The translations under genes and the position numbers were made by a program. This document shows positions 1 to 64,000 of a stretch of 64,000 nt of DNA, piece after piece. The stretch lies in NCBI RefSeq assembly GCF_900176115.1, contig NZ_FWWR01000017.1, forward strand, positions 62,001-126,000. The letters run 5' to 3'. How positions within the stretch are numbered: the first letter of the stretch is position 1; each line of letters begins with the position of its first letter. This DNA is from Peptoniphilus asaccharolyticus DSM 20463. Lineage in GTDB: Bacteria; Bacillota; Clostridia; Tissierellales; Peptoniphilaceae. The notes under the pieces are model-generated. The model worked only from the letters and a program-made list of their open reading frames with translations, searched no databases and was not told where the DNA came from.

Positions 1-38
1 AAAAAGGTTCAAAATAAATAAAATAAAAGGGTCCAGAT

Positions 39-1394
39 ATGATTACACTACACTTTGAAGATAAGACAAAACTTTACGAACAGATATACACTTACTTTAG
101 TGAACAGATAAAGTTAGGCAATTTAAAATGGAAAGATAAACTACCGTCGAGAAGGTCTCTGTCGCAGCACTTAGGAGTTAGTTTAAATACGGTAAAAATG
201 GCCTATGAACAACTCGCTGAGGAAGGATATATAGTTTCTGATGAGAGGAGAGGTTTTTTTGTAGACAAGTTACACACAGAGGGATTTAATATTTCGCATG
301 AAAATATAGATTTTGAAAAGCCGAAGGTTAAAGAATACAAATACAATTTTTCTCATAACTCAATAGATATGAACAAGCTACCTGTGTCGGTGTTAAAAAG
401 GTGTGCCAATGATGCAATGCAGGCACTGACTAACACTGAGAGGCAAAAGGGTGGATTGTGGTCTTTGAGAATTGAGATTGCTAAATATTTAAGAGAGCGA
501 AGAGGGGTAATCACGTCTCCTGAAAATATAATTGTCACAGGAGGATATGGGGAGCACATATTTATACTTATGGCAATTATAGATAGTCCTGTTTTTGCAA
601 TGGAAGATCCGGGTTATAAAAAGACTTTAGACACGATAAATGAGATAACTGCAAAAGTATATAGAATTCCATTGGATAAATATGGTTTTTCAGTTGCAAA
701 TCTTGAAAATACAAATGCAAATATAGCTATTGTCACACCAAATCACCAATTTCCTACGGGCACTATTATGGTGCTTAGACGCCGTCAGAGGCTTTTAGAG
801 TGGGCGGAAAAGGGAGAGAGGTATATAGTTGAGGATGATTATGACAGTGACTTTAAATACGTTGGAAGCCCTATACCGGCTTTGAAGAGTTTGGATAAGA
901 ATGACAAAGTGATTTTGTCAGGTTCGTTTTCAAAATCAGTTGGACAATTTTTAGGGGTGTCGTATCTTGTACTGCCGGACAAATTAAAAGAGAAATATAA
1001 AAAAACTTATATACCAACTTCAGGAGCATCTATTATTCAACAAAATATACTCGAAAGATTTATGTCGACAGGTGGATTTGAAAAGCATTTAAACAGAATG
1101 AATGCACACTATCGAAAGAAGAGAAGTGTTTTGATAAAGGCATTTAAAAAAGATGGATTAGAAATCTTGGGTGCGGATGCCGGGATGCATTTTATTTTGA
1201 GAGTTGATACAAAACTTTGGAATCTAAATAATTTAGCAGAGAGATTGGAAGAAAATTCGATAAGATTGAATACAGTTTCTGATTACAGTTTAAATGAATC
1301 GTATAAAAAAGATTTGATAATAGGATTTGGTGGAATTGAAGAGGGCGAATTAGAAAAAACAGCATATAAATTATTAGAAGTTCTTAAATATTAA
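39..1394 (+). CDS. MocR/PdxR-family transcriptional regulator (GntR HTH fused to aminotransferase domain)
   Basis: 451 aa, the usual MocR length. A GntR-type winged helix covers roughly residues 10-75 (SRRSLSQHLGVSLNTVKMAYEQL), followed by a fold-type I aminotransferase domain from about residue 105. The PLP-binding lysine is probably K299 in SGSFSKS, and VEDDYDSDF matches the conserved region just before it. Members of this family use PLP as an effector and often control pyridoxal, GABA or taurine genes. The gene is followed by its own terminator and the next gene looks unrelated, so the target is not evident. Only 38 bases precede the start, so the promoter may lie outside the window. Confidence 0.88.
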   Translation: MITLHFEDKTKLYEQIYTYFSEQIKLGNLKWKDKLPSRRSLSQHLGVSLNTVKMAYEQLAEEGYIVSDERRGFFVDKLHTEGFNISHENIDFEKPKVKEYKYNFSHNSIDMNKLPVSVLKRCANDAMQALTNTERQKGGLWSLRIEIAKYLRERRGVITSPENIIVTGGYGEHIFILMAIIDSPVFAMEDPGYKKTLDTINEITAKVYRIPLDKYGFSVANLENTNANIAIVTPNHQFPTGTIMVLRRRQRLLEWAEKGERYIVEDDYDSDFKYVGSPIPALKSLDKNDKVILSGSFSKSVGQFLGVSYLVLPDKLKEKYKKTYIPTSGASIIQQNILERFMSTGGFEKHLNRMNAHYRKKRSVLIKAFKKDGLEILGADAGMHFILRVDTKLWNLNNLAERLEENSIRLNTVSDYSLNESYKKDLIIGFGGIEEGELEKTAYKLLEVLKY

Positions 1395-1410
1395 ATTTAA
1401 GGACTTTTTT
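1379..1410 (+). terminator. Rho-independent terminator of the MocR gene
   Basis: Stem AGTTCTTAAAT (1379-1389) pairs with ATTTAAGGACT (1395-1405) with one G-U pair and a 5-base loop, followed by six T. The 5' arm overlaps the last codons of the gene. Confidence 0.75.
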
Positions 1411-1648
1411 ATTTTGTAAATACACCACTTTGTTATGGAACATAAGTAAAGAAAACATTTAAAAAATGAGTTTAAAAATAAAATAAATAGGGAATAAAAA
1501 GTATTTAAAAAATCTTACATAAATATCAATGAAATTTTCTTTAAATTTACATAAAACAGATATACAAAAGGGTCCATTATTTGATATATTATATAGTAAT
1601 GACAAAAATAATATTTTAATATTATTTGCATATTACGGAGGAAGAAAA

Positions 1649-3277
1649 TTGAAAAAAGTAGTCGCATCTATGTTAGTGGCGATAACATTGTTGGGAACTA
1701 TTCCGATAAAGAGCATGGCTAAAGAAGTTTCTTCACAAGCGGGAAGTTTGATAGAAGATAACACTGGAAGTTTAGTCAGTAACGAAGAAAATGTTGTAAA
1801 AGACAATAAGAAAGACAATGAAGTAGTTCTAAAATCAGCGGAAGAACCACATAGAGATAAAAAACAATCTGAGCCAAAACCAGAAACTAAAGAAGAAGTA
1901 AAAAATACTCCACCGGCAAGTCCTGAAGTGCCAAATGTTACACAAAGGATAGAAAATGCACCTAAAGGTGATGTACTTAGAGAAATAATCAGAAATTATA
2001 ATCCTAAAATTATAATGAATGAACAATCTGGTATAGAAAATAATAAAGTAGTAAGCTTTGAAGAAAATTTAATTCAATCTAGCAAAAATTTTCAAGTGGA
2101 GACAATTCAAACTGCAAATGGTATTTTAACAACTAAATTAGAATATCAAATAGTTTTAGATGAAAATGGAAATCCAAGTCATATATTATGGATATATAAA
2201 ACTAAATTGGATAGAGAAGACAAAAATAAGGTAAATCTAAAAGTAGATTATATAACTGTTAGTGATATGGGGTTAGGATATCCTCTAATAATTGAAGAAG
2301 AGACAAACCCTCATGTATTAGAAGATCAAAATTTAAACCCATACACAAACATAACTTATAGCGATATAAACAGCCAAATAGAAAAGCTAAGAGAAAACCA
2401 AAATGCAAAGATACAATCTACAACTCAAACAGTAGAGGGTGGAGAGTTGGTTTCTCAAACGATAATAAAAACACCTATAGTTAGAGCTCAAAAGGACTAC
2501 ACCTTAGTTATAAATACAGGACAAAATACAGGAAATATAATTAGTACTTATACTGTTGGAGTAAACGGTAGTCAACATAGTACAGGTGGACAATTACAAG
2601 GTATTTTGGAAGGCGATAAAATAATTTGGGAAAAGATTTATGCTAACACTACAAATACAGAACAGATAGTGCAGATAAATCTAACTCCAGATGAGGCGCA
2701 AAAGTTAACTAAAAAAATTACAGCCAATATCTATAGACCTACAGAAGAAGGATATATAGAAAAAGTTGAAGGATTGAGTAACTCAAAGGAAACTTTAAGC
2801 GAAAAAGAAAAAATAGATATTTTAGAAAAGCTGTCTGAAAATCAAATAAGTAGAGAGCTTAAAACTCAAATGACAACTTATGGTATATTTAAATTGGCAG
2901 TTGAACAATTAGAAAAACAAGCGGAAGCTTTAGAAGAACAACTGTATTCTACAGAAGACATTCCTCAAATATTACAAACTGAAAGTGTTGATGTAGTTGA
3001 GAACACAAATGTAGTTGAAAACGAAAGTTCAGCTGAAAATGCTGAAGAAACAAAGGAATCTCTTGAATTAGCTAAGTTAATACAAGATAGACTAAATTAT
3101 TTAAATGAAATTAGATTGAAAATTCAAACTGATACTATAAAAACTGTTAAGCTTGAACCGGGTGAAATAATTGTGGCAGAAATTGAAACTCAAATAGTGG
3201 ATTCTAAACCGGAATATAAAGTGCCTGGCGGAGTGGTGTTGGTTGAAGAACAATCAAAAGCACCAGAAAATAAATAA
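1649..3277 (+). CDS. Secreted protein of unknown function
   Basis: The best start is TTG at 1649, seven bases after a GGAGG (1637-1641). The open frame runs upstream to 1529, but that extension has no ribosome site and would bury the signal peptide. From 1649 the 542-aa protein begins with lysines, a hydrophobic stretch and an Ala-rich cleavage region (about residues 1-25). Next comes a low-complexity Glu/Lys/Pro-rich linker (about 40-105), then a mixed alpha/beta body. The last third is Glu-rich with probable coiled coil (about 390-500). There is no LPXTG, SLH or transmembrane anchor at the C terminus, so release or non-covalent wall binding is likely. I do not recognise a family. Confidence 0.75.
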   Translation: MKKVVASMLVAITLLGTIPIKSMAKEVSSQAGSLIEDNTGSLVSNEENVVKDNKKDNEVVLKSAEEPHRDKKQSEPKPETKEEVKNTPPASPEVPNVTQRIENAPKGDVLREIIRNYNPKIIMNEQSGIENNKVVSFEENLIQSSKNFQVETIQTANGILTTKLEYQIVLDENGNPSHILWIYKTKLDREDKNKVNLKVDYITVSDMGLGYPLIIEEETNPHVLEDQNLNPYTNITYSDINSQIEKLRENQNAKIQSTTQTVEGGELVSQTIIKTPIVRAQKDYTLVINTGQNTGNIISTYTVGVNGSQHSTGGQLQGILEGDKIIWEKIYANTTNTEQIVQINLTPDEAQKLTKKITANIYRPTEEGYIEKVEGLSNSKETLSEKEKIDILEKLSENQISRELKTQMTTYGIFKLAVEQLEKQAEALEEQLYSTEDIPQILQTESVDVVENTNVVENESSAENAEETKESLELAKLIQDRLNYLNEIRLKIQTDTIKTVKLEPGEIIVAEIETQIVDSKPEYKVPGGVVLVEEQSKAPENK

Positions 3278-3289
3278 ATTTATTATGTG

Positions 3290-3325
3290 AACCTCTTTAC
3301 CAAAGATAAGGTAGAGAGGTTTTTT
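3290..3325 (+). terminator. Rho-independent terminator of the secreted-protein gene
   Basis: AACCTCTTTACC (3290-3301) pairs with GGTAGAGAGGTT (3310-3321) with one G-U pair, followed by a run of T. The left end of the IS30 remnant begins only a few bases further on. Confidence 0.85.
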
Positions 3326-3329
3326 ATAT

Positions 3330-4413
3330 CTTGAATTGTCAAGTCAAGTGCAACTCCACTGAATGGTAAACCTCATAAGGCGTTTTCCAGTTTAAACATT
3401 TACGTGGTCGACGATTGATCTCTTCTATTTTCGCTTCAATGTAGCTATCCGATTGGTCAATATCTTTTGTTTTTGGAAAGTATTCTCTTAATAGACCATT
3501 TGTATTTTCATTGGTACCTCTTTGACATGGGTGGTGGGGCAACGGGAAATAGAATTCAACAAGAGAGAGTTGTTGTGAAACTTCAGGATGCTTTGAAAAT
3601 TCTTTCCCTCTGTCAGGCGTGATGCTTTGAAGGGGCTTATTCTTCAATAGTTCAATCATGGCTTGCTTAACACATTGGGCAGTCTTCTTTGGTATTTTTC
3701 GACAAAGTAGGTAGCGACTCTTCCGATCAGTTAGTGTGAGTAGACATACCTTGCCAGTTTTACCTGCCACCGTATCCGCTTCCCAATCGCCTAAGCGCTG
3801 TCTTTTTTCTGTTGCATCCGGTCGTTCGGATATGGAATTGGTGATTGGGATTTTACCGCGTCTTTCTTCATAGGATTTGGTATGCCTTGTTTTACTGCGA
3901 TGTCTTAATTTTCTAATACATCCTCTATTACTTCTCGAGAGATTCGGCTCGTCAAAAAGGCCAGAATAAATGGCTCGATAAATTATGGTGAAGCTTATGC
4001 TATAAACATTCTCTTCGTATTTTAAACGGGCCGCGATCTGTTCCAGAGACCACTGATACTCTAAGAATAACGACTTTACCTTTTGGAAAATGAGGTATCG
4101 TCTAACTTCTTTTGAGGACGACATGTTTTTCTTCTAGTGGTATAAAGCGCTTGTGCGTCACAAGGTAGATAACTTCCTTGTAAAGAGTTTCTCTTTAACT
4201 CACGGCAAATTGATGATTTGTTGCGTCCTAATTTAATGGCTATCTCAGATTGATTTAAGACAATATCCATATAACGCTTTAGCAACTCACACTATTTTAG
4301 TGTAAAATGAGAATAATGATTCATCGTTCCTCCTGGTTGATTGGTTTTCATCGACATAATTTTACCAGAAAACGGTGAATTATTTTTTGTTGTACTTAAA
4401 TTGTAAATTCAAG
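3330..4413 (-). mobile_element. Degraded IS30-family insertion sequence
   Basis: Imperfect 25-bp inverted repeats lie at 3330-3354 and 4389-4413, both beginning CTTGAATT on their own outer strand, with about six or seven mismatches. They enclose a broken IS30-type transposase on the minus strand. The flanking bases are AT on both sides (3328-3329 and 4414-4415), compatible with a 2-bp target duplication but too short to prove it. The element is 1084 bp and lies between the terminator of the secreted-protein gene and the operator/promoter region of the YhfC-SdpRI operon. Confidence 0.85.
3339..4324 (-). pseudogene. IS30-family transposase, disrupted
   Basis: The original ATG is probably at 4324 (MNHYSHFTLK), after an AGGAGGAACG ribosome site. 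Ten codons later there is an in-frame TAG, after which the same frame continues with the IS30 helix-turn-helix (QSEIAIKLGRNKSSICRELK). A 1-base frameshift then falls at about 4100-4125. The rest of the protein is intact in the new frame down to 3339, with the DDE catalytic core (LGDWEADTVAG, SITPDRGKEF, and the glutamate in CQRGTNENTNG). One nonsense mutation and one indel make it inactive. IS30 transposases are normally a single frame, so this is decay and not programmed frameshifting. Confidence 0.88.
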
Positions 4414-4419
4414 ATGAAG

Positions 4420-4513
4420 AAATAGATTTGAAATCTATTTAGAAAAAAATCAAAATAGAATTGACTTTTAGAAGGTTTAGATATACTATCTATTTAGAAA
4501 TATTTCTAAATAG
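4420..4513 (+). promoter_or_regulatory. Promoter bracketed by two perfect palindromes (candidate SdpR-type operators)
   Basis: A promoter TTGACT (4461-4466), 17-base spacer, TACTAT (4484-4489) precedes the YhfC gene. Upstream lies a perfect 21-bp palindrome at 4420-4440 (AAATAGATTT, central G, AAATCTATTT). Downstream, between the -10 box and the ribosome site, lies a perfect 24-bp palindrome at 4490-4513 (half CTATTTAGAAAT). The 11-mer CTATTTAGAAA occurs at 4435-4445 and again at 4490-4500. The operon encodes an ArsR/SdpR-type repressor, so these are the natural candidates for its binding sites; that link is inference. Confidence 0.65.
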
Positions 4514-4522
4514 GTGATGTGA

Positions 4523-5119
4523 ATGAATAAGAGGACGAGTTTAAAAGTTTTTGTTATGGGAATGCTATGTTTTTTTGTATCTCAAATGGTTATTAGAATA
4601 CCACTTTTAAACTATTTGAATTCGAATTTTTTATATTCTATATTTTCAACTAAGCACCAAATTTTAATGGGAATATTTATTCCTTTGAGTGCAGGTGTTT
4701 TTGAAGAATGTGGAAGATACATATTCAAAGATAAATGTTTAAAGAGCAAGGGTGAGTTCTTTGAACCAATAGTTTTTGGGTTGGGTCATGGACTTATGGA
4801 AGTAGCAATGATATTAGTAAGCTCAGTAGGTGTTGGAAAAATATCTACGGTAGAATTAACTATTGGATTGTATGAGAGAGTATTAGCAGTGATTTTTCAT
4901 ATATGTATGAGTGTTCTAGTATGGAGAGGTTTTATTTTAGACAGAAAGATAAAACATTTATTGATAGCAATTTTTATACATTTTATTTTTGACTATTGGA
5001 TTGTGTTAGTGAACCAATTTAAAATTAATATGTTTAATACGTATTTAATGTGGTCAGTTGTAGATTTGCTATTGATAGTTTATATCTTTAAAGTTAAAGA
5101 GAATTGGAGGAGCGAATGA
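4523..5119 (+). CDS. YhfC-family putative intramembrane metalloprotease
   Basis: 198 aa, very hydrophobic, with about six membrane segments. The motifs EECGR (about residues 61-65) and GLGHGLMEV (about 91-99) and a late IHFIFD match the pattern of the YhfC/PrsW-CPBP-like membrane metalloprotease superfamily (Glu-Glu plus two His motifs). It is shorter than typical YhfC proteins of about 260 aa. ATG at 4523 follows AGGTGA. It is the first gene of a tight operon with a lipoprotein, an ArsR repressor and an SdpI-like protein; the stop overlaps the lipoprotein start (ATGA at 5116-5119). Proteolytic activity is inferred from motifs only. Confidence 0.72.
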   Translation: MNKRTSLKVFVMGMLCFFVSQMVIRIPLLNYLNSNFLYSIFSTKHQILMGIFIPLSAGVFEECGRYIFKDKCLKSKGEFFEPIVFGLGHGLMEVAMILVSSVGVGKISTVELTIGLYERVLAVIFHICMSVLVWRGFILDRKIKHLLIAIFIHFIFDYWIVLVNQFKINMFNTYLMWSVVDLLLIVYIFKVKENWRSE

Positions 5120-5511
5120 AGAAGTTTTTAGTTTCAGTCATTATGTTAGTTGTTTTTATAACAGCTTGTGGAAGAACGAATAGTGTTGAAAATTCTGATA
5201 AATATATTACAACAGGTCAGGATATAATAAATAAACTTAATGAGAATGATTTTGAAGAAATAAGAAAAGTGAGTGTTGATGAATTTAAAGAAGGACTAAA
5301 TGAAACTATATGTGATGCTGTAGTTAAAGACTTAGCATCCAAAGGAAAGTTTTTGTCTTTTGAAAAGAATCAAGTTTTTTCTCAAAAGGATAAGAAAACA
5401 AATAAAGAATATTTTGTATTAGTACAAGAAGCAAAATATGAAAATGGTAAATTGACATTTACACTTACATTTGATGAGAATGATAAATTAGGAGGACTAT
5501 ACTACAAATAA
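5116..5511 (+). CDS. Small lipoprotein with DUF3887-like domain
   Basis: ATG at 5116 is chosen over the upstream TTG at 5104 because GGAGGAGCG lies directly in front of it and it yields a clean lipoprotein signal. The 131-aa product starts MKKFLVSVIMLVVFITACG, where ITAC is the lipobox with the acylated Cys. The mature part resembles DUF3887, a small secreted fold of about 90 residues (tandem helices, then VLVQEAKYENGKLTFTLTF strands). It overlaps the preceding YhfC gene by 4 bases and ends 9 bases before the repressor gene, so all are co-transcribed. Function is unknown; it should sit on the outer face of the membrane. Confidence 0.75.
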   Translation: MKKFLVSVIMLVVFITACGRTNSVENSDKYITTGQDIINKLNENDFEEIRKVSVDEFKEGLNETICDAVVKDLASKGKFLSFEKNQVFSQKDKKTNKEYFVLVQEAKYENGKLTFTLTFDENDKLGGLYYK

Positions 5512-5520
5512 GAGGGAAAA

Positions 5521-5796
5521 ATGAGCTTAGAAAAAACTTTTAAGGCGTTAGCTGATAAGAACAGAAGAGAAATTTTAAGTCTTTTAAAGAGGAAGAGTTT
5601 GACTGCTGGAGAAATTTCAGAAAATTTTGACATGACCAATGCAACTTTAAGTTACCATCTTCAAATTTTAAAAGATGCGGGGTTAATTTTTGATGAAAAG
5701 GACAAAAATTTTAGAGTATATTCTTTAAATGCATCAGTGTTTGAAGAAGTATTGGCATATTTTTTTGAGTTTAGGAGTGATGAGGATGAGAAATAA
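5521..5796 (+). CDS. ArsR-family repressor, SdpR-like
   Basis: 91 aa, a single winged helix. The N terminus LEKTFKALADKNRREILSLL and the recognition helix region NATLSYHLQILKDAGLI are typical of the ArsR/SmtB family, in particular the SdpR autorepressor group; no metal-binding Cys cluster is visible. In Bacillus subtilis SdpR represses sdpRI and is relieved when SdpI senses the SdpC toxin. Here the gene overlaps the following SdpI-like gene by 11 bases, the same pairing, so the same repressor/sensor logic is plausible. Likely operators are the palindromes at 4420-4440 and 4490-4513. Confidence 0.85.
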   Translation: MSLEKTFKALADKNRREILSLLKRKSLTAGEISENFDMTNATLSYHLQILKDAGLIFDEKDKNFRVYSLNASVFEEVLAYFFEFRSDEDEK

Positions 5797-6424
5797 AAAA
5801 AATATTTTAGTCAGTTTTATATTGATGTTGGTACCATTAGCCATTGGAGCGTTTTTCTATAGCAAGATGCCGGAGCAATTGCCGACTCATTTTGGTCTAG
5901 ATGGCAACCCGGATAAGTTTTCTTCTAAGGCTGTAGCACTTTTTCAGATGCCAATTATAATGGTGGGTGTGCAGTTGATTATGGTATTTATGCTAAACAA
6001 AGACCCTAGGAAAAAATATCAAAGTGAAAAATTATATATAATTTCACTTTTTATAATTCCAATTCTGACAATTATGATAAGTTCTCTGACAGTTGCTTAT
6101 GGAATGGGTTCAAAAGTTGAAATCAATAGAATTATAATAGTGGCTATTTCATTGCTATTTGTAGTCATGGGGAACTTTTTACCTAAGTCAAAGAGAAATT
6201 ACACAATGGGGATTAAAAACCCATGGACTTTGAGCAGTGATGTAATTTGGGAAAAGACACACAGGCTTGGAGGCTATACATTTGTGATTTCAGGGATAGT
6301 TGGAATCGTGTTTGGTTTAGTTTTAAAGAACTCAGCTTTTGCTATACTTATGTTGATTATGGCAGCGGGAATTATACCAACTGTCTACTCATACATCCTA
6401 TATGAAAGAGAAAATAAACAATAA
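5786..6424 (+). CDS. SdpI-family membrane protein (DUF1648 plus SdpI)
   Basis: ATG at 5786 is preferred: AGGAG (5773-5777) is 8 bases upstream, while an ATG at 5780 is too close to it. The 212-aa product has six or so membrane segments. The DUF1648 signature (KMPEQLPTHFGLDGNPDKF, about residues 26-44) is followed by the SdpI motif region (GNFLPKSKRNYTMGIKNPWTLSS, then WEKTHRLGG). In B. subtilis SdpI is an immunity protein and signal transducer for the SdpC toxin. No sdpABC toxin genes are seen in this window, so the toxin or stress sensed here is unknown. It is the last gene of the operon. Confidence 0.85.
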   Translation: MRNKKNILVSFILMLVPLAIGAFFYSKMPEQLPTHFGLDGNPDKFSSKAVALFQMPIIMVGVQLIMVFMLNKDPRKKYQSEKLYIISLFIIPILTIMISSLTVAYGMGSKVEINRIIIVAISLLFVVMGNFLPKSKRNYTMGIKNPWTLSSDVIWEKTHRLGGYTFVISGIVGIVFGLVLKNSAFAILMLIMAAGIIPTVYSYILYERENKQ

Positions 6425-6432
6425 GTTTTTAA

Positions 6433-6460
6433 AGGCGAGTATACTTTTGTGTATTCGCCT
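6433..6460. terminator. Hairpin after the SdpI-like gene
   Basis: A 12-bp stem (AGGCGAGTATAC with GTGTATTCGCCT, two G-U pairs) and a TTTT loop lie 8 bases after the stop. It lacks a proper T run on the plus strand, so it may be a weak terminator or an mRNA end-protecting structure. Confidence 0.5.
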
Positions 6461-6557
6461 AAATTATATAAAAAATAATTTGAATAAAAATAAAATTAAT
6501 AAACTAAAATAAAAATTAGGATTTGGCTTAAGATTAGGAATTAAAAATAATTAATTA

Positions 6558-6586
6558 TTGACACAGGGGACGTATTAATGTATATT
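6558..6586 (+). promoter_or_regulatory. Promoter of the pyr operon
   Basis: TTGACA (6558-6563), a 17-base spacer and TATATT (6581-6586) form a near-consensus sigma-A promoter. A start near 6593 would give a leader of about 90 bases before the pyrB start codon. Confidence 0.75.
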
Positions 6587-6624
6587 TAGTCGAGAAAGAA
6601 GTTACTTTTAATTTAGTGCGGGAC

Positions 6625-6654
6625 GCTAAAAAGGTAAACACATATCTTTTTGGC
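6625..6654 (+). promoter_or_regulatory. Leader hairpin upstream of pyrB
   Basis: GCTAAAAAGGT (6625-6635) pairs with ATCTTTTTGGC (6644-6654), an 11-bp stem with two G-U pairs and an 8-base loop, in the untranslated leader between the promoter and the ribosome site (GAGGAGG, 6671-6677). There is no T run long enough for a simple attenuator and no recognisable PyrR-binding loop. Its role is unknown; it could tune translation or RNA stability. Confidence 0.4.
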
Positions 6655-6681
6655 TTAGTGCGCTCCAAAAGAGGAGGAAAT

Positions 6682-7599
6682 ATGCTAAGACATTTAATAC
6701 AACCGTTAGATTTTACAACTGAAGAGTTTGATGATTTATTTAGACTGGCAAATAAAATTATACAAAGTCCTGAAAATTATTTGGATGTTTGTAAAGGGAA
6801 ATTATTGGCTAGTCTTTTTTTTGAGCCATCGACAAGAACAAGATTATCTTTTGAATCTGCAATGCTAAGACTTGGTGGACAAGTCGTTGGATTTTCAGAC
6901 GCAAAAGTTTCTTCTACAGCTAAGGGAGAATCACTTCAAGATACTATCAGAACTGTAGAAAATTATGCAGACATTTGTGCTATGAGACATCCTAAAGAAG
7001 GGGCTGCTCTTTTAGCTTCAAAGGCAATGACAAGAATGCCAATAATAAATGCTGGAGATGGTGGTCATCAACATCCAACTCAAACTCTAACAGATTTATT
7101 GACAATAGATTTCTATAAAAAGAGATTTGATAATTTAACAATAGGACTTTGTGGAGATTTAAAATTTGGTAGAACAATTCACTCTTTAGTAAGAGCGATG
7201 AACAGATACGAAGGTGTGAAATTTGTATTTATATCTCCAGACGAGTTGAAAATGCCAAAGACTTTTAAAGACGAAATAGCTGAAGAAAACTACACTGAAA
7301 CTGATGACCTTGCAGGAGCTATTAAAGATGGCCTTGATATCTTATATATGTCAAGGGTTCAAAGAGAAAGATTTGTATCTGAAGAAGAATATTTAAGATT
7401 AAAAGATTTCTTCATATTAGATAAAGAAAAAATGGATTTGGCAAAAGAAGATATGATAGTTCTTCACCCACTTCCAAGAGTAAATGAAATTTCAACTGAA
7501 ATTGACGATGATCCAAGAGCTGTTTATTTTGAACAAGCTAGATTTGGTATGTATGTTAGAATGGCACTTATAATGTTCTTATTGGGATTGGAGGGTTAA
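6682..7599 (+). CDS. pyrB: Aspartate carbamoyltransferase catalytic subunit
   Basis: 305 aa, normal for PyrB. It condenses carbamoyl phosphate and aspartate to carbamoyl aspartate, the first committed pyrimidine step. The carbamoyl-phosphate motif [13 protein letters not shown] (about residues 48-60) and [11 protein letters not shown] are intact. ATG at 6682 is chosen because GAGGAGG precedes it; the frame is open further upstream but without a site. One base separates it from pyrI, and the operon continues into pyrK and pyrD. Because pyrI is present, the enzyme is expected to be the allosteric class B type, dodecameric as in enterics. Confidence 0.96.
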
Positions 7600-7600
7600 G

Positions 7601-8029
7601 ATGATAAACGTATCAAAGATTAAAAAAGGTATAGTGTTAGACCATATTGAAGCTGGAAAAGCTAAGATTATATACAATGCACTTAAGTTAGATCGAGTAA
7701 AGGACCCAGTAGTTGTAATGCAATCTATTCAATCAACAGGAATGGGTAAGAAGGATTTAATAAAAATCGAAACAGATTTTGAACTTGACTATACAGTGCT
7801 TGGTTTAATAGCACCACATATTACAGTTAACTTTGTTGAAGGTGGAGAGAGAGTTAAAAAAGTTAGACTTGAACTACCTAAGGAAGTTGAAGGAATAATG
7901 AAGTGTAAGAACCCAAGATGTATAAGCAACATTGAAAAAGTAAAAGATCATAAATTTACTTTGGCAAACGCTGAGACAGAAGAATACAAATGTGAATATT
8001 GTGATTCACTTACAAAATATAACGAGTAA
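7601..8029 (+). CDS. pyrI: Aspartate carbamoyltransferase regulatory subunit
   Basis: 142 aa. The N-terminal domain (about 1-95) binds nucleotide effectors and the C-terminal domain binds zinc through four Cys seen here at C102, C107, C131 and C134 (CKNPRC and CEYC). PyrI confers CTP inhibition and ATP activation on PyrB. It lies directly between pyrB and pyrK. PyrI is common in clostridia and archaea but absent from Bacillus, where PyrB is unregulated, so this supports a clostridial or Tissierellia-type host. Confidence 0.95.
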   Translation: MINVSKIKKGIVLDHIEAGKAKIIYNALKLDRVKDPVVVMQSIQSTGMGKKDLIKIETDFELDYTVLGLIAPHITVNFVEGGERVKKVRLELPKEVEGIMKCKNPRCISNIEKVKDHKFTLANAETEEYKCEYCDSLTKYNE

Positions 8030-8031
8030 AA

Positions 8032-8730
8032 ATGGCAAAAGTAATATATAACAAACACATAGACTTAAATTATTACTTGATTAAGATTGACCAAGTGGAC
8101 GAAGTAAAACCAGGACAATTTTATATGCTAAGAGCGTGGGATAAATATCCTACACTTTCAAGACCGATATCCATATATGATGTGGAAGAAGATGGAATAG
8201 TGTTCTTTTATGAAGTTAGGGGAGAAGGAACAAAGATAATCAGAGATTTAAAACCTGGTGATGAGATAAAGGCTGATGGTCCACATGGAAATAACTTTGA
8301 ATACAAGGGGATAGATGAAATATCTTTAGTCGGAGGCTCTGTTGGAGCAGCACCTTTTTATTATCTTATAAAATGTTTGAAGAGAGAAAATTCTCAAATT
8401 AAAATCGACTTCTATATAGGTGAAAGAGAAACTCAAAATTTAGAAAAGGCATTTGAAGGATTGGATGTAAATTTCATCATAAAAAAAGGTGGATTGATAA
8501 CAGAAGTTTTAGAGTTTGATAAAAAACTTATATACACTTGCGGACCAAGTGCAATGATGCAAGCTGTTGCAAGCCTTGGAGAGCAAAACGGATGTAAAGT
8601 GTATGTATCTTTAGAAAATCGTATGGGATGTGGAGTTGGAGCTTGTCTTTCATGTTCTTGCAAGACTAAGGGCGGAAACAAGAGAGCTTGTGTTGAAGGG
8701 CCTGTATTTGATGGGAGTGAACTGGTATGA
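8032..8730 (+). CDS. pyrK: Dihydroorotate dehydrogenase B electron-transfer subunit
   Basis: 232 aa. An FAD-binding beta-barrel (RPISIYDVEED, about 41-51), an NAD-binding domain (SLVGGSVGAAPFYYL, about 98-112; YTCGPSAMMQA, about 167-177) and a C-terminal 2Fe-2S cluster (CGVGACLSCSCKTK plus a later RACVEGPVF) are all visible. It passes electrons from PyrD to NAD+, forming the PyrD2K2 heterotetramer. It starts two bases after pyrI and overlaps pyrD by 4 bases, consistent with translational coupling. Confidence 0.95.
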   Translation: MAKVIYNKHIDLNYYLIKIDQVDEVKPGQFYMLRAWDKYPTLSRPISIYDVEEDGIVFFYEVRGEGTKIIRDLKPGDEIKADGPHGNNFEYKGIDEISLVGGSVGAAPFYYLIKCLKRENSQIKIDFYIGERETQNLEKAFEGLDVNFIIKKGGLITEVLEFDKKLIYTCGPSAMMQAVASLGEQNGCKVYVSLENRMGCGVGACLSCSCKTKGGNKRACVEGPVFDGSELV

Positions 8731-9623
8731 GAACTAGCGTAGAAATTTTTGGCAAAACTTTAAAAAATCCGCTACTTCCAGCATCAGGAACTTACGGATA
8801 CGGAGAGGCTTATAGCCAATACTATTCTCCAAGTGAATTGGGAGCTCTTATATCTAAGGGTATAACTTGGAATCCAAAGCCAGGTAATGAGGGCATAAGA
8901 ATTTGGGAAACTCCAAGCGGAATTTTAAATTCAATTGGATTGGAAAATCCTGGAATACACGAATTTTTAAATGGCAGTTTACAAAAGATGCAAACACTAA
9001 ATGAAAATGTAATTGTAAATCTTGGTGGGAATACAATTGAAGAGTATATAAATAGTGTGGAACTTTTAAATGACCATGACTTTTTTGCAATAGAATTGAA
9101 TATATCTTGCCCAAATGTAAAAGAAGGTGGAATGGCATTTGGTATAGAGTCTGAAACTGCAGCAGAAGTTACAAAAATTGTAAAGGCACATACAAAACAC
9201 AATTTGATTGTGAAATTGTCACCTAATGCAAGAAATATAGTGGAATGTGCAAAGGCGGTGGAAGAAGCCGGAGCTGACAGTGTATCTCTTATAAATACTG
9301 TGCTTGGAATGGCAATAGATCCATATCAAGAAAAAGCTGTGTTCAACAATACTTATGCAGGGCTTTCAGGGCCTGCTGTAAAACCTATAGCTCTTAGAAT
9401 GGTTCATCAAGTTGCAAAAAATGTTAATATACCTGTAGTTGCAGCGGGTGGGATCTCAACTGGACTTGACGTTGCAGAGTTTATGATGGCTGGAGCTACT
9501 TTAGTTCAAATAGGAACTGCAAACTTTATGAATCCAAATGCAGTAGTTGATATTCTAAAAGATTTTGATGAATTCTTAAAAGAAAAAGATAAGACTGCTA
9601 CAGAGATAATAGGAATTATATAA
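8727..9623 (+). CDS. pyrD: Dihydroorotate dehydrogenase, catalytic subunit (class 1B)
   Basis: 298 aa TIM barrel with FMN. The class 1 active-site cysteine sits in ELNISCPNVKEGG (about residue 131), and LPASGTYGYGE and PVVAAGGIS are conserved FMN and phosphate regions. The adjacent pyrK identifies it as the NAD-linked 1B type. It oxidises dihydroorotate to orotate. It ends the pyr operon, and an IS3-type element lies immediately downstream; pyrC, pyrE and pyrF are not in this window. Confidence 0.96.
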   Translation: MRTSVEIFGKTLKNPLLPASGTYGYGEAYSQYYSPSELGALISKGITWNPKPGNEGIRIWETPSGILNSIGLENPGIHEFLNGSLQKMQTLNENVIVNLGGNTIEEYINSVELLNDHDFFAIELNISCPNVKEGGMAFGIESETAAEVTKIVKAHTKHNLIVKLSPNARNIVECAKAVEEAGADSVSLINTVLGMAIDPYQEKAVFNNTYAGLSGPAVKPIALRMVHQVAKNVNIPVVAAGGISTGLDVAEFMMAGATLVQIGTANFMNPNAVVDILKDFDEFLKEKDKTATEIIGII

Positions 9624-9684
9624 ATAGAATTTAAAAATAGTTAGCCTAGTGATGTGTACCCATAAAACTGGACACAATATTTAA

Positions 9685-10476
9685 TTAATTATTAGTGGAT
9701 GCTAACCTATATTTTGTAGGTGGCATCCATTTTGTTTTTGATTGAATCCTTTCGTTGTTGTAATAGTAAATATATTCCTCTATTGCTTTTGAAAATTCTT
9801 CAAAAGAGCTATAACTCTTTTCATAACCATAATAAATTTCATTTTTTAATCTTCCAAAGAATGTCTCCATTATGGAGTTATCATAGCAATTACCTTTTCT
9901 TGACATTGATTGTCTTATGCCATGTTTTTTAAGCTCATTTACATAATATTCATGTTGGTATTGCCAACCTTGATCTGAATGTAGTATTAAGTTATCTAGT
10001 TTTGGAAATTTGTTAAATGCTTTTTTCAACATATTTGATATCTGATTTAAGTTAGGACTTAAGGATAGGTCGTAAGAGATTATCTCATTGGTATACATAT
10101 CAAGTATTGGAGATATGTAGCATTTACCCCAAGAGAATTTAAATTCTGACACATCTGTGGTCCATTTTTGTAGAGGTTTATCTGCCTTGAAATATCTATT
10201 TATTATATTATTAGCTACTTTACCTACCTTCCCCTTATATGAGTGATATTTTTCCTTAGATCTTTTTCCAAATAGTTTTAGCTCATGCATTATTCTTTGA
10301 ACTCTTTTATGATTTATGATATAACCTTGATTTATCAACTCCATATATACTCTTCTTACTCCATATCTTCCTTTGTGGAAGTTAAATATTTGAGTTATTT
10401 TATCTGCAATGTGACTATTCTTAATCTTTATCTTATCAACTTTATTTATTTCAAAATAGTATGTTGATCTTGGCAT
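9685..10476 (-). CDS. IS3-family transposase OrfB (integrase core)
   Basis: 263 aa from the internal ATG at 10476, but the frame is open upstream to about 10550 (reading KAAIIKELKEEGYRLKYLLK). It is therefore normally made as an OrfAB fusion by -1 frameshifting. HTH_21-like region GRYGVRRVYMEL, then the DDE core: TTDVSEF, LILHSDQGWQYQ, and the glutamate in NSIMETFFGRLKNE. All three acidic residues are present, so it should be active. Confidence 0.9.
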   Translation of the reverse strand: MPRSTYYFEINKVDKIKIKNSHIADKITQIFNFHKGRYGVRRVYMELINQGYIINHKRVQRIMHELKLFGKRSKEKYHSYKGKVGKVANNIINRYFKADKPLQKWTTDVSEFKFSWGKCYISPILDMYTNEIISYDLSLSPNLNQISNMLKKAFNKFPKLDNLILHSDQGWQYQHEYYVNELKKHGIRQSMSRKGNCYDNSIMETFFGRLKNEIYYGYEKSYSSFEEFSKAIEEYIYYYNNERIQSKTKWMPPTKYRLASTNN

Positions 10477-10499
10477 ATCAATAGCTTTTAAAAGATATT

Positions 10500-11066
10500 T
10501 TAGTCTGTATCCTTCTTCTTTGAGTTCTTTGATAATCGCTGCTTTTTCGCCTTGAGTTGCGCAGCGTAACGTTCTTCTCTCAAGGCGATCTCTTTTTTTA
10601 TTATTTCGTTTTCTGCTTTTATATATTCATTTTCTGCTCTAAGTTTTATTAGTTCTTCTCTTTCAGATTCATTAAGTTCTTTTGCTTTATAGATATTTTT
10701 ATTTTTCATACTTGTATTTTTAGATTTACGACCTCTCTTTTTATTTACAAGACCATTATATCCATAATTTTTATACTTGTTAACCCATGAATAAAGCTGT
10801 CCATGATTAATTCCATATTCAACTGCTATAGATGTTATGGAATTTCCAGCTAACACTTTAGATACCATTTCTAATTTCTCATCAGGTGTCCAATTGATAT
10901 TATTTCCATGTTTTAAAATTTCTGGTCCATGAAGTTCTTCTAACCTAACCCATATTCTAATTGAATCATGAAAGTTTTTTTCGTTGGTCCTTTCAGGTGT
11001 ATCAGGCCATTTACCATCTCTATACAATTGCACGCTTTCTTTTTTTATTTCATAACTATATTTCAT
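10500..11066 (-). CDS. IS3-family transposase OrfA (helix-turn-helix)
   Basis: 188 aa. ATG at 11066 follows AAGGAGGG. Two HTH units (residues about 1-60 and 70-115, with the motif AVEYGINHGQLYSWVNKYK) precede a leucine-zipper-like coiled coil (LIKLRAENEYIKAENEIIKKEIAL, described here only by its ends, LIKLRA and KEIAL). The frame overlaps that of OrfB in the -1 register. The stretch GCGAAAAAGC at 10550-10541 is the likely slip site, giving the OrfAB transposase. Confidence 0.88.
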   Translation of the reverse strand: MKYSYEIKKESVQLYRDGKWPDTPERTNEKNFHDSIRIWVRLEELHGPEILKHGNNINWTPDEKLEMVSKVLAGNSITSIAVEYGINHGQLYSWVNKYKNYGYNGLVNKKRGRKSKNTSMKNKNIYKAKELNESEREELIKLRAENEYIKAENEIIKKEIALREERYAAQLKAKKQRLSKNSKKKDTD

Positions 11067-11226
11067 AAAAATACCCTCCTTACTGGTTTGTCCAGTAAAG
11101 AGGGTACATATCACTAGGTTAACTATTTTTAAATTGAAATTCATTGTCAAAATTCACTCATAAAGTATATTATTTTAAATTAAAGTGAGAAGAGATTAAA
11201 TTTAATTAATATATTTTGGATGTAAT

Positions 11227-11739
11227 ATGAGAGGGATAGTAATATACTCATCAAAAACAGGAAATACTAAGAGAGCGGCTGAATATATATACGAAAGCTT
11301 GAAGGAAGTAGCAGAGATGGAATTGGCGAGCGTAGAAGAAAAGAAAAATCCTGAGGATTATGATTTCGCACTACTCGGAGGTTGGATAGACAAGGCATTG
11401 CCTGATGGGAAGATAAGAAAGGTAATAGAAAACACAAAGCAAGATAACATAGGAATCTTCACAATATTGGGAGCTATGCCAGATTCTGAACATGGCTTAA
11501 AAGTAAAAGAAAATTTGGAAGAGATGCTTTCTAATAGAAATTCTCTAGGTGAATTTAGACTTCCTGGGTTGGTAGACCCTGCTCTTATAGAGAAGATGAA
11601 GAGTTTTCCGGCTAAGATAATTCCAGCTAAGATAAGAGAGAAGATGATAGACTCTGGAATTAAATCAAGAATTGCAACTGAAGAAGAGCTTAAAGAGGTA
11701 GCAGAGTTTTTCAAAGAAAATATAAAAAATATGAGATAA
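11227..11739 (+). CDS. Flavodoxin-family protein
   Basis: 170 aa. The FMN phosphate loop YSSKTGNTKRAAEYI (about residues 7-21) is the flavodoxin signature, and FALLGGWIDKALPD fits the second FMN-contact loop. It should be a small soluble electron carrier or flavodoxin-like reductase. The C terminus (from about 115) is a helical extension rich in Lys and Glu. The gene stands alone between the IS3 element and whiA with no clear ribosome site. The partner is unknown. Confidence 0.82.
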   Translation: MRGIVIYSSKTGNTKRAAEYIYESLKEVAEMELASVEEKKNPEDYDFALLGGWIDKALPDGKIRKVIENTKQDNIGIFTILGAMPDSEHGLKVKENLEEMLSNRNSLGEFRLPGLVDPALIEKMKSFPAKIIPAKIREKMIDSGIKSRIATEEELKEVAEFFKENIKNMR

Positions 11740-11988
11740 GATATAGGTCTTTAATAGTGGTCAACATTATTAAATACCTTATTTATTTGAATATAAGTGC
11801 AATTTATAAACATTTAATTTATAAAAAATTTAGATTTATGTGTTATAATCTAACTGAGAAAGTATTTATTAAATATAAAATGGTATTCCTAAGATTTATC
11901 AAAATTTTACCCTAAGGCTTTAAAAAGTAGAGGGTGTGGGGTATAATATTGTACGGTAAAGTCGTTTGCAAAAAGATGAGGTGATGTG

Positions 11989-12927
11989 TTGAGTTTTTCA
12001 TTTGATGTAAAAAATGAATTGGCAAGGATTAAACTCAACGATCTTGGAGATATTATTGCTGAACTATCAGCTTACATACCAATGTGTGGAGCCTTAAAAC
12101 TCTCGGGTGAGGGTATACGAGTTAGGTTTAATACAGAAAATGCAGCGATAGGCAGAAGAATTTTTACATTCTTAAAAGATTTTTATTCCAAAGATGTAGA
12201 AGTTAAAATATCTCAATCAAAGCAATTGAAAAAAAATAACATATATACAATTGTGCTTCAAGACGAAAATGCGTGTAGACTTTTACTATATGACTCGGAG
12301 TTTGTGACTGGTGAAAACGTATTTGTACCAAATTATTCTCCGTATAGAGTGATTCGTGAAGATAGCGCGAAGAGAGCTTATATAAGAGCAGCTTTTTTAG
12401 GTGCGGGATCGATATCAAATCCAGAAAAATATTACCATTTAGAATTCGTTTCTAACAGTAATGAACATGCAGATTTTGTGAGTTATATTCTAAACGGCTA
12501 TGGTTTAAATTCCAAAGTTATAGCGAGAAAAGAGTATTTTATAACCTACATAAAGGGAGCGGAGCAGATATCTGATTTGCTCAGCTTGATGGGAGCTCAA
12601 AGATCTATGTTGAGATTTGAGGATATAAGAGTTTACAAAGATCTAAACAACAATGTCAATCGTTTAGTAAACATGGAAAGTGCCAACCTAAACAAAATAG
12701 TGAGTAATTCTGTTAAGCAGGTTATTGATATAAATTTAATAGAAGAGAAGATAGGTCTTAATTCTCTGCCTAAATCGTTACAAGATGTTGCGAGACTTAG
12801 GTTAGAGGACGAGTCTCTAAGTTTGAAAGAAATTGGTATGATGCTAGACCCAAAGATAGGAAAGTCTGGAGTAAACCATAGATTCAACAAGATAAGAGAG
12901 ATTGCAAATAAAATAAGAGGTGAATAG
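11989..12927 (+). CDS. whiA: WhiA, DNA-binding regulator with LAGLIDADG-like domain
   Basis: 312 aa from TTG at 11989 (MSFSFDVKNEL), placed five bases after AGGTG; a GTG at 11986 is possible but too close. WhiA has an inactive LAGLIDADG homing-endonuclease-like domain (about residues 15-215; AAFLGAGSISNPEKYYHLEF) and a C-terminal HTH (KEIGMMLDPKIGKSGVNHRFNKI). It affects cell division and sporulation regulation in Actinobacteria and Firmicutes. Usually it follows rapZ and yvcK; neither is here. One base separates it from an HPr gene, an arrangement that recalls whiA-crh in Bacillus. Confidence 0.95.
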   Translation: MSFSFDVKNELARIKLNDLGDIIAELSAYIPMCGALKLSGEGIRVRFNTENAAIGRRIFTFLKDFYSKDVEVKISQSKQLKKNNIYTIVLQDENACRLLLYDSEFVTGENVFVPNYSPYRVIREDSAKRAYIRAAFLGAGSISNPEKYYHLEFVSNSNEHADFVSYILNGYGLNSKVIARKEYFITYIKGAEQISDLLSLMGAQRSMLRFEDIRVYKDLNNNVNRLVNMESANLNKIVSNSVKQVIDINLIEEKIGLNSLPKSLQDVARLRLEDESLSLKEIGMMLDPKIGKSGVNHRFNKIREIANKIRGE

Positions 12928-12928
12928 G

Positions 12929-13195
12929 ATGGTTACAAAGAAAGTAACATTGAATAACGAAGATGGGTTACACGCACGTGCAGCAGCATTATTTGTAAGA
13001 ACAGCAAATAGATATAAGTCTGAAATAACTCTAACTGCAAGAGGAGAGTCTGTAAATGCAAAAAGTATCATAGGAATTATGTCTTTGGGAGCATTCAGTG
13101 GAGAAGAAATCACAATTAGCTGTGATGGCGAGGATGAAACTAAGGCAGTTGACAATTTAGTAGACTTGGTAGAAAATAAATTTATAATGATTTGA
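12929..13195 (+). CDS. HPr-family phosphocarrier protein
   Basis: 88 aa. ATG at 12929 follows AGAGGTG. The active-site histidine is present in GLHARAA, where most HPr proteins have GLHARPA, so the conserved proline after Arg is Ala. The regulatory serine site is present in NAKSIIGIMSLG, suggesting HPr kinase control. Bacillus Crh in the same position next to whiA lacks the histidine, so this protein may serve both PTS transfer and regulation. No other PTS gene is in the window. Ends in a strong terminator. Confidence 0.9.
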   Translation: MVTKKVTLNNEDGLHARAAALFVRTANRYKSEITLTARGESVNAKSIIGIMSLGAFSGEEITISCDGEDETKAVDNLVDLVENKFIMI

Positions 13196-13201
13196 TTTGA
13201 T

Positions 13202-13234
13202 AGAGTTTTAATAGTAATATTAAAACTCTTTTTT
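13202..13234 (+). terminator. Terminator of whiA-HPr
   Basis: AGAGTTTTAATA (13202-13213) pairs perfectly with TATTAAAACTCT (13218-13229), four-base loop, followed by a T run. Confidence 0.9.
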
Positions 13235-13258
13235 AGTATTTTATAGAAGAGGGATAGT

Positions 13259-16200
13259 TTGAACGATTTTGTACATCTTCATGTCCATAGTGAGTACTCA
13301 CTTTTAGATGGATCTTCAAGAATAAAAGAGTTGCCAAAAAGAATAAAGGAAATGGGCATGAATGCCGTTGCGCTCACAGACCATGGAAATATGTATGGGG
13401 CCATTCAATTTTATAAGGCTTGTAAAGACGCAGATGTCAAACCAATTATGGGATGTGAAGCCTATGTTACAGAAGAGAGCTATTTAAAATTTGACAGGAG
13501 CAACAAGAGATACCATTTAATATTATTAGCCGAAAACAATGAGGGCTTTAATAATATTATGAAGATAGTTTCCGAAGGGTTTGTCCATGGATATTACTAT
13601 AAGCCGAGGGTGGATCACGATATATTGAGAAAATATAGCAAAGGTATAATAGCTACTAGCGCCTGTCTGGGGGGAGAGGTTCAGAGAAAACTCCACGCGG
13701 GTGACTATGAGGGCGCAAGGGAATCAGCTTTAAATTATCAAGATATATTTGGTAAGGGTAATTTCTATTTAGAATTGCAAGACCATGGGATTTTGGCTCA
13801 AAAAAAAGTTAATCAACTTTTGAGAAAGCTTTCAGCTGAAACTGGAATAGAGCTTATTGCGTCTAATGATGCACACTATCTAAAACAAGAGGATGCCAGT
13901 GCACATGATGTACTGTTGTGTATTCAAACGGGAACAGTTGTAAATGCTGAAAAGAGAATGAAATTTGAAACGGAAGAATTTTATTTGAAGAGCTATGAAG
14001 AAATGGCTCAAATATTCCCAAATGATTTACAGGCTTTAGAAAATACTGTAAAGATAGCAGATAGATGTAATGTAGAAATAGAATTCCATCATCTACACTT
14101 ACCTCATTTTGATGTTCCGGAAGGATATGACAATGTAAGTTATCTTAGAAAATTGGCTGAGGATGGTCTAAGAGAAAGATATAAAGAGATAACAGAAGAT
14201 ATCCAAAAGAGATTTGAGTATGAATTCAACACCATAATAACTATGGGATATACGGATTACTTCTTAATTGTATGGGATTTTATAAGGTATTCAAAAAGTG
14301 TGGATATACAAGTTGGCCCGGGAAGAGGATCTGCGGCTGGCTCAATAGTGTCCTATGCTCTGGGAATAATAGATATCGATCCTTTAAAATTTGATTTGCT
14401 ATTTGAAAGATTTTTAAATCCAGAAAGAGTATCTATGCCCGATATAGATATAGATTTTTGTTACGAGAGAAGAGAAGAAGTAATAGAGTATGTAATCAGA
14501 AAATATGGGGCGGAAAATGTAGCTCAAATTGTAACGTTCGGTACCCTTGGAGCGAGGGGAGCTCTTAGAGACGTTGGAAGAGCTTTGGACATAAGCTATG
14601 GAAGAGTTGACTATATAGCAAAACAAGTTCCGGACGAGTTGAATATGACTATAGAAAAGGCTCTTAATATGAGTCCAACTCTAAAAAAGGAATATGAGAC
14701 TTCAGACGAGACACGAAATTTAATAGACACCGCTTTAAAACTCGAAGGATTGCCAAGGCACACTTCCACTCACGCAGCTGGAGTTGTAATTTCAAAAGAT
14801 GAGGTTACAAACTATGTTCCGCTCACAAGGAATGGAGATATAATTGCAACTCAATTTAACATGATAGAGTTGGAAGAACTTGGTCTTTTAAAGATGGACT
14901 TTTTAGGGCTTAGAACTCTTACTGTTATAAGAGATGCACTAAAATTAATAGAACAGAATTATGGGATAAAGATTGACTTTTCATTTGTGGAATTAAATGA
15001 CCCTAAGATATTGGAGATGTTTGCTAGAGCGGAAACTCTTGGAGTATTCCAATTTGAATCTCAAGGGATGAGAAACTTTTTAAGAGAGTTAAAGCCGGAT
15101 GCATTTGAAGATTTGGTTGCGGCGAATGCCCTATTTAGACCGGGGCCTATGAGTCAAATTCCAAAGTTTATAGAGTCAAAGCACAATGCTGAGTTGATTT
15201 CATACCCACATCCGTTGGTGGAAGATATACTTTCTACAACTTATGGTTGTATAGTCTATCAAGAACAGGTTATGCAGATAGTTCAAAAAGTTGCAGGCTA
15301 TTCTCTTGGTCGGGCAGATTTGTTAAGACGTGCAATGAGTAAGAAGAAAATGTCTGTAATGGAAGAGGAAAGACAAAACTTTATCTATGGAAAAGAAGAA
15401 AATGGAGAAATTGTAATACTTGGGGCCATTAGAAATGGAGTAGATGAAAAAACGGCAAATCAAATATACGATTTGATGATAGATTTTGCAAACTACGCAT
15501 TTAATAAATCTCACTCTGTTGCATATTCTGTTGTGGCATATAGAACAGCATTTCTAAAGTATTACTATCCGGTTGAGTTTATGGCAGCTCAGATAACCTC
15601 GTTTATGGGTAGGATGTCTCAAGTATCTCTATATGTTGAAGAGTGTAAGAGACTTGGGATAGAAATATTGCCTCCGAATATAAACAGGAGTTTTAAAAAG
15701 TTTACAGTTGAAGACGGCAAGATTAGATTTGGACTTAAAGCTGTTAAGAATATGGGCGAAAACTTTATCGATGCAGCGATTAAGGCCAGAGAGAAAGATG
15801 GAGAATTTACAAGCTTAAATGATTTTGTAAAGAGAGTTGCTGAAATAAATCCAAGTGCAGTGAATAAAAGAGCTCTTGAATATCTAATCAAGTGTGGAGG
15901 TCTGGATTGCTTAAATGGAAACAGAGCACAGTATTTAGCGGTATATGAAAAGACAGTTGATAATGTGCTTGGAACTTTAAGAAACAATATAAGCGGTCAA
16001 TTTTCTATATTTGAAGAACAACAGATGGACGAGGAACTGCCGAGATTAAAAGATTTTACTAAGAAGGTCAAACTTGAATTAGAGAAAGAAATCCTGGGCA
16101 TATATATATCAGGGCATCCATTAGATGATTATGTCGAGCTTATAAAGAGAATGAGTTCTACAAATTCTATTCAACTCATGGAAGAATATGCTGCAAATCC

Positions 16201-16714
16201 AAATTTAAATCTTAGAAATTTAAGAGTGGCGGGTATTATAAAGAGTAAGAGAACTCTTATAACGCGAAACAAAAAAATGATGGCATTTGCAACTCTCGAA
16301 GATGTTTTAGGACAGTTGGACTTGGTTATTTTTCCAAATGTATATGAAAAATACATGGAGATAATAGAAGAAGAAAATGTAGTGCTAGTGGAAGGGCATG
16401 TTCAAGCGTCTGAAGTTGAAGAACCAAAAATATTAGTGGATTCAATAAGTTTGTTGAAGGACTACGAAGACGAGTTAAAAAGTGTCAAAAAGCTTTATTT
16501 GAGTTTGAAGAGTAAAGATGTAAATCTTTTGAATGCAGTCAAACGAGAGCTTATCAAATATTCGGGTGATGTGCCTGTAATATTTTACATTGAAGATGAA
16601 AAAGAAGCTTATGCGACGGAAAAGAAGTATTGGATAGATGAGAGCAAGGCTGAAAATTTAAAAATAGACTTACTTTCTTATATTGGTGATGAAAAGAAAT
16701 TTATATTGAGGTAA
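13259..16714 (+). CDS. dnaE: DNA polymerase III alpha subunit (DnaE)
   Basis: 1151 aa, normal for DnaE. TTG start at 13259 after GAGGGATAG. The PHP domain is at the N terminus (HLHVHSEYSLLDG, ALTDHGNMYGA). The catalytic palm has GPGRGSAAGS near residue 353 and PDIDIDF at 394-400, carrying the two metal-binding aspartates. A tandem helix-hairpin-helix region follows, and an OB fold sits near residues 985-1070 (RVAGIIKSKR to LDLVIFP). In Firmicutes DnaE works beside PolC, mainly in primer extension. It forms a tight operon with pfkA (2-base gap) and pyk, a gene order common in clostridia and Bacillus. Confidence 0.97.
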   Translation: MNDFVHLHVHSEYSLLDGSSRIKELPKRIKEMGMNAVALTDHGNMYGAIQFYKACKDADVKPIMGCEAYVTEESYLKFDRSNKRYHLILLAENNEGFNNIMKIVSEGFVHGYYYKPRVDHDILRKYSKGIIATSACLGGEVQRKLHAGDYEGARESALNYQDIFGKGNFYLELQDHGILAQKKVNQLLRKLSAETGIELIASNDAHYLKQEDASAHDVLLCIQTGTVVNAEKRMKFETEEFYLKSYEEMAQIFPNDLQALENTVKIADRCNVEIEFHHLHLPHFDVPEGYDNVSYLRKLAEDGLRERYKEITEDIQKRFEYEFNTIITMGYTDYFLIVWDFIRYSKSVDIQVGPGRGSAAGSIVSYALGIIDIDPLKFDLLFERFLNPERVSMPDIDIDFCYERREEVIEYVIRKYGAENVAQIVTFGTLGARGALRDVGRALDISYGRVDYIAKQVPDELNMTIEKALNMSPTLKKEYETSDETRNLIDTALKLEGLPRHTSTHAAGVVISKDEVTNYVPLTRNGDIIATQFNMIELEELGLLKMDFLGLRTLTVIRDALKLIEQNYGIKIDFSFVELNDPKILEMFARAETLGVFQFESQGMRNFLRELKPDAFEDLVAANALFRPGPMSQIPKFIESKHNAELISYPHPLVEDILSTTYGCIVYQEQVMQIVQKVAGYSLGRADLLRRAMSKKKMSVMEEERQNFIYGKEENGEIVILGAIRNGVDEKTANQIYDLMIDFANYAFNKSHSVAYSVVAYRTAFLKYYYPVEFMAAQITSFMGRMSQVSLYVEECKRLGIEILPPNINRSFKKFTVEDGKIRFGLKAVKNMGENFIDAAIKAREKDGEFTSLNDFVKRVAEINPSAVNKRALEYLIKCGGLDCLNGNRAQYLAVYEKTVDNVLGTLRNNISGQFSIFEEQQMDEELPRLKDFTKKVKLELEKEILGIYISGHPLDDYVELIKRMSSTNSIQLMEEYAANPNLNLRNLRVAGIIKSKRTLITRNKKMMAFATLEDVLGQLDLVIFPNVYEKYMEIIEEENVVLVEGHVQASEVEEPKILVDSISLLKDYEDELKSVKKLYLSLKSKDVNLLNAVKRELIKYSGDVPVIFYIEDEKEAYATEKKYWIDESKAENLKIDLLSYIGDEKKFILR

Positions 16715-16716
16715 TT

Positions 16717-17676
16717 ATGGGGAAAATAGCTATACTTACAAGCGGTGGAGATGCTCCTGGTATGAATGCAGTTATAAGAGCTGTTGTCAGAAGTGCAATT
16801 TACAAGGGAATTGAAGTCTACGGAGTGAAAAACGGATATGAAGGTTTGATAGATGGCAACTTAGTTGAGATGAACGAGTCATCTGTTGCAGACATAATCC
16901 AAAGAGGTGGAACTGTTCTGGGGACTTCTAGGTCAGAGAGATTTATGACTGAAGAAGGACAGTTAAAAGCTATAAATATACTTGAAATATTCGGTATAGA
17001 TAAATTGATTGTGGCTGGTGGAGACGGAAGTATGCAAGGAGCATTGGCCCTTTCTAAGAGGGGGATTGACGTAATGGGAATTCCTCTTACAATAGATAAT
17101 GATATGGCATATACAGACTATACCATAGGATTTTTCACAGCTATAACTACAGTAATGGATGCAATATCACATATCAGAGATACTACTGAATCTCATGGCA
17201 GAGCTAATGTGGTTGAAGTCATGGGAAGAAATTGTGGAGATATTGCACTATATGCGGGAATAGCTTCAGGAGCGGAAAGTATATTAGTACCTGAAAGAGA
17301 ATTTGACATCGACGATATTGCTAAAAAGGCATTAGTGGGTAAAAATAGAGGAAAAAGACACCATATTATAATTGCAGCTGAAGGTGCTGGAAACAGCTTT
17401 GAAATAGCAAAGAAGTTTGAAGCGTTAACTGGGATAGATACCAAGGTAACTATTTTAGGTTATATCCAAAGAGGTGGAAGCCCAAATGTATCTGATAGAA
17501 TAATGGGTTCTGCAATGGGAAGCAAAGCGGTTGAATTCATTTGTGAAAATAAAGGAAGTTATGCAATAGGTATTAAAGATGGTAATGTAAAAGTATTTGA
17601 ATTAGAAGAGGCTTTAAAAGCTAAAAAGGAATTTAAAGATGATTTGAAACACATACTTGAAATCACATCTATTTGA
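16717..17676 (+). CDS. pfkA: ATP-dependent 6-phosphofructokinase
   Basis: 319 aa, standard bacterial length. It phosphorylates fructose 6-phosphate. SGGDAPGMNA (about residues 9-18) and GGDGS (about 102-106) form the nucleotide site; catalytic TIDND is at 125-129 with D127 and D129 in the usual numbering. Two positions are unusual: the common GTDYTIGFDTA is AY-TDYTIGFFTA here, with Y at 132 in place of Gly and F at 140 in place of Asp. Allosteric arginines appear retained. It sits in dnaE-pfkA-pyk. Confidence 0.95.
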   Translation: MGKIAILTSGGDAPGMNAVIRAVVRSAIYKGIEVYGVKNGYEGLIDGNLVEMNESSVADIIQRGGTVLGTSRSERFMTEEGQLKAINILEIFGIDKLIVAGGDGSMQGALALSKRGIDVMGIPLTIDNDMAYTDYTIGFFTAITTVMDAISHIRDTTESHGRANVVEVMGRNCGDIALYAGIASGAESILVPEREFDIDDIAKKALVGKNRGKRHHIIIAAEGAGNSFEIAKKFEALTGIDTKVTILGYIQRGGSPNVSDRIMGSAMGSKAVEFICENKGSYAIGIKDGNVKVFELEEALKAKKEFKDDLKHILEITSI

Positions 17677-17685
17677 GGAGATTTT

Positions 17686-19434
17686 ATGAAAAAGACTAAG
17701 ATAGTAGCTACAATAGGACCGGCAACGGAATCAAAAGAAATTTTAAGACAACTTTTTACAGAAGGGGTGGACGTTTGTAGATTAAACTTCTCCCACGGAA
17801 GTCACGAAGAACACCAAGTCAAAATAGATAGAATAAAAGAAGTAAGGGAAGAAATGGGACTTCCTATCGCAATTATGTTGGACACAAAAGGACCGGAGAT
17901 AAGACTTGGATTGTTTAAAGATTCTATGGAAGTTCGTTTGGAAAGTGGAGATAACTACACACTTACAAGCAGAGAGGTTGAAGGTGACGAAAATATAGCC
18001 TCTATATCTTATGCAGATCTACCTAAGGACATAAGTGTCGGAGCTAGAATTTTAATAGACGATGGGTTAGTAGGACTTAGAGTGTTATCAAAGACAGACA
18101 CTGAAATCTATACTGAAGTTGAAAATGGGGGAGTTATATCTCAAAGAAAGGGTGTAAATGCTCCGGGAGTAGATTTAAAATTACCCCTATTAAATGATAA
18201 AGACAAAGCCGATATTATCTTCGGGGTTAAAAATGACATAGATTTTATAGCAGCCTCTTTCGTAAGAAGCAAAGAAGACGTGTTAGAGATTAGAAAAGTG
18301 CTTGAAGATGCTGGTAACTACGATATAAAAATCATTTCTAAGATAGAATCTGTCCAAGGATTAGCTAACTTAGATGAAATACTTGCAGTTTCTGATGGAA
18401 TAATGGTTGCAAGAGGAGACTTGGGAGTAGAAATTCCAACAGAAAGAGTCCCTTTAGCGCAAAAAGAAATGATTAAGAAATGTAATATAGCTGGGAAATC
18501 AGTAATTACAGCAACTCAAATGTTGGACTCTATGATGAGAAACCCAAGACCAACAAGAGCAGAGGCAAATGACGTTGCAAATGCAGTATTGGATGGAACA
18601 AGTGCTGTTATGTTATCTGGAGAAACAGCTAGTGGGAAATATCCATTAAATGCAGTAAAGGTAATGAGAGAAATTGTAGAAGTTACAGAGGGTTCAATAA
18701 ACTATCAAGAGCTTCTAGAAAAACAAATTTCAGAAATTTCAACTTCTGTAACTAACGCAATAGGTAAAAGTACATGTACAATAGCTCAAGACTTGAATGC
18801 TAAGGCGATTATAACAGCTACAACATCAGGCTCCACAACAAGAGCAATATCAAAATTCAGACCTAAGTCAACTATAATAGCAGCTACAACATCTGAAAGA
18901 GTAAGAAGACAACTCGCACTTACATGGGGTGCGGTTTCAATATTAGTTCCAGCTCTTAATACAACAGATGAAGTTTTCAAAAATTCTATAGATAGAGTAA
19001 TAGAAGAACAACTTGTAGAAGAAGGAGATGTAGTAGTTATTACAGCGGGAGTACCGGTTGGACTTTCAGGCTCAACAAACTTGATAAAAGTTCAGACAAT
19101 TGCCAAAGTCCTATGCCAAGGAACAGGAATTGGAAAAGAGATGGTCACAGGCAGAGCTGTAGTTGTAAACTCATTAACTGATTTAATCAATGACTTTAAA
19201 GAGGGAAATATATTGGTTGTTGCTAACACAGACAAAGATATAATATCCTATGTAGAACGTTCTGGTGGTATTATAGCTGAAGCTGCGGGATATACATCTC
19301 ACGCTGCAATCACAGCTATAAGCATTGGAATTCCAACAATCTTCGGAGCTGATGGAGCACTTGTGAAGATAGCGACAGGAGATATAGTTACAATAGATCC
19401 TTCAGAGGGAACAGTTCGTAAGGGAATATACTAA
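17686..19434 (+). CDS. pyk: Pyruvate kinase with C-terminal PEP-utilizer domain
   Basis: 582 aa, the long Bacillus-type form. The core has KIVATIGPAT at the N terminus, the cation site MLDTKGPEIR, and the active-site segment IISKIESVQGLANLDEIL with MVARGDLGVE. The C-terminal extra domain of about 100 aa (from about residue 480) contains GGIIAEAAGYTSHAAITAI, the mobile phosphohistidine-type domain shared with PEP synthase. A GGAG site precedes ATG 17686. Last gene of the dnaE-pfkA-pyk set; no strong terminator is seen before the next gene. Confidence 0.96.
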   Translation: MKKTKIVATIGPATESKEILRQLFTEGVDVCRLNFSHGSHEEHQVKIDRIKEVREEMGLPIAIMLDTKGPEIRLGLFKDSMEVRLESGDNYTLTSREVEGDENIASISYADLPKDISVGARILIDDGLVGLRVLSKTDTEIYTEVENGGVISQRKGVNAPGVDLKLPLLNDKDKADIIFGVKNDIDFIAASFVRSKEDVLEIRKVLEDAGNYDIKIISKIESVQGLANLDEILAVSDGIMVARGDLGVEIPTERVPLAQKEMIKKCNIAGKSVITATQMLDSMMRNPRPTRAEANDVANAVLDGTSAVMLSGETASGKYPLNAVKVMREIVEVTEGSINYQELLEKQISEISTSVTNAIGKSTCTIAQDLNAKAIITATTSGSTTRAISKFRPKSTIIAATTSERVRRQLALTWGAVSILVPALNTTDEVFKNSIDRVIEEQLVEEGDVVVITAGVPVGLSGSTNLIKVQTIAKVLCQGTGIGKEMVTGRAVVVNSLTDLINDFKEGNILVVANTDKDIISYVERSGGIIAEAAGYTSHAAITAISIGIPTIFGADGALVKIATGDIVTIDPSEGTVRKGIY

Positions 19435-19532
19435 TTCTTAACAATTGAAATAAAATTGACTCTTAAATGTAACTGTATTAGAGTTGATATACTATTCATT
19501 TAAGATAAAATATAATCTAAGGAGATGATTAA

Positions 19533-20642
19533 ATGAAAAAGAAACTTTATTCATTAATGCTTGTACTTACATTTTTAGTTACACTATCAGTGAAAGTCGA
19601 AGCTAGAACAGAGTATGCAACATTACCAAGATTTGACGTTACATTAAACGGTCAAAGAGTAGATAATACTTATGCAGAATATCCACTTTTAGTTTATAAA
19701 GATATCACATATTTTCCAATGACTTATCACACATCAAGATTTTTAGGTGTTGAAACAAATTGGAGTGAAGCTACAGGACTAAAAATAAACAAGACAGGAA
19801 TTGCCGGAAAATTTGAATTCTACAAAACAAATTTAAAGAACAGCGACAAATATCAAGTGTCAGTTCCTGAATTTGCAATCACAGTAAACGGCAGATATGT
19901 AGACAATATGTCAGAACAATATCCACTTTTGACTTTTAGAGACATCACATATTTCCCAATGACTTGGAGATTTGGAGTAGATGAATTTGGATGGGACTAT
20001 GAATTTACACACCAAAGAGGATTAGTTATAAACTCTAAAAAAGCTGAAACTGTAAAACCGGAAGTAAAAGTTAAGAAGTTTGAAGATTATTCTAAAACAG
20101 AATTCTACAATGGAAACTACTATGTAGTTAAAACAGACGGAACATCTTACAGACTATTCAAAGACAGTTTAGTAGGAAGTAAATCAGAACAAGTTTCAGA
20201 TATGGAAATTAAATCATTTATCCGTGAAGGAAACAAATTGTTATTCTCTTCTGGAGATAGCTACTATAGCTATGATTTAGAAAAAGGAAGAATCAACAGA
20301 GAATCTACTGTAACTAACAGAAATATATCAGCAGCAACTGCTATTAGAATTGGAAATGAAACTTTCTATGTAGATAGCAAAGATGCTACAGTTGTAAATG
20401 AAAAAGGCGAAAAAATCAATAATGGAGCAGCTTATATGAGCTCAAAAAAAGTTGGAGATTACACAATAATTCAATTTGCAACAAAGGCAAATTCTGATAG
20501 AAACCAAATCTATGATAGATTTGGAAGACTTGTATACAATACAGACAGAGAAATTTCAGATGCAAAGATGGAAGGATATCAACTTACTTTTACAACAAAA
20601 AATGCAAATGGATTAGATAGTCAAAGAGTTTCAGTAAGATAA
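19533..20642 (+). CDS. Secreted protein with two stalk (copper-amine-oxidase-N-like) repeats
   Basis: 369 aa. A signal peptide ends near VKVEA (about residue 24). Two repeats follow, each beginning with a VTLNG or ITVNG strand, then YPLL and DITYFPMT (about residues 32-75 and 108-150). These match the stalk/copper amine oxidase N-terminal-like domain abundant in surface proteins of Gram-positive anaerobic cocci; copper binding is not implied. The rest (about 180-369) looks like a six- or seven-blade beta structure with repeated short strands. No membrane anchor or LPXTG is seen. The ISL3 element begins two bases after its stop codon. Confidence 0.8.
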   Translation: MKKKLYSLMLVLTFLVTLSVKVEARTEYATLPRFDVTLNGQRVDNTYAEYPLLVYKDITYFPMTYHTSRFLGVETNWSEATGLKINKTGIAGKFEFYKTNLKNSDKYQVSVPEFAITVNGRYVDNMSEQYPLLTFRDITYFPMTWRFGVDEFGWDYEFTHQRGLVINSKKAETVKPEVKVKKFEDYSKTEFYNGNYYVVKTDGTSYRLFKDSLVGSKSEQVSDMEIKSFIREGNKLLFSSGDSYYSYDLEKGRINRESTVTNRNISAATAIRIGNETFYVDSKDATVVNEKGEKINNGAAYMSSKKVGDYTIIQFATKANSDRNQIYDRFGRLVYNTDREISDAKMEGYQLTFTTKNANGLDSQRVSVR

Positions 20643-20665
20643 AAGGCTCTATGTCAAATATTGGG

Positions 20666-20694
20666 GAGACTCGTTAACTCGAGTCTCTTTCTTT
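20666..20694 (+). terminator. Hairpin plus T-rich tail at the ISL3 left end
   Basis: GAGACTCG (20666-20673) and CGAGTCTC (20680-20687) form a perfect 8-bp stem followed by TTTCTTT. It would stop transcripts entering the element from the stalk-protein gene. Confidence 0.7.
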
Positions 20695-20775
20695 ATGTAA
20701 AAATGGGCACATAGACGCTAATAAAGATATCAAAACTAAAATAGCAAAAAACAACTAAAAATAAGCATAGCAAAT

Positions 20776-20793
20776 AAAACCCCTAGGGGTTTT
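20776..20793. terminator. Perfect 18-bp palindrome downstream of the ISL3 transposase
   Basis: AAAACCCCTAGGGGTTTT is its own reverse complement and lies 26 bases beyond the transposase stop, read on the minus strand. It probably ends the transposase transcript; the lack of loop bases means the RNA hairpin would open at its tip. Confidence 0.6.
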
Positions 20794-20818
20794 GCAAATT
20801 TTCCCGTTTTCCTAATCT

Positions 20819-22015
20819 CTACTTACATGAAAACATAATTCTTTTTCTAAACAAGTCAAAATTTCTAATACCAAAACAATTTCTTTTTAATGTTTTTATC
20901 TTTGTATGAGTTCCTTCAAGAGGTCCATTTGACCAAGAGTAATCAAATGAATTACATATTTCTTCAAACCAGTTATTAAAAGAAGTGATACAAGATTTAA
21001 ATTCTTTTAATTTTGATTCATCTGCTCTTTTTATCCATTCTCTTAAAGCTTTTTTAGCTCTAGTTTTGTTTGGCTGACTAAGTACATACTGGTACCCACA
21101 GGGCACACAGTAGAACAATTCTTTTAACTTGTATGCTTCTTTTAATTCCTTGTTAAGTTCAATCATAAGTGATACTTCATTAGCTTGTTCTGAAGTTAGC
21201 TTAGAGGCAGGTTTTGTAATTAAACTCTTACTTCTTTTAAAATATTTCCTAAGCTTTGATGATACATCCTTTTGTATTCTCTTTCTAACATTTTCTAATG
21301 CCCAGGATACTTGTCTTATGAAGTGGTACCTATCTATGATATGTATTGCGTTTTTAAAGAATGATTTCTTAACTGATTTAAATGTTTTAGACATATCACT
21401 TACAAAAAATTTTACTTCGTTTCTTTCTTTGTTTGGTATCTTTTCAAAGTACCCATACAATGTATTCTTATCTCTTGATGGTAAGATATCTATGATAGAG
21501 TGTTTAGATCCATCAAGAAGAGAAGTCTGATACCTGTTATTTCCACTATCACCTTTAAATTCGTCTATACATAATACTTCTGATAGCCTATCTCTAGAAG
21601 CACTTAAACAATTTAAAATTCTTAATACTGTGTTTGAAGAAACATTATACCTATTAGCAATAGAAGATATAGAATACACCTCATCAAACTCAGAAACAAT
21701 AGCAAAAACAAGTCTATTGGTCATAGTATGACCTTTGGCAATAAAATCAAGATTCCTCTCAAAACGAGAACCACAAGACTTACAATCATATCTAGTTTTC
21801 TTTAAGAAAATCAAAGATTTCTTACCTCGGATGTGAGTATCCCTAATCTTTTGAATTCTATGATCATGAACCCAAATCTTTTTAGAACCACAATGAGGAC
21901 AAATAGACATCTTAGAAACAGAAGCGTGAACATTAACAAAATTATTACTCTCATCAACTCTATCAAAAACTACATCTTTAAAACCAAACAAATTCATGAT
22001 ATTATTATTTTGCAC
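20819..22015 (-). CDS. ISL3-family transposase
   Basis: 398 aa, full length. An N-terminal zinc ribbon (CPHCGSKKIWVHDHR with a later CKSCGSRF) precedes an HTH (SISSIANRYNVSSNTVLRIL). The DDE_Tnp_ISL3 core contains CIDEFKGD, FVSDMSKTF and IIDRYHFIRQ, and ends with NGPLEGTHTKIKTLKRNCFG, which carries the catalytic glutamate region. No disruption is seen. Confidence 0.93.
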   Translation of the reverse strand: MQNNNIMNLFGFKDVVFDRVDESNNFVNVHASVSKMSICPHCGSKKIWVHDHRIQKIRDTHIRGKKSLIFLKKTRYDCKSCGSRFERNLDFIAKGHTMTNRLVFAIVSEFDEVYSISSIANRYNVSSNTVLRILNCLSASRDRLSEVLCIDEFKGDSGNNRYQTSLLDGSKHSIIDILPSRDKNTLYGYFEKIPNKERNEVKFFVSDMSKTFKSVKKSFFKNAIHIIDRYHFIRQVSWALENVRKRIQKDVSSKLRKYFKRSKSLITKPASKLTSEQANEVSLMIELNKELKEAYKLKELFYCVPCGYQYVLSQPNKTRAKKALREWIKRADESKLKEFKSCITSFNNWFEEICNSFDYSWSNGPLEGTHTKIKTLKRNCFGIRNFDLFRKRIMFSCK

Positions 22016-22169
22016 TTATATGCACCTCCAAGCTTTGTTTTTGGTTACTTAAAGTTTAGGACTAAAAGCGTATAAGTGCAATTTTTTTGCATAAAAATAT
22101 CTGTTAGAGATTTACTCCCCAACAGATATTATAGAGCCTAATTATATCACATACCAAAAAGTATGAGCT

Positions 22170-22655
22170 CTAATCATAAATTACAGTATCTTCAGCTACC
22201 ATCATTAAGGATTGCTTTGAAGAGGAATCAACATAGTTCAAAACCTTAGGTGTATCTGCGGTAAATGAACCACCAACACCAAAGAACTTCTCAAAGAATG
22301 ATTTCAGCTTATCAATGACACCCTGCTTCTTAGTAGTTCTGTCGCCACCACCGAAACGAGATATAGGAGGCATAAGCCTATCTATATCCGTACCTGTTGT
22401 TTTGATCTCACCATCACAAAAGGCATTCTCAATGAACTTCCTTGTTTCAGCCTCTTTAAGTTTTTCTTCCTTAATAATTTGAACAAGTTCCTCTTCTCGC
22501 TTTTCAGCCACATAATTGTGCCATTCAGTCATAACATCTTAAGCATCATTGATACCAGAAATAAAGGTTTCAATAAGTGCTTTCTTGCTACGAAGTTACG
22601 GACTGGCATCAATAGCCCTTTTGATTGTGATAAGTACTTCTTTATCTTCAAAGTG
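22170..22655 (-). pseudogene. hsdR: C-terminal remnant of type I restriction subunit HsdR
   Basis: Read on the minus strand, the 3' part from ATG 22532 gives 120 aa with the conserved HsdR tail: ENAFCDGEIKTTGTDIDRLM, PPISRFGGG, then VIDKLKSFFEKFFG. The same frame continues upstream through two in-frame TAA codons (in SP*LRSKKALIETF and INDA*DVMTEW), with EDKEVLITIKRAID further up. The family match ends near 22655. The helicase and nuclease parts, hsdM and hsdS are absent, so this is a dead fragment. Confidence 0.82.
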
Positions 22656-23004
22656 GCTGCCATGATAAATAATAATATTTCCGAAGAGAAAATATATATT
22701 GGAAGGACTGCCCTTCGAATAATCCTATTCAATTTAATTTCCAATGCAGTTAAATATTTCGAAGAATATGGTAGTATAAATATAGGAACAGAAAAATGGT
22801 ATATATACATCGAAAACACTTATGAAAATAAAAGTAGTATAGATTATAGATAAAATCTTTGACGTAAACTTTGAGCTTAACAAGAAGAATAGCAATGGAC
22901 TGGGGCTCTATATAGTTAGTAGTCTTCTTAAAAACTACAAGATTAAGTGTAGAATAGCCCAAGGCGATTCAAGTTTTAAATTTGAAATAGAGTTAAATAG
23001 ATAA
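22656..23004 (+). pseudogene. Remnant of a sensor histidine kinase (ATPase domain)
   Basis: On the plus strand the reading IYIGRTALRIILFNLISNAV is a histidine kinase N box. After a frame change near 22835-22850 it continues as IDKIFDVNFELNKKNSNG then LGLYIVSSLLKNYKI, the G2 region, ending in TAA at 23002-23004. The sensor, dimerisation and phospho-acceptor parts are missing and the two pieces are in different frames. It abuts the hsdR remnant tail to tail, so a deletion or rearrangement joined them. Confidence 0.68.
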
Positions 23005-23013
23005 GGAGAAAAA

Positions 23014-23577
23014 ATGTTTATATTAGAATTATATCAAGATAGAATGAGCACAGAGCTAGGACTATTTGACACCATAGAAGAAGGAAGAAAATTTGTATCT
23101 CAACTTAAAGGATACAAATTTGAAGAGATAGACGGATTTGAATACGAAACTATAAAGCTAGATTCAATCTCAGACTACATGGAACTAGAAATAAATGGCA
23201 ACATCGTACCACTAACTAAGTTTATGTTTACAGAAGATGGCGATGTAGAAGTATATTGGAAAGAAATTCCAAACCTATCTAAAAAAGGAAAAGGAATCGT
23301 AGAGGGTGCAACTAGAGTGGATGCCTACACAGTAGCGAATTCAGATTTAAGAGAATATATCGAAGCGAGAGAAAATAATTATTTAGAAGTAAAGAAAAAT
23401 CTAGAAAAGAAAGGCTACCAAGTAGAAAGAGCCTACTTCGGATCAGAAGACGGAGAAGCAATCCTATTTAGAAAAAAAGATTCAGAAGATTGGCACTTAT
23501 TAACCCATATAGATCCAGAATTCACAGAAGAATTTAATTTAGATGAATGTTTAGAAATGGTAGAAGAAGATAATTAA
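23014..23577 (+). CDS. Hypothetical acidic protein
   Basis: 187 aa, intact, with ribosome site AAGGAG eight bases before ATG 23014. It is rich in Glu and Asp, has no signal peptide and no membrane segment, so it should be cytosolic. Predicted alternating strands and helices; the C terminus (DSEDWHLLTHIDPEFTEEF) is strongly acidic. I do not recognise a family. It begins nine bases after the histidine kinase remnant and ends in a clear terminator. It may have been the last gene of a lost two-component operon or, by its acidity and setting among remnants, an orphan immunity protein; both are guesses. Confidence 0.65.
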   Translation: MFILELYQDRMSTELGLFDTIEEGRKFVSQLKGYKFEEIDGFEYETIKLDSISDYMELEINGNIVPLTKFMFTEDGDVEVYWKEIPNLSKKGKGIVEGATRVDAYTVANSDLREYIEARENNYLEVKKNLEKKGYQVERAYFGSEDGEAILFRKKDSEDWHLLTHIDPEFTEEFNLDECLEMVEEDN

Positions 23578-23592
23578 ATTGAAAGCTAAAAG

Positions 23593-23612
23593 CCACCACT
23601 CGGTGGTTTTTT
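23593..23612 (+). terminator. Terminator after the 187-aa protein gene
   Basis: CCACC, loop ACTC, GGTGG (23593-23606), followed by TTTTTT. Short but GC-rich. The remaining bases to 23844 are AT-rich; I see no gene there. Confidence 0.85.
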
Positions 23613-23844
23613 ATTTCTAAATTATTTATCAATAACATATTTCGCATTAGTAAAAATAGAAAAAAATTTGAAATATATATTGTATAAGAGAGAGTTTTAA
23701 AATAGAATGCATATAAAAAACTTAATATTTTTTGCCAACTATAAATTTAAGAAATCACATAAAATTAAAAAAGAATTTAAAAATTAAAGAGCAAAATTTA
23801 AGGTAGATAAATAAAATTAGAAAAAAGATTGGGGATAGTAAAAA

Positions 23845-25359
23845 ATGAGAGAAACATTAAAAAGAATGATAGGTATTTTCTTGGCGTTTATGATTTTAGT
23901 GGACGTATTCATGCCCTTGGCAGCCTATGCAAACAACATAAACATACAAGGACCAAGTGCAAATTTTAAAAATTCACAAGAAATACAAAATAAAAACTAT
24001 CCTGAAATCACAGGTGTAAAAAAGGAAGAAGAATCAAGTGGTCGGACTCACGATAAAGACCTTTTAATAAAAGACCAAAATATTTCGGACTATACATCTT
24101 GGCGATTGAAAAGCCCGAGAAAAATCAGATTTAAAGAAGGAGAAAAATTAAATCTGGGCGGACTTTGGATAGAAGCCACAGATTCAAGAGGAAAAGTCAA
24201 AAATCTAAACTATGACCGAATTCTAGCAGATGAAAATATAAGTGTAAGAGACAATATAATGTCCAAGGACTCTTTGAAAAAGGGGATTTCCAGTTTGACA
24301 ATATCTACTCCAGGTCTTGCTGACATAGTCATAGAAATAGAAGTGGGAGATTTAGAAAACTTCGCTTTAAAAGAAAGTGAAAACAAAAAACCAAATTCTA
24401 TCAAAGAAAAAAACAAATCAATTATAGAAGAAAATAATGAAACAGAAGAAAATCTCCAAAAAGACATAAATAACGAAAAGAAAATAGAAGATAGCAAGGA
24501 AGAAAATAAAGAAGGAATCCTAGATAAAATAAAAGAAACTCTAGGCATCACAGGTCTCGAAAAGGCTGATAAGGAATTAAAAAAGGCCCTGGCAGATGAA
24601 AAAATGGAATAAAAGAAATACAAGCCCTTCTTGACACATTTGAAGAAAAATATGAACTTTCAAGAGAAGACCAAGAAAAGCTAATGGCAGGCAACGATGC
24701 AGCCATAAAAAGACTAGTAGAAAAAGATAGAAACGAAAAATTCAGACCTAATCTTTTTGTTGATGCTAATGGTCTCAATCTAGAAGGTAAAAAATTTCAT
24801 ATCATCACTCGTTTTGACACATCAAATGCTGGTGGACCTATCCAGCCTCATCAGTATTTCGACATTCACTTGGACGACAAGTTGACTATAAACAATCCAG
24901 CCGAATTAAAACCACTTATCTACCAAGGAAGGGTAATAGCAACCCCAGAGTACATTAAAAAAGAAAACAAGATAAGATACAAAATCCAAGAAAAGATACA
25001 GGAAAATATCCAATTACCCCTTGATATTCCGGTAGATTACAATCAAGCTAATATAAATCTAGACCCAGATGGAACATTCACCATTACGAACAAGGTGTCG
25101 GGACTTGGAGTAGAAGCACCGAAAGACCTCGTGCCACAAAAAATTGACAAGATTTGAAATAAATGCAACAAGTTATAATGCTAATCCTACTACAGCTACA
25201 GATAATGTTGGAGATGCTAATCCTGAAGAAATTATAAATAAGAAGGTTACCATTCCACAAACTGGTGGTATAGGTACTATAATCTTTACTGTTGTTGGTA
25301 TAGCTCTTATGGCTGGTGCTGTAATGGCTATGAGAAAGAGAAACTCTGAAGAAATTTAA
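23845..25359 (+). pseudogene. Sortase-anchored surface adhesin/pilin, frameshifted twice
   Basis: Three reading-frame pieces make what looks like one 504-codon surface protein. Piece 1 (23845-24612) has a signal peptide ending ...AAYAN, an Ig-like region (about 80-165) and a charged coiled-coil linker. Piece 2 (to 25157) continues with adhesin-like strands (NLFVDANGLNLEGKKFHIIT). Piece 3 (to 25359) is a typical pilin C terminus: IPQTGG sorting signal, hydrophobic segment and RKRN tail. The shift at 24599-24604 and the shift at 25138-25143 both fall in runs of six A; one extra A at the first and one fewer at the second would restore one frame. Pieces 1-2 resemble a pilus tip adhesin and piece 3 a backbone pilin, so a fusion by deletion is also likely. 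Confidence 0.72.
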
Positions 25360-25378
25360 TTAAGAAAGAGGGTAAGCC

Positions 25379-26524
25379 GTGCTAAAATTAAATAATAAAA
25401 TATTTAAGCTGCTACTTATCTATGTAATTTTTAGCATGGTTATTATCTCGAGTGCTGTTTATGCTAAGACCTTGAGGATTGATCTTAGAGGAATGGGTCG
25501 AAGTTTGGATGACGTGGCAGGTAGGGAGCTTATTATTTGGAAGGTTGATGAGAGGATTTTGTCTTCGGATCAGAGGCAGGCCCTAGTTGAGAGTTTAAAT
25601 GATAGACCGGATGACAGTTTGACTTATGATAAGATGAAACTCAAATCTAATAGTGAGGGCTTTCTGGATTATGATTTTGACAAGGGAACCTATTACGCCA
25701 GGGTGCTTTCCTCTAATAGCAAGATAGATATTTATCCTTTCTCTTTTGTGGCAAAAGCAGATGATGAGCAGATTATATATCCCAAGGGGCACCATGAAAC
25801 TCCACCAGGAGAGGTGAAACTCTTTAAGATTTCTTCGGATGAGAAACCCTTGCAAGGAGCAGTATTTAGACTTTATAGGATTGTGAATGGCAAAGAGGTC
25901 CTTGAGAAGAGAGATGGTTTGTCAGAGTTTGTGACTGATGCTGATGGTGAGATAAGAATAGATAATCTTCTCATGGGTGAGTATATTTTCGAGGAGATTG
26001 AGGCTCCCAAAGGATATAGAATCAAGGAAAAGAAAACTTTTTTTCAGATTAATCAGTCATCTACCACCAATGTTCGCATTGTAAATTACAAGGAGAACGA
26101 AGGGGGAAAGGTCTTTAGAAAAGTTTCTTCTAAGACTAAGCTGCCTATCGAGGGTGTGAAGTTTGTAATTACAAATAGATCATCCGGATACGATAAGAGG
26201 ATTAAGAAGGATGGCAAGGATTTGGTGTTGACTTCTGATAAGGATGGTTATTTTAAGGTGGACAATCTGCCTTTTGGAACCTATTATCTATTTGAGATTA
26301 AGCCGGCGGCAGGATATTATCCTTTATCGTCTGAAAAGTCTTTTCAGATTGATGAGTTTTCTCTTGATAAGGTCTTATTTATAGAAAACGAGCACATAGA
26401 AATAAAAAAGCATAAAATTAAGAAAAGGATACCTAAGACTGGGGACATCAGTTTGATTTTGATGTCTGCTTTGGGCCTTATATGTTCTATAATGGGTGCA
26501 GTTTTGATTAAGGAAAATAAATAG
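25379..26524 (+). CDS. SpaA-like pilin subunit with LPXTG-type anchor
   Basis: 381 aa from GTG 25379 after AAGAGGG. A signal peptide (ending near VYA, about residue 29) is followed by an N-terminal domain. Two SpaA/Cna-B-like prealbumin domains come next, at about 145-240 and 245-325. Domain 1 has the E-box EEIEAPKGY and domain 2 a variant, YLFEIKPAAGYY; such E-box glutamates stabilise isopeptide bonds. The C terminus has IPKTG, a hydrophobic helix and KENK. Sortases encoded just downstream would polymerise and anchor it. Probably a minor or anchor pilin. Confidence 0.88.
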   Translation: MLKLNNKIFKLLLIYVIFSMVIISSAVYAKTLRIDLRGMGRSLDDVAGRELIIWKVDERILSSDQRQALVESLNDRPDDSLTYDKMKLKSNSEGFLDYDFDKGTYYARVLSSNSKIDIYPFSFVAKADDEQIIYPKGHHETPPGEVKLFKISSDEKPLQGAVFRLYRIVNGKEVLEKRDGLSEFVTDADGEIRIDNLLMGEYIFEEIEAPKGYRIKEKKTFFQINQSSTTNVRIVNYKENEGGKVFRKVSSKTKLPIEGVKFVITNRSSGYDKRIKKDGKDLVLTSDKDGYFKVDNLPFGTYYLFEIKPAAGYYPLSSEKSFQIDEFSLDKVLFIENEHIEIKKHKIKKRIPKTGDISLILMSALGLICSIMGAVLIKENK

Positions 26525-26553
26525 CACAGGATTTTAATCAAGTGAGATTTTGA

Positions 26554-26598
26554 AAAACCTCCTATTTTACTTTTGTAATCTTAGGAGGTTTTCTTTTG
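26554..26598 (+). terminator. Terminator between pilin and sortase genes
   Basis: AAAACCTCCTA (26554-26564) pairs with TAGGAGGTTTT (26582-26592) around a 17-base loop, followed by CTTTT. It may reduce read-through from pilin into the sortases. Confidence 0.72.
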
Positions 26599-26685
26599 CG
26601 GATTTTTCTTTGCTTGTTTTAGATTCTTTATATTTGGTAAAATGTCTTTGTTTGGACATAGTTTGTTTGTGTTTTTAGGAGGAGT

Positions 26686-27567
26686 ATGGTTAAGAAAAAG
26701 AATAAAAAAGACTGGCCTTTTAAAATAATTTTTATATTGGGATTTTTAATCCTCATGTATCCGACTGTCTCCAGGCTCTATTATAGGGTGGAGTCCTCGC
26801 AACAAGTTTCTACTTTTGATGAGGAAAAATATAAGCTCAGCGATGATGAAGTAAAAAAGAGGATAGATTTGGCTCAGGCTTTTAATGATTCTCTTATTAA
26901 TAATGTCTCTGAGGATCCTTATGCTAAAGAAAGGCACAACAAAGGCAGGGCTGAGTATGCGAGGATGCTTGAGATTCATGAGCAAATAGGACATATTCAG
27001 ATTCCGTCTATTGATGTCGACATTCCTATAAGGGCAGGTACTTCAGAGTCTGTTTTACAGACCTCGGCGGGACACTTGGAGGGGACGAGTTTACCCATTG
27101 GTGGAAATTCGACCCATACTGTAATAACTGCTCATTCCGGTTTGCCGACTGCGAAACTTTTTTCTGATCTGAAAAATGTTAAGCTTGGCGAGAGATTTTA
27201 TATTCACAACTTAAAGGAGACTATTGCTTATGAAGTAGATCAAATTTTGGTGGTTGATCCGAGCAATTTTTCTAATCTTTTGATTGTGCCTGGACATGAT
27301 TATGCGACTCTTTTGACCTGTACTCCTATTATGGTAAATTCTCACAGACTTTTGGTAAGAGGTCATAGGGTTGATTATGATAAGGCGATTGATGACGCCT
27401 TTATTTTGAGTAATGAAGACCACTTTAAGTATAAGTATTTATTTATGGGTGATATGGTATTTATTATTTTAATGCTACTTTTTATTTACAATTACAGAAG
27501 AAAGACTAAAAAATATAGATTTATCTTGAAGGAGTATGAGGATAAGAGGGGTGGCAGATATGACTAA
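26686..27567 (+). CDS. Class C sortase (pilus polymerase), first copy
   Basis: 293 aa with AGGAGG before ATG 26686. An N-terminal membrane segment (about 12-28) and a C-terminal one (about 245-265) mark class C. Catalytic residues are H150 (TAHSGLP), C212 (TLLTCTP) and R221 (SHRLLVRGHR). The lid region before the core has DPYAKERHNKG, with the DP motif typical of class C lids. It links pilins through lysine side chains. The next sortase gene starts before this one ends. Confidence 0.93.
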   Translation: MVKKKNKKDWPFKIIFILGFLILMYPTVSRLYYRVESSQQVSTFDEEKYKLSDDEVKKRIDLAQAFNDSLINNVSEDPYAKERHNKGRAEYARMLEIHEQIGHIQIPSIDVDIPIRAGTSESVLQTSAGHLEGTSLPIGGNSTHTVITAHSGLPTAKLFSDLKNVKLGERFYIHNLKETIAYEVDQILVVDPSNFSNLLIVPGHDYATLLTCTPIMVNSHRLLVRGHRVDYDKAIDDAFILSNEDHFKYKYLFMGDMVFIILMLLFIYNYRRKTKKYRFILKEYEDKRGGRYD

Positions 27568-28450
27568 TACAAGGAGAAAGAGGAGGGCTTGGCCTTTTGT
27601 TATTCTATTTGTTATAGGATTTGTCATCATGATGTATCCCATTGTATCTCAATACTATTACAGGATTGAAGCCAATAATCAAATAATGGATTTTACTCAA
27701 AATGCCAAAAATTTGAATGAGAATGAAATTTTAAGAAGAGTTGAGCTGGCTGATGCCTACAATTCGACACTAGATCCTTCTAAGCTAGCTGATCCATATA
27801 CTGAAAAAGAGAAGGAAGGTATTGCTGAATATGCTCGTATGCTGGAGGTAAAGGAGAAAATTGGATTTGTGGAGATTCCAAAAATCGACACAAATTTGCC
27901 CATCTATGCGGGAACTAGTTCTGAAATTTTAAATAAGGGTGTGGGTCATTTGGAAGGCACAAGTCTGCCCATAGGAGGACTCAATACACACGCGGTTCTA
28001 ACTGCCCATAGGGGACTTCCCTCTGCGCAACTATTTAGAGATTTGGACAAGCTAAAAAATGGTGATATCTTTTATATCCACAACATTCAGACGGTGCTAG
28101 CTTATGAAGTGGATCAGATAATGATTGTTGAGCCGTCAAATTTTGACCCTGTGCTTGTGAAGAAGGGACAGGATTATGCGACTCTTTTGACTTGTACGCC
28201 TTATATGATAAATTCTCATAGGCTTTTAGTAAGGGGTCATAGGGTTCCTTATGTGCCCCCTGTGAAGGAAGAATCTCATGCCCTTATTTCTCTTGGACTT
28301 GAATACAAGGATGCTTTGGCATTTACACTTCCTTTGTCGGTAATTTTATTTATACTTATGCTCTATTCTAGATTTGATTATAGAAAAGTCTACAAAAAGT
28401 ATAAGCGTGAGCTGAGAGATTGGGCTGATAAGGAGAGGAAAAATGAGTAG
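27560..28450 (+). CDS. Class C sortase (pilus polymerase), second copy
   Basis: 296 aa from ATG 27560, preceded by GAGGGG; the frame is open to 27536 without a better site. Catalytic H150 (TAHRGLP), C212 (TLLTCTP) and R221 (RLLVRGHR) fall at the same positions as in the first copy, to which it is clearly related. Lid motif LADPYTEKEKEG. N- and C-terminal membrane segments are present. It overlaps the first sortase by 8 bases and the third by 8, so the three are one operon. Confidence 0.93.
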   Translation: MTNTRRKRRAWPFVILFVIGFVIMMYPIVSQYYYRIEANNQIMDFTQNAKNLNENEILRRVELADAYNSTLDPSKLADPYTEKEKEGIAEYARMLEVKEKIGFVEIPKIDTNLPIYAGTSSEILNKGVGHLEGTSLPIGGLNTHAVLTAHRGLPSAQLFRDLDKLKNGDIFYIHNIQTVLAYEVDQIMIVEPSNFDPVLVKKGQDYATLLTCTPYMINSHRLLVRGHRVPYVPPVKEESHALISLGLEYKDALAFTLPLSVILFILMLYSRFDYRKVYKKYKRELRDWADKERKNE

Positions 28451-29267
28451 AAGAAGCAAGGTTATTCTCGGATATTTGCTTATTGTTTTGGGTATTTGCA
28501 TTCCGCTTTTTGGGTTTTTAAAGCTTTCAAAAAATATTGTTTTTACCAAGGGTAAGTTTGATAGCTTTATGAATAGCAATCTGGTTTATGATAGGAGTAT
28601 GGAGAAAAAGGTGGACGAATATAGCGACTCTTTGACAAAAGATGTTGTAATAGTAGACCCATTTGCCAATGATAACTATGCTTCCGACTATTCTTTCATG
28701 AAAAATAAGGACGACATCTTTGCCTATTTGAGCATACCCAAGATAGATTTGATGGAGCCAATATATTTGGATGCTTCTAAAAAACACCTTGCCATGGGTG
28801 TGGCTCATATTGAAGGGACTGATTTGCCGAGTGACAAGATTGGTAGACGGTCTATCATAGCTGGACACAGGGGCTACTATGAGGCTATCATGTTTTGGAA
28901 TTTAGGTAAATTATCTGAGGGAGACCTCATTTATATAAGTTGGCCCAATAAGACTCTCGAATACAAGGTGATAGGAAGTGAAATCATTGAACCTTAGGAG
29001 TGGGAAAAGTTAGATCCGGTCGAGGGCAAAAATATTTTGACGCTCTTGACTTGCGATCCCTTGACTCCACCGAGGAAAAATAGACTTCTTGTGAATTGTG
29101 ATTTACAAAAAAAAGAGGATGAGATTTCAAAAGATAAAATTAAAAAGGTTGTAGATGTGGCAGAGGGTGTAAAAACGACAAACTATATTATACTTGGAAT
29201 TACAATTCTGCTTATGTTAACTTTATTTCTTTTTATTTTTAAGCTGATTAAGTTTTTGAAAGATTAA
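28443..29267 (+). pseudogene. Class C sortase, third copy, interrupted by a stop codon
   Basis: The frame is a class C sortase throughout: N-terminal membrane segment, lid DPFANDNYASD, the histidine in IIAGHRGYYEA, the cysteine in LTLLTCDPLTPP, arginine in KNRLLVN and a C-terminal membrane helix. An in-frame TAG at 28995-28997 (codon 185, in IIEP*EWEKL) stops it about 19 codons before the catalytic Cys. A single base change such as TCG to TAG explains this. Without suppression the product is inactive. Confidence 0.9.
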
Positions 29268-29294
29268 GGGCGGTTGTATGACCGCTCTTTTTTC
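29267..29294 (+). terminator. Terminator of the sortase operon
   Basis: AGGGCGGT (29267-29274) pairs with ACCGCTCT (29281-29288) around TGTATG, then TTTTTT. One G-U pair. Confidence 0.88.
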
Positions 29295-29305
29295 TTGTGA
29301 TAATT

Positions 29306-30407
29306 TATCATAACAAGTGCAACATAAATAAACTCATAGCTAATCAGCTGTGTTAATATGTAAGTGACCAAACAAAACATATTAAAAGGAGTGATTAACT
29401 ATGAGCTATAACCATCTTACCATAGAAGAAAGATCTTGTATTTACCAATTTTTAAATTTAGGAATGAGTATAAGGAAAATTGCACAAGCACTTAAAAGGT
29501 CACCTAGTACAATATCTAGAGAAATTAAAAGAAATTCATCTAAGATAAAAGTTAGTAGGGGAAGTTACACTAAGTACTTTCCGATAAAGGCAAATGATAA
29601 ATATATTGATAGAAGAAAAGACTGCCATAGAAAAAGTAAATTTTCTAAAGATGTTATTGATTATTTAACTGTAAAGATTAACGAACATTGGTCCCCTGAA
29701 CAAATATCAAATAGAAACACAAATGAGATTCATGAATTACCATCTACATCAACGATATATAGAATGATACACGCCAAAAAGCTGCCAAAAACTAGTATGA
29801 AAAATTTGAGAAGAAAAGCTAAATTTAAAAGGCCAGCAGAAAAAAGAGGAAAATTCAATGATAAAGGTAGAACAATTAAGAAAAGACCTAAAGAGATATA
29901 CAGAAGGCAAGAATTAGGCCACTGGGAAGCAGATACAGTGGAATCAGGCAGATTAGATCATAAAAGGAAAAGTAGATGTTGTTTCGTAACTTTAGCAGAA
30001 AGAAAATCTAGATATTATATAGCAATCCTAGTTGAAAATAGAAAGTCGGAAAGCGTAACACCAGCAATAATAAATGCATTAAAAGATTATCCAAAAGAAT
30101 TAGTAAAAACAATAACCTTTGATAGAGGTAAAGAATTTTCAGAATTTGAGAAAATAGAAAAAGAATTAGGATGCAAAACTTATTTTTGTGATCCCTATTG
30201 TGCATGGCAAAAAGGTACAAATGAAAATAGTAACGGACTTTTGAGGGAGTTTTATCCTAAGGGTATGGATTTATCAGAAGTGAATATTGATGAATTAAAT
30301 TATAACTTAAGTTTAATGAATAATAGACCTAGAAAATGTATAAAATATAAAACACCTAAAGAAGAACTTTTTGGTCTCTTACCATAGGTGTTGCATTTGA
30401 TTTGACA
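29306..30407 (+). mobile_element. Intact IS30-family insertion sequence
   Basis: Inverted repeats of 19 bp (29306-29324 and 30389-30407; inner part GTGCAACA/TGTTGCAT, four mismatches) enclose one intact transposase. ATT flanks both ends (29303-29305 and 30408-30410), a 3-bp target duplication of the size IS30 elements make. The element is 1102 bp and lies between the sortase operon terminator and the SLH-protein gene, forming the right border of the pilus region. Confidence 0.92.
29401..30387 (+). CDS. IS30-family transposase
   Basis: 328 aa, full length. Helix-turn-helix at the N terminus (SIRKIAQALKRSPSTISREI), then the DDE core: LGHWEADTVES, TITFDRGKEF and the glutamate in QKGTNENSNGLLREF. 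AAAAGGAG precedes ATG 29401. It differs clearly from the decayed IS30 copy at 3330-4413, so the two arrived separately. Confidence 0.94.
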   Translation: MSYNHLTIEERSCIYQFLNLGMSIRKIAQALKRSPSTISREIKRNSSKIKVSRGSYTKYFPIKANDKYIDRRKDCHRKSKFSKDVIDYLTVKINEHWSPEQISNRNTNEIHELPSTSTIYRMIHAKKLPKTSMKNLRRKAKFKRPAEKRGKFNDKGRTIKKRPKEIYRRQELGHWEADTVESGRLDHKRKSRCCFVTLAERKSRYYIAILVENRKSESVTPAIINALKDYPKELVKTITFDRGKEFSEFEKIEKELGCKTYFCDPYCAWQKGTNENSNGLLREFYPKGMDLSEVNIDELNYNLSLMNNRPRKCIKYKTPKEELFGLLP

Positions 30408-30475
30408 ATTCGTCTTGTCAATAAAATGGTTGACATAGAACCAATTTTTTAAGGAATTAAATCCCTAGTTTACAG

Positions 30476-30494
30476 CCCCTAAAAGGGGATTTTT
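30476..30494 (+). terminator. Short hairpin with T run before the SLH gene
   Basis: CCCCT, AAA, AGGGG (30476-30488), then ATTTTTTA. Probably an old terminator left between the IS30 element and the SLH gene. Confidence 0.65.
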
Positions 30495-30565
30495 TATTAC
30501 ATAGAAAGTAGCTTATATTTTACTAAGGAGCTATTAAACGATATAATATGATAAAGAGGTGTTAT

Positions 30566-32086
30566 ATGAAAAAGATTTTAATTTTATTTTGTTTTATCTT
30601 GATGTTAAGTACGCCGGTATTTGCCAAAGATATATCAGCTGTTTTAGAACAGCCGGCAGTGGCAAAAGTAGTAGTGGGAGATGACTTAAATTATAAATTA
30701 AATATCGATATCCCAAAGGATGGCGTGACCTATAAGTCATTTGCAGTGACTTTATTGATGGATGAAAAGCTTAAAGTTACAGCAACAGCTTTAGAAGGTG
30801 TTGCTAAAAACGATAAAATTGTATTAAAGAGCACTGAAGTTCAAGGCAAACAAAATATAGTTTCTCTCTCAGTGAACGATATTAATGCTCTTGGGGGCGT
30901 AAGTAATTTTTCAGTATCAATAGCAACTAAAGTTAGAACTGGAGCTAAAGAAGGAGACTTCAACAACTCTGTAGTAGTGAGCTCAGTAAAAGATGACGGA
31001 AAAGAAAGTTCAAACCAAAAGGATTTAACTTCTAGCACTGTTGTCACAAATGCAAAGACACAGCTAAAGATTAATGAATTAAAGAATCAAGACGAAATAC
31101 TAACAGGAAAGACAAATCCTAAGGCGAAAGTCAGTGTTTTTGATGGAAATATGGAAATCAGCAATGCAGTAGCTGATGATAAAGGTGAATTTGAAATAAA
31201 AATTGCAAAACAAGAGCTTGGCAAGAAATTAAAAGTTATTTCTGTTTATGAATTCAATGGAAAATTGACTACAGATTCTGAAACTATAGTTGTAACAGAC
31301 TCTGAAGGTAAAAAGACAACAGTGGTCATAGATACAAAAGTATTAGAAGACTATGTTGAAATGGCAAACAAGATAGAGAAAAGCAGAGCTTCAGACGTTG
31401 ATAAAGCGAGATTAGAAGCTGCAGTAGCAAATGCAAAATATGTCTTAGTTATGTCAGATAGAAAAAATGTAGATGTTGAAGATGCTCTTATCAAACTAAA
31501 AAATGCCGTAAAATATATGAGAGTCCCATATATGAATGGATATTGGGATAAGACTTTTAAACCTAAAAAAGAGATGACTAGAGCGGAAGTAGCCCAAGTA
31601 TTGGCAAGAGTATATTTAAAGAAAGATCCAACGGGAAACTATGCAAGTTTTAGTGATGTAAAACAAAGTGTATGGTATGCAGATGCAATAGGATTTATGG
31701 AAGAAAAGGGATTTATGAAGGGCTACTATGATGGGACATTCAAACCTGAAAATTCAATTACAAGAGCGGAATTCGCTGCGGTAATTGCTAAGTTCAATCC
31801 GGGATTTACTGAAGAGAGATTTTCTTATACAGATGTGAAGAATGACAACTGGGCAAAAGATGCGATAGACTATGTAAGCTCTAAAGGGTATATGACTGGA
31901 AGAAGTTCAACTGTATTTGCTGCCAACTATCCAATCACAAGAGCAGAATGCGCCAAAGTATTGAATAAGATTTTAAATAGAAATGCCGACAAAGAATTTA
32001 TGGATAAGTATTCAAAAAATCCATTTAAAGATTTTGACAAAAACGACTGGGCATACTATGAAATTTTGGAAATTACAGGATATTAA
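30566..32086 (+). CDS. S-layer homology (SLH) domain surface protein
   Basis: 506 aa from ATG 30566, with AGAGGTG just upstream (the ATG at 30548 lacks a site). The signal peptide ends near PVFAKD (about residue 20). A cohesin-like or Ig-like strand region covers about 25-165, then a short Ig-like repeat (KAKVSVFDGN) and a helical segment about 255-320. Three SLH repeats close the protein, with YMNGYWDKTFKP, FMKGYYDGTFKPE and YMTGRSSTVFA, each followed by a TRAE motif. SLH domains bind pyruvylated wall polymers, so this is a non-covalently held surface protein. Confidence 0.9.
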   Translation: MKKILILFCFILMLSTPVFAKDISAVLEQPAVAKVVVGDDLNYKLNIDIPKDGVTYKSFAVTLLMDEKLKVTATALEGVAKNDKIVLKSTEVQGKQNIVSLSVNDINALGGVSNFSVSIATKVRTGAKEGDFNNSVVVSSVKDDGKESSNQKDLTSSTVVTNAKTQLKINELKNQDEILTGKTNPKAKVSVFDGNMEISNAVADDKGEFEIKIAKQELGKKLKVISVYEFNGKLTTDSETIVVTDSEGKKTTVVIDTKVLEDYVEMANKIEKSRASDVDKARLEAAVANAKYVLVMSDRKNVDVEDALIKLKNAVKYMRVPYMNGYWDKTFKPKKEMTRAEVAQVLARVYLKKDPTGNYASFSDVKQSVWYADAIGFMEEKGFMKGYYDGTFKPENSITRAEFAAVIAKFNPGFTEERFSYTDVKNDNWAKDAIDYVSSKGYMTGRSSTVFAANYPITRAECAKVLNKILNRNADKEFMDKYSKNPFKDFDKNDWAYYEILEITGY

Positions 32087-32131
32087 TAAAATCTTAATTA
32101 TAATTTAACATTAGCAATTAAATGTTTTGTG

Positions 32132-32143
32132 TATAATTATAAT
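32132..32143 (+). promoter_or_regulatory. Overlapping TATAAT boxes directly before the TVP38-type gene
   Basis: TATAAT at 32132-32137 and again at 32138-32143 lie immediately before ATG 32145, with no Shine-Dalgarno sequence. Transcription from the first would start at or within a base or two of the ATG, so the mRNA could be leaderless. The -35 region is poor. Confidence 0.45.
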
Positions 32144-32144
32144 T

Positions 32145-32804
32145 ATGAAAAATGAGAAAAATTTGGAAGAAGATAAATCTAAGAAAAATTGTAAAGTGAA
32201 TTTGAATTTAGAAAAGAATACAAAGTTAGATACTGTGTTCCACGTCATAACAGCTATAACTATGTTAGCTATGCTGCTTATGTTTTACAAAGGCTACAAA
32301 CTTGGGATATTTACATCACAAGAGAAGTTAGATAGTTTTATTGTAAGCCTTGGCTTTTGGGGGCCTCTATCTTTTGTAATAATTCAAATTGTCCAAGTTG
32401 TAATTCCTGTAATTCCGGGAGGTGTGACTTCGATAGCTGGAGTTTTTATATTCGGGCCGGTAAAAGGAACACTTTATAATTATGTTGGAATAGTTACTGG
32501 AAGTTATATAAACTATTTTCTGGCAAGGAAATATGGAGTTGCATTTGTAGAGAAATTGATAGGAAAGAAAAAATTACAGAGATATACTAAGTGGTTGCAC
32601 AAGGGGAATAAATTTGACAGATTTTTCTCTATTGCAATGGCAGTGCCAATATCCCCTGACGATATATTGTGCCTATTTGCAGGATTGGTAAATATGAAAC
32701 TTTCAAAGTTTACATTTGCAATTTTATTTTTAAAGCCATGGTCGCTGATTGCATATACTTTCGGTGGAGATTTTCTAATTAAGAAAATGTTGTTGAATTG
32801 GTAG
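32145..32804 (+). CDS. TVP38/TMEM64 (DedA-like, VTT domain) membrane protein
   Basis: 219 aa. After a charged cytosolic N terminus of about 30 residues come about five membrane segments. The VTT/SNARE-associated motif region is clear: IPVIPGGVTSIAGVFIFGPVKG (prolines and glycines of the first re-entrant loop, only the ends quoted as IPVIPG and FGPVKG) and AVPISPDDILCLFAGLVNM. The fold is shared with DedA lipid transporters or scramblases; substrate unknown. No ribosome site precedes the ATG. Ends in a strong terminator. Confidence 0.85.
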   Translation: MKNEKNLEEDKSKKNCKVNLNLEKNTKLDTVFHVITAITMLAMLLMFYKGYKLGIFTSQEKLDSFIVSLGFWGPLSFVIIQIVQVVIPVIPGGVTSIAGVFIFGPVKGTLYNYVGIVTGSYINYFLARKYGVAFVEKLIGKKKLQRYTKWLHKGNKFDRFFSIAMAVPISPDDILCLFAGLVNMKLSKFTFAILFLKPWSLIAYTFGGDFLIKKMLLNW

Positions 32805-32829
32805 GAGAGTTTAGGCTCTCCTATTTTTT
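32802..32829 (+). terminator. Terminator of the TVP38-type gene
   Basis: TAGGAGAG (32802-32809) and CTCTCCTA (32816-32823) with a six-base loop, then TTTTTT; the stem starts at the stop codon. Confidence 0.88.
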
Positions 32830-32939
32830 ATGGATTTTATATAAAATTAAAATAGTTTAAATTATTGGGTTAAAAAACTTTGCATAGGGTATAAAGTTTA
32901 CAGAATGAATTATAAGAAAATTTGAGGAGGAAATATATA

Positions 32940-33296
32940 ATGAGATTAACAGAAACAGTAAAAGCCGGAGATTGGAAAAACGAAAAACACGTACCTGTAC
33001 TTCACGTTGAAAGCACAGGAGAAGAATTAAAAATCCACGCAATTGTAGGGGAAGAAATTGAACATCCAAACACTTTAGAACACCACATTGGATGGATTAA
33101 AGTATTCTTCCAACCAGAAGGAGTGGCAGCTCCAATAGAAGTTGGTTCTTATGATTTCTCTGCGCATGGAGAAGCAGAACTTCTTTCTAAACCAGAAATC
33201 CACGCTGTTGTTAAAACAGATAAAAAGGGAACTGTATATGCACTAAGCTATTGCAATATCCACGGTCTTTGGGAAAGCACTGAAGAAGTTAAATAA
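32940..33296 (+). CDS. Superoxide reductase (desulfoferrodoxin-like, class II)
   Basis: 118 aa, ATG 32940 after GAGGAGG. It reduces superoxide to peroxide without making oxygen. The Fe(His)4Cys centre ligands are visible: EKHVP (about residues 15-19), HPNTLEHHIGW (about 41-51) and CNIHGLW near the C terminus. The N-terminal desulforedoxin Cys4 domain of class I enzymes is absent. Together with AhpC/AhpF further right, it suits an air-exposed anaerobe. Single-gene unit with its own terminator. Confidence 0.93.
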   Translation: MRLTETVKAGDWKNEKHVPVLHVESTGEELKIHAIVGEEIEHPNTLEHHIGWIKVFFQPEGVAAPIEVGSYDFSAHGEAELLSKPEIHAVVKTDKKGTVYALSYCNIHGLWESTEEVK

Positions 33297-33309
33297 GTTA
33301 TTTAACTAT

Positions 33310-33352
33310 AGAGGCGAGAGTATCTCGCCTTTGAGTATCTCGCCTTTTTTTA
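33310..33352 (+). terminator. Superoxide reductase terminator with duplicated 3' arm
   Basis: AGGCGAGA pairs with TCTCGCCT (33312-33330). The 15-mer GAGTATCTCGCCTTT is present twice in tandem (33318-33332 and 33333-33347), so the 5' arm can pair with either copy, the second being followed by the T run. Confidence 0.85.
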
Positions 33353-33526
33353 CGTTCAAAATTTGATATTAGTAAATAAATTTAATTTTATATATAGAAG
33401 AAGTGTGATAGAATTTCAATAAAAGATAGTAAAGTGGTAATTAGACAAATTTAAGCGCCTGAGTAAAATGCAAAAATATTTTGACTGATACTCTTTAAAA
33501 ATTCAAATTATAAATTAGGAGTTACT

Positions 33527-34720
33527 ATGGATGTAAAAATGGAAAATGTACATATCGCAGCGGAAAAATTAAGAGGTGTTGCAAGAAAAACTGCTCTTAT
33601 AGAATCAAGTCATTTTAAGGGAGTTTATTTAAAGACTGAGAATTTACAAGTTACAGGTTCGTTTAAACTTAGAGGAGCATATTACAAGATATCTACATTA
33701 AGTGAGGAGGAAAAGAAAAAAGGTGTTGTGGCTTGCTCTGCGGGCAATCATGCTCAAGGTGTGGCATTAGCTTGCAATAGATTGGGGATTCAAGCGACTA
33801 TATTCATGCCTGAAACTGCTCCAATTTCAAAGGTTGAGGCTACCAAGTCCTATGGAGCTGACGTTAGATTGGTCGGAAATGTCTATGATGATGCGTATGC
33901 AGCTGCAATAGAGTTTAATGAATCAGAAGGCAAAACTTTTATACATCCATTCAATGATGAAATCTTAATTGCCGGTCAAGGAACTGTGGCGCTTGAAATA
34001 TTTGAAGAGATAGAGGATATAGATGCGATTGTAGTTCCAATAGGTGGCGGAGGCTTGATTTCGGGGATAGCTTTTGTTGCAAAGAGTTTAAATCCAAATT
34101 GCAAAATATATGGTGTTGAGGCTGAATCTGCAAATGCAATGAAATTGTCTAAAGAGAATCATAAGTTGATGTGTGTTGAATCTGTATGCACTTTCGCTGA
34201 TGGGATAGCTGTTAAAAAACCGGGAGACATAACTTTTAAATTGGTGGAAGAGTATGTAGATGAAATCATAACTGTTTCTGAAGATGAAATAGCTGCAGGA
34301 GTTTTGGAACTTATGGAAAAGCAAAAATTGGTTTGTGAGGGTTCTGGAGCGATAGGCTATGCGGCGATAATGCACAATAAAATTCCTTATGAGAATAAAA
34401 AAGTGGCTGTAGTTTTATCCGGAGGAAATATTGATGTAAATATTTTATCTAAGGTTGTGAATAGAGGGCTACTTATGGGCGGTAGAAATGCCAAGTTTAA
34501 GTTGGTGTTGACGGACAAGCCTGGAAATCTTGCAAAGGTTGTAAATATAATAGGCAAGTTGGGAGCCAATATCATAGCTATTGAGCACAATGAGGGCGAA
34601 GAAAACATGGAGATAAATTGCAAGATAGTAAAATTTGTAATAGAGACTCGAAGTGCTGAACATATCAAAGAGATAAAGGACAGGATAAAGCAAGAGGGAA
34701 TAAAAATAATAAGTATGTAA
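33527..34720 (+). CDS. ilvA: Threonine ammonia-lyase with C-terminal ACT domain
   Basis: 397 aa, ATG 33527 after AGGAG. A PLP fold-type II enzyme that deaminates threonine to 2-oxobutanoate. The PLP lysine lies in TGSFKLRGAYYK (about residue 46), the phosphate-binding loop is GGGGLISG (about 174-181), and SGGNID is near the PLP ring. The C-terminal ACT-like domain (about 325-397; VLTDKPGNLAKVVNIIGKLG) suggests allosteric control. The length fits the single-ACT form often annotated tdcB/ilvA in clostridia; no isoleucine genes are nearby, so it may be catabolic. Confidence 0.92.
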   Translation: MDVKMENVHIAAEKLRGVARKTALIESSHFKGVYLKTENLQVTGSFKLRGAYYKISTLSEEEKKKGVVACSAGNHAQGVALACNRLGIQATIFMPETAPISKVEATKSYGADVRLVGNVYDDAYAAAIEFNESEGKTFIHPFNDEILIAGQGTVALEIFEEIEDIDAIVVPIGGGGLISGIAFVAKSLNPNCKIYGVEAESANAMKLSKENHKLMCVESVCTFADGIAVKKPGDITFKLVEEYVDEIITVSEDEIAAGVLELMEKQKLVCEGSGAIGYAAIMHNKIPYENKKVAVVLSGGNIDVNILSKVVNRGLLMGGRNAKFKLVLTDKPGNLAKVVNIIGKLGANIIAIEHNEGEENMEINCKIVKFVIETRSAEHIKEIKDRIKQEGIKIISM

Positions 34721-34727
34721 ATAAAGA

Positions 34728-34759
34728 GAACTGACTTGAAATAGTCAGTTCATTTTTTT
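34728..34759. terminator. Shared terminator between ilvA and mnmH
   Basis: GAACTGACT (34728-34736) pairs perfectly with AGTCAGTTC (34743-34751), six-base loop, with a T run on the plus strand and a weaker one on the minus strand. The genes converge here. Confidence 0.88.
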
Positions 34760-35773
34760 GTCTGCAATAAAATTTTTGATTGCTTCTAATATATTTTCAT
34801 CATTGGATAGATGTAAATCGGTTGGGTAATAGTTAATTGCATAATTGCTGTCGTAGTAGTTTAGAATTAAGTCTTTAATTACAAAGTCTAAGTCATTTTC
34901 TAAAACGTGGTTTCTATACAGTTCTATTCTGTTTTGTGAGATGTACTTGCTTAAATTATCAAGTGCAGAATTTATTTCGGCTTCTGTTCCGTTTACATAG
35001 TCTCTTTTAATACGTTCCACTCTGTTTTCGATTGAGTCTTCAATTACTAAATTGATTGATGATGACATTTTTTCACACAAAAACTTTGGCAATAATATAT
35101 TTCCTATTCGACTGCTTTCGCCTTCTAAGAATACTAACTCATCGCTATTTAAAAGAGAGTTGAATAAGAGGGACTCAAATTGCTTTTGGGATGGCTGATG
35201 GTCCAAACCAAGTGAACCGAAAGAACTGCCTCGGTGGTTTGCAAGGCCTTCTAAATCTAAAATAGATATGCCATTTTCTTGTAAAGTGTGGAGTATTTCT
35301 GTCTTTCCAACGCCTGTTTTGCCGTGTAGGACTATAAAAGTTTTGGAAGCAATTAAATCTTCTAAATTATCTCTAATGTATTTGCGATATGATTTATATC
35401 CGCCGACTAATTTTTCTACTGAGATGCCAAGGCCTTTTAAAAAATTAAAAAACACTGTGCTTCTATATCCACCTCGTGCACAGTATAAGACTACATGGTC
35501 ATATTCTCTTACGTAGTTTAAGATTTTATCGAAGAAGTCAGGCAGTTTTGAAGCTGCGTAATGAACAGATAATGATTTGGCTTTATCGATTTGCCCGTTG
35601 TCAAAAAGCGTTCCTACAATTTTTCTTTCTTCGTTATCAAGTATTGGGAAGTTGATTGCAGAGGGAATTTTAAAATCTTCAAATTCTCCTTCACTTCTCA
35701 TGTCTATAAGCTTAAATGTTTCGTTTCTTCTCTTGTATTCAAATAAATCCTCTGGATTAATTTCAAATTTCAT
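34745..35773 (-). CDS. mnmH: tRNA 2-selenouridine synthase
   Basis: 342 aa. An N-terminal rhodanese domain (about 1-125) with catalytic Cys in YCARGGYRS is fused to a P-loop domain (LHGKTGVGKTEIL, about 150-162). This is the standard MnmH/SelU layout. It converts 2-thiouridine at tRNA wobble position 34 to 2-selenouridine through a geranylated intermediate, using selenophosphate. The enzyme needs SelD, which is not in the window, so the organism should encode selenophosphate synthetase elsewhere. The first codons overlap the shared terminator region of ilvA only at the 3' end. Confidence 0.93.
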   Translation of the reverse strand: MKFEINPEDLFEYKRRNETFKLIDMRSEGEFEDFKIPSAINFPILDNEERKIVGTLFDNGQIDKAKSLSVHYAASKLPDFFDKILNYVREYDHVVLYCARGGYRSTVFFNFLKGLGISVEKLVGGYKSYRKYIRDNLEDLIASKTFIVLHGKTGVGKTEILHTLQENGISILDLEGLANHRGSSFGSLGLDHQPSQKQFESLLFNSLLNSDELVFLEGESSRIGNILLPKFLCEKMSSSINLVIEDSIENRVERIKRDYVNGTEAEINSALDNLSKYISQNRIELYRNHVLENDLDFVIKDLILNYYDSNYAINYYPTDLHLSNDENILEAIKNFIADKKMN

Positions 35774-35956
35774 TTTATCACCATAAGTTATTATAAGCTT
35801 TTTTAAAGAGTATGGCTAATAATGTAATAAATTCTTAAGATTTTATTGTATATTAATTTACTTTTAGATACGCTTGTATTGATATAATATAGAATATATA
35901 AAGCTAATAATATAATTAATAGAATTTTAAATAGGTTAGCAATTAGGAGGCACGTA

Positions 35957-37876
35957 GTGAAGATAAAAGATTTTATATTAGGACACAAAAAAATAGTTAT
36001 ACCAGCCGGAGTAATATTGGCTCTATTGATAGGAGGAACAATATTTGGAAAAGGTGGTAAGAGTAAGTATGTTGTATTGCCAAAATCTGAAACCACTCAG
36101 ATAAAGAAAAAAGATTTTTCAAATATGATAACAGAGAGTGGAAAGGTGAAGAGTGAGGATTCAGTTGATATATTCGCTGAAAAGAGTTTGCCTGTTAAGA
36201 ATATTGATGTGAAAGTTGGAGATGAAGTTGTGGCTGGACAAGTTATAGCGAAACTTGATGATTCTTCAATTAGACAACAGATTAAGACTAAGGAAGCTAT
36301 GATAGCTTCTACGAATAGATCCACAGGGGCTCAAGTAAAGGGCGCAAAAGATAAGCTAAATGAGGCTGTAAAGGGCAAGAGTGACGGCACAAATGCACAA
36401 GTTGTGAGCGCTAATGCAAATGTACTACAAACTTATGACCAGTGGCAACTTGCTGAAAAGACTTACGATGATTATTTGAGAAGTTTGAATATGGGATACA
36501 ATGAAGCGATTGTAGCAAAAGTGGGAAATGATACAACACAACAAAACAATCTACAATCTCAAAATCTTACTTATGACCAAGCAAGACAAAAATTAGCCGA
36601 AGCTTCTTCAAATTTTGAAAATGCTAGAAGAAATTACAGTGACATCAGTTCACAAGCGGACAGACTTAGAATGGAAGATGAGTCAATAACTAGAGAGATA
36701 AATAATTTGACGCTTGACATAGAGTCCGAAGTAGCTGCACTGCAAGGAAGTGGAAATGGCAATAAAGATACAAAACCAACATCTGAAGAACTTGCTAAAC
36801 TCAGTGAAAAACAAGATGAAATTAGAAGTAAAAAAGAAAAGCTAAACGAATTAAATATTCGTGCTCAAAGAGTAAAAACTCAAATAGCAGAAGTTGAGGG
36901 CGAGAAAGCTAAGTTTAAAACACAAATGGATACTAATGAAGATACAAGACTTGCATTAGAAAAAGATTTAGCTCAACAAGAACAAAATCTTGCAAACTTA
37001 CACAACACTTTGCAAACTCAAGCAAAACAAGATCAACTTTCAAAACGTTCAAGAGAAGATGTACTAAATACTTATAGAAAAAATGCAGTTGATGCAAAGA
37101 ATATATATGAAAGTGCAAAGAAGAATTTGACAGTTGCGCTTGCAGCTCAAGAGGCAGAGATAAGAGCGTTACAATCAGGACTTGACCAAGCAAAGGCGAG
37201 CGGAGATAACTCCGTGAACTCAGTGGACTTGAAAAATTTATATGAAGAGCTTGAAAAGACAGTAGTAAAAGCTCCTATTTCAGGAACTATAACTAAGATG
37301 GATATGGTTAAAGGCCAAGTGCCAACAGCGGCTCTTGCGCAAGTGCAAACAGTTAAGAGAACTATAGTTGAAGCACAAGTTAAAGAATATGACTATCCAA
37401 AAGTTAGAGTTGGTATGGAAGTTGAGATAACATCAGATGCACTTGGAAGAAAGCAAGTCTTCAAAGGCAAGATTGAGTCCATAGACCCAACTCCAAAATC
37501 AGCAGAAGCTACAGCTCAAGGTCAATCTCAAGAAGTGGCATACAAGACAAAGATATCTATAGAAGATACAGAAAACAAATTACAACCTGGAATGAGCGTA
37601 AGAATAAAGTATGTATTAGAATCTAAAAAAGATGTTATAGTTGTGCCGACAAGTGCAATATATAAAAAGAATGATAAGAGTTTTATATTGATAGTACCGG
37701 ATAAAGAAATTGCTCAAATTAAAGAAATAGAAGTTATGCCAGTTACAGGAAATGATGTAGAGACAGTCATAACCTCAAAAGATTTGAAAGGTAAGTTGAG
37801 AGTTATAAACTCAGCAGATAAGTATCAATCAGGTACAGAGGTTCAAATTACCGAAGAAATGGAAGTAAAAAAATGA
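35957..37876 (+). CDS. MacA-like periplasmic/extracellular adaptor protein (HlyD family)
   Basis: 639 aa, GTG start at 35957 six bases after AGGAGG. One N-terminal membrane helix (about 10-32), a biotinyl-lipoyl half-motif (KNIDVKVGDEVVAGQVIAKL ends at about residue 92), then an unusually long coiled coil of about 300 residues (about 110-430). The second lipoyl half is VKAPISGTITKMD, followed by beta-barrel and membrane-proximal domains. It overlaps the ABC ATPase gene by 4 bases, which is followed by a MacB-like permease. In Gram-positives such sets export peptides or antibiotics; substrate unknown. Confidence 0.9.
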   Translation: MKIKDFILGHKKIVIPAGVILALLIGGTIFGKGGKSKYVVLPKSETTQIKKKDFSNMITESGKVKSEDSVDIFAEKSLPVKNIDVKVGDEVVAGQVIAKLDDSSIRQQIKTKEAMIASTNRSTGAQVKGAKDKLNEAVKGKSDGTNAQVVSANANVLQTYDQWQLAEKTYDDYLRSLNMGYNEAIVAKVGNDTTQQNNLQSQNLTYDQARQKLAEASSNFENARRNYSDISSQADRLRMEDESITREINNLTLDIESEVAALQGSGNGNKDTKPTSEELAKLSEKQDEIRSKKEKLNELNIRAQRVKTQIAEVEGEKAKFKTQMDTNEDTRLALEKDLAQQEQNLANLHNTLQTQAKQDQLSKRSREDVLNTYRKNAVDAKNIYESAKKNLTVALAAQEAEIRALQSGLDQAKASGDNSVNSVDLKNLYEELEKTVVKAPISGTITKMDMVKGQVPTAALAQVQTVKRTIVEAQVKEYDYPKVRVGMEVEITSDALGRKQVFKGKIESIDPTPKSAEATAQGQSQEVAYKTKISIEDTENKLQPGMSVRIKYVLESKKDVIVVPTSAIYKKNDKSFILIVPDKEIAQIKEIEVMPVTGNDVETVITSKDLKGKLRVINSADKYQSGTEVQITEEMEVKK

Positions 37877-38547
37877 AAGAATTGATATTAATGGAGAATA
37901 TAGTAAAGAGATACTATATAGGAAAGCCTAATGAGTTAGAAATTCTCCATGGAATTGATTTGAAAATATATGAAGGCGAATTTGTTTCAATAGTGGGGGC
38001 TTCAGGTTCTGGGAAGAGTACGCTTATGAATATAATCGGTCTGTTGGATAGACAGACCGAGGGTAATTATTATTTGGATGGATTGAATGTAAGTGAAGCT
38101 AAGGATTCAGAATTATCAGGAATAAGAAATCAAAAGATAGGTTTTGTATTTCAAAACTTCAACCTTATACCAAGATTGTCTGCAAGGAAGAATGTAGAAC
38201 TTCCAATGATGTATTCCAAAAATAAAAAAGATATGAGTAATAGAGCTATGGAACTTTTGGACTTGGTGGAGATGTCAGAAAGGGCACATCACAATCCAAA
38301 TGAATTATCAGGGGGACAAAAGCAAAGGGTGGCAATAGCAAGAGCGATGGCAAACAGCCCGAGTATACTCTTAGCTGATGAGCCTACCGGAGCCTTAGAT
38401 ACAAAGACTGGTAGAAGTGTAATGGATTTGTTTCACAGGCTAAACAAAGAACAAGGGATGACTATAGTTTTAATAACCCACAATCCTGAGTTAGCAGAAG
38501 AAACCGGGAGAGTACTAACCATGTCAGATGGAAGGATAATAGAATAA
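37873..38547 (+). CDS. ABC transporter ATP-binding protein (MacB/LolD type)
   Basis: 224 aa. Walker A GASGSGKST (about residues 41-49), Q loop FVFQNFNLIPRL, signature LSGGQKQRVAIARA, Walker B ILLADEPTGALD and switch histidine in LITHNPE. The DEPTGALDTKTG and PTGALD features place it in the LolD/MacB export group. Coupled to the adaptor before it (4-base overlap) and the permease after it (1-base overlap). Confidence 0.95.
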   Translation: MKELILMENIVKRYYIGKPNELEILHGIDLKIYEGEFVSIVGASGSGKSTLMNIIGLLDRQTEGNYYLDGLNVSEAKDSELSGIRNQKIGFVFQNFNLIPRLSARKNVELPMMYSKNKKDMSNRAMELLDLVEMSERAHHNPNELSGGQKQRVAIARAMANSPSILLADEPTGALDTKTGRSVMDLFHRLNKEQGMTIVLITHNPELAEETGRVLTMSDGRIIE

Positions 38548-39797
38548 TGAATATACTTGAGAATATAAAGATGGCATTGGAGGGACTAAAACTCAATAAG
38601 ATGAGGTCGTTTTTGACGATGCTGGGAATAATAATAGGTATAGCTTCTGTTATTGCCATTCTAACAATAGGCCAAGCGATGTCAAAGTCAGTAGCAGATG
38701 GATTTGATAAGTTGAATAAAAATATGTTTCAAGTAAAGCTTAAACCTAGAGAAGGGTATAATTGGTATGATATACAAGAAAGAGATTATTTCAAACCTGA
38801 GGATACTGAACTTATTAAACAACGTTTTGGGAATTTTATAAAGTTTATTGTCATACAAGGAAATGGTAAAAGTGCAAAAATAAAAACTGAACAAGGAAAA
38901 AATTTAAAAGTAAATATTAATTCTAGTACAGAAGGGGCAAAGGAAATTCAGAAGTTAAAGATGTTAACTGGAGAATTTTATAATGAAGAAGATGTACAGG
39001 CATATAGAGATGTGTGTATAATAAGTGATAAAGTAGCACAGGGATTATTTGGAGGATATTCTGAGGCTTTAGGAAAAGAAGTAGAGGTTGATACCGGAAG
39101 TGGGATATATGTGTACAGATGTAAAGGGGTGTATAAAAATGAAGTTGTAAATTTTGGTGCTTTTGGAGGTCAAAATGAAGATAGTACAGTTTTATATATT
39201 CCATATACTGTGGGAGTTAGAGATTTTGAAAATAATGACCAGACATTTATGAGTTTTACTGTAATAACTAATCGAGCAGAAGATATAGATTCTGTGTCTA
39301 AAGAAATAGAGAAATATTTTAATGAAAATAAATTTTTAGAAAATGAAGCAGTACAGGCTGAAGCTAAATCTATAGACTCTGAACTTCAACAGATAACATC
39401 GATTATGTCAAATGTAAAACTGGCAATAGGAGGCATAGCTGCTATTTCACTATTGGTAGGTGGAATAGGAGTAATGAATATACTTCTTGTTTCAGTAACA
39501 GAAAGAACTAGAGAAATAGGAGTTAGAAAAGCTCTGGGTGCTACTTCAAAAGATATTAGAGGGCAGTTTATTACAGAAAGTATTATAATATGTATAATAG
39601 GTGGTATAATAGGTGTTTTACTTGGTGGTTTATTGGGGTATTTTGCCTCATCACTCATGAAACTTCCTACGCTACCAAATATTTTCTCTATAGCAATTGC
39701 AGTTGGATTCTCTATGAGTATAGGAATTTTCTTTGGCTACTATCCAGCGAATAAAGCTGCAAAATTAAATCCTATAGATGCTTTGAGGTATGAATGA
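38547..39797 (+). CDS. MacB-like ABC transporter permease
   Basis: 416 aa, four membrane helices. Helix 1 is near residues 20-45 (MRSFLTMLGIIIGIASV), then a large extracellular MacB periplasmic core domain (about 50-275), then three helices in the FtsX domain (LLVGGIGVMNILLVSVTERTREIG region, quoted only in part as GGIGVMNILLVS and ERTREIGVRKALGA). This is a mechanotransmission exporter. It overlaps the methyltransferase gene start by 4 bases, so that gene may be co-transcribed. Confidence 0.94.
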   Translation: MNILENIKMALEGLKLNKMRSFLTMLGIIIGIASVIAILTIGQAMSKSVADGFDKLNKNMFQVKLKPREGYNWYDIQERDYFKPEDTELIKQRFGNFIKFIVIQGNGKSAKIKTEQGKNLKVNINSSTEGAKEIQKLKMLTGEFYNEEDVQAYRDVCIISDKVAQGLFGGYSEALGKEVEVDTGSGIYVYRCKGVYKNEVVNFGAFGGQNEDSTVLYIPYTVGVRDFENNDQTFMSFTVITNRAEDIDSVSKEIEKYFNENKFLENEAVQAEAKSIDSELQQITSIMSNVKLAIGGIAAISLLVGGIGVMNILLVSVTERTREIGVRKALGATSKDIRGQFITESIIICIIGGIIGVLLGGLLGYFASSLMKLPTLPNIFSIAIAVGFSMSIGIFFGYYPANKAAKLNPIDALRYE

Positions 39798-40921
39798 TGA
39801 ATATAAATATAATAGTAACAGCAAATTTTGGGCTTGAATCAGTAGTTAAACATGAGTTATATGATTTGGGTTATGACAATTTAGTTGTTCAAGATGGACG
39901 GATAAAATTTAATGGCGACTTGAGAGATGTCACCATTTTGAATTTAAGATTAAGATGTGCAGAGAGAGTGTTAATAGAAGTGGCCTCTTTTGAAGCATAT
40001 AGCTTTGAAGAATTATTTAATAGTGTAAATGCAATAGACTGGGCAAGGTGGATTTCTAAAGAAGGTAATTTCATAATAAATGCTAAGAGTTATAAGTCTA
40101 AGTTATTTTCTCTTTCAGACATTCAAAGAATTTCTGAAAAAGCTATAATAAAGAGCCTGCAGAGAACTTATGCAATAAACAGATTTGAAAAAACAGCAGA
40201 GAGATATTCTATAGAAGTTGCAATTAGAAATGATATAGTATCTGTCACAATAGACACTTCCGGAGAAGGACTTCACAAAAGAGGATATAGAGAGGCTTCA
40301 TACAAAGCGCCTATCACAGAAACTTTAGCTGCAGCTATGGTTAAGTTATCCTATTGGAATCCGGATAGATTATTAGTAGATCCATTTTGTGGTTCGGGAA
40401 CTATTTTGATAGAAGCGGCTATGATAGCTAAGCAAATAGCTCCTGGGCTTATGAGAAAATTTGATTTTGAAAAATTTATATTTATGGATGAAAATCTTCT
40501 AAAAGAAGAAAAGGCTAGATGCTATTCCGAAATAGATTATGATAAGAAGTTGGAAATAATTGGTTCTGATATTTCAAGGAAAGCTATAGAGATAGCTAAG
40601 ATGAATGCAGAAATTTTAGGACTTGAAGAAGATATTAGATTTTTTGTAAAAGATGTCAGAGAGTTGGACTTGCCAGACAACTACGGTGTAATAATTACAA
40701 ATCCACCTTACGGTATAAGAATAGGAGAAGTTGAAGAAGTTAAAGAGCTTGAACAAGCACTTAGAGAACTTTATAAATCGCTACCTACTTATTCTATGTA
40801 TGTTATATCAGCTGATGAAAATATTGAAAAGAACTTGGGCAAGAGTGACAAAAATAGAAAGTTATACAATGGAGGGTTGCGCTCATACCTATTCCAATAC
40901 TTTGGGCCTAAGCCGTTATAA
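39794..40921 (+). CDS. THUMP-domain class I SAM-dependent RNA methyltransferase (RlmL/YpsC family)
   Basis: 375 aa (ATG 39794 or 39797). A ferredoxin-like/THUMP region spans about 1-160, then a Rossmann methyltransferase with the SAM site DPFCGSGTILIEAA (about 196-209) and the catalytic NPPYG (about 303-307). This is the RlmL N-terminal-type enzyme that makes N2-methylguanosine in 23S rRNA, the YpsC group in Firmicutes. It overlaps the permease stop; nothing links it functionally to the exporter. Confidence 0.9.
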   Translation: MMNINIIVTANFGLESVVKHELYDLGYDNLVVQDGRIKFNGDLRDVTILNLRLRCAERVLIEVASFEAYSFEELFNSVNAIDWARWISKEGNFIINAKSYKSKLFSLSDIQRISEKAIIKSLQRTYAINRFEKTAERYSIEVAIRNDIVSVTIDTSGEGLHKRGYREASYKAPITETLAAAMVKLSYWNPDRLLVDPFCGSGTILIEAAMIAKQIAPGLMRKFDFEKFIFMDENLLKEEKARCYSEIDYDKKLEIIGSDISRKAIEIAKMNAEILGLEEDIRFFVKDVRELDLPDNYGVIITNPPYGIRIGEVEEVKELEQALRELYKSLPTYSMYVISADENIEKNLGKSDKNRKLYNGGLRSYLFQYFGPKPL

Positions 40922-40926
40922 CGTAT

Positions 40927-40954
40927 TTGTAAAGCAATATTAATATGGTATAAT
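40927..40954 (+). promoter_or_regulatory. Promoter before the PAS-PP2C gene
   Basis: TTGTAA (40927-40932), a 16-base spacer, TATAAT (40949-40954). AAGGAGAGG and the ATG at 40977 follow. Confidence 0.6.
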
Positions 40955-40976
40955 GAACAGCAAGGAGAGGTTCGCT

Positions 40977-42071
40977 ATGAGTGAAGATTTAGATAAAGTT
41001 TTACAAAATACAGAATTAAACTATCAAATATTAGATGGAATAGTGGACTTGGTGCGAGTTTTAGACCATAGGAATGAAGTGGTTTATGTAAATCAAGCTA
41101 TGAAAGATACCTTAGGGTATGATACTGAAAATTTGATTTGTAATATTTCTGACAACATCTTAAAATCAAAAATTACGAAGAGAACGCTTGAAACAGGAGA
41201 AGTAATTCAAAGAGAAGAGACAATTCAAGATAAGTTGTACTCTGTAAAATGTTCGCCGATAAAAAAAGATGGCAAAATTACCGGAGCTGTAGAAGTGTTT
41301 AGGAACATTTCTCAAGAGAGAAAGTTGATTTCTGCAATCGTAGAGAAAAATAAATCTATGACTGTTGAGATGAATCATGCGAGAAAGATTCAGACTGCAT
41401 TATTACCAGAAAAAGGATTTTTTGGGGTTTTAAAAATAGATTATCTATATAGACCTTCAAATTTACTTAGCGGAGATATGTTTGACATATTTGAAATAGA
41501 CGATGACCACTTGGGAATCTATATTGCAGATACAGTGGGACATGGATTCGCAGCTTCTATGGTTACTATGTTCATTAGAATTACAATGCGTACAATATCT
41601 TATGGCAAGAAGTTAAGACCATCATTGCTTTTACAAGAGCTTTGGAAGAGATTTAAGAATTTAGGGCTCGACTTTGAAATATATTTCACTTGTTTCTATG
41701 GAGTATTTAACAAAAAGACAGGGCAGTTTACTTATTCAAATGCTGGACATTTCCCTTGTCCTATAATCATACATGAAGATACAATACAGGAGATGGAAGT
41801 AGAAGGCTATCCTATATCTAGATTTTTTGATAAGGTTGAGTACAAGGAATATAGCATAAAATTAAATACATCAGACAAAGTCATAATGATGAGTGATGGA
41901 GTTAGTGAAGTCATGAATTATGAAAATGAACCTTATGGGATAGATAGAGTAAAAGAGATAATGTTGGAGAATGAAAGTGATGAGCTTTTAAAACTAAAAC
42001 AATCTATCTATAGTTATATGTGGGGAGAACAAAAGGATGATATAACTGCTCTTTTGATAAAGGTTTGGTAA
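40977..42071 (+). CDS. PAS-domain PP2C-type (SpoIIE-like) serine phosphatase
   Basis: 364 aa from ATG 40977, chosen for AAGGAGAGG upstream (an ATG at 40953 overlaps the -10 box). A PAS domain fills about residues 15-120 (VVYVNQAMKDTLGY). A short linker helix leads to a SpoIIE/RsbU phosphatase domain (about 150-364) with the metal-binding motifs SGDMFDIF, ADTVGHG, SNAGHF and MSDGVSEV. RsbU-type enzymes dephosphorylate anti-anti-sigma factors. No sigma B, RsbV or RsbW genes are nearby, so the target is unknown. It overlaps pgi by one base. Confidence 0.9.
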   Translation: MSEDLDKVLQNTELNYQILDGIVDLVRVLDHRNEVVYVNQAMKDTLGYDTENLICNISDNILKSKITKRTLETGEVIQREETIQDKLYSVKCSPIKKDGKITGAVEVFRNISQERKLISAIVEKNKSMTVEMNHARKIQTALLPEKGFFGVLKIDYLYRPSNLLSGDMFDIFEIDDDHLGIYIADTVGHGFAASMVTMFIRITMRTISYGKKLRPSLLLQELWKRFKNLGLDFEIYFTCFYGVFNKKTGQFTYSNAGHFPCPIIIHEDTIQEMEVEGYPISRFFDKVEYKEYSIKLNTSDKVIMMSDGVSEVMNYENEPYGIDRVKEIMLENESDELLKLKQSIYSYMWGEQKDDITALLIKVW

Positions 42072-43291
42072 TGATAAATTTTATAGGAAAGACTAAGTTT
42101 AAGGAACTCGATAAAGTTGAAAAACTGGTTAAACAAAAACAAGAAGAGTATTCAGACTACTTAGGTTGGACAGATGAGTTTAATTCTACAGTTGAAATAG
42201 AAAAAATTTATGAATATGCTAAAGAAATTAGAGCAAAGTATAATTTAGTAATAGTCTGTGGTGCCGGTGGGTCATATACCGGTGCTAGAGCTATTATTGA
42301 GAGTGCTCAAGGAGAGCTTAGAGATTTAACAGGTAGTCCTAAGATTTTATTTTTAGGAAATAACCTATCTTCAAGGTATTTTAAGTCATCTTTAGAGCTT
42401 ATACAAAATTATAATGCCTGTATGATTGTAATATCTAAGTCGGGAGAGACTATTGAAACCAATATAGCTTACCAACTTGTGAAAAATAGTTTTGAGAAAA
42501 AATATACTGACGTATCTGAAAGAGTGTATGTAATCACAAATGATAAATCAGGATACTTACTCAATACAGCGAAGAGGGAAGGCTATAGAAGGCTTGTTGT
42601 ACCTGAAAATGTCGGAGGAAGATATTCGCTACATACAGCAGTGGGGTTGTTGCCTATGGCAGCGGTCGGAATAGACATAGATGAATTTCTTAGAGGGATA
42701 AGAGATTACAAACGAAAATTAGTCACATTTGATAATCCTTCTGTTCAATATGCTCTTTCGAGAAAAGAGCTATATGACAATGGAAAGAATAAAGAGTTTT
42801 TAGTTTCATACGATCCGAGCTTGAAGTTCCTACAGGAATGGTATGTGCAGTTGTTTGGTGAGAGTGAAGGGAAAAGTGATGATGTGATCTTTCCTACATA
42901 TTTGACAAACACAACAGACCTCCACTCAATTGGACAGTATATTCAAGAGGGACCGGGAGATTTATTTGAAACAGTAATATTCGTAAATGAAAACAAAACG
43001 GATTTGGAAATAGATCTGGAAGAGTTTAGCAAAGAATATGAGGGTTTGAATAAATACAGTTTAAACAAAATCAACAATGTGGTTATGGAAGCCACTAAAG
43101 TTGCACATTCAAAAAATAATATAGACACTCTTATGATTGAGATAACCAAGATAGATGAGTATAGCTTGGGTCAATTGGTTTACTTTTTCATGTACGCATG
43201 CTTTGTATCTTCTATCTTATTCGGAGTAAATCCATTTAATCAACCGGGTGTTGAGCAGTATAAACAAATATATAAAAAATTATTGAGATAA
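42071..43291 (+). CDS. pgi: Glucose-6-phosphate isomerase
   Basis: 406 aa, the short Firmicute form. It interconverts glucose 6-phosphate and fructose 6-phosphate. GAGGSYTGARAII (about 63-75), ISKSGETIETN (sugar phosphate binding), VGGRYSLHTAVGLLP (matches the PGI signature) and a C-terminal GVNPFNQPGVEQYK are all present. ATG 42071 shares a base with the TAA of the phosphatase gene. Ends in a terminator. Confidence 0.95.
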   Translation: MINFIGKTKFKELDKVEKLVKQKQEEYSDYLGWTDEFNSTVEIEKIYEYAKEIRAKYNLVIVCGAGGSYTGARAIIESAQGELRDLTGSPKILFLGNNLSSRYFKSSLELIQNYNACMIVISKSGETIETNIAYQLVKNSFEKKYTDVSERVYVITNDKSGYLLNTAKREGYRRLVVPENVGGRYSLHTAVGLLPMAAVGIDIDEFLRGIRDYKRKLVTFDNPSVQYALSRKELYDNGKNKEFLVSYDPSLKFLQEWYVQLFGESEGKSDDVIFPTYLTNTTDLHSIGQYIQEGPGDLFETVIFVNENKTDLEIDLEEFSKEYEGLNKYSLNKINNVVMEATKVAHSKNNIDTLMIEITKIDEYSLGQLVYFFMYACFVSSILFGVNPFNQPGVEQYKQIYKKLLR

Positions 43292-43319
43292 CCTATTCAA
43301 ATAGAATGGGTTATTTTTT
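43290..43319 (+). terminator. Terminator of pgi
   Basis: AACCTATTC (43290-43298) pairs with GAATGGGTT (43304-43312) with one G-U pair, five-base loop, then ATTTTTTT. Confidence 0.82.
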
Positions 43320-43473
43320 TGTACGAAATTATAAAAATTTTTAATATAAGCAGTTATGGTCAAATGAATTTTTCAAAAGGGACAATTAAATTAAATTGGA
43401 GTGGAATAAAGAAAAAATAAAATGTATACTGATAGCAAATGATATATGTTATCAATTTATTGAGGGTGAATTT

Positions 43474-44433
43474 ATGAAACAGATGAAAAAAATTCTGATG
43501 GATAAAATGAATTTGGATTATATAGGAGAGCACAATGGGCTTTTGAAGTTTAGGTATAAAAAGACAAAAGATAGCTTTAATTATGTGGCGAAGTTGTTCG
43601 ATGGAATATATTTGGTTTTGACTGACTATAGAGATACATACACTTATGAAGTTTCTGAAGGATTTAATACTAAATCAATGAATTTGTCCTACTGTTTGGA
43701 GGGGCAGATGAAGTGGCAACTCCCTACCACTAATGAGGTATCTTTTCTAACCAAGCACTCATTCACTGTGGACTGTATAGCCAAGCACTGTGCAGAGGCT
43801 AAATTTCCGGAAGGACATCTAAAAAATTTAGAGTATTTTATTTCAATTGAAGAGATAAGCGAAGAGACAGAAAAAATTTTTGAAAGCTTCGGAGTTTCGA
43901 TAATGGGAATATATGAGAAATTTGGTTCGGAGAAGGTAGCTGTGATTAAAAAAGATTTAGGAATCGAAAAGATTTTTAAAAGTTTTACGGGAGAAGAGTT
44001 TTTTAATGTGAATAGACACAGAATGGCTCTTTTGGAAACACTTTTTTATTTAAAAGACATTCAACTCTCTGAAGAAAATGAATTCGTCTATCTGCCAAAG
44101 AAACATATAGAAAAAGTACAGCAGGTTCAAAGATTGATAACTGATGATTTTAGAAAAAAATACACTGTTGATGAGCTGGCGAGCATGGTGAACATTTCAA
44201 AGACTTATCTGAACAGAGCTTTCAAGGAAGTTTATGGGGATAGCATCCACGCGTATTTAATAGACAAACGCATGGAATATGCAAAAAAGCAGATGAGAGA
44301 AAGCAAATTTAGCATAACAGAGATTGCGGAGAGTGTTGGGTATGCAAATGCGAGCAAGTTTGCAGATGTATTTAGAAAATACGAGGGTATTAGCCCAAGA
44401 GTATATAGAGGGGGTTTGAAATATGATTTATAA
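43474..44433 (+). CDS. AraC-family transcriptional regulator of the ABC/ECF operon
   Basis: 319 aa from ATG 43474, after GAGGGTG; an upstream in-frame TTG at 43396 lacks a site. The N-terminal sensor (about 1-210) is poorly conserved, and two HTH motifs form the C-terminal DNA-binding domain (about 220-319): TVDELASMVNISKTYLNRAF and SITEIAESVGYANASKFADV, then the family end FRKYEGISPRVYR. The gene overlaps the first ABC transporter by 11 bases, so it is part of the operon it probably controls. Similar AraC regulators (YbtA-like) sense siderophores, but here the ligand is unknown. Confidence 0.9.
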   Translation: MKQMKKILMDKMNLDYIGEHNGLLKFRYKKTKDSFNYVAKLFDGIYLVLTDYRDTYTYEVSEGFNTKSMNLSYCLEGQMKWQLPTTNEVSFLTKHSFTVDCIAKHCAEAKFPEGHLKNLEYFISIEEISEETEKIFESFGVSIMGIYEKFGSEKVAVIKKDLGIEKIFKSFTGEEFFNVNRHRMALLETLFYLKDIQLSEENEFVYLPKKHIEKVQQVQRLITDDFRKKYTVDELASMVNISKTYLNRAFKEVYGDSIHAYLIDKRMEYAKKQMRESKFSITEIAESVGYANASKFADVFRKYEGISPRVYRGGLKYDL

Positions 44434-46162
44434 AAAGTTAAAGGAGTATGTGCCTGAAAAGATTAGTTTGGCATATATCGGAATTATGTTGACCATAATA
44501 TCTTCGGCATGCATGGTGGCGTCGTATTGGTATTTATACAGATTGCTGAATATGATTTTGGTTGAGAAGAGTGTGACAGATGCAGTACAAACTGCGGGAT
44601 ACATATTAGGGTTTTTGATAGCAAATGCAATTATTTATTTTATGAGTGTTTGGTGCACACACTTGGTGGCATTTAGATTGGAGACAAATTTAAAAAAGAG
44701 GGGAATAGACAATCTTATGGGAGCTTCATTTTCATTTTATGACAAGAATGAATCCGGAAGAATTCGTAAGATAATAGATGATAATACAGCTTTAACTCAT
44801 ACGAGTGTGGCGCACTTGATTCCGGACTTGGCAACTGCTGTATTCACTCCATTGTTTTCTCTAATTCTGACTTTTGTTGTAGATTATAGACTTGGAATTT
44901 TATTTATTATAACTGTAATCATTGGTGGAATTATCGGAAAGGGAATGATGGGTGAGACTGAGTTCATGGGCAAGTATATGCTTGCGCAAGAGAGAATGAC
45001 TTCGGGTGCTGTTGAATATGTCAGAGGTATGAGTGTTTTAAAGATATTTAAAGCAAATGTCAGGTCATTAAAAGAGTTTTACAACTCCATTTTAGACTAT
45101 TCAGAAATGGCCCTTTCATACAGCATGAGTTGTAGAGTGCCTTATGTAGTGTTCCAAATGTTTTTTAATTCCATCTTTTTAATTTTGATACCTGCGTCAA
45201 TATATTTCATATCAAGAGGAGAAAATATATATGAGATAGTAGCTAAGATTATTTTCTATGTGTCTATGTGTGGAGTAATTTTCAATGCTTTTATGAAAAT
45301 AATGTATGTGGCAATGTATCAATACCAAGCGACATCAGCGATTAAAAAGATTGAAGATCTATTTACAGATATGAAACAAAATAGTTTATCTCATGGTGGG
45401 ATTAAAGATATTGAGAATTGTGATATAACTTTTGAGAATGTCAGCTTTGGATATGAAGAAAATATGATTTTAAATAATCTTTCATTTGATTTAAAACAAG
45501 GCAAGACCTATGCGTTGGTTGGAGCTTCTGGAAGTGGTAAGTCCACAATAGTTAAGTTAATTTCAGGATTTTATCCTGTAAATAGCGGCAAGGTTTTGAT
45601 AGGTGGACATTCTATAGATGAGTACACTGAAGAGACCATAGTAAAGAACATAGCGAATGTGTTCCAAGATTCAAAACTTTTTAAGATGTCTATATTTGAC
45701 AATGTAAAGGTTGGGAATAAAGATGCAACTCGTGAAGAGGTTATGGAAGCTTTACACTTGGCACAATGTGATGAGATATTAGACAAGTTTAAAGAGAGAG
45801 AGAATGTAGTTATCGGGACAAAGGGAGTTTATCTATCCGGTGGGGAAACTCAACGTATAGCTATAGCAAGAGCAATTTTAAAAGACGCCAAGATTATCAT
45901 CTTGGATGAGGCGAGTGCGGCGGCTGATCCGGAAAATGAATATGAATTACAAAAAGCCTTTGCCAATTTAATGAAAGGCAAGACGGTAATTATGATAGCG
46001 CACAGATTGAGTTCTATAAGAAATGTGGACGAAATTTTGGTTGTGCAAGATGGAAAGATAATTGAACGAGGTAATGATGCTGAATTGATGGCTAAAGATT
46101 CAGTATATAGAAGTTATCAGGAAAAATTTAGACAAGCTAATGATTGGAAGGTGAGAAAATGA
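44423..46162 (+). CDS. ABC half-transporter, exporter fold (YbtP/IrtA-like), first of a pair
   Basis: 579 aa. Six membrane helices (about 15-310) are fused to an ATPase (about 335-570). Walker A is GASGSGKST, signature LSGGETQRIAIARA, Walker B IIILDEASAA, switch H in IAHRLSS. The Walker B neighbour is EASAAADPENE, where LD after the motif is usually ATSALD, a feature of the YbtP/Q and IrtA/B group that import iron-siderophores despite the exporter fold. It forms a heterodimer with the next gene product, most likely. Confidence 0.88.
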   Translation: MIYKKLKEYVPEKISLAYIGIMLTIISSACMVASYWYLYRLLNMILVEKSVTDAVQTAGYILGFLIANAIIYFMSVWCTHLVAFRLETNLKKRGIDNLMGASFSFYDKNESGRIRKIIDDNTALTHTSVAHLIPDLATAVFTPLFSLILTFVVDYRLGILFIITVIIGGIIGKGMMGETEFMGKYMLAQERMTSGAVEYVRGMSVLKIFKANVRSLKEFYNSILDYSEMALSYSMSCRVPYVVFQMFFNSIFLILIPASIYFISRGENIYEIVAKIIFYVSMCGVIFNAFMKIMYVAMYQYQATSAIKKIEDLFTDMKQNSLSHGGIKDIENCDITFENVSFGYEENMILNNLSFDLKQGKTYALVGASGSGKSTIVKLISGFYPVNSGKVLIGGHSIDEYTEETIVKNIANVFQDSKLFKMSIFDNVKVGNKDATREEVMEALHLAQCDEILDKFKERENVVIGTKGVYLSGGETQRIAIARAILKDAKIIILDEASAAADPENEYELQKAFANLMKGKTVIMIAHRLSSIRNVDEILVVQDGKIIERGNDAELMAKDSVYRSYQEKFRQANDWKVRK

Positions 46163-47877
46163 ACTGGTTAAAAAATAAATTTGCTCTAACTGAAAAGGGC
46201 GCAAGAGGGGTTGTAAAAGCTATAAGGGCGTCTGTGCTGGTGAATTTTTCACTTATGTCTGCCATGGTGGCGATATTGTTTTTTGTAGATAATTTGTTAA
46301 AGGGAAACTCTGTAGAAAATAAAACTTACTACATAATTATTTTTGCGATTGTGGTAGTGATGTATATTGTGCTGAATTTAGAATATAAGAGGACTTTTAA
46401 CACCACATACGCTGAGGCAAAGGATTTGAGAATAGCAATAGCAGATCAACTCAAGAAGATGCCGATATCATATTTCTCAAAGCATGATATATCAGATGTG
46501 GCTCAAACTATAATGCAAGACGTGCTCGATTTGGAACATAGTGTGTCACATGCAATTCCAAGAGCGGTAGCAACAGCTATATTTTTAACTATTGTAGCGA
46601 TTATGATGATGGTTTCAAATTGGAAATTAGGTCTTGCGGCAATGATTCCTATGTTGATTGGAGTATTGATGTTAGCTATGTCTAAAAATAGCCAAAAGAT
46701 TTGGTCTGAAAAATTCTTTTGGAAACTTAGAAAAAATGCAGAGATATTTCAAGAGAATATAGAGATGCAACAAGAGATAAAAAGCTATGGCATGTATGAT
46801 GAAAAGAAAGAGGAAGTCTATGCTGCATTAAATGACAGCGAGGATATGCATATAAAGGCAGAAATAAGACAGGCTTTGCCGGTGTTGAGCTCTTTTTCAG
46901 TTATTAAATTTGCGATAGGCGCTGTTGTGTTGGTGGGCTCTATGATGCTTGCCAAAAATGAAGTTGAGCTAATCTATGTAATAGGATTTTTAATTGGTTC
47001 TGTTAAGTTGATAGATGGTGTTGGGGCCATGGATGAAAACTTAGCTGAGTTATTCTATATAGATGCAAGGACTAAACGTATAAATGATTTAAAGAATACC
47101 AAAATACAAGCTGGAAAAGATGTTGAGTTGGAAAAATTTGACATAGAATTTAAGGATATATCTTTTGGTTACAATTCTGATGTGAAAGTCTTAGACGGAG
47201 TTTCATTTGTAGCTAAGCAAGGAGAGGTTACAGCCATAGTTGGCCCTTCGGGATGTGGTAAGACTACTATACTACGTCTTATATCCAGACTTTTTGACTA
47301 TGACTCAGGGAACATAGAGATTGATGGATACGACATTAAAAAAATTTCAACCGATTCCCTATTTGAAAATGTGTCAATGGTGTTCCAAGATGTAACTCTT
47401 TTTAATGCATCTATTATGGAAAATATAAGAATAGGTAGACAGGATGCAACTGACGAAGAGATAGTGGCAGCGGCAAAGGCTGCAAACTGTGACGAATTTA
47501 TAAGAAAGTTGCCTAACGGGTATCAAACGTTAATTGGTGAAAATGGAAGCAAGCTATCCGGTGGAGAAAGACAGAGACTATCCATAGCCAGAGCATTTTT
47601 AAAAGATGCCCCAATACTACTGTTAGATGAAATCAGTGCATCTTTAGATGTAGATAATGAGATGAAGATACAAGAGAGTTTAAATAAACTTATAGTTGGA
47701 AAAACTGTAGTCATTATTTCACACAGACTAAAGTCAGTAGAAATGGTGGATAAAATTATAGTTATGGATAAGGGAAAGATTAGTGCTCAGGGAACTCATG
47801 CAGAGTTGTTAGAAAAATCCAAACTGTACAACAGACTTATAGAAAAATCTAACTTAACAGAAAAATTCACTTACTGA
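46159..47877 (+). CDS. ABC half-transporter, exporter fold (YbtQ/IrtB-like), second of a pair
   Basis: 572 aa from ATG 46159, with AAGGTGAG in front. Six helices (about 20-300) and an ATPase domain with GPSGCGKTT, LSGGERQRLSIARA, ILLLDEISASLD and ISHRLKS. The family match and gene position next to a similar half-transporter predict a heterodimer. The last codons lie 10 bases before the S component gene. Confidence 0.88.
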   Translation: MNWLKNKFALTEKGARGVVKAIRASVLVNFSLMSAMVAILFFVDNLLKGNSVENKTYYIIIFAIVVVMYIVLNLEYKRTFNTTYAEAKDLRIAIADQLKKMPISYFSKHDISDVAQTIMQDVLDLEHSVSHAIPRAVATAIFLTIVAIMMMVSNWKLGLAAMIPMLIGVLMLAMSKNSQKIWSEKFFWKLRKNAEIFQENIEMQQEIKSYGMYDEKKEEVYAALNDSEDMHIKAEIRQALPVLSSFSVIKFAIGAVVLVGSMMLAKNEVELIYVIGFLIGSVKLIDGVGAMDENLAELFYIDARTKRINDLKNTKIQAGKDVELEKFDIEFKDISFGYNSDVKVLDGVSFVAKQGEVTAIVGPSGCGKTTILRLISRLFDYDSGNIEIDGYDIKKISTDSLFENVSMVFQDVTLFNASIMENIRIGRQDATDEEIVAAAKAANCDEFIRKLPNGYQTLIGENGSKLSGGERQRLSIARAFLKDAPILLLDEISASLDVDNEMKIQESLNKLIVGKTVVIISHRLKSVEMVDKIIVMDKGKISAQGTHAELLEKSKLYNRLIEKSNLTEKFTY

Positions 47878-47887
47878 GGAGGAAATT

Positions 47888-48475
47888 ATGGAGAAAAAAG
47901 GATTGGAAGTTAAAGACTTAATAAATGCAGGATTATTTTCAATTTTACTTACGGCACTTTACTGGTGCGGAGGGATGATAGGGTTTATTCCCGTCTTGAT
48001 GCCAATAGTGCCATTCGTTGGAGCGCTTGTGTCTGCGCCGGTATTTATGCTCTATTCAACCAAGATTAAAAAATTCGGAATGGTTTTAATACTTGGAATA
48101 GTGGTGGGGCTTGTATTTATGATTAGCGGTCACGGCCCTTATGTATTGCCGGGGACAGTGGTTACAGCTTTGGTTTCTGAGTACATTATTAAATCAGGAA
48201 ATTACAAGAGCATTAAGAAGGCAAGACTTGCATACACAGTTTTTGCTGTATTTGCAGGATTTAATTTAATACCACTATTTTTTGCAAGAGAGGCGTATAT
48301 TAAGCAAATTATAGAAATGGGATATCCTCAAGAGTTTGTGAACAAGATGTTATCTGTAATGCCAACTTGGTCATTCCTACCTATAGTATTAATGGGTTGC
48401 CTTGGTGGCTACATAGGAGCGACATTTGGCATAAAGATGCTAAACAAACACTTTAAGAGAGCGAATATGATCTGA
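47888..48475 (+). CDS. ECF transporter S component, MptD/Trep_Strep family
   Basis: 195 aa, ATG 47888 after GAGGAGG. Six membrane segments; the N-terminal KDLINAGLFSILLTALYW and central GHGPYVLPGT fit the Trep_Strep family of putative substrate-binding S components. The ligand is not established for this family. It overlaps the T component gene by one base (ATG within TGATG), indicating tight coupling. Confidence 0.85.
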   Translation: MEKKGLEVKDLINAGLFSILLTALYWCGGMIGFIPVLMPIVPFVGALVSAPVFMLYSTKIKKFGMVLILGIVVGLVFMISGHGPYVLPGTVVTALVSEYIIKSGNYKSIKKARLAYTVFAVFAGFNLIPLFFAREAYIKQIIEMGYPQEFVNKMLSVMPTWSFLPIVLMGCLGGYIGATFGIKMLNKHFKRANMI

Positions 48476-49164
48476 TGTTTGATTTTAGAACTAAACTAAT
48501 TATGGCTGTAACTTTGTCTACAGTATGTATTTCGGGAAATTTAGAGTATAGAGCTCCACTGTTAGTATACTTCTTGGTAGCACTGCCATTTGTATTGCTG
48601 CTCGAAAAAAAGAAATACGAAATGTGTATAAAGGGGTTACTTGCCATAGCTATATCTATTTTTTTGACAAAGAACTTTGAAGAGGGAATGGGAATTTTAT
48701 CTCTAATTGCACTAATATTTGGGAGTATAATCAGGAGGATGTTGCCGGGGATAATGATGGGATACTATGCAATATCTACCACAAATATGTCGGACTTGGT
48801 GGCGGCTTTAAAGGCTTGGCACTTGCCGGATGAACTCATAATACCCATAGCAGTTATGTTTAGATTTTTCTATTCACTCCAAATAGATTTACAGTTTATA
48901 AATGATGGAATGAAGATGTACGGGCTCACTATATCTAATTTTTTCAAAGACCCAATTAGGTATTTTGAATTTAAAGTGGTGCCACTGTTTATGGTTGCTT
49001 CAAAAACTGCAGACGATGTCTCTATATCTGCGATGAGCAGAGGACTTGTAGTTGGGAAAGAAAGGAGCTCCATATCTAATACAAAACTTAAAATCATAGA
49101 TTACTTGGTGATTTTAGGGTGTGTTGTAGTGTTTGTAATATTTGTTATAGGTAAATATGCTTGA
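48475..49164 (+). CDS. ECF transporter T component (CbiQ family)
   Basis: 229 aa, five or so membrane helices. The coupling-helix motif is visible as SAMSRGLVVGKERSS (about residue 185); an Ala-x-x-x-Arg-Gly of this type docks the ATPases. It starts at the last base of the S component stop region and overlaps the ATPase gene by 8 bases. Confidence 0.88.
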   Translation: MFDFRTKLIMAVTLSTVCISGNLEYRAPLLVYFLVALPFVLLLEKKKYEMCIKGLLAIAISIFLTKNFEEGMGILSLIALIFGSIIRRMLPGIMMGYYAISTTNMSDLVAALKAWHLPDELIIPIAVMFRFFYSLQIDLQFINDGMKMYGLTISNFFKDPIRYFEFKVVPLFMVASKTADDVSISAMSRGLVVGKERSSISNTKLKIIDYLVILGCVVVFVIFVIGKYA

Positions 49165-50530
49165 ATTTAAAAATGTGACTTTAAAATATACGGAAGATAC
49201 AGTTCTGAATGGGATTTCAATGCAGTTTGAAAAAGGGACAATAAATGTAATAACCGGTAACTCGGGTTCAGGTAAGAGCTCTATTATGAAACTTATAAAT
49301 GGAGTTATACCTCACTTTACAAAGGCTGATTTTAGTGGAGAGATACTTCTCAACCAGAAAAACATCTACGAATTAGACATAGCAAAGCGGAGCGAGAGTA
49401 TATCGACAGTGTTTCAAAATCCTAAAAGCCAATTTTTTTCAATAGATAGCTTTGATGAAATAGCCTTTGCATTAGAAAACAGAGACATTCCAAGGGATGA
49501 GATAATAGAGACGATAGAAGAGTATGCAACTCTTTTAAATACAAAACATCTGCTTGGCAAAAATATTTTTAAATTGTCCGGCGGTCAAAGGCAACTTGTA
49601 GCCATAACGGGAGTGGCCGTTATGGATGGAGAAGTTTATATTTTTGACGAACCATCTTCGTCTTTGGATGGAAGCTCAATAGATGAGTTTAAAAATGTGA
49701 TAGAAAAGCTACGAGACATGGGCAAGATAATTATAATAGCTGAGCACAGACTATATTTTTTAAAAGAACTCATGGACAAACTCTACATCTTAGACAAGGG
49801 GAGAGTTATAGGCTTAAAGAAAGACGATATAAGAGAAGAAATTTCGAAGTATGAACTTAGAACTCTTGAAAAGATAGTTAAAGAGGATTTGAAATGCGAC
49901 TGGCACAAAAAGAATGTCTATGAAAAGTGTGCTCCACGTGGAGCATTGGAGATGATAGACTATAAGTTTGGCTATGGAAGAGGTAAAGTTTTGTTCGACA
50001 TGGATTTGTCGATTGATAGAGGGATAAATTTCATAGTCGGAGAGAATGGAATAGGAAAGACAACTTTTATAAGGAGTTTGTGTGGCCTTAATAAAAAATT
50101 TAAGGGCAAGACATTTTATAATGGAGAGAGAATAAAAAGACCACAGGATTATATTTCACTGGTCATGCAAGATGTGAACTATCAAATTTTTACAGAAAGT
50201 GTTTGGGAAGAACTCTCTTTGGCGACTGAAGATGATTTGAGCAAGGAGAGAGTGTTAAGAGATCTAAATTTGTTTGAAAAGAAAGACTCTCACCCACAGA
50301 GTTTATCCGGCGGAGAAAAACAGAGATTATTAATTGCAAATGCTATTTTATCCGACAAACCAATAGTGGTTTTAGACGAGCCAACGAGCGGGCTGTGCAA
50401 TAAGACTATGCAAGCTGTTGTAAATCTTTTGGAGATGCTAAAAGAACGAGATAAAATTGTTATAGTAGTTACACATGACTATGAGTTCATTAAAAATTCA
50501 AACGGTAAAGTTATAGAATTTGTGCACTAA
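49157..50530 (+). CDS. ECF transporter ATPase, two fused nucleotide-binding domains
   Basis: 457 aa. Domain 1 (about 1-225): GNSGSGKSS, LSGGQRQLVAI, VYIFDEPSSSLD. Domain 2 (about 250-457): GENGIGKTT, LSGGEKQRLLIANA, IVVLDEPTSGL. A fused A-A protein is usual for operon-dedicated (group I) ECF transporters, so this set is dedicated to the adjacent S component. Ends the operon before a strong terminator. Confidence 0.93.
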   Translation: MLEFKNVTLKYTEDTVLNGISMQFEKGTINVITGNSGSGKSSIMKLINGVIPHFTKADFSGEILLNQKNIYELDIAKRSESISTVFQNPKSQFFSIDSFDEIAFALENRDIPRDEIIETIEEYATLLNTKHLLGKNIFKLSGGQRQLVAITGVAVMDGEVYIFDEPSSSLDGSSIDEFKNVIEKLRDMGKIIIIAEHRLYFLKELMDKLYILDKGRVIGLKKDDIREEISKYELRTLEKIVKEDLKCDWHKKNVYEKCAPRGALEMIDYKFGYGRGKVLFDMDLSIDRGINFIVGENGIGKTTFIRSLCGLNKKFKGKTFYNGERIKRPQDYISLVMQDVNYQIFTESVWEELSLATEDDLSKERVLRDLNLFEKKDSHPQSLSGGEKQRLLIANAILSDKPIVVLDEPTSGLCNKTMQAVVNLLEMLKERDKIVIVVTHDYEFIKNSNGKVIEFVH

Positions 50531-50533
50531 ATA

Positions 50534-50568
50534 AAAAAGAGCTATGCCTTGTTGCGTAGCTCTTTTTT
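50534..50568 (+). terminator. Terminator of the ABC/ECF operon
   Basis: AAAAAGAGCTA pairs with TAGCTCTTTTT around a 12-base loop (50534-50567), with the T run continuing. Confidence 0.88.
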
Positions 50569-50658
50569 TATAAATAGGGAAATAGGAAAAATAATGAGGA
50601 AATATTGTATGGTTTTATTAAAATGGTATCATTAATATAATGATACTAGGAGGGATTT

Positions 50659-51510
50659 ATGACACAAAAACAATTATCTAAATATCAAGTTGCGGGAGGA
50701 ATATTTTTATCAATTGTATGCTTAGTTATAGCGCAATTAGCAGCAATTGGAGTGGGAAGGATAATAGTGAAGATAGGTATTCCAAATGCAGTAGCAAATA
50801 TTTTCACAGGAGTAATATCTATTGCTTTAATATTGATAAATTTGAAGATATTAATTGAAAAAGTACTTAAATCAAATTTGAATGAATATAGAATATATCC
50901 AACTAATATGAAATTAAAGTATGTAGGTATAGGATTTCTTATGGTTATTTTAGTAACAATATTATTAATCATTACAGGTGCAGAATTTAAAATAGGAAAT
51001 GCGACAAATAAACTTGAGATAATAACGGGTTCGGTATTCTTTTTCGGAATTGCAACAGGAATAGCTGAAGAAAGTATTTTTAGAGGAGTAATACTTGGAG
51101 TTTTAGAGAAGAAACTAAATAGAAAATGGGCTATTTTAATACCGTCAGTTGTATTTGGAGGATTACATATAATTGGAAGACAATTGGATATTATAAGTAT
51201 AATTCAATTAATGATAGCAGGAACTTTTGTGGGTATATTATTTTCACTAATAACTATTGAAAGCAATAGTATTTGGAATAGTGCCATTGTACATAGTATA
51301 TGGAATATAGTATTTATTGGTAATATAATAAATATAGGTATATCAGAAAATTCAGATTCCATTTATAATATAGTTTTATTATCAAAAAAACTATTGATCA
51401 CTGGTGGGGATTTTGGAGTAGAAGCTTCTCTACCAGCAATTGCTATATATATAATATTTTCTTTAATAGTATATAAATGGTTGAAAGATAAGGATATATA
51501 CAATATGTAG
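50659..51510 (+). CDS. CPBP-family intramembrane metalloprotease
   Basis: 283 aa with about eight membrane helices, ATG 50659 after AGGAGGG. The Abi/CPBP motifs are EESIFRGVI (about 137-145), FGGLHI (about 171-176) and HSIWN (about 213-217), supplying Glu-Glu and two His. Relatives act in CAAX-like processing or bacteriocin self-immunity; substrate unknown. Single-gene unit, convergent with the nitroreductase. Confidence 0.87.
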   Translation: MTQKQLSKYQVAGGIFLSIVCLVIAQLAAIGVGRIIVKIGIPNAVANIFTGVISIALILINLKILIEKVLKSNLNEYRIYPTNMKLKYVGIGFLMVILVTILLIITGAEFKIGNATNKLEIITGSVFFFGIATGIAEESIFRGVILGVLEKKLNRKWAILIPSVVFGGLHIIGRQLDIISIIQLMIAGTFVGILFSLITIESNSIWNSAIVHSIWNIVFIGNIINIGISENSDSIYNIVLLSKKLLITGGDFGVEASLPAIAIYIIFSLIVYKWLKDKDIYNM

Positions 51511-51512
51511 AC

Positions 51513-51536
51513 AAAAAAGGGGCGATTTACTCGCCC
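51513..51536 (-). terminator. Terminator of the nitroreductase gene
   Basis: Read on the minus strand, GGGCGA (51536-51531) pairs with TCGCCC (51525-51520), five-base loop, followed by CCTTTTTTG. It may also slow plus-strand transcripts of the CPBP gene. Confidence 0.78.
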
Positions 51537-51543
51537 TAAAATT

Positions 51544-52062
51544 TTAGAATGTGTTGTAGTGAATTTTTTCGTCAACTTCAAAATCTTTTCTTTTTCTAAC
51601 TCTTTCGTTTCCATATCCTACTGGAATCATGCAAACAGCTTTTAAGTTTTTAGGGAAGTTTAGGAAGCTTTTTAAGTAAGCTTGTATTTCTTCACCATTA
51701 GATGCTTCGCCTTCTTTTAGGTTGACCCAGCAAGTGTCCAAACCTTCTTCTTTTGCAAGAAGTTGGAAATAAGCCGCAGAAATTGCACTCTCTTCAACCC
51801 AAGTTGTAGTAGTTTCAGTATCTGCAAGGATTACTATAGCCATTGGGACATCAGCTATGTACTTTGTTGAGAAAGAGCCAACGCCTGAAAGTTTTTCTAA
51901 AACTTCTTTATCATCCACCACTAAAAATTCAACAGGTCTGGCACTCTTGTAAGAAGGTCCCATAAGTGAAAATTTTAATAACTCTTTAACTAATTCCTTA
52001 TCAACAGCATCTTCTTTATATTGTCTAATACTTCTTCTTTCTTTAATTAAATCTTTTAACAT
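51544..52062 (-). CDS. Nitroreductase-family flavoprotein
   Basis: 172 aa, short nitroreductase. The FMN phosphate motif RRSIRQYKEDAVDKE (about 9-23) is at the N terminus, and SLMGPSYKSARPVEFLVV and SAAYFQLLAKEEGLDTCWV match the family. It should be a homodimeric NAD(P)H-dependent FMN enzyme. Start ATG 52062 with GAGGTG upstream on the minus strand. Confidence 0.9.
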   Translation of the reverse strand: MLKDLIKERRSIRQYKEDAVDKELVKELLKFSLMGPSYKSARPVEFLVVDDKEVLEKLSGVGSFSTKYIADVPMAIVILADTETTTTWVEESAISAAYFQLLAKEEGLDTCWVNLKEGEASNGEEIQAYLKSFLNFPKNLKAVCMIPVGYGNERVRKRKDFEVDEKIHYNTF

Positions 52063-52327
52063 ATTTCACCTCGTATTTTAAATAATCAACTTTGCAACTT
52101 ATACCAAAATAAACAGTTTCATAAACCCTTAATTACATGATAAATAAAAAAATTAGAAAATACAAATTTAAAATCAAAATGTATAAAAGAAGTCCAAAAA
52201 TAGCTTAAATAGCAATTGTGTTAGAGAAAATTTTAAACAACAAATGAAAACGTCTTTTCATAAGTTGCAAGATGAAACAGGTTTAAGAATTTCAGCAAAA
52301 AAATTTAAAAAAAAATTATGAAAAGGC

Positions 52328-52446
52328 TTGCAAAATATTTAAAGAGATGTTATTATCATATTGTAAATATCCTACGGAAGGATATTTCAATCATCTTTTT
52401 TCTTCCCAGCTATACATAAAAGGACATCCAGAAGGATGTCTTTTTG
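52328..52446 (+). ncRNA. Candidate small RNA with promoter and terminator
   Basis: A promoter TTGCAA (52328-52333), 17-base spacer, TATTAT (52351-52356) would start RNA near 52363. Two hairpins follow: AAATATCCT/AGGATATTT (52365-52387) and GACATCC/GGATGTC (52423-52440, loop AGAA), the second followed by TTTTT. That predicts an RNA of about 84 bases, with no open frame of note. It sits in a 468-base gap between two minus-strand genes, so it cannot be a leader of either. The rest of the gap (52063-52327) is AT-rich with nothing recognised. Confidence 0.5.
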
Positions 52447-52486
52447 ACTGTATGGAAAAAAATAAAAAAATAGTAAACTTAGTTAA

Positions 52487-52518
52487 AATTAAGAGGGCGC
52501 CTATGAGCGCCCTTAATT
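52487..52518 (-). terminator. Terminator of birA
   Basis: AATTAAGAGGGCGC (52487-52500) pairs with GCGCCCTTAATT (52507-52518) with a two-base bulge; on the minus strand it is followed by TTTTAAC. Confidence 0.72.
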
Positions 52519-52530
52519 GTATTAAAAATA

Positions 52531-53502
52531 TTAAAATTGTCCTCTTACAGAAACTTCGCCGGAAGATAAGGTCATTATATTTCCGTCGTCGGTTTCCACG
52601 ATTAAATTACCTTTTTCATTTATATCCTTTGCAATGGCTTCGTATTTAACTCCATTTAATTCAAAATTCACATATCTACCAAGCAGAAGAGAATGGGATT
52701 TGTATTCTTCCAATATTTCTTCATCGCTTCTACAGTATAGAGATTTATAAAATTCATTTATAACCTCTGCAACAAGTTGAGATCTAAGTAGGTCTTCGGC
52801 AAGTAAAGAGCCGGCTATAGGGCTTAATTCGCCAGTGAATTCAGTAGTGAAATTTATACCTATGCCTGTGACTATGGAGCGTACTTTTTTGGATTCAAAG
52901 TCTATGTCAGCCTCTGTAAGTATGCCACATATTTTTCTGTGGTTTAAGAAAATGTCATTAACCCACTTTATTTCAGGTTTTTTATCTGTAGTTTTTTCAA
53001 TTGCCTTAACTATAGATACGGCAGCTTTTATAGTAACTAAATCAAATGAATTGTATGAAAAATTATCTTTCGGAAAGAATATTATTGAGAAGTACACGCC
53101 GGTGCCTTTTGGAGAGGTGAAACTCTTGCCACGGCGTCCACGTCCAGCGGTTTGTTCATCTGAAACGAGGATTGTAAAATTTGAAAGCTCTTCGGAGTTG
53201 AGAAGGCGTTTAGCCTCTGTGTTGGTGGAGTCTATGGTATTATACACTCTTACATCACTTTCTTTTATCTCTTTGTCTAAGTAGTTGATAATGGCCCACT
53301 TGTCCAATTTATCTGATAAGTCGTCTAATTTATAACCTCTGTTTGTAACAGAGCTAATACTATGGCCATCGCTTTTTAAATTTTTAACAGCTTTCCAAAC
53401 GGCTGTCCTTGAGATACCAAGTTCCGTCGCTATGTTTTCTCCGGATATGTGAGTATCTCTATTTTCTTCAAGAATTTTTAAAACTTTATCTTTAGTTGAC
53501 AT
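52531..53502 (-). CDS. birA: Bifunctional biotin ligase and biotin repressor
   Basis: 323 aa, the full-length BirA with an N-terminal winged helix (about 1-60; ISGENIATELGISRTAVWKA) and a ligase domain. The biotinyl-AMP loop is GRGRRGKSF (about 114-122) and KWVNDIFL contains the catalytic-region lysine; an SH3-like C-terminal domain ends the protein. It attaches biotin to carboxylase subunits and represses biotin uptake or synthesis genes. No biotin gene lies in the window. Confidence 0.94.
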   Translation of the reverse strand: MSTKDKVLKILEENRDTHISGENIATELGISRTAVWKAVKNLKSDGHSISSVTNRGYKLDDLSDKLDKWAIINYLDKEIKESDVRVYNTIDSTNTEAKRLLNSEELSNFTILVSDEQTAGRGRRGKSFTSPKGTGVYFSIIFFPKDNFSYNSFDLVTIKAAVSIVKAIEKTTDKKPEIKWVNDIFLNHRKICGILTEADIDFESKKVRSIVTGIGINFTTEFTGELSPIAGSLLAEDLLRSQLVAEVINEFYKSLYCRSDEEILEEYKSHSLLLGRYVNFELNGVKYEAIAKDINEKGNLIVETDDGNIMTLSSGEVSVRGQF

Positions 53503-53563
53503 TTAATCACTTCCTAATAAAATTATAGTTTATTTTTGTAATTAGGTAAACAAACTTTTCAAT

Positions 53564-53592
53564 TTGACAATAGTTTGCAAAAAATGTAAAAT
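53564..53592 (+). promoter_or_regulatory. Promoter of the tRNA-Ser/SRP RNA unit
   Basis: TTGACA (53564-53569), 17-base spacer, TAAAAT (53587-53592). Start expected near 53599, ten bases before the mature tRNA. Confidence 0.72.
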
Positions 53593-53608
53593 ATAAGTCT
53601 AAGCATGT

Positions 53609-53700
53609 GGAGAGATGGTCGAGCTGGTTTAAGGCGCGTGCCTGGAAAGTGCGTATGCCCCATAAAGGCATCGGGGGTTCGAATCCCCCTCTCTCCGCCA
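53609..53700 (+). tRNA. tRNA-Ser (GGA anticodon)
   Basis: 92 bases with encoded CCA. Acceptor GGAGAGA pairs with TCTCTCC. The anticodon loop is CTGGAAA flanked by CGTGC and GTGCG, giving anticodon GGA. The long variable arm (TATGCCCCATAAAGGCAT) is the class II feature of serine tRNAs, and the T arm is GGGGG-TTCGAAT-CCCCC. Confidence 0.96.
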
Positions 53701-53970
53701 TCCATGATAGACGGGGAATTAGCGATGCCTTGTAACCTGCGATTCGCTATAGCAGGGTTGAATTCCCGTCTGAGGATTTTTGTTTGTATAGCCTGCCCCA
53801 AGCAAGTGGCGGTGACGACAGGGTCCCATACAATGTATACTTGTGAATCGTGTCAGGTCTTGACGGAAGCAGCACTAAGCAAGCTCATGCGTGTGTTATG
53901 GGGGTGCCTTATCTGAGTTAACTACTTGGGTACCGTATATGAACAATCATTCGAGGGCGGGTTCATGGTA
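53701..53970 (+). ncRNA. ffs: Signal recognition particle RNA, large Firmicute type
   Basis: The segment resembles the B. subtilis scRNA along its length. The Alu-domain part GACGGGGAATTAGCGATGCC is near the 5' end, GTGGCGGTGACG lies in the middle, and the helix 8 region is GTCAGGTCTTGACGGAAGC then AGCACTAAG (53852-53878). Its ends pair, CCATGA (53702-53707) with TCATGG (53963-53968). The apical loop is UGAC (53861-53864), a URRC type and not the common GNRA. It begins directly after the CCA of tRNA-Ser. Confidence 0.92.
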
Positions 53971-53978
53971 CATATTTT

Positions 53979-54010
53979 AAAGACATTGGAGAAATCTGAT
54001 GTCTTTTTTT
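53979..54010 (+). terminator. Terminator of the tRNA-SRP RNA unit
   Basis: AAAGACAT (53979-53986) pairs with ATGTCTTT (53999-54006) around a 12-base loop, then TTTT. Confidence 0.8.
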
Positions 54011-54113
54011 GTGCGTAAAAATAAATCTAAAAGTTAACCAACATATACAAAATATTTTATTTAAATAGCATTGATAAAAAATTCAATTAGTAATAATAAT
54101 ATTTTTCATTTTA

Positions 54114-54190
54114 TTACTTTTTTATAAAATTTGTGATATAATAAATCATGAACTAATATAGATTATCATTTACTTCGATTTAATGATAAT
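54114..54190 (+). promoter_or_regulatory. Promoter and palindrome upstream of the feo operon
   Basis: TTACTT (54114-54119), 17-base spacer, TATAAT (54137-54142). Downstream, ATTATCATT (54162-54170) and AATGATAAT (54182-54190) are a perfect inverted repeat with an 11-base spacer, ending shortly before the ribosome site CAGGAG. The GATAAT elements resemble iron-regulator half-sites, though in inverted order relative to a classic Fur box; an RNA hairpin is the alternative. Confidence 0.55.
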
Positions 54191-54206
54191 GAACAGGAGA
54201 AAAGTT

Positions 54207-54443
54207 ATGGTAAATTTATTAATGGCTCCAATTGACAAGGAGTTAAAGATATTAAAAGTTAAGTCAAATAAACTGCCAACTGATTCTCAAGCTAAGCATT
54301 TAAACAATCTTGGATTTATCGAAGGTTCAACACTTAGAGTTGTGAGTGAGAATAGTGGAAATTTAATTGTAAATATTAAGGGTGCGAGAGTTGCCATTGG
54401 CAAAGATATTGCATCTGCATTTATGGTGGGAGAAATACAATGA
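54207..54443 (+). CDS. feoA: FeoA-family protein (first copy)
   Basis: 78 aa SH3-like domain. ATG 54207 is chosen for CAGGAG seven bases upstream; ATGs at 54183 and 54189 lie inside the palindrome. HLNNLGFIEGSTLRVV and VNIKGARVAIGKDIA are the FeoA pattern. FeoA binds or assists FeoB in ferrous iron uptake. It overlaps the second feoA by 4 bases. Confidence 0.88.
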   Translation: MVNLLMAPIDKELKILKVKSNKLPTDSQAKHLNNLGFIEGSTLRVVSENSGNLIVNIKGARVAIGKDIASAFMVGEIQ

Positions 54444-54664
54444 CATTAAGAGAAGCTGTAGTTGGAAATTATTACGTAGTGAAGAAGATTAATGGTGTAG
54501 GTCCATTGAAGAGAAGAATTATGGACATGGGGATAACTAAGGGAGCAGAGATTTACATAAGAAAAGTAGCGCCACTTGGAGATCCTGTGCAAATTAACAT
54601 CAGGAATTATGAACTTAGCATTAGAAGAGAAGATGCTGAATTAATAGAAATAGAATCAATGTAG
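54440..54664 (+). CDS. feoA: FeoA-family protein (second copy)
   Basis: 74 aa. RRIMDMGITKGAEIYIRKVAP and NIRNYELSIRREDAELIEI fit FeoA well, better than the first copy. Two tandem FeoA genes before feoB are common in clostridia. It ends 20 bases before feoB, whose ribosome site is AGGAGG. Confidence 0.92.
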   Translation: MTLREAVVGNYYVVKKINGVGPLKRRIMDMGITKGAEIYIRKVAPLGDPVQINIRNYELSIRREDAELIEIESM

Positions 54665-54684
54665 GATTAAAGCAGGAGGAGAAA

Positions 54685-56823
54685 ATGGCTTATACAATAG
54701 CGTTAGCTGGGAATCCCAATAGTGGGAAGACCACTCTTTTCAACACACTAACAGGTTCACACCAATATGTTGGAAACTGGCCTGGGGTTACAGTTGAAAA
54801 GAAAACAGGTGAATACAAAAAAGATAGAGATGTGTTTTTTACAGACCTTCCGGGGATATATTCTCTATCACCTTATACTTTGGAAGAAGTGGTTTCAAGA
54901 GATTATCTTTTAAATGAGAGACCGGATGCAATAATAAATGTGGTTGATGCTTCAAATATAGAGAGAAATCTATATCTTACAACACAACTTTTAGAGCTTG
55001 GAATACCGACAGTAATAGCTCTTAACATGATAGATGTTGTTAGAAAGAACAAAGACAGCATAGACATTAAAAAACTTGAGAATGAATTGGGTTGTAAAGT
55101 AGTTGAAATATCTGCTTTAAGAAATGAAAATATAGACACTCTTGTGGCTGAAGCTGTAAAAATTTCAGAAAATAAATACAGCGTGAAGTTTTCAGATGGA
55201 GTTGAAAAACATCTTTCTGAAATAGAAGCCATGGTGCCTAAAATTTCAAATGATCCAGCTAAGAGATGGATTCTCGTAAAGTTATTTGAACTTGATAACA
55301 AGTTAATTGAAAGATTAAATTTATCTGAAGAACAAGTAAATAGATTAAAAGCAATAGCGAGTGAAGTTAAAACAGAATACGATGATGATACTGAAGGGGT
55401 TATCACAGATGAAAGATATTCTGCTATAACAAAATTGACTTCAAGTGCTGTTAAGAAGGGTACAGTTGGGCTTACTACTTCGGATAAAGTAGATAGAATT
55501 GTAACTAATAGATTTTTAGCGCTACCTATTTTTGCGGGACTTATGTATGTTATCTACTACATAGCGATAGAAATCGTTGGTGGGCCAGTTACAGACTGGG
55601 TAAATGACGCACTTTTTGGAGGTTATATTTCAAATGGAGCAACTGCGATACTCGAGTCTAAGGAAGTAGCACCATGGTTAGTTTCTCTATTAGTAGATGG
55701 AGTTATAGGCGGAGTTGGTGGAGTATTAGGTTTCTTACCTATTATTGCAACTATATTCTTCTTAATTTCTATTTTAGAAGATGTTGGATATATGGCGAGA
55801 ATTGCCTTTATATTAGATAAAATCTTTAGAAGATTTGGACTTTCAGGAAAGAGTTTTATCCCAATCCTAATAGGAACAGGATGTTCAGTTCCAGGGATTA
55901 TGGGTACAAGAACTATAGAAAATGACAACGACAGAAGAATGACTATAGCAACAGCTTCATTTATGCCATGTGGTGCTAAGACTGAAATTATTGCTATGTT
56001 CACAGCTGTCTTAGGTGGACATTTCTGGTATGGACCTCTTTGGTACTTTGGAGGAATTATAGCGGTTATAGTGACTGGTATAATTTTGAAAAAGACTAAG
56101 AGATTCCACGGCGATCCAGCTCCGTTTGTAATGGAGTTGCCACAATACCATTTCCCATCTTTAGTAAATTGTTTTAAAGCTACATGGAACAGATGTAAGG
56201 CGTTTATAATTAAAGCCGGAACTGTTATCTTACTATGTACAGTTGCTATTTGGTTCTTACAAAATATTTCAGTTCAAGGAGATTTCTTAGAGTGGGAATC
56301 TGAATCTGTAGATTCAATCTTGGCATTTGTAGGAAAGAAAATAGCTATAATATTCGCTCCGCTTGGATTTGGAGAGTGGAAAGCTGCAGTTGCAACAGTG
56401 CTTGGATTGGTTGCTAAGGAAGTTGTAGTTGGAACTTATGGTGTAGTTGCCGGAATAGGTGAAGTTGAGGCGGATGACCCAGGTCTTATACCTCTTATTC
56501 AACAAAATTTCACAACTGTTTCAATCCTTTCATTTATGTTCTTCAACCAATTGACAATTCCTTGTTTTGCAGCAATAGGAGCTATAAAGGAAGAAATGAA
56601 TGATAGAAAGTGGTTCTGGTTTACAATAGGATATCAAATAGTGTTCTCTTACACAGTGGCACTTATGATATATCAGTTTGGAAGAGTTTTAGTAATGCAT
56701 GAACCGTTTAATATGATGACGGCGATAGCAAGTATAATCTTGGTTGTGTATCTATATCTTCTATTTAGACCAAATAAGTATAAAGATATCAAAGGAGTAC
56801 AAGCAAGATCTGTAAAGGAGTAA
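54685..56823 (+). CDS. feoB: Ferrous iron transporter FeoB
   Basis: 712 aa. N-terminal G domain with GNPNSGKTT (about 8-16), switch DLPGIYSLSPYTLEE and NMID; a GDI-like helical region follows (about 165-270). The membrane domain has the two gating motifs, with conserved Cys in GTGCSVPGIMGTRT (about 397-410) and the second in PCGAK. It imports Fe2+, driven or gated by GTP. Followed within 4 bases by a Cys-rich small membrane protein. Confidence 0.96.
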   Translation: MAYTIALAGNPNSGKTTLFNTLTGSHQYVGNWPGVTVEKKTGEYKKDRDVFFTDLPGIYSLSPYTLEEVVSRDYLLNERPDAIINVVDASNIERNLYLTTQLLELGIPTVIALNMIDVVRKNKDSIDIKKLENELGCKVVEISALRNENIDTLVAEAVKISENKYSVKFSDGVEKHLSEIEAMVPKISNDPAKRWILVKLFELDNKLIERLNLSEEQVNRLKAIASEVKTEYDDDTEGVITDERYSAITKLTSSAVKKGTVGLTTSDKVDRIVTNRFLALPIFAGLMYVIYYIAIEIVGGPVTDWVNDALFGGYISNGATAILESKEVAPWLVSLLVDGVIGGVGGVLGFLPIIATIFFLISILEDVGYMARIAFILDKIFRRFGLSGKSFIPILIGTGCSVPGIMGTRTIENDNDRRMTIATASFMPCGAKTEIIAMFTAVLGGHFWYGPLWYFGGIIAVIVTGIILKKTKRFHGDPAPFVMELPQYHFPSLVNCFKATWNRCKAFIIKAGTVILLCTVAIWFLQNISVQGDFLEWESESVDSILAFVGKKIAIIFAPLGFGEWKAAVATVLGLVAKEVVVGTYGVVAGIGEVEADDPGLIPLIQQNFTTVSILSFMFFNQLTIPCFAAIGAIKEEMNDRKWFWFTIGYQIVFSYTVALMIYQFGRVLVMHEPFNMMTAIASIILVVYLYLLFRPNKYKDIKGVQARSVKE

Positions 56824-56827
56824 AAAG

Positions 56828-56986
56828 ATGAATTTATCTACAATTATAGTTTTATTGTTGCTTTGTGTTGCGCTTGGTTTTGCTATAAAGAGAGTGTTTA
56901 GCAAAAAATCGGGTTGCGATTGCGGAAGTTGTAGCAGTAACTGTTGTGGAAATCCTCACGGAAATCATGAACATACTCACAAATAA
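56828..56986 (+). CDS. FeoB-associated Cys-rich membrane protein
   Basis: 52 aa. One N-terminal membrane helix (about 3-22, TIIVLLLLCVALGFAIKRV), then a short tail with seven Cys including CDCGSCSSNCC, ending HGNHEHTHK with four His. It starts four bases after the feoB stop and matches the small Cys-rich proteins seen behind feoB in many Firmicutes. A metal-handling role is likely from the Cys and His but not proven. Confidence 0.85.
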   Translation: MNLSTIIVLLLLCVALGFAIKRVFSKKSGCDCGSCSSNCCGNPHGNHEHTHK

Positions 56987-57028
56987 GATTAAAGTGTGAT
57001 ATAATTTATTATGCTGAATAAATAGTTT

Positions 57029-57053
57029 AAAGGCCTCGAAAGAGGTCTTTTTA
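57029..57053 (+). terminator. Terminator of the feo operon
   Basis: AAAGGCCTC (57029-57037), loop GAAA, GAGGTCTTT (57042-57050), then TTT. The GNRA-type loop adds stability. Confidence 0.85.
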
Positions 57054-57071
57054 AATGGGCGATATTTACAA

Positions 57072-57160
57072 GGTTTTAGTTTTTTTATATAATCATTCAT
57101 AAGATTAAGCGACAGGGGTCGTAAAAATATGTATGGTTTAGCTTTTATATAATCATTCAC
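57072..57160 (+). repeat. Direct repeat carrying a -10 box, twice, upstream of gltX
   Basis: A segment of about 27-29 bases is present at 57072-57100 and 57135-57160. Both copies contain TTTATATAATCATTCA, with TATAAT at 57088-57093 and 57148-57153, exactly 60 bases apart. It may give two promoters for gltX. I found no T-box sequence here. Confidence 0.6.
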
Positions 57161-57175
57161 AGGGGGATTAGAATT

Positions 57176-58654
57176 ATGGATAATGTCAGAGTTAGATTTG
57201 CACCAAGTCCAACAGGATATTTACACATCGGTGGACTTAGAACTGCACTATATAATTACTTATATGCAAAGAAAAATGGTGGACAATTTATTCTTAGAAT
57301 AGAGGACACAGATAGAACAAGATTTGTAGACGGAGCCATTGAAAATTTAATAGATTCTTTAAAGTGGGCTGGAATTGACTATGATGAAGGAGTTAGGGTT
57401 AAAGATGGTAAGGTAGTTGAAGTTGGAGAAACAGGCCCATATATTCAATCTCAAAGATTAGATATTTACAAAAAATATGTTGATGAACTTATAGAAAACG
57501 GATATGCATACTATTGTTTCTGCTCTAAAGACAGACTTGATAAAGTAAGAGAAGAACAAAAGATAAAAGGTATGGTTCCTAAGTATGATGGTTTCTGTAG
57601 AGATATACCTCTTGACGAAGCTAAGAAGAGAATCGAAGCTGGAGAAGAGTATGTAGTTAGATTAAAACTACCAAGAAATAAAGATATTTCTTTTGACGAT
57701 GCTGTAAGAGGAAAAGTTACTATAAATACAGATGAAATAGATGACCAAGTTTTGATGAAGTCAGATGGATTCCCAACATACCACATGGCTGTAGTTGTAG
57801 ATGACCATTTAATGGGCATAACTCACGTGGTAAGAGGGGAAGAATGGTTGCCATCAACTCCAAAACACGTATTTTTATATGAAGCATTGGGATGGCAAGC
57901 ACCTACTTTCGTACACCTTCCAACAGTGTTGAATAAAGACCGTAAAAAACTTTCAAAACGTCAAGGAGATGTTTCTGTAGAAGACTTTAAGAACAAGGGA
58001 TACTTACCAGAAGGATTGGTAAATTACTTGGCACTTGTAGGTTGGAGCAGCGAAGACGGAGAAGAAATCTTCACTCTTGATGAAATGGTAGATAAATTTA
58101 CTTTTGAAAGAGTTGGAAAGAGCGGCGGTATCTTTGATGTAGAAAAATTAAATTGGGTAAATGCTCACTATATCAAACAATATCCAACTGAAAAGATAGC
58201 AGAACTTTCTATGCCATTTATGGTAGCTGAAAATCTTATGACAGAAGAAGAAATGAAAGCTAAATGGGATTGGTATGTACTTTTAATTGAAACTGTAAAA
58301 GAAAGTTTGAGTAATCTTAGTGAAGTTCCTGAAAAAGTTAGATTCTTATTTGGAGATTTGAACATTACAGAAGAAGATGCAAAAGAAGAGCTTGCAGGAG
58401 AACAAGTTCCAGAACTTATAAAAGCATTTGAAGATGAATTAAGTGATGTTGAGTCTGTTGACCAAGAATTTGCAAACGGAGTTATGAAGAAAATCCAAAA
58501 AGCTACTGGAATAAAGGGAAAACAACTTTTCATGCCAGTTAGAGCAGCTATATCAGGCAATGTTCACGGTCCAGAACTTAAAAATATAATTTACTTGCTT
58601 GGAAAAGAACAACTTTTAAAGAGACTTGACGAAGCAAAAGCATTTAGAAAATAA
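57176..58654 (+). CDS. gltX: Glutamyl-tRNA synthetase
   Basis: 492 aa, normal class Ib length. HIGH motif is PTGYLHIGGLRTAL (about 11-24) and the KMSKS equivalent KKLSKRQGD (about 247-255). An alpha-helical anticodon-binding domain forms the C-terminal third. No cysS or other synthetase follows. Whether it also charges tRNA-Gln cannot be read from sequence alone; that is usual in Firmicutes that use GatCAB. Ends in a terminator. Confidence 0.96.
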   Translation: MDNVRVRFAPSPTGYLHIGGLRTALYNYLYAKKNGGQFILRIEDTDRTRFVDGAIENLIDSLKWAGIDYDEGVRVKDGKVVEVGETGPYIQSQRLDIYKKYVDELIENGYAYYCFCSKDRLDKVREEQKIKGMVPKYDGFCRDIPLDEAKKRIEAGEEYVVRLKLPRNKDISFDDAVRGKVTINTDEIDDQVLMKSDGFPTYHMAVVVDDHLMGITHVVRGEEWLPSTPKHVFLYEALGWQAPTFVHLPTVLNKDRKKLSKRQGDVSVEDFKNKGYLPEGLVNYLALVGWSSEDGEEIFTLDEMVDKFTFERVGKSGGIFDVEKLNWVNAHYIKQYPTEKIAELSMPFMVAENLMTEEEMKAKWDWYVLLIETVKESLSNLSEVPEKVRFLFGDLNITEEDAKEELAGEQVPELIKAFEDELSDVESVDQEFANGVMKKIQKATGIKGKQLFMPVRAAISGNVHGPELKNIIYLLGKEQLLKRLDEAKAFRK

Positions 58655-58659
58655 ATTTG

Positions 58660-58695
58660 AAAGGTATGTCTATAATAGGGCATACCTTTTTTATC
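58660..58695 (+). terminator. Terminator of gltX
   Basis: AAAGGTATG (58660-58668) pairs with CATACCTTT (58681-58689), 12-base loop, followed by TTTT. Confidence 0.85.
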
Positions 58696-58837
58696 TGAAA
58701 AACTTCACAAAAAAAGTATAAAAATTAATGATATTGTGTTTCATTAAAAATATATAGGGTATATTTAGTTTGTAAAAGAATTACAACAGAAATATTCTTA
58801 AAATTCAAAAATAAATAAAATTACTTAAGGAGGCACT

Positions 58838-59407
58838 ATGTCATTAATAGGAAAACAAATACCAGAATTTAACGCAAATGCTTATAACCCAAAGAAAGAA
58901 GAGTTTGTAACAGTATCAAACGAAAATCTAAAGGGAAAATGGAATGTAATTATGTTCTACCCAGCGGACTTCACTTTCGTGTGTCCAACAGAACTTGAAG
59001 ATTTACAAGAACAATATGCAACACTTCAAGGATTAGACACAGAAGTATATTCAGTTTCAACTGATACACACTTCGTTCACAAGGGATGGCATGACCATTC
59101 AGAAGCTATAAGTAAACTTGAATACACAATGATCGCTGACCCATCAAAAGAAATCGCAAGAAGCTTTGAAGTTCTTGATGAAGCAGCAGGTATGGCGCAA
59201 CGTGGAACATTTATTATCGATCCAGACGGAGTTGTACAAGCTTGTGAAATCAATGCTGATGGTATTGGAAGAGATGCAAGTGCATTAATCGACAAGATTA
59301 GAGCAGCTCAATTCGTACGTAATAACCCTGGTCAAGTTTGTCCAGCTAAATGGAAAGAATCAGGAAAAACTTTAACACCAGGACTAGACTTAGTAGGTAA
59401 GATTTAA
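58838..59407 (+). CDS. ahpC: Alkyl hydroperoxide reductase, peroxiredoxin subunit
   Basis: 189 aa, typical 2-Cys AhpC, ATG 58838 after AAGGAGG. Peroxidatic Cys in [13 protein letters not shown] (about residue 49), resolving Cys in GQVCPAKWK near 168. It reduces hydroperoxides and is recharged by AhpF, whose gene overlaps the stop by one base. Confidence 0.97.
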
Positions 59408-60930
59408 TGAGTCTTGATGTTAATTTAAAAAATCAATTAGCACAATACTTACAACTTCTTGAAAAAGAAGTTGTAATTTCTTTATCGGTGTCTAATGATG
59501 AAAATTCAAAAGAGGTTAGAGATTTTGTAACTGAAATTTCAGAGATGTCTGAAAAAATTAGCCTTGAAGAAAAAGCTTTAAGACTAACTCCAAGTTTTTC
59601 GCTTAGCTCAGAAGTTGCCAGTGGAATAGAGTTTGCCGGAGTTCCTTTGGGACACGAATTTGAATCTTTTGTATTGGCTATCTTGCAAGTTGGTGGAAGA
59701 ACTCCTAAGATTTCAGAAAACGAAATAAATAGAATCAAAGCTATAGATAAAGAACTTAATTTTGAAACTGTAGTTAGTTTGAGTTGTCACAACTGTCCTG
59801 ACGTAGTTCAAGCTTTAAACATAATGTCGGTTTTAAATCCTAATGTTAAACACACTATGATAGAGGGTGGAATGCATAAAGACCTTGTTGAAAAAAGAGG
59901 TGTTATGGCAGTTCCAAGTGTATTCTTAAATGGCGAAGAATTTGCGAACGGAAGAATGACTTTAGAGCAAATTTTAGATAAGGCTATTGGAGAATCAACT
60001 CAATATAGATTTGAAGGCGTTGAGCCATTTGATGTATTAGTAGTGGGTGGTGGAGCAGCTGGTGGAGCTGCAGCAGTATATGCCGCTCGTAAAGGTATTA
60101 GAACCGGAATTGTGTGCGAAGAATTTGGTGGACAAGTTAAGGAAACTTTGGGAATTGAAAACATCATAGGTATCTCTTATACAGAAGGTCCTAAGTACAT
60201 GGAACAAGTAAGAGCGCATGTTGCTGATTACAATGTAGATATAGTAGAGAACGCAAAAGTTGAAGATGTTGTGCCTGGAGATATGATCACGGTAGTTACA
60301 AACAAAGGCGAATTAAAAGCTAAGACTGTAATTATTGCCACTGGTGCAAAGTGGAGATTGATAGGCATTCCGGGAGAAACTGAACTTAGAAATAAGGGTG
60401 TGGCTTACTGTACGCATTGTGACGGGCCTCTATTCAAAGGTAAGAAGGTTGCTGTAATAGGTGGTGGAAACTCTGGTGTTGAAGCTGCTATTGACTTAGC
60501 GGGCATGGCAAAAGAAGTATTAATATTAGAATTTTTACCTGAATTAAGAGCGGATGAAGTTCTTCAAAAGAGACTAAGATCTCTTCCTAATGTTGAAATA
60601 GTTACAAATGCGCAGACAACTGCAATAGCTGGAACTGAAAAAGTTACTGGCATTGACTACACAGACAGAATTAGTGGAGAAAAAATATCTAAAGATATAG
60701 ATGGCTGCTTTATTCAAGTTGGACTTGTACCAAGCACAGAATGGCTTGGGGAAAGAGTTGAGATGAATGAGCGCAAGGAAATAATAGTGAATAAAGAAGG
60801 CGCAACTAATGTTGAAGGTATATTTGCGGCTGGAGATTGTACAGATACAGCATTTAAGCAAATTATCATCGCAGAGGGAAGTGGAGCAACAGCAGCTTTA
60901 GGTGCATTTAATTATTTAATGAGAAAATAG
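59407..60930 (+). CDS. ahpF: Alkyl hydroperoxide reductase, NADH-dependent disulfide reductase subunit
   Basis: 507 aa. The N-terminal tandem thioredoxin-like domain holds CHNCPD (about 129-134). The thioredoxin-reductase part has the FAD motif VVGGGAAGGAAAVYAARKG, the redox pair in YCTHCDG (about 336-342), the NAD site IGGGNSGVEAA and the C-terminal GIFAAGDCTD. It passes electrons from NADH to AhpC. Single-base overlap with ahpC (TAATG). Confidence 0.96.
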   Translation: MSLDVNLKNQLAQYLQLLEKEVVISLSVSNDENSKEVRDFVTEISEMSEKISLEEKALRLTPSFSLSSEVASGIEFAGVPLGHEFESFVLAILQVGGRTPKISENEINRIKAIDKELNFETVVSLSCHNCPDVVQALNIMSVLNPNVKHTMIEGGMHKDLVEKRGVMAVPSVFLNGEEFANGRMTLEQILDKAIGESTQYRFEGVEPFDVLVVGGGAAGGAAAVYAARKGIRTGIVCEEFGGQVKETLGIENIIGISYTEGPKYMEQVRAHVADYNVDIVENAKVEDVVPGDMITVVTNKGELKAKTVIIATGAKWRLIGIPGETELRNKGVAYCTHCDGPLFKGKKVAVIGGGNSGVEAAIDLAGMAKEVLILEFLPELRADEVLQKRLRSLPNVEIVTNAQTTAIAGTEKVTGIDYTDRISGEKISKDIDGCFIQVGLVPSTEWLGERVEMNERKEIIVNKEGATNVEGIFAAGDCTDTAFKQIIIAEGSGATAALGAFNYLMRK

Positions 60931-60934
60931 ATAG

Positions 60935-60966
60935 ACAAGGCAGGTTTAATTCTGTCTTGTTTTTTA
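60935..60966 (+). terminator. Terminator of ahpCF
   Basis: ACAAGGCAG (60935-60943) pairs with CTGTCTTGT (60952-60960) with one G-U pair, then TTTTT. Confidence 0.82.
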
Positions 60967-61103
60967 AATATCATGGGTTAAAGAAGTTAATCTATAGAAT
61001 TCTTAATGAATTAGATAAGTTGATTTAATATGGTTGTGTGTTAGAATAAAAATATAATAAAATCGAAAAAATGTTTTATAAAATTAAATTAAAGGACATA
61101 TTT

Positions 61104-62129
61104 ATGAAAAATAAACTTGAAAGTATTTTAGCTGTAGCAGGATTTGTTCTGCTAGTGACATTAATATTCATGCCTTCAAAATTATTAGGAATATTTGGAA
61201 AGGTTGAGAATGTAATAAAACTATCAAGCGAGTATGATCTGTCTAAGGAAGATGCATTAGGAGGACTAAATCAGATAGATAAATTTGGTTTATATAGTAT
61301 TGGTTCGAAATGGAAAGATGAAAAAGAAAAATTTAAGACTGAACTTGAAAACTCTAATGATGTAGAAAAGAGAATTGAAATAATAGGGAAGGCTAATAAA
61401 TTAGCTGGTGGAAAACACTCATTTTTGATAGTTGGTAAAGGGACGAAAGAAAAATCTGATGGTGATATAGGATATAAATATGAAATAAGAAACGGAGTTT
61501 TAATTCTAAAAATTAATGAAACTAAATTTAGTTATGATGCTGAGGATAGTGCAAAAGAAATAAAAAATTACATAGAAGACATTCAAAATATAATTTACAA
61601 TAATCAAAATCTCTCAGGATATATTATAGATTTGTCTGATAATTTTGGAGGGAATATGTATCCTATGTTACTTGGACTATCCCCATTAATTGCTGATGGA
61701 AATATTTTAGAATTTATAGATAAGTATGAAAATAGTGTCGGAATAGTTAAGTTAGAAGATGGAAAAATACTAAACTGTAGTGAAAATGGCGAGAACATAG
61801 TCAATATGAGTTCTGATTTATACAGAGGTAAAGTAAACAAGCCGGTAGCAGTATTAATAAGTGAAAAAACTTCCAGTTCGGCAGAGATGACATTACTTGC
61901 ACTGAAAACAAATTCTAGAGTACAAGTTTTTGGAAAGCCATCAGCAGGATATAATACAGCAAATTATTCCTTTGATATAGGTAAGAATATAGGGGTTGTG
62001 TTATCATCAGCAAAAGTTAAATCAAAAGACGGAATAGTTTATGAAAATGAACCTATTAAACCGGATGTAGAGGTAAATATAAATCAAGGGTACGATACTC
62101 TAATTAAATGGATAAGAGAAGGTAAATAA
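61104..62129 (+). CDS. S41-family (tail-specific type) peptidase, membrane-anchored
   Basis: 341 aa from ATG 61104, with AAAGGA upstream (an in-frame ATG at 61071 has no site). One N-terminal membrane helix (about 8-28) and an external domain. The S41 core shows YIIDLSDNFGGNMYPML (about 172-188) and the probable nucleophile Ser in EKTSSSAEMTLLAL; FGKPSAGYNTA follows. No PDZ domain is evident, so it resembles the short IRBP-like S41 enzymes. Substrate unknown. Confidence 0.83.
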   Translation: MKNKLESILAVAGFVLLVTLIFMPSKLLGIFGKVENVIKLSSEYDLSKEDALGGLNQIDKFGLYSIGSKWKDEKEKFKTELENSNDVEKRIEIIGKANKLAGGKHSFLIVGKGTKEKSDGDIGYKYEIRNGVLILKINETKFSYDAEDSAKEIKNYIEDIQNIIYNNQNLSGYIIDLSDNFGGNMYPMLLGLSPLIADGNILEFIDKYENSVGIVKLEDGKILNCSENGENIVNMSSDLYRGKVNKPVAVLISEKTSSSAEMTLLALKTNSRVQVFGKPSAGYNTANYSFDIGKNIGVVLSSAKVKSKDGIVYENEPIKPDVEVNINQGYDTLIKWIREGK

Positions 62130-62147
62130 TATTTTTTAGGAGGAAAT

Positions 62148-62519
62148 ATGAAGATTAGGACTTATATAGCAAGTTCCATATACATAATATTGGCTATAAT
62201 GTTACCGATATTATTAGAGCAGTCAAAAATTATTTATGATGCAAAAGTTACATATAATACTATGATACTCACAACTAGTAATTTATTGTCATTATTTATA
62301 TTGGGAGTATCCATGGGTTGGGCTATAAAATGTTATTTGAAAGCGCCAGTTAAAATTATTTTAATTATTCTTTCTACTGTAACTATATTTAGTATTTTAG
62401 GAGCAATAACACAAAATTCTATTTTGATGACATATTTGATGAGATATTATCAAGTTATAAACAAACTTGTGATGTTAAATGCAGTTTTGTTGGTGTTAAG
62501 TTTTAAGAGAGCAAATTAA
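62148..62519 (+). CDS. Small membrane protein of unknown function
   Basis: 123 aa with four predicted membrane segments (about 5-25, 40-60, 67-85, 97-118) and AGGAGG before ATG 62148. It starts 18 bases after the S41 peptidase gene and is surely co-transcribed with it. No family recognised; it may be a partner or substrate of the peptidase. Confidence 0.7.
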   Translation: MKIRTYIASSIYIILAIMLPILLEQSKIIYDAKVTYNTMILTTSNLLSLFILGVSMGWAIKCYLKAPVKIILIILSTVTIFSILGAITQNSILMTYLMRYYQVINKLVMLNAVLLVLSFKRAN

Positions 62520-62617
62520 TAGGAGTATAAGCAGTGTCAAAGGATAAAATTTGGAGAAGTCGATTTAAATGATATGAGATACAGGTGATTTGAAATTATT
62601 TTAAGTGCAGTAGGTAT

Positions 62618-62643
62618 AAGGTGTTTAACGCACCTTTTTTTAT
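62618..62643 (+). terminator. Terminator after the small membrane protein
   Basis: AAGGTG (62618-62623) pairs with CACCTT (62631-62636), seven-base loop, followed by a T run. Confidence 0.7.
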
Positions 62644-62674
62644 TTAAGAAAAGTTAAATCTATATAATAATTTA

Positions 62675-62746
62675 TTGACTGATTTAAGATATGTGATATA
62701 CTCTAAGTGGGAACGGAAAATGACATGTGGGACAAAATGGTGTAAG
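62675..62746 (+). promoter_or_regulatory. cggR-gap promoter with candidate CggR operator
   Basis: TTGACT (62675-62680), 16-base spacer, TATACT (62697-62702). Directly downstream are two copies of a GGGA(A/C)-N6-(A/G)TG element starting at 62709 and 62729, a 20-base period. This is the spacing of the B. subtilis CggR operator, CGGGAC-N6-TGTC repeated with N4 between. The operator lies over the transcription start and reaches the cggR start codon. Confidence 0.7.
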
Positions 62747-62747
62747 C

Positions 62748-63773
62748 ATGAACTTAGAATTTTTAATGGAATTTGTACCGGAGCTTCAAGATTTGTTTAT
62801 AAAGAGATATGAAATACTCAAATTTATAAGCAAAAATGAAAGAGCGGGTAGAAGAACAATTGCACAAGGTATGAATATTTCTGAGAGGGTAGTCAGAGAT
62901 GAAATTGAAAAGTTAAAAGCTCAAAATTTTATTTCAGTATCTTCTTCGGGGATGAGAATAGAAGAAAAGGGAAAGAGATTCTTAAATGAATTGAGTTCTT
63001 TTTATCGTGAGATAAACAGTCAGCGTTCTCTTGGAATTGAAATTGAAAAGTTACTTGGAGTTAAAAAAGTTTTTGTTGTTGAGAGTGGTATTGAGCATTC
63101 TGAAACGGTTAAAAATTTGGGTGCACAAGCGGCGTCAATCTTTGAAACTATAATTTCTGAGGGAGACCTCATAGGTGTAACGGGTGGAGAGACAATATAT
63201 TGTGTTTCTGAATCTATTACATCTAAGGTGGATAGATTAGATGTCACTGTGATACCAGCAAGGGGCTCGGTTGGTAGCCAAGCTAGATTTCAAGCTAACA
63301 CAATTGCATCCAGAATTGCAAATAAATTAAATGCGAAGTTACAACTTTTGCCTATACCGGAGACTGTTTCGAAGCAGGCTATGGAAATTTTCTTAAGTGA
63401 TAGTGAAATGAGAGAAGCTTATGAGATGTTAAAGAGCTTAGATGTTTTGCTGTTTGGTATAGGTAGAGCTGATGTTATGTTGGCAAGAAGGGGTATAAAT
63501 GAAGAGAAAAGTTCGGAAGTTTTAAACTGCGGAGCTGTTTCTGAGGCCTTTGGAAATTATTTTAATTTAAAAGGAGAGCGAGTTTATTCTCAAGAAAGTG
63601 TTGGCATAAGTTTGGATAAGTTTTTAAGCATACCTAAGATTATAGGTGTTGCAGGTGGAGTTGAAAAAGCTCAGGCTATTATAAGTATTTCAACTCTTAG
63701 ACCTGATATGGTTTTAGTTATAGATGAAAGTGCAGCGCACGAGATTATTAAGGAGGTAAATTATGGCAGTTAA
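62748..63773 (+). CDS. cggR: Central glycolytic genes regulator, CggR (SorC family)
   Basis: 341 aa from ATG 62748; a GTG at 62727 lies inside the operator. An HTH covers about 25-70 (GRRTIAQGMNISERVVRDEI). The SorC sugar-phosphate effector domain follows (about 85-341) with GVTGGETIYCVSE, PARGSVGSQARFQANTIASR, LFGIGRAD and GVAGGVEKAQAI. In Bacillus, CggR represses the gap operon and is released by fructose 1,6-bisphosphate. Here it directly precedes gap, overlapping it by 11 bases, as in Bacillus. Confidence 0.93.
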   Translation: MNLEFLMEFVPELQDLFIKRYEILKFISKNERAGRRTIAQGMNISERVVRDEIEKLKAQNFISVSSSGMRIEEKGKRFLNELSSFYREINSQRSLGIEIEKLLGVKKVFVVESGIEHSETVKNLGAQAASIFETIISEGDLIGVTGGETIYCVSESITSKVDRLDVTVIPARGSVGSQARFQANTIASRIANKLNAKLQLLPIPETVSKQAMEIFLSDSEMREAYEMLKSLDVLLFGIGRADVMLARRGINEEKSSEVLNCGAVSEAFGNYFNLKGERVYSQESVGISLDKFLSIPKIIGVAGGVEKAQAIISISTLRPDMVLVIDESAAHEIIKEVNYGS

Positions 63774-64000
63774 TGTAGCTATTATGGGATTTGGAAGAAT
63801 AGGTAGAGATGTTTTAAGGGGTTGGGCTCTTAGAGATGAAAAGAGTTTTAACATAACTCACATAGCAGATTTAAAGGCAAGCGAAAAGATAAAAGAACAT
63901 GCTCACCTATTTAAATATGACTCAGTATATAGAAAATTCCCAGGTGAAGTGGAAGTTGTAGAAGATGGATTCTTAGTAAATGGACACAAGGTTACAGTTA
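63763..64000 (+). CDS. gap: Glyceraldehyde-3-phosphate dehydrogenase, N-terminal part (cut by window end)
   Basis: ATG 63763 after AAGGAGG. The visible 79 residues start AVNVAIMGFGRIGRDVLRGW, the NAD-binding GxGxxGR motif, with HLFKYDSVYRKFPGEVEV matching the KYDS(T/V) region of GAPDH. It oxidises glyceraldehyde 3-phosphate. The catalytic Cys lies beyond the window. It overlaps cggR by 11 bases and would be co-transcribed with it. The common INGFGRIGR is IMGFGRIGR here. Confidence 0.92.
   Translation, partial: MAVNVAIMGFGRIGRDVLRGWALRDEKSFNITHIADLKASEKIKEHAHLFKYDSVYRKFPGEVEVVEDGFLVNGHKVTV

Follow-up and report, generated by a model that had tools for sequence, protein, structure and literature searches.

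Several small RNAs of the Firmicutes, among them LhrC, RsaE/RoxS and FsrA, have an unpaired pyrimidine stretch that is thought to cover ribosome sites. LhrC is multicopy (PMC4132741). In the csRNAs of streptococci, an unpaired region between two stem-loops is complementary to both the Shine-Dalgarno (SD) sequence and the AUG start codon, and the last hairpin is the terminator (PMC3091779). As described there, csRNAs have predicted sizes of 51-202 nt, a conserved nonamer similar to [A/C]UCCUAAA[A/C] is absent from a few of them, and an Hfq substitute is only supposed (PMC3091779). An earlier note on the window, the 64,000-nt stretch of DNA analyzed here, had described a promoter, two hairpins and a terminator defining an RNA of about 84 bases, located in a gap where both neighbors are transcribed from the other strand. 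The parts of this RNA were borne out by the sequence and predicted fold at this place and by conserved parts in 25 genomes, and the neighbors, a nitroreductase gene and a gene of the birA type, are indeed both on the minus strand. We conclude that a genuine gene for a small regulatory RNA very probably occupies 52328-52446 of the plus strand.

The promoter of this gene (52328-52356, plus strand, as are all parts of the RNA gene) consists of a -35 element (TTGCAA, 52328-52333), a 17-nt spacer and an extended -10 element, TGT-TATTAT, with TATTAT at 52351-52356. With the start placed according to the -10 element, the predicted RNA is about 84 nt long (52363-52446). It begins with a 5′ hairpin obtained by fold prediction (52365-52387), with a stem that relatives also form from other sequences, followed by a nearly invariant unpaired core, AUCAUCUUUUUUCUUCCC (52390-52407), whose complement, GGGAAG-AAAAAAG-AUG-AU, reads as an SD sequence, a spacer and a start codon. 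A linker, AGCUAUACAU (52408-52417), leads to the intrinsic terminator (52418-52446), a hairpin of 12 pairs (52418-52445) plus a U run that was recognized by folding and by covariation. The whole unpaired stretch between the hairpins is AUCAUCUUUUUUCUUCCCAG (52390-52409); CUAUACAU comes next, and then the terminator hairpin. Folding of 85 nt gave -24.5 kcal/mol (z of -4.9), a stability equaled by none of 200 shuffled sequences. The locus has features of an independent small RNA gene, namely its own promoter and terminator and a conserved RNA structure.

Taken alone, the promoter match in the window was at chance level (9 matches found versus 6.8 expected in 1.8 kb of this AT-rich region), as it would be if a promoter-like site and a terminator had come together by chance with no RNA gene present. 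A terminator scan of the window reported the stem at 52418-52445 on the minus strand only. However, the parts are conserved in 25 genomes, the promoters score above all shuffles and the terminator stem covaries, so that coincidence is a most improbable account. Because core and promoter are conserved over 25 members, we accept the RNA gene despite the chance-level promoter match in the window. A mechanical 100-aa open reading frame starting at 52347 raises the further thought that the RNA encodes a small peptide, but this frame opens within the promoter, ahead of the predicted transcript start, and runs through the terminator, while the core has no ATG and the hairpins vary in sequence and length between members. 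We regard a peptide-coding function as hardly credible.

Promoter, 5′ hairpin, core and terminator were found in the same order in 25 of 130 genomes of the family. All 25 belong to five genera that include Peptoniphilus and Anaerosphaera species and comprise 28 genomes in total. Members were present in two of three genomes of the window's own genus (g1), four of five of g8, all four of g13, 13 of 14 of g22 and both of g25. They were gathered by a core pattern search of the 130 family genomes with the flanks viewed (47 of 51 places) and by a covariance model, R1, based on six members. The earlier note had named a lack of conservation as grounds for rejecting the RNA; instead, 25 genomes have kept the parts, with compensatory changes in the terminator stem. 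As for the carrier-genus genomes without the RNA, a run of N covers its place in the third g1 genome (G001; L121, upstream of the nitroreductase gene), either an assembly gap or a withheld stretch, so that its absence there is no evidence of loss, and the fifth g8 genome is 76% complete.

Of 61 relatives searched at the DNA level, seven gave a match. Those in the genome itself, G002, G009 and G026 were clear; the matches in G018, G032 and G042 were short stretches without the RNA. In the 130 family genomes, 11 matches to model R1 were strong (E below 1e-7), and a search of 249 genomes of the order gave the identical 11. All 15 weak R1 matches within the family were viewed: one (G014) was real and has an inserted T, one (G004) was doubtful and was not counted, and the others were noise. 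Outside the family, eight weak matches were viewed, and no relative was present among the matches inspected elsewhere in the order. Since R1 misses the second subtype described below, the bare core was also searched in the 249 genomes with up to one mismatch, which yielded 140 places, 24 of them members; the non-member places that were viewed (37 of 116, including all seven exact ones) lacked the promoter-hairpin-terminator context. Likewise, the remaining core-pattern matches viewed in the family were without promoter, hairpin and terminator and were apparently coding. A core scan of genome contigs returned 23 matches, 17 of them in Peptoniphilus, two in Anaerosphaera and four elsewhere; the named species among the members fall in g8, g22 and g25. 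Six of the 19 Peptoniphilus and Anaerosphaera matches were viewed directly, and the four others, from a Lachnospiraceae, a Syntrophomonadaceae, a Chryseobacterium and a Metabacillus, were dropped as lacking the promoter-hairpin-terminator context. The core pattern was absent from the viral contigs searched, and the plasmid collection held no match to the RNA gene of the window. In genus g3, a doubtful diverged relative was observed (L101, about 1500-1555), in which TATCATCTTGTAATTCTTCCC is followed by a terminator-like hairpin; it was not counted as a member.

Mean pairwise identity of the 18-nt core among the 25 members was 95.8% (ungapped), against 48.4% (-30..-1), 42.4% (-60..-31), 34.4% (-160..-131), 40.9% (+3..+33) and 30.8% (+100..+130) in the flanks of the same members. 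Nineteen members have the identical core ATCATCTTTTTTCTTCCC, three have a T at the third place, two have a T at the sixteenth, and one combines a T at the third place with an inserted T; no member has more than two changes. In 22 of 25 members the core was predicted to be fully unpaired, the exceptions being G101 (12 of 18 positions), G026 (17 of 18) and G023 (11 of 18). Judged by these sequences, the core is under strong selection, and it is kept more exactly than a loose anti-SD seed requires.

The 5′ hairpin, in turn, is built from unlike sequences (for example AAATATCC/GGATATTT and GAGGTTTAG/CTAAACCTC, or GAAGT-GAAA-ACTTC in g22) and is weak in g13 (-2.4 in G150, -5.5 in G151, -5.0 in G152 and -2.7 in G014). 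In the terminator stem, both sides have changed in 7 of 11 pairs among 12 first-subtype members (alignment A6), 89.2% of stem cells were paired compared with 76.6% in shuffles, and the covariation score of 0.426 (0.189 in shuffles) was reached by none of 500, slid controls giving 0.094-0.157. A6, on which the covariation count rests, was fitted to model R1 and thus leans towards the R1 structure. RNAalifold on a MAFFT alignment (A2) returned no structure because the stems are misaligned there. The second subtype (g22) has no linker, and its UACAU, which in the window forms part of the linker, is found within the terminator loop; most other members have this motif directly before the hairpin. 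The motif is therefore kept while its place moves.

Upstream of the core, the highest-scoring promoter pair reached 8-12 of 12 in the 25 members (mean 9.84), while 200 shuffles of these stretches gave at most 8.2; for the 12 members outside g22 the mean was 8.58, and all 12 have a TG before the -10 element. The spacer is 17 nt in 24 of 25 members. In g22, all 13 second-subtype members have a 14-bp palindrome, TGAAAATATTTTCA, just upstream of the -35 element, and 11 of the 13 have a similar site, at most two mismatches away from TGAAAATATATTCATAA, on the nitroreductase side of the gap. With the promoter palindrome invariant and a related site on the nitroreductase side, the RNA gene and the nitroreductase gene probably answer to one regulator in this genus. 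The palindrome TATGAAAATATTTTCATA was also seen at two other promoters (L296, about 1500-1520; L305, about 1502-1520), namely that of a gene resembling YifB/ComM in G143 and, in G137, that of a 93-aa gene with what looks like an endonuclease III gene behind it. These sites may point to a small regulon.

Neighboring genes were compared in 24 members, G014 being left out. The nitroreductase gene (PF00881; 51544-52062, minus strand, divergent) lies close to the RNA gene in 21 of 24. In 17 of these (G146 included) it is the immediate, divergent neighbor; in two (G098 and G101) it is one to two genes away, and in two (G026 and G149) it is upstream on the same strand. It is not in the neighborhood in the other three (G150-G152). 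That the nitroreductase is not strictly required is seen in g13, where the RNA occurs although the nitroreductase relatives are only distant ones. G145, the g22 genome lacking the RNA, has no close nitroreductase relative either. In G146, the nitroreductase beside the RNA (L045, about 1944-2881) was matched in separated pieces only, and the gene may be interrupted. The earlier label of "orphan" therefore has to be qualified, given a nitroreductase gene near the RNA in 21 of the 24 members examined. On the other side, a BirA-type biotin-protein ligase gene (52531-53502, minus strand, convergent) lies downstream, and 7 of 24 members have such a gene close to the RNA. Between it and the RNA gene is a strong, GC-rich hairpin (52493-52514) with a terminator-like score on both strands, probably the birA terminator on the minus strand. 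Further along (53609-53968, plus strand), a tRNA-Ser is directly followed by the large bacterial SRP RNA; in L050, too, a tRNA stands next to this SRP RNA.

These neighborhoods bear on whether the transcript acts in cis, as leader or attenuator of the gene that follows on its strand. Attenuators also combine hairpins with a terminator, and Rfam gave a weak match to Phe_leader (17.5 bits; gathering score 55). However, the downstream gene in the window is on the opposite strand, and among relatives neither the next gene itself nor its strand or distance is constant; this argues against a leader and for action in trans. The minimum-energy folds also contain no competing antiterminator, and we consider a leader very unlikely.

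The earlier note had further suggested that the pyrimidine-rich tract pairs with ribosome sites, and had called for target prediction. When the core complement (18 nt, up to two mismatches) was searched in 15 carriers, the RNA gene itself was recovered in 15 of 15, as a single copy in each, together with 14 other matches, four of which appear to fall on the ATG of a frame at least 190 aa long. Three of these near-complete complements are at likely start sites, one each in G026 (an M20 peptidase), G009 (argininosuccinate synthase) and G141 (a second nitroreductase-family gene). At the start of the G026 M20 peptidase, 17 of 18 positions are paired counting G-U, with -24.9 kcal/mol. A match in another M20 peptidase gene (L073) was set aside as a start-site target; it is probably intragenic, given a better start upstream. 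None of the 14 matches represents a target common to any two genomes, and the two M20 peptidases of G026 are the only pair of related proteins among them. Relatives of the M20 peptidases were sought in 14 genomes, and 30 of the 37 listed matches, from 12 carriers, were used. Their start regions averaged 12.6 pairs (n = 30), compared with 11.8 for the background of 528 start regions (p = 0.014; p = 0.27 for energies), and do not keep the match, as 16 or more pairs were found in 1 of 30 versus 4 of 528.

A looser seed, GGGAAGA followed by 2-8 nt and ATG, had 237 matches in six genomes, compared with 112 for the reversed pattern. Seed matches were examined in G000 (31 of 31, RNA gene included), G009 (45 of 46, RNA gene apart) and G137 (33 of 34 listed, of 44), and these had no true target in common. 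The sole match common to the examined genomes is in a gene that we take to be rpoB from its N-terminus; it was rejected as a target, the motif reading as coding sequence. For 56 window genes, mean duplex energies of the core were -10.7 kcal/mol with start regions and -8.4 kcal/mol with coding stretches (p = 0.0002). An at least equal preference was seen with 156 of 200 letter-shuffled cores, and the preference of the core does not exceed what its composition would produce. Taken together, pairing of the tract with ribosome sites stands as plausible and is better framed as anti-SD plus anti-AUG, though no conserved target was found; target prediction yielded three single-genome start-site candidates, none of them common to genomes. 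Action at ribosome sites is what we infer from the form of the RNA and a few single-species candidates.

Both the length of the core and the exactness of its conservation go beyond what an anti-SD seed requires, and no conserved mRNA target was found; one may suppose instead that the RNA is real and that its core is a protein- or ribosome-binding site, the RNA sequestering or guiding a protein or mimicking the 3′ tail of 16S rRNA. A protein site or 16S mimic would account better for such exact retention of 18 nt. We know of no protein that binds the core, and the three single-genome start sites with a near-complete complement fit pairing instead. As to mimicry, the core region matches GGATCACCTCCTTTCTAAGGA, which we take to be the 16S rRNA 3′ tail and which is present in three of four genomes, at 12 positions without gaps. 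This resemblance is weak, however: 245 of 20,000 shuffles did equally well, and core and tail are both pyrimidine-rich. Overall, we hold a protein- or ribosome-binding core to be possible but rather unlikely. The more specific proposal, in which the core mimics the tail (AUCACCUCCUUUCU versus AUCAUCUUUUUUCU) and would act on general translation initiation or a tail-reading factor, with a regulator shared with the nitroreductase and no recognizable Hfq, seems improbable to us.

The best explanation, which we rate somewhat better than even, is that this stand-alone chromosomal gene encodes a trans-acting, Hfq-independent RNA of about 84 nt directed against ribosome sites; the core complements SD, spacer and AUG in the order of the streptococcal csRNAs, which is the reason for reading it so. 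In such a scheme, the 5′ hairpin would protect the 5′ end of the RNA, and the terminator hairpin would end the transcript and protect its 3′ end. The exposed core, CAUCUUUUUUCUUCCC, would pair with translation start regions of mRNAs (a GGGAAG-like SD sequence, a spacer and AUG) and thereby could block the ribosome without Hfq. In g22, the RNA gene and the nitroreductase gene would be under common control. Hfq (PF17209) was found in none of seven carriers searched, and the same search was positive in 5 of 14 control genomes.

Comparison with described small RNAs was made at several levels. Rfam gave no family at gathering score for the window RNA or for the loci of ten relatives, and a literature search (titles and the starts of abstracts) brought up no small RNA of Peptoniphilus or Anaerosphaera among the matches listed. 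The csRNA covariance model had no match at gathering score; at E up to 10, it scored 18.2 bits (gathering score 57), on the opposite strand only. The csRNA nonamer ([AC]TCCTAAA) is present in none of the 25 members. The CiaR repeat, TTTAAG-N5-TTTAAG, did not occur in 52250-52360 with up to two mismatches (26 occurrences in the window versus 33 expected by chance), and among 348 loci the exact repeat turned up at one, where it lies well away from the RNA gene. The RNA fits none of the described families searched and would be a new family of a known kind of small RNA. Its nearly invariant core in five genera offers a handle on RNA-based control in human-associated anaerobic cocci.

Like LhrC, RsaE/RoxS and FsrA, this RNA has an unpaired pyrimidine stretch; unlike the multicopy LhrC, its gene is single-copy in each of the 15 carriers searched. 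Like the CiaR-controlled csRNAs of Streptococcus (Rfam RF02379), it bears an unpaired core of anti-AUG then anti-SD sequence between two stem-loops, but the core is a different one and the bacteria belong to a different order. If the proposed reading is true, it would represent a separate csRNA-type design, anti-SD plus anti-start codon, outside the streptococci, which would suggest convergent evolution.
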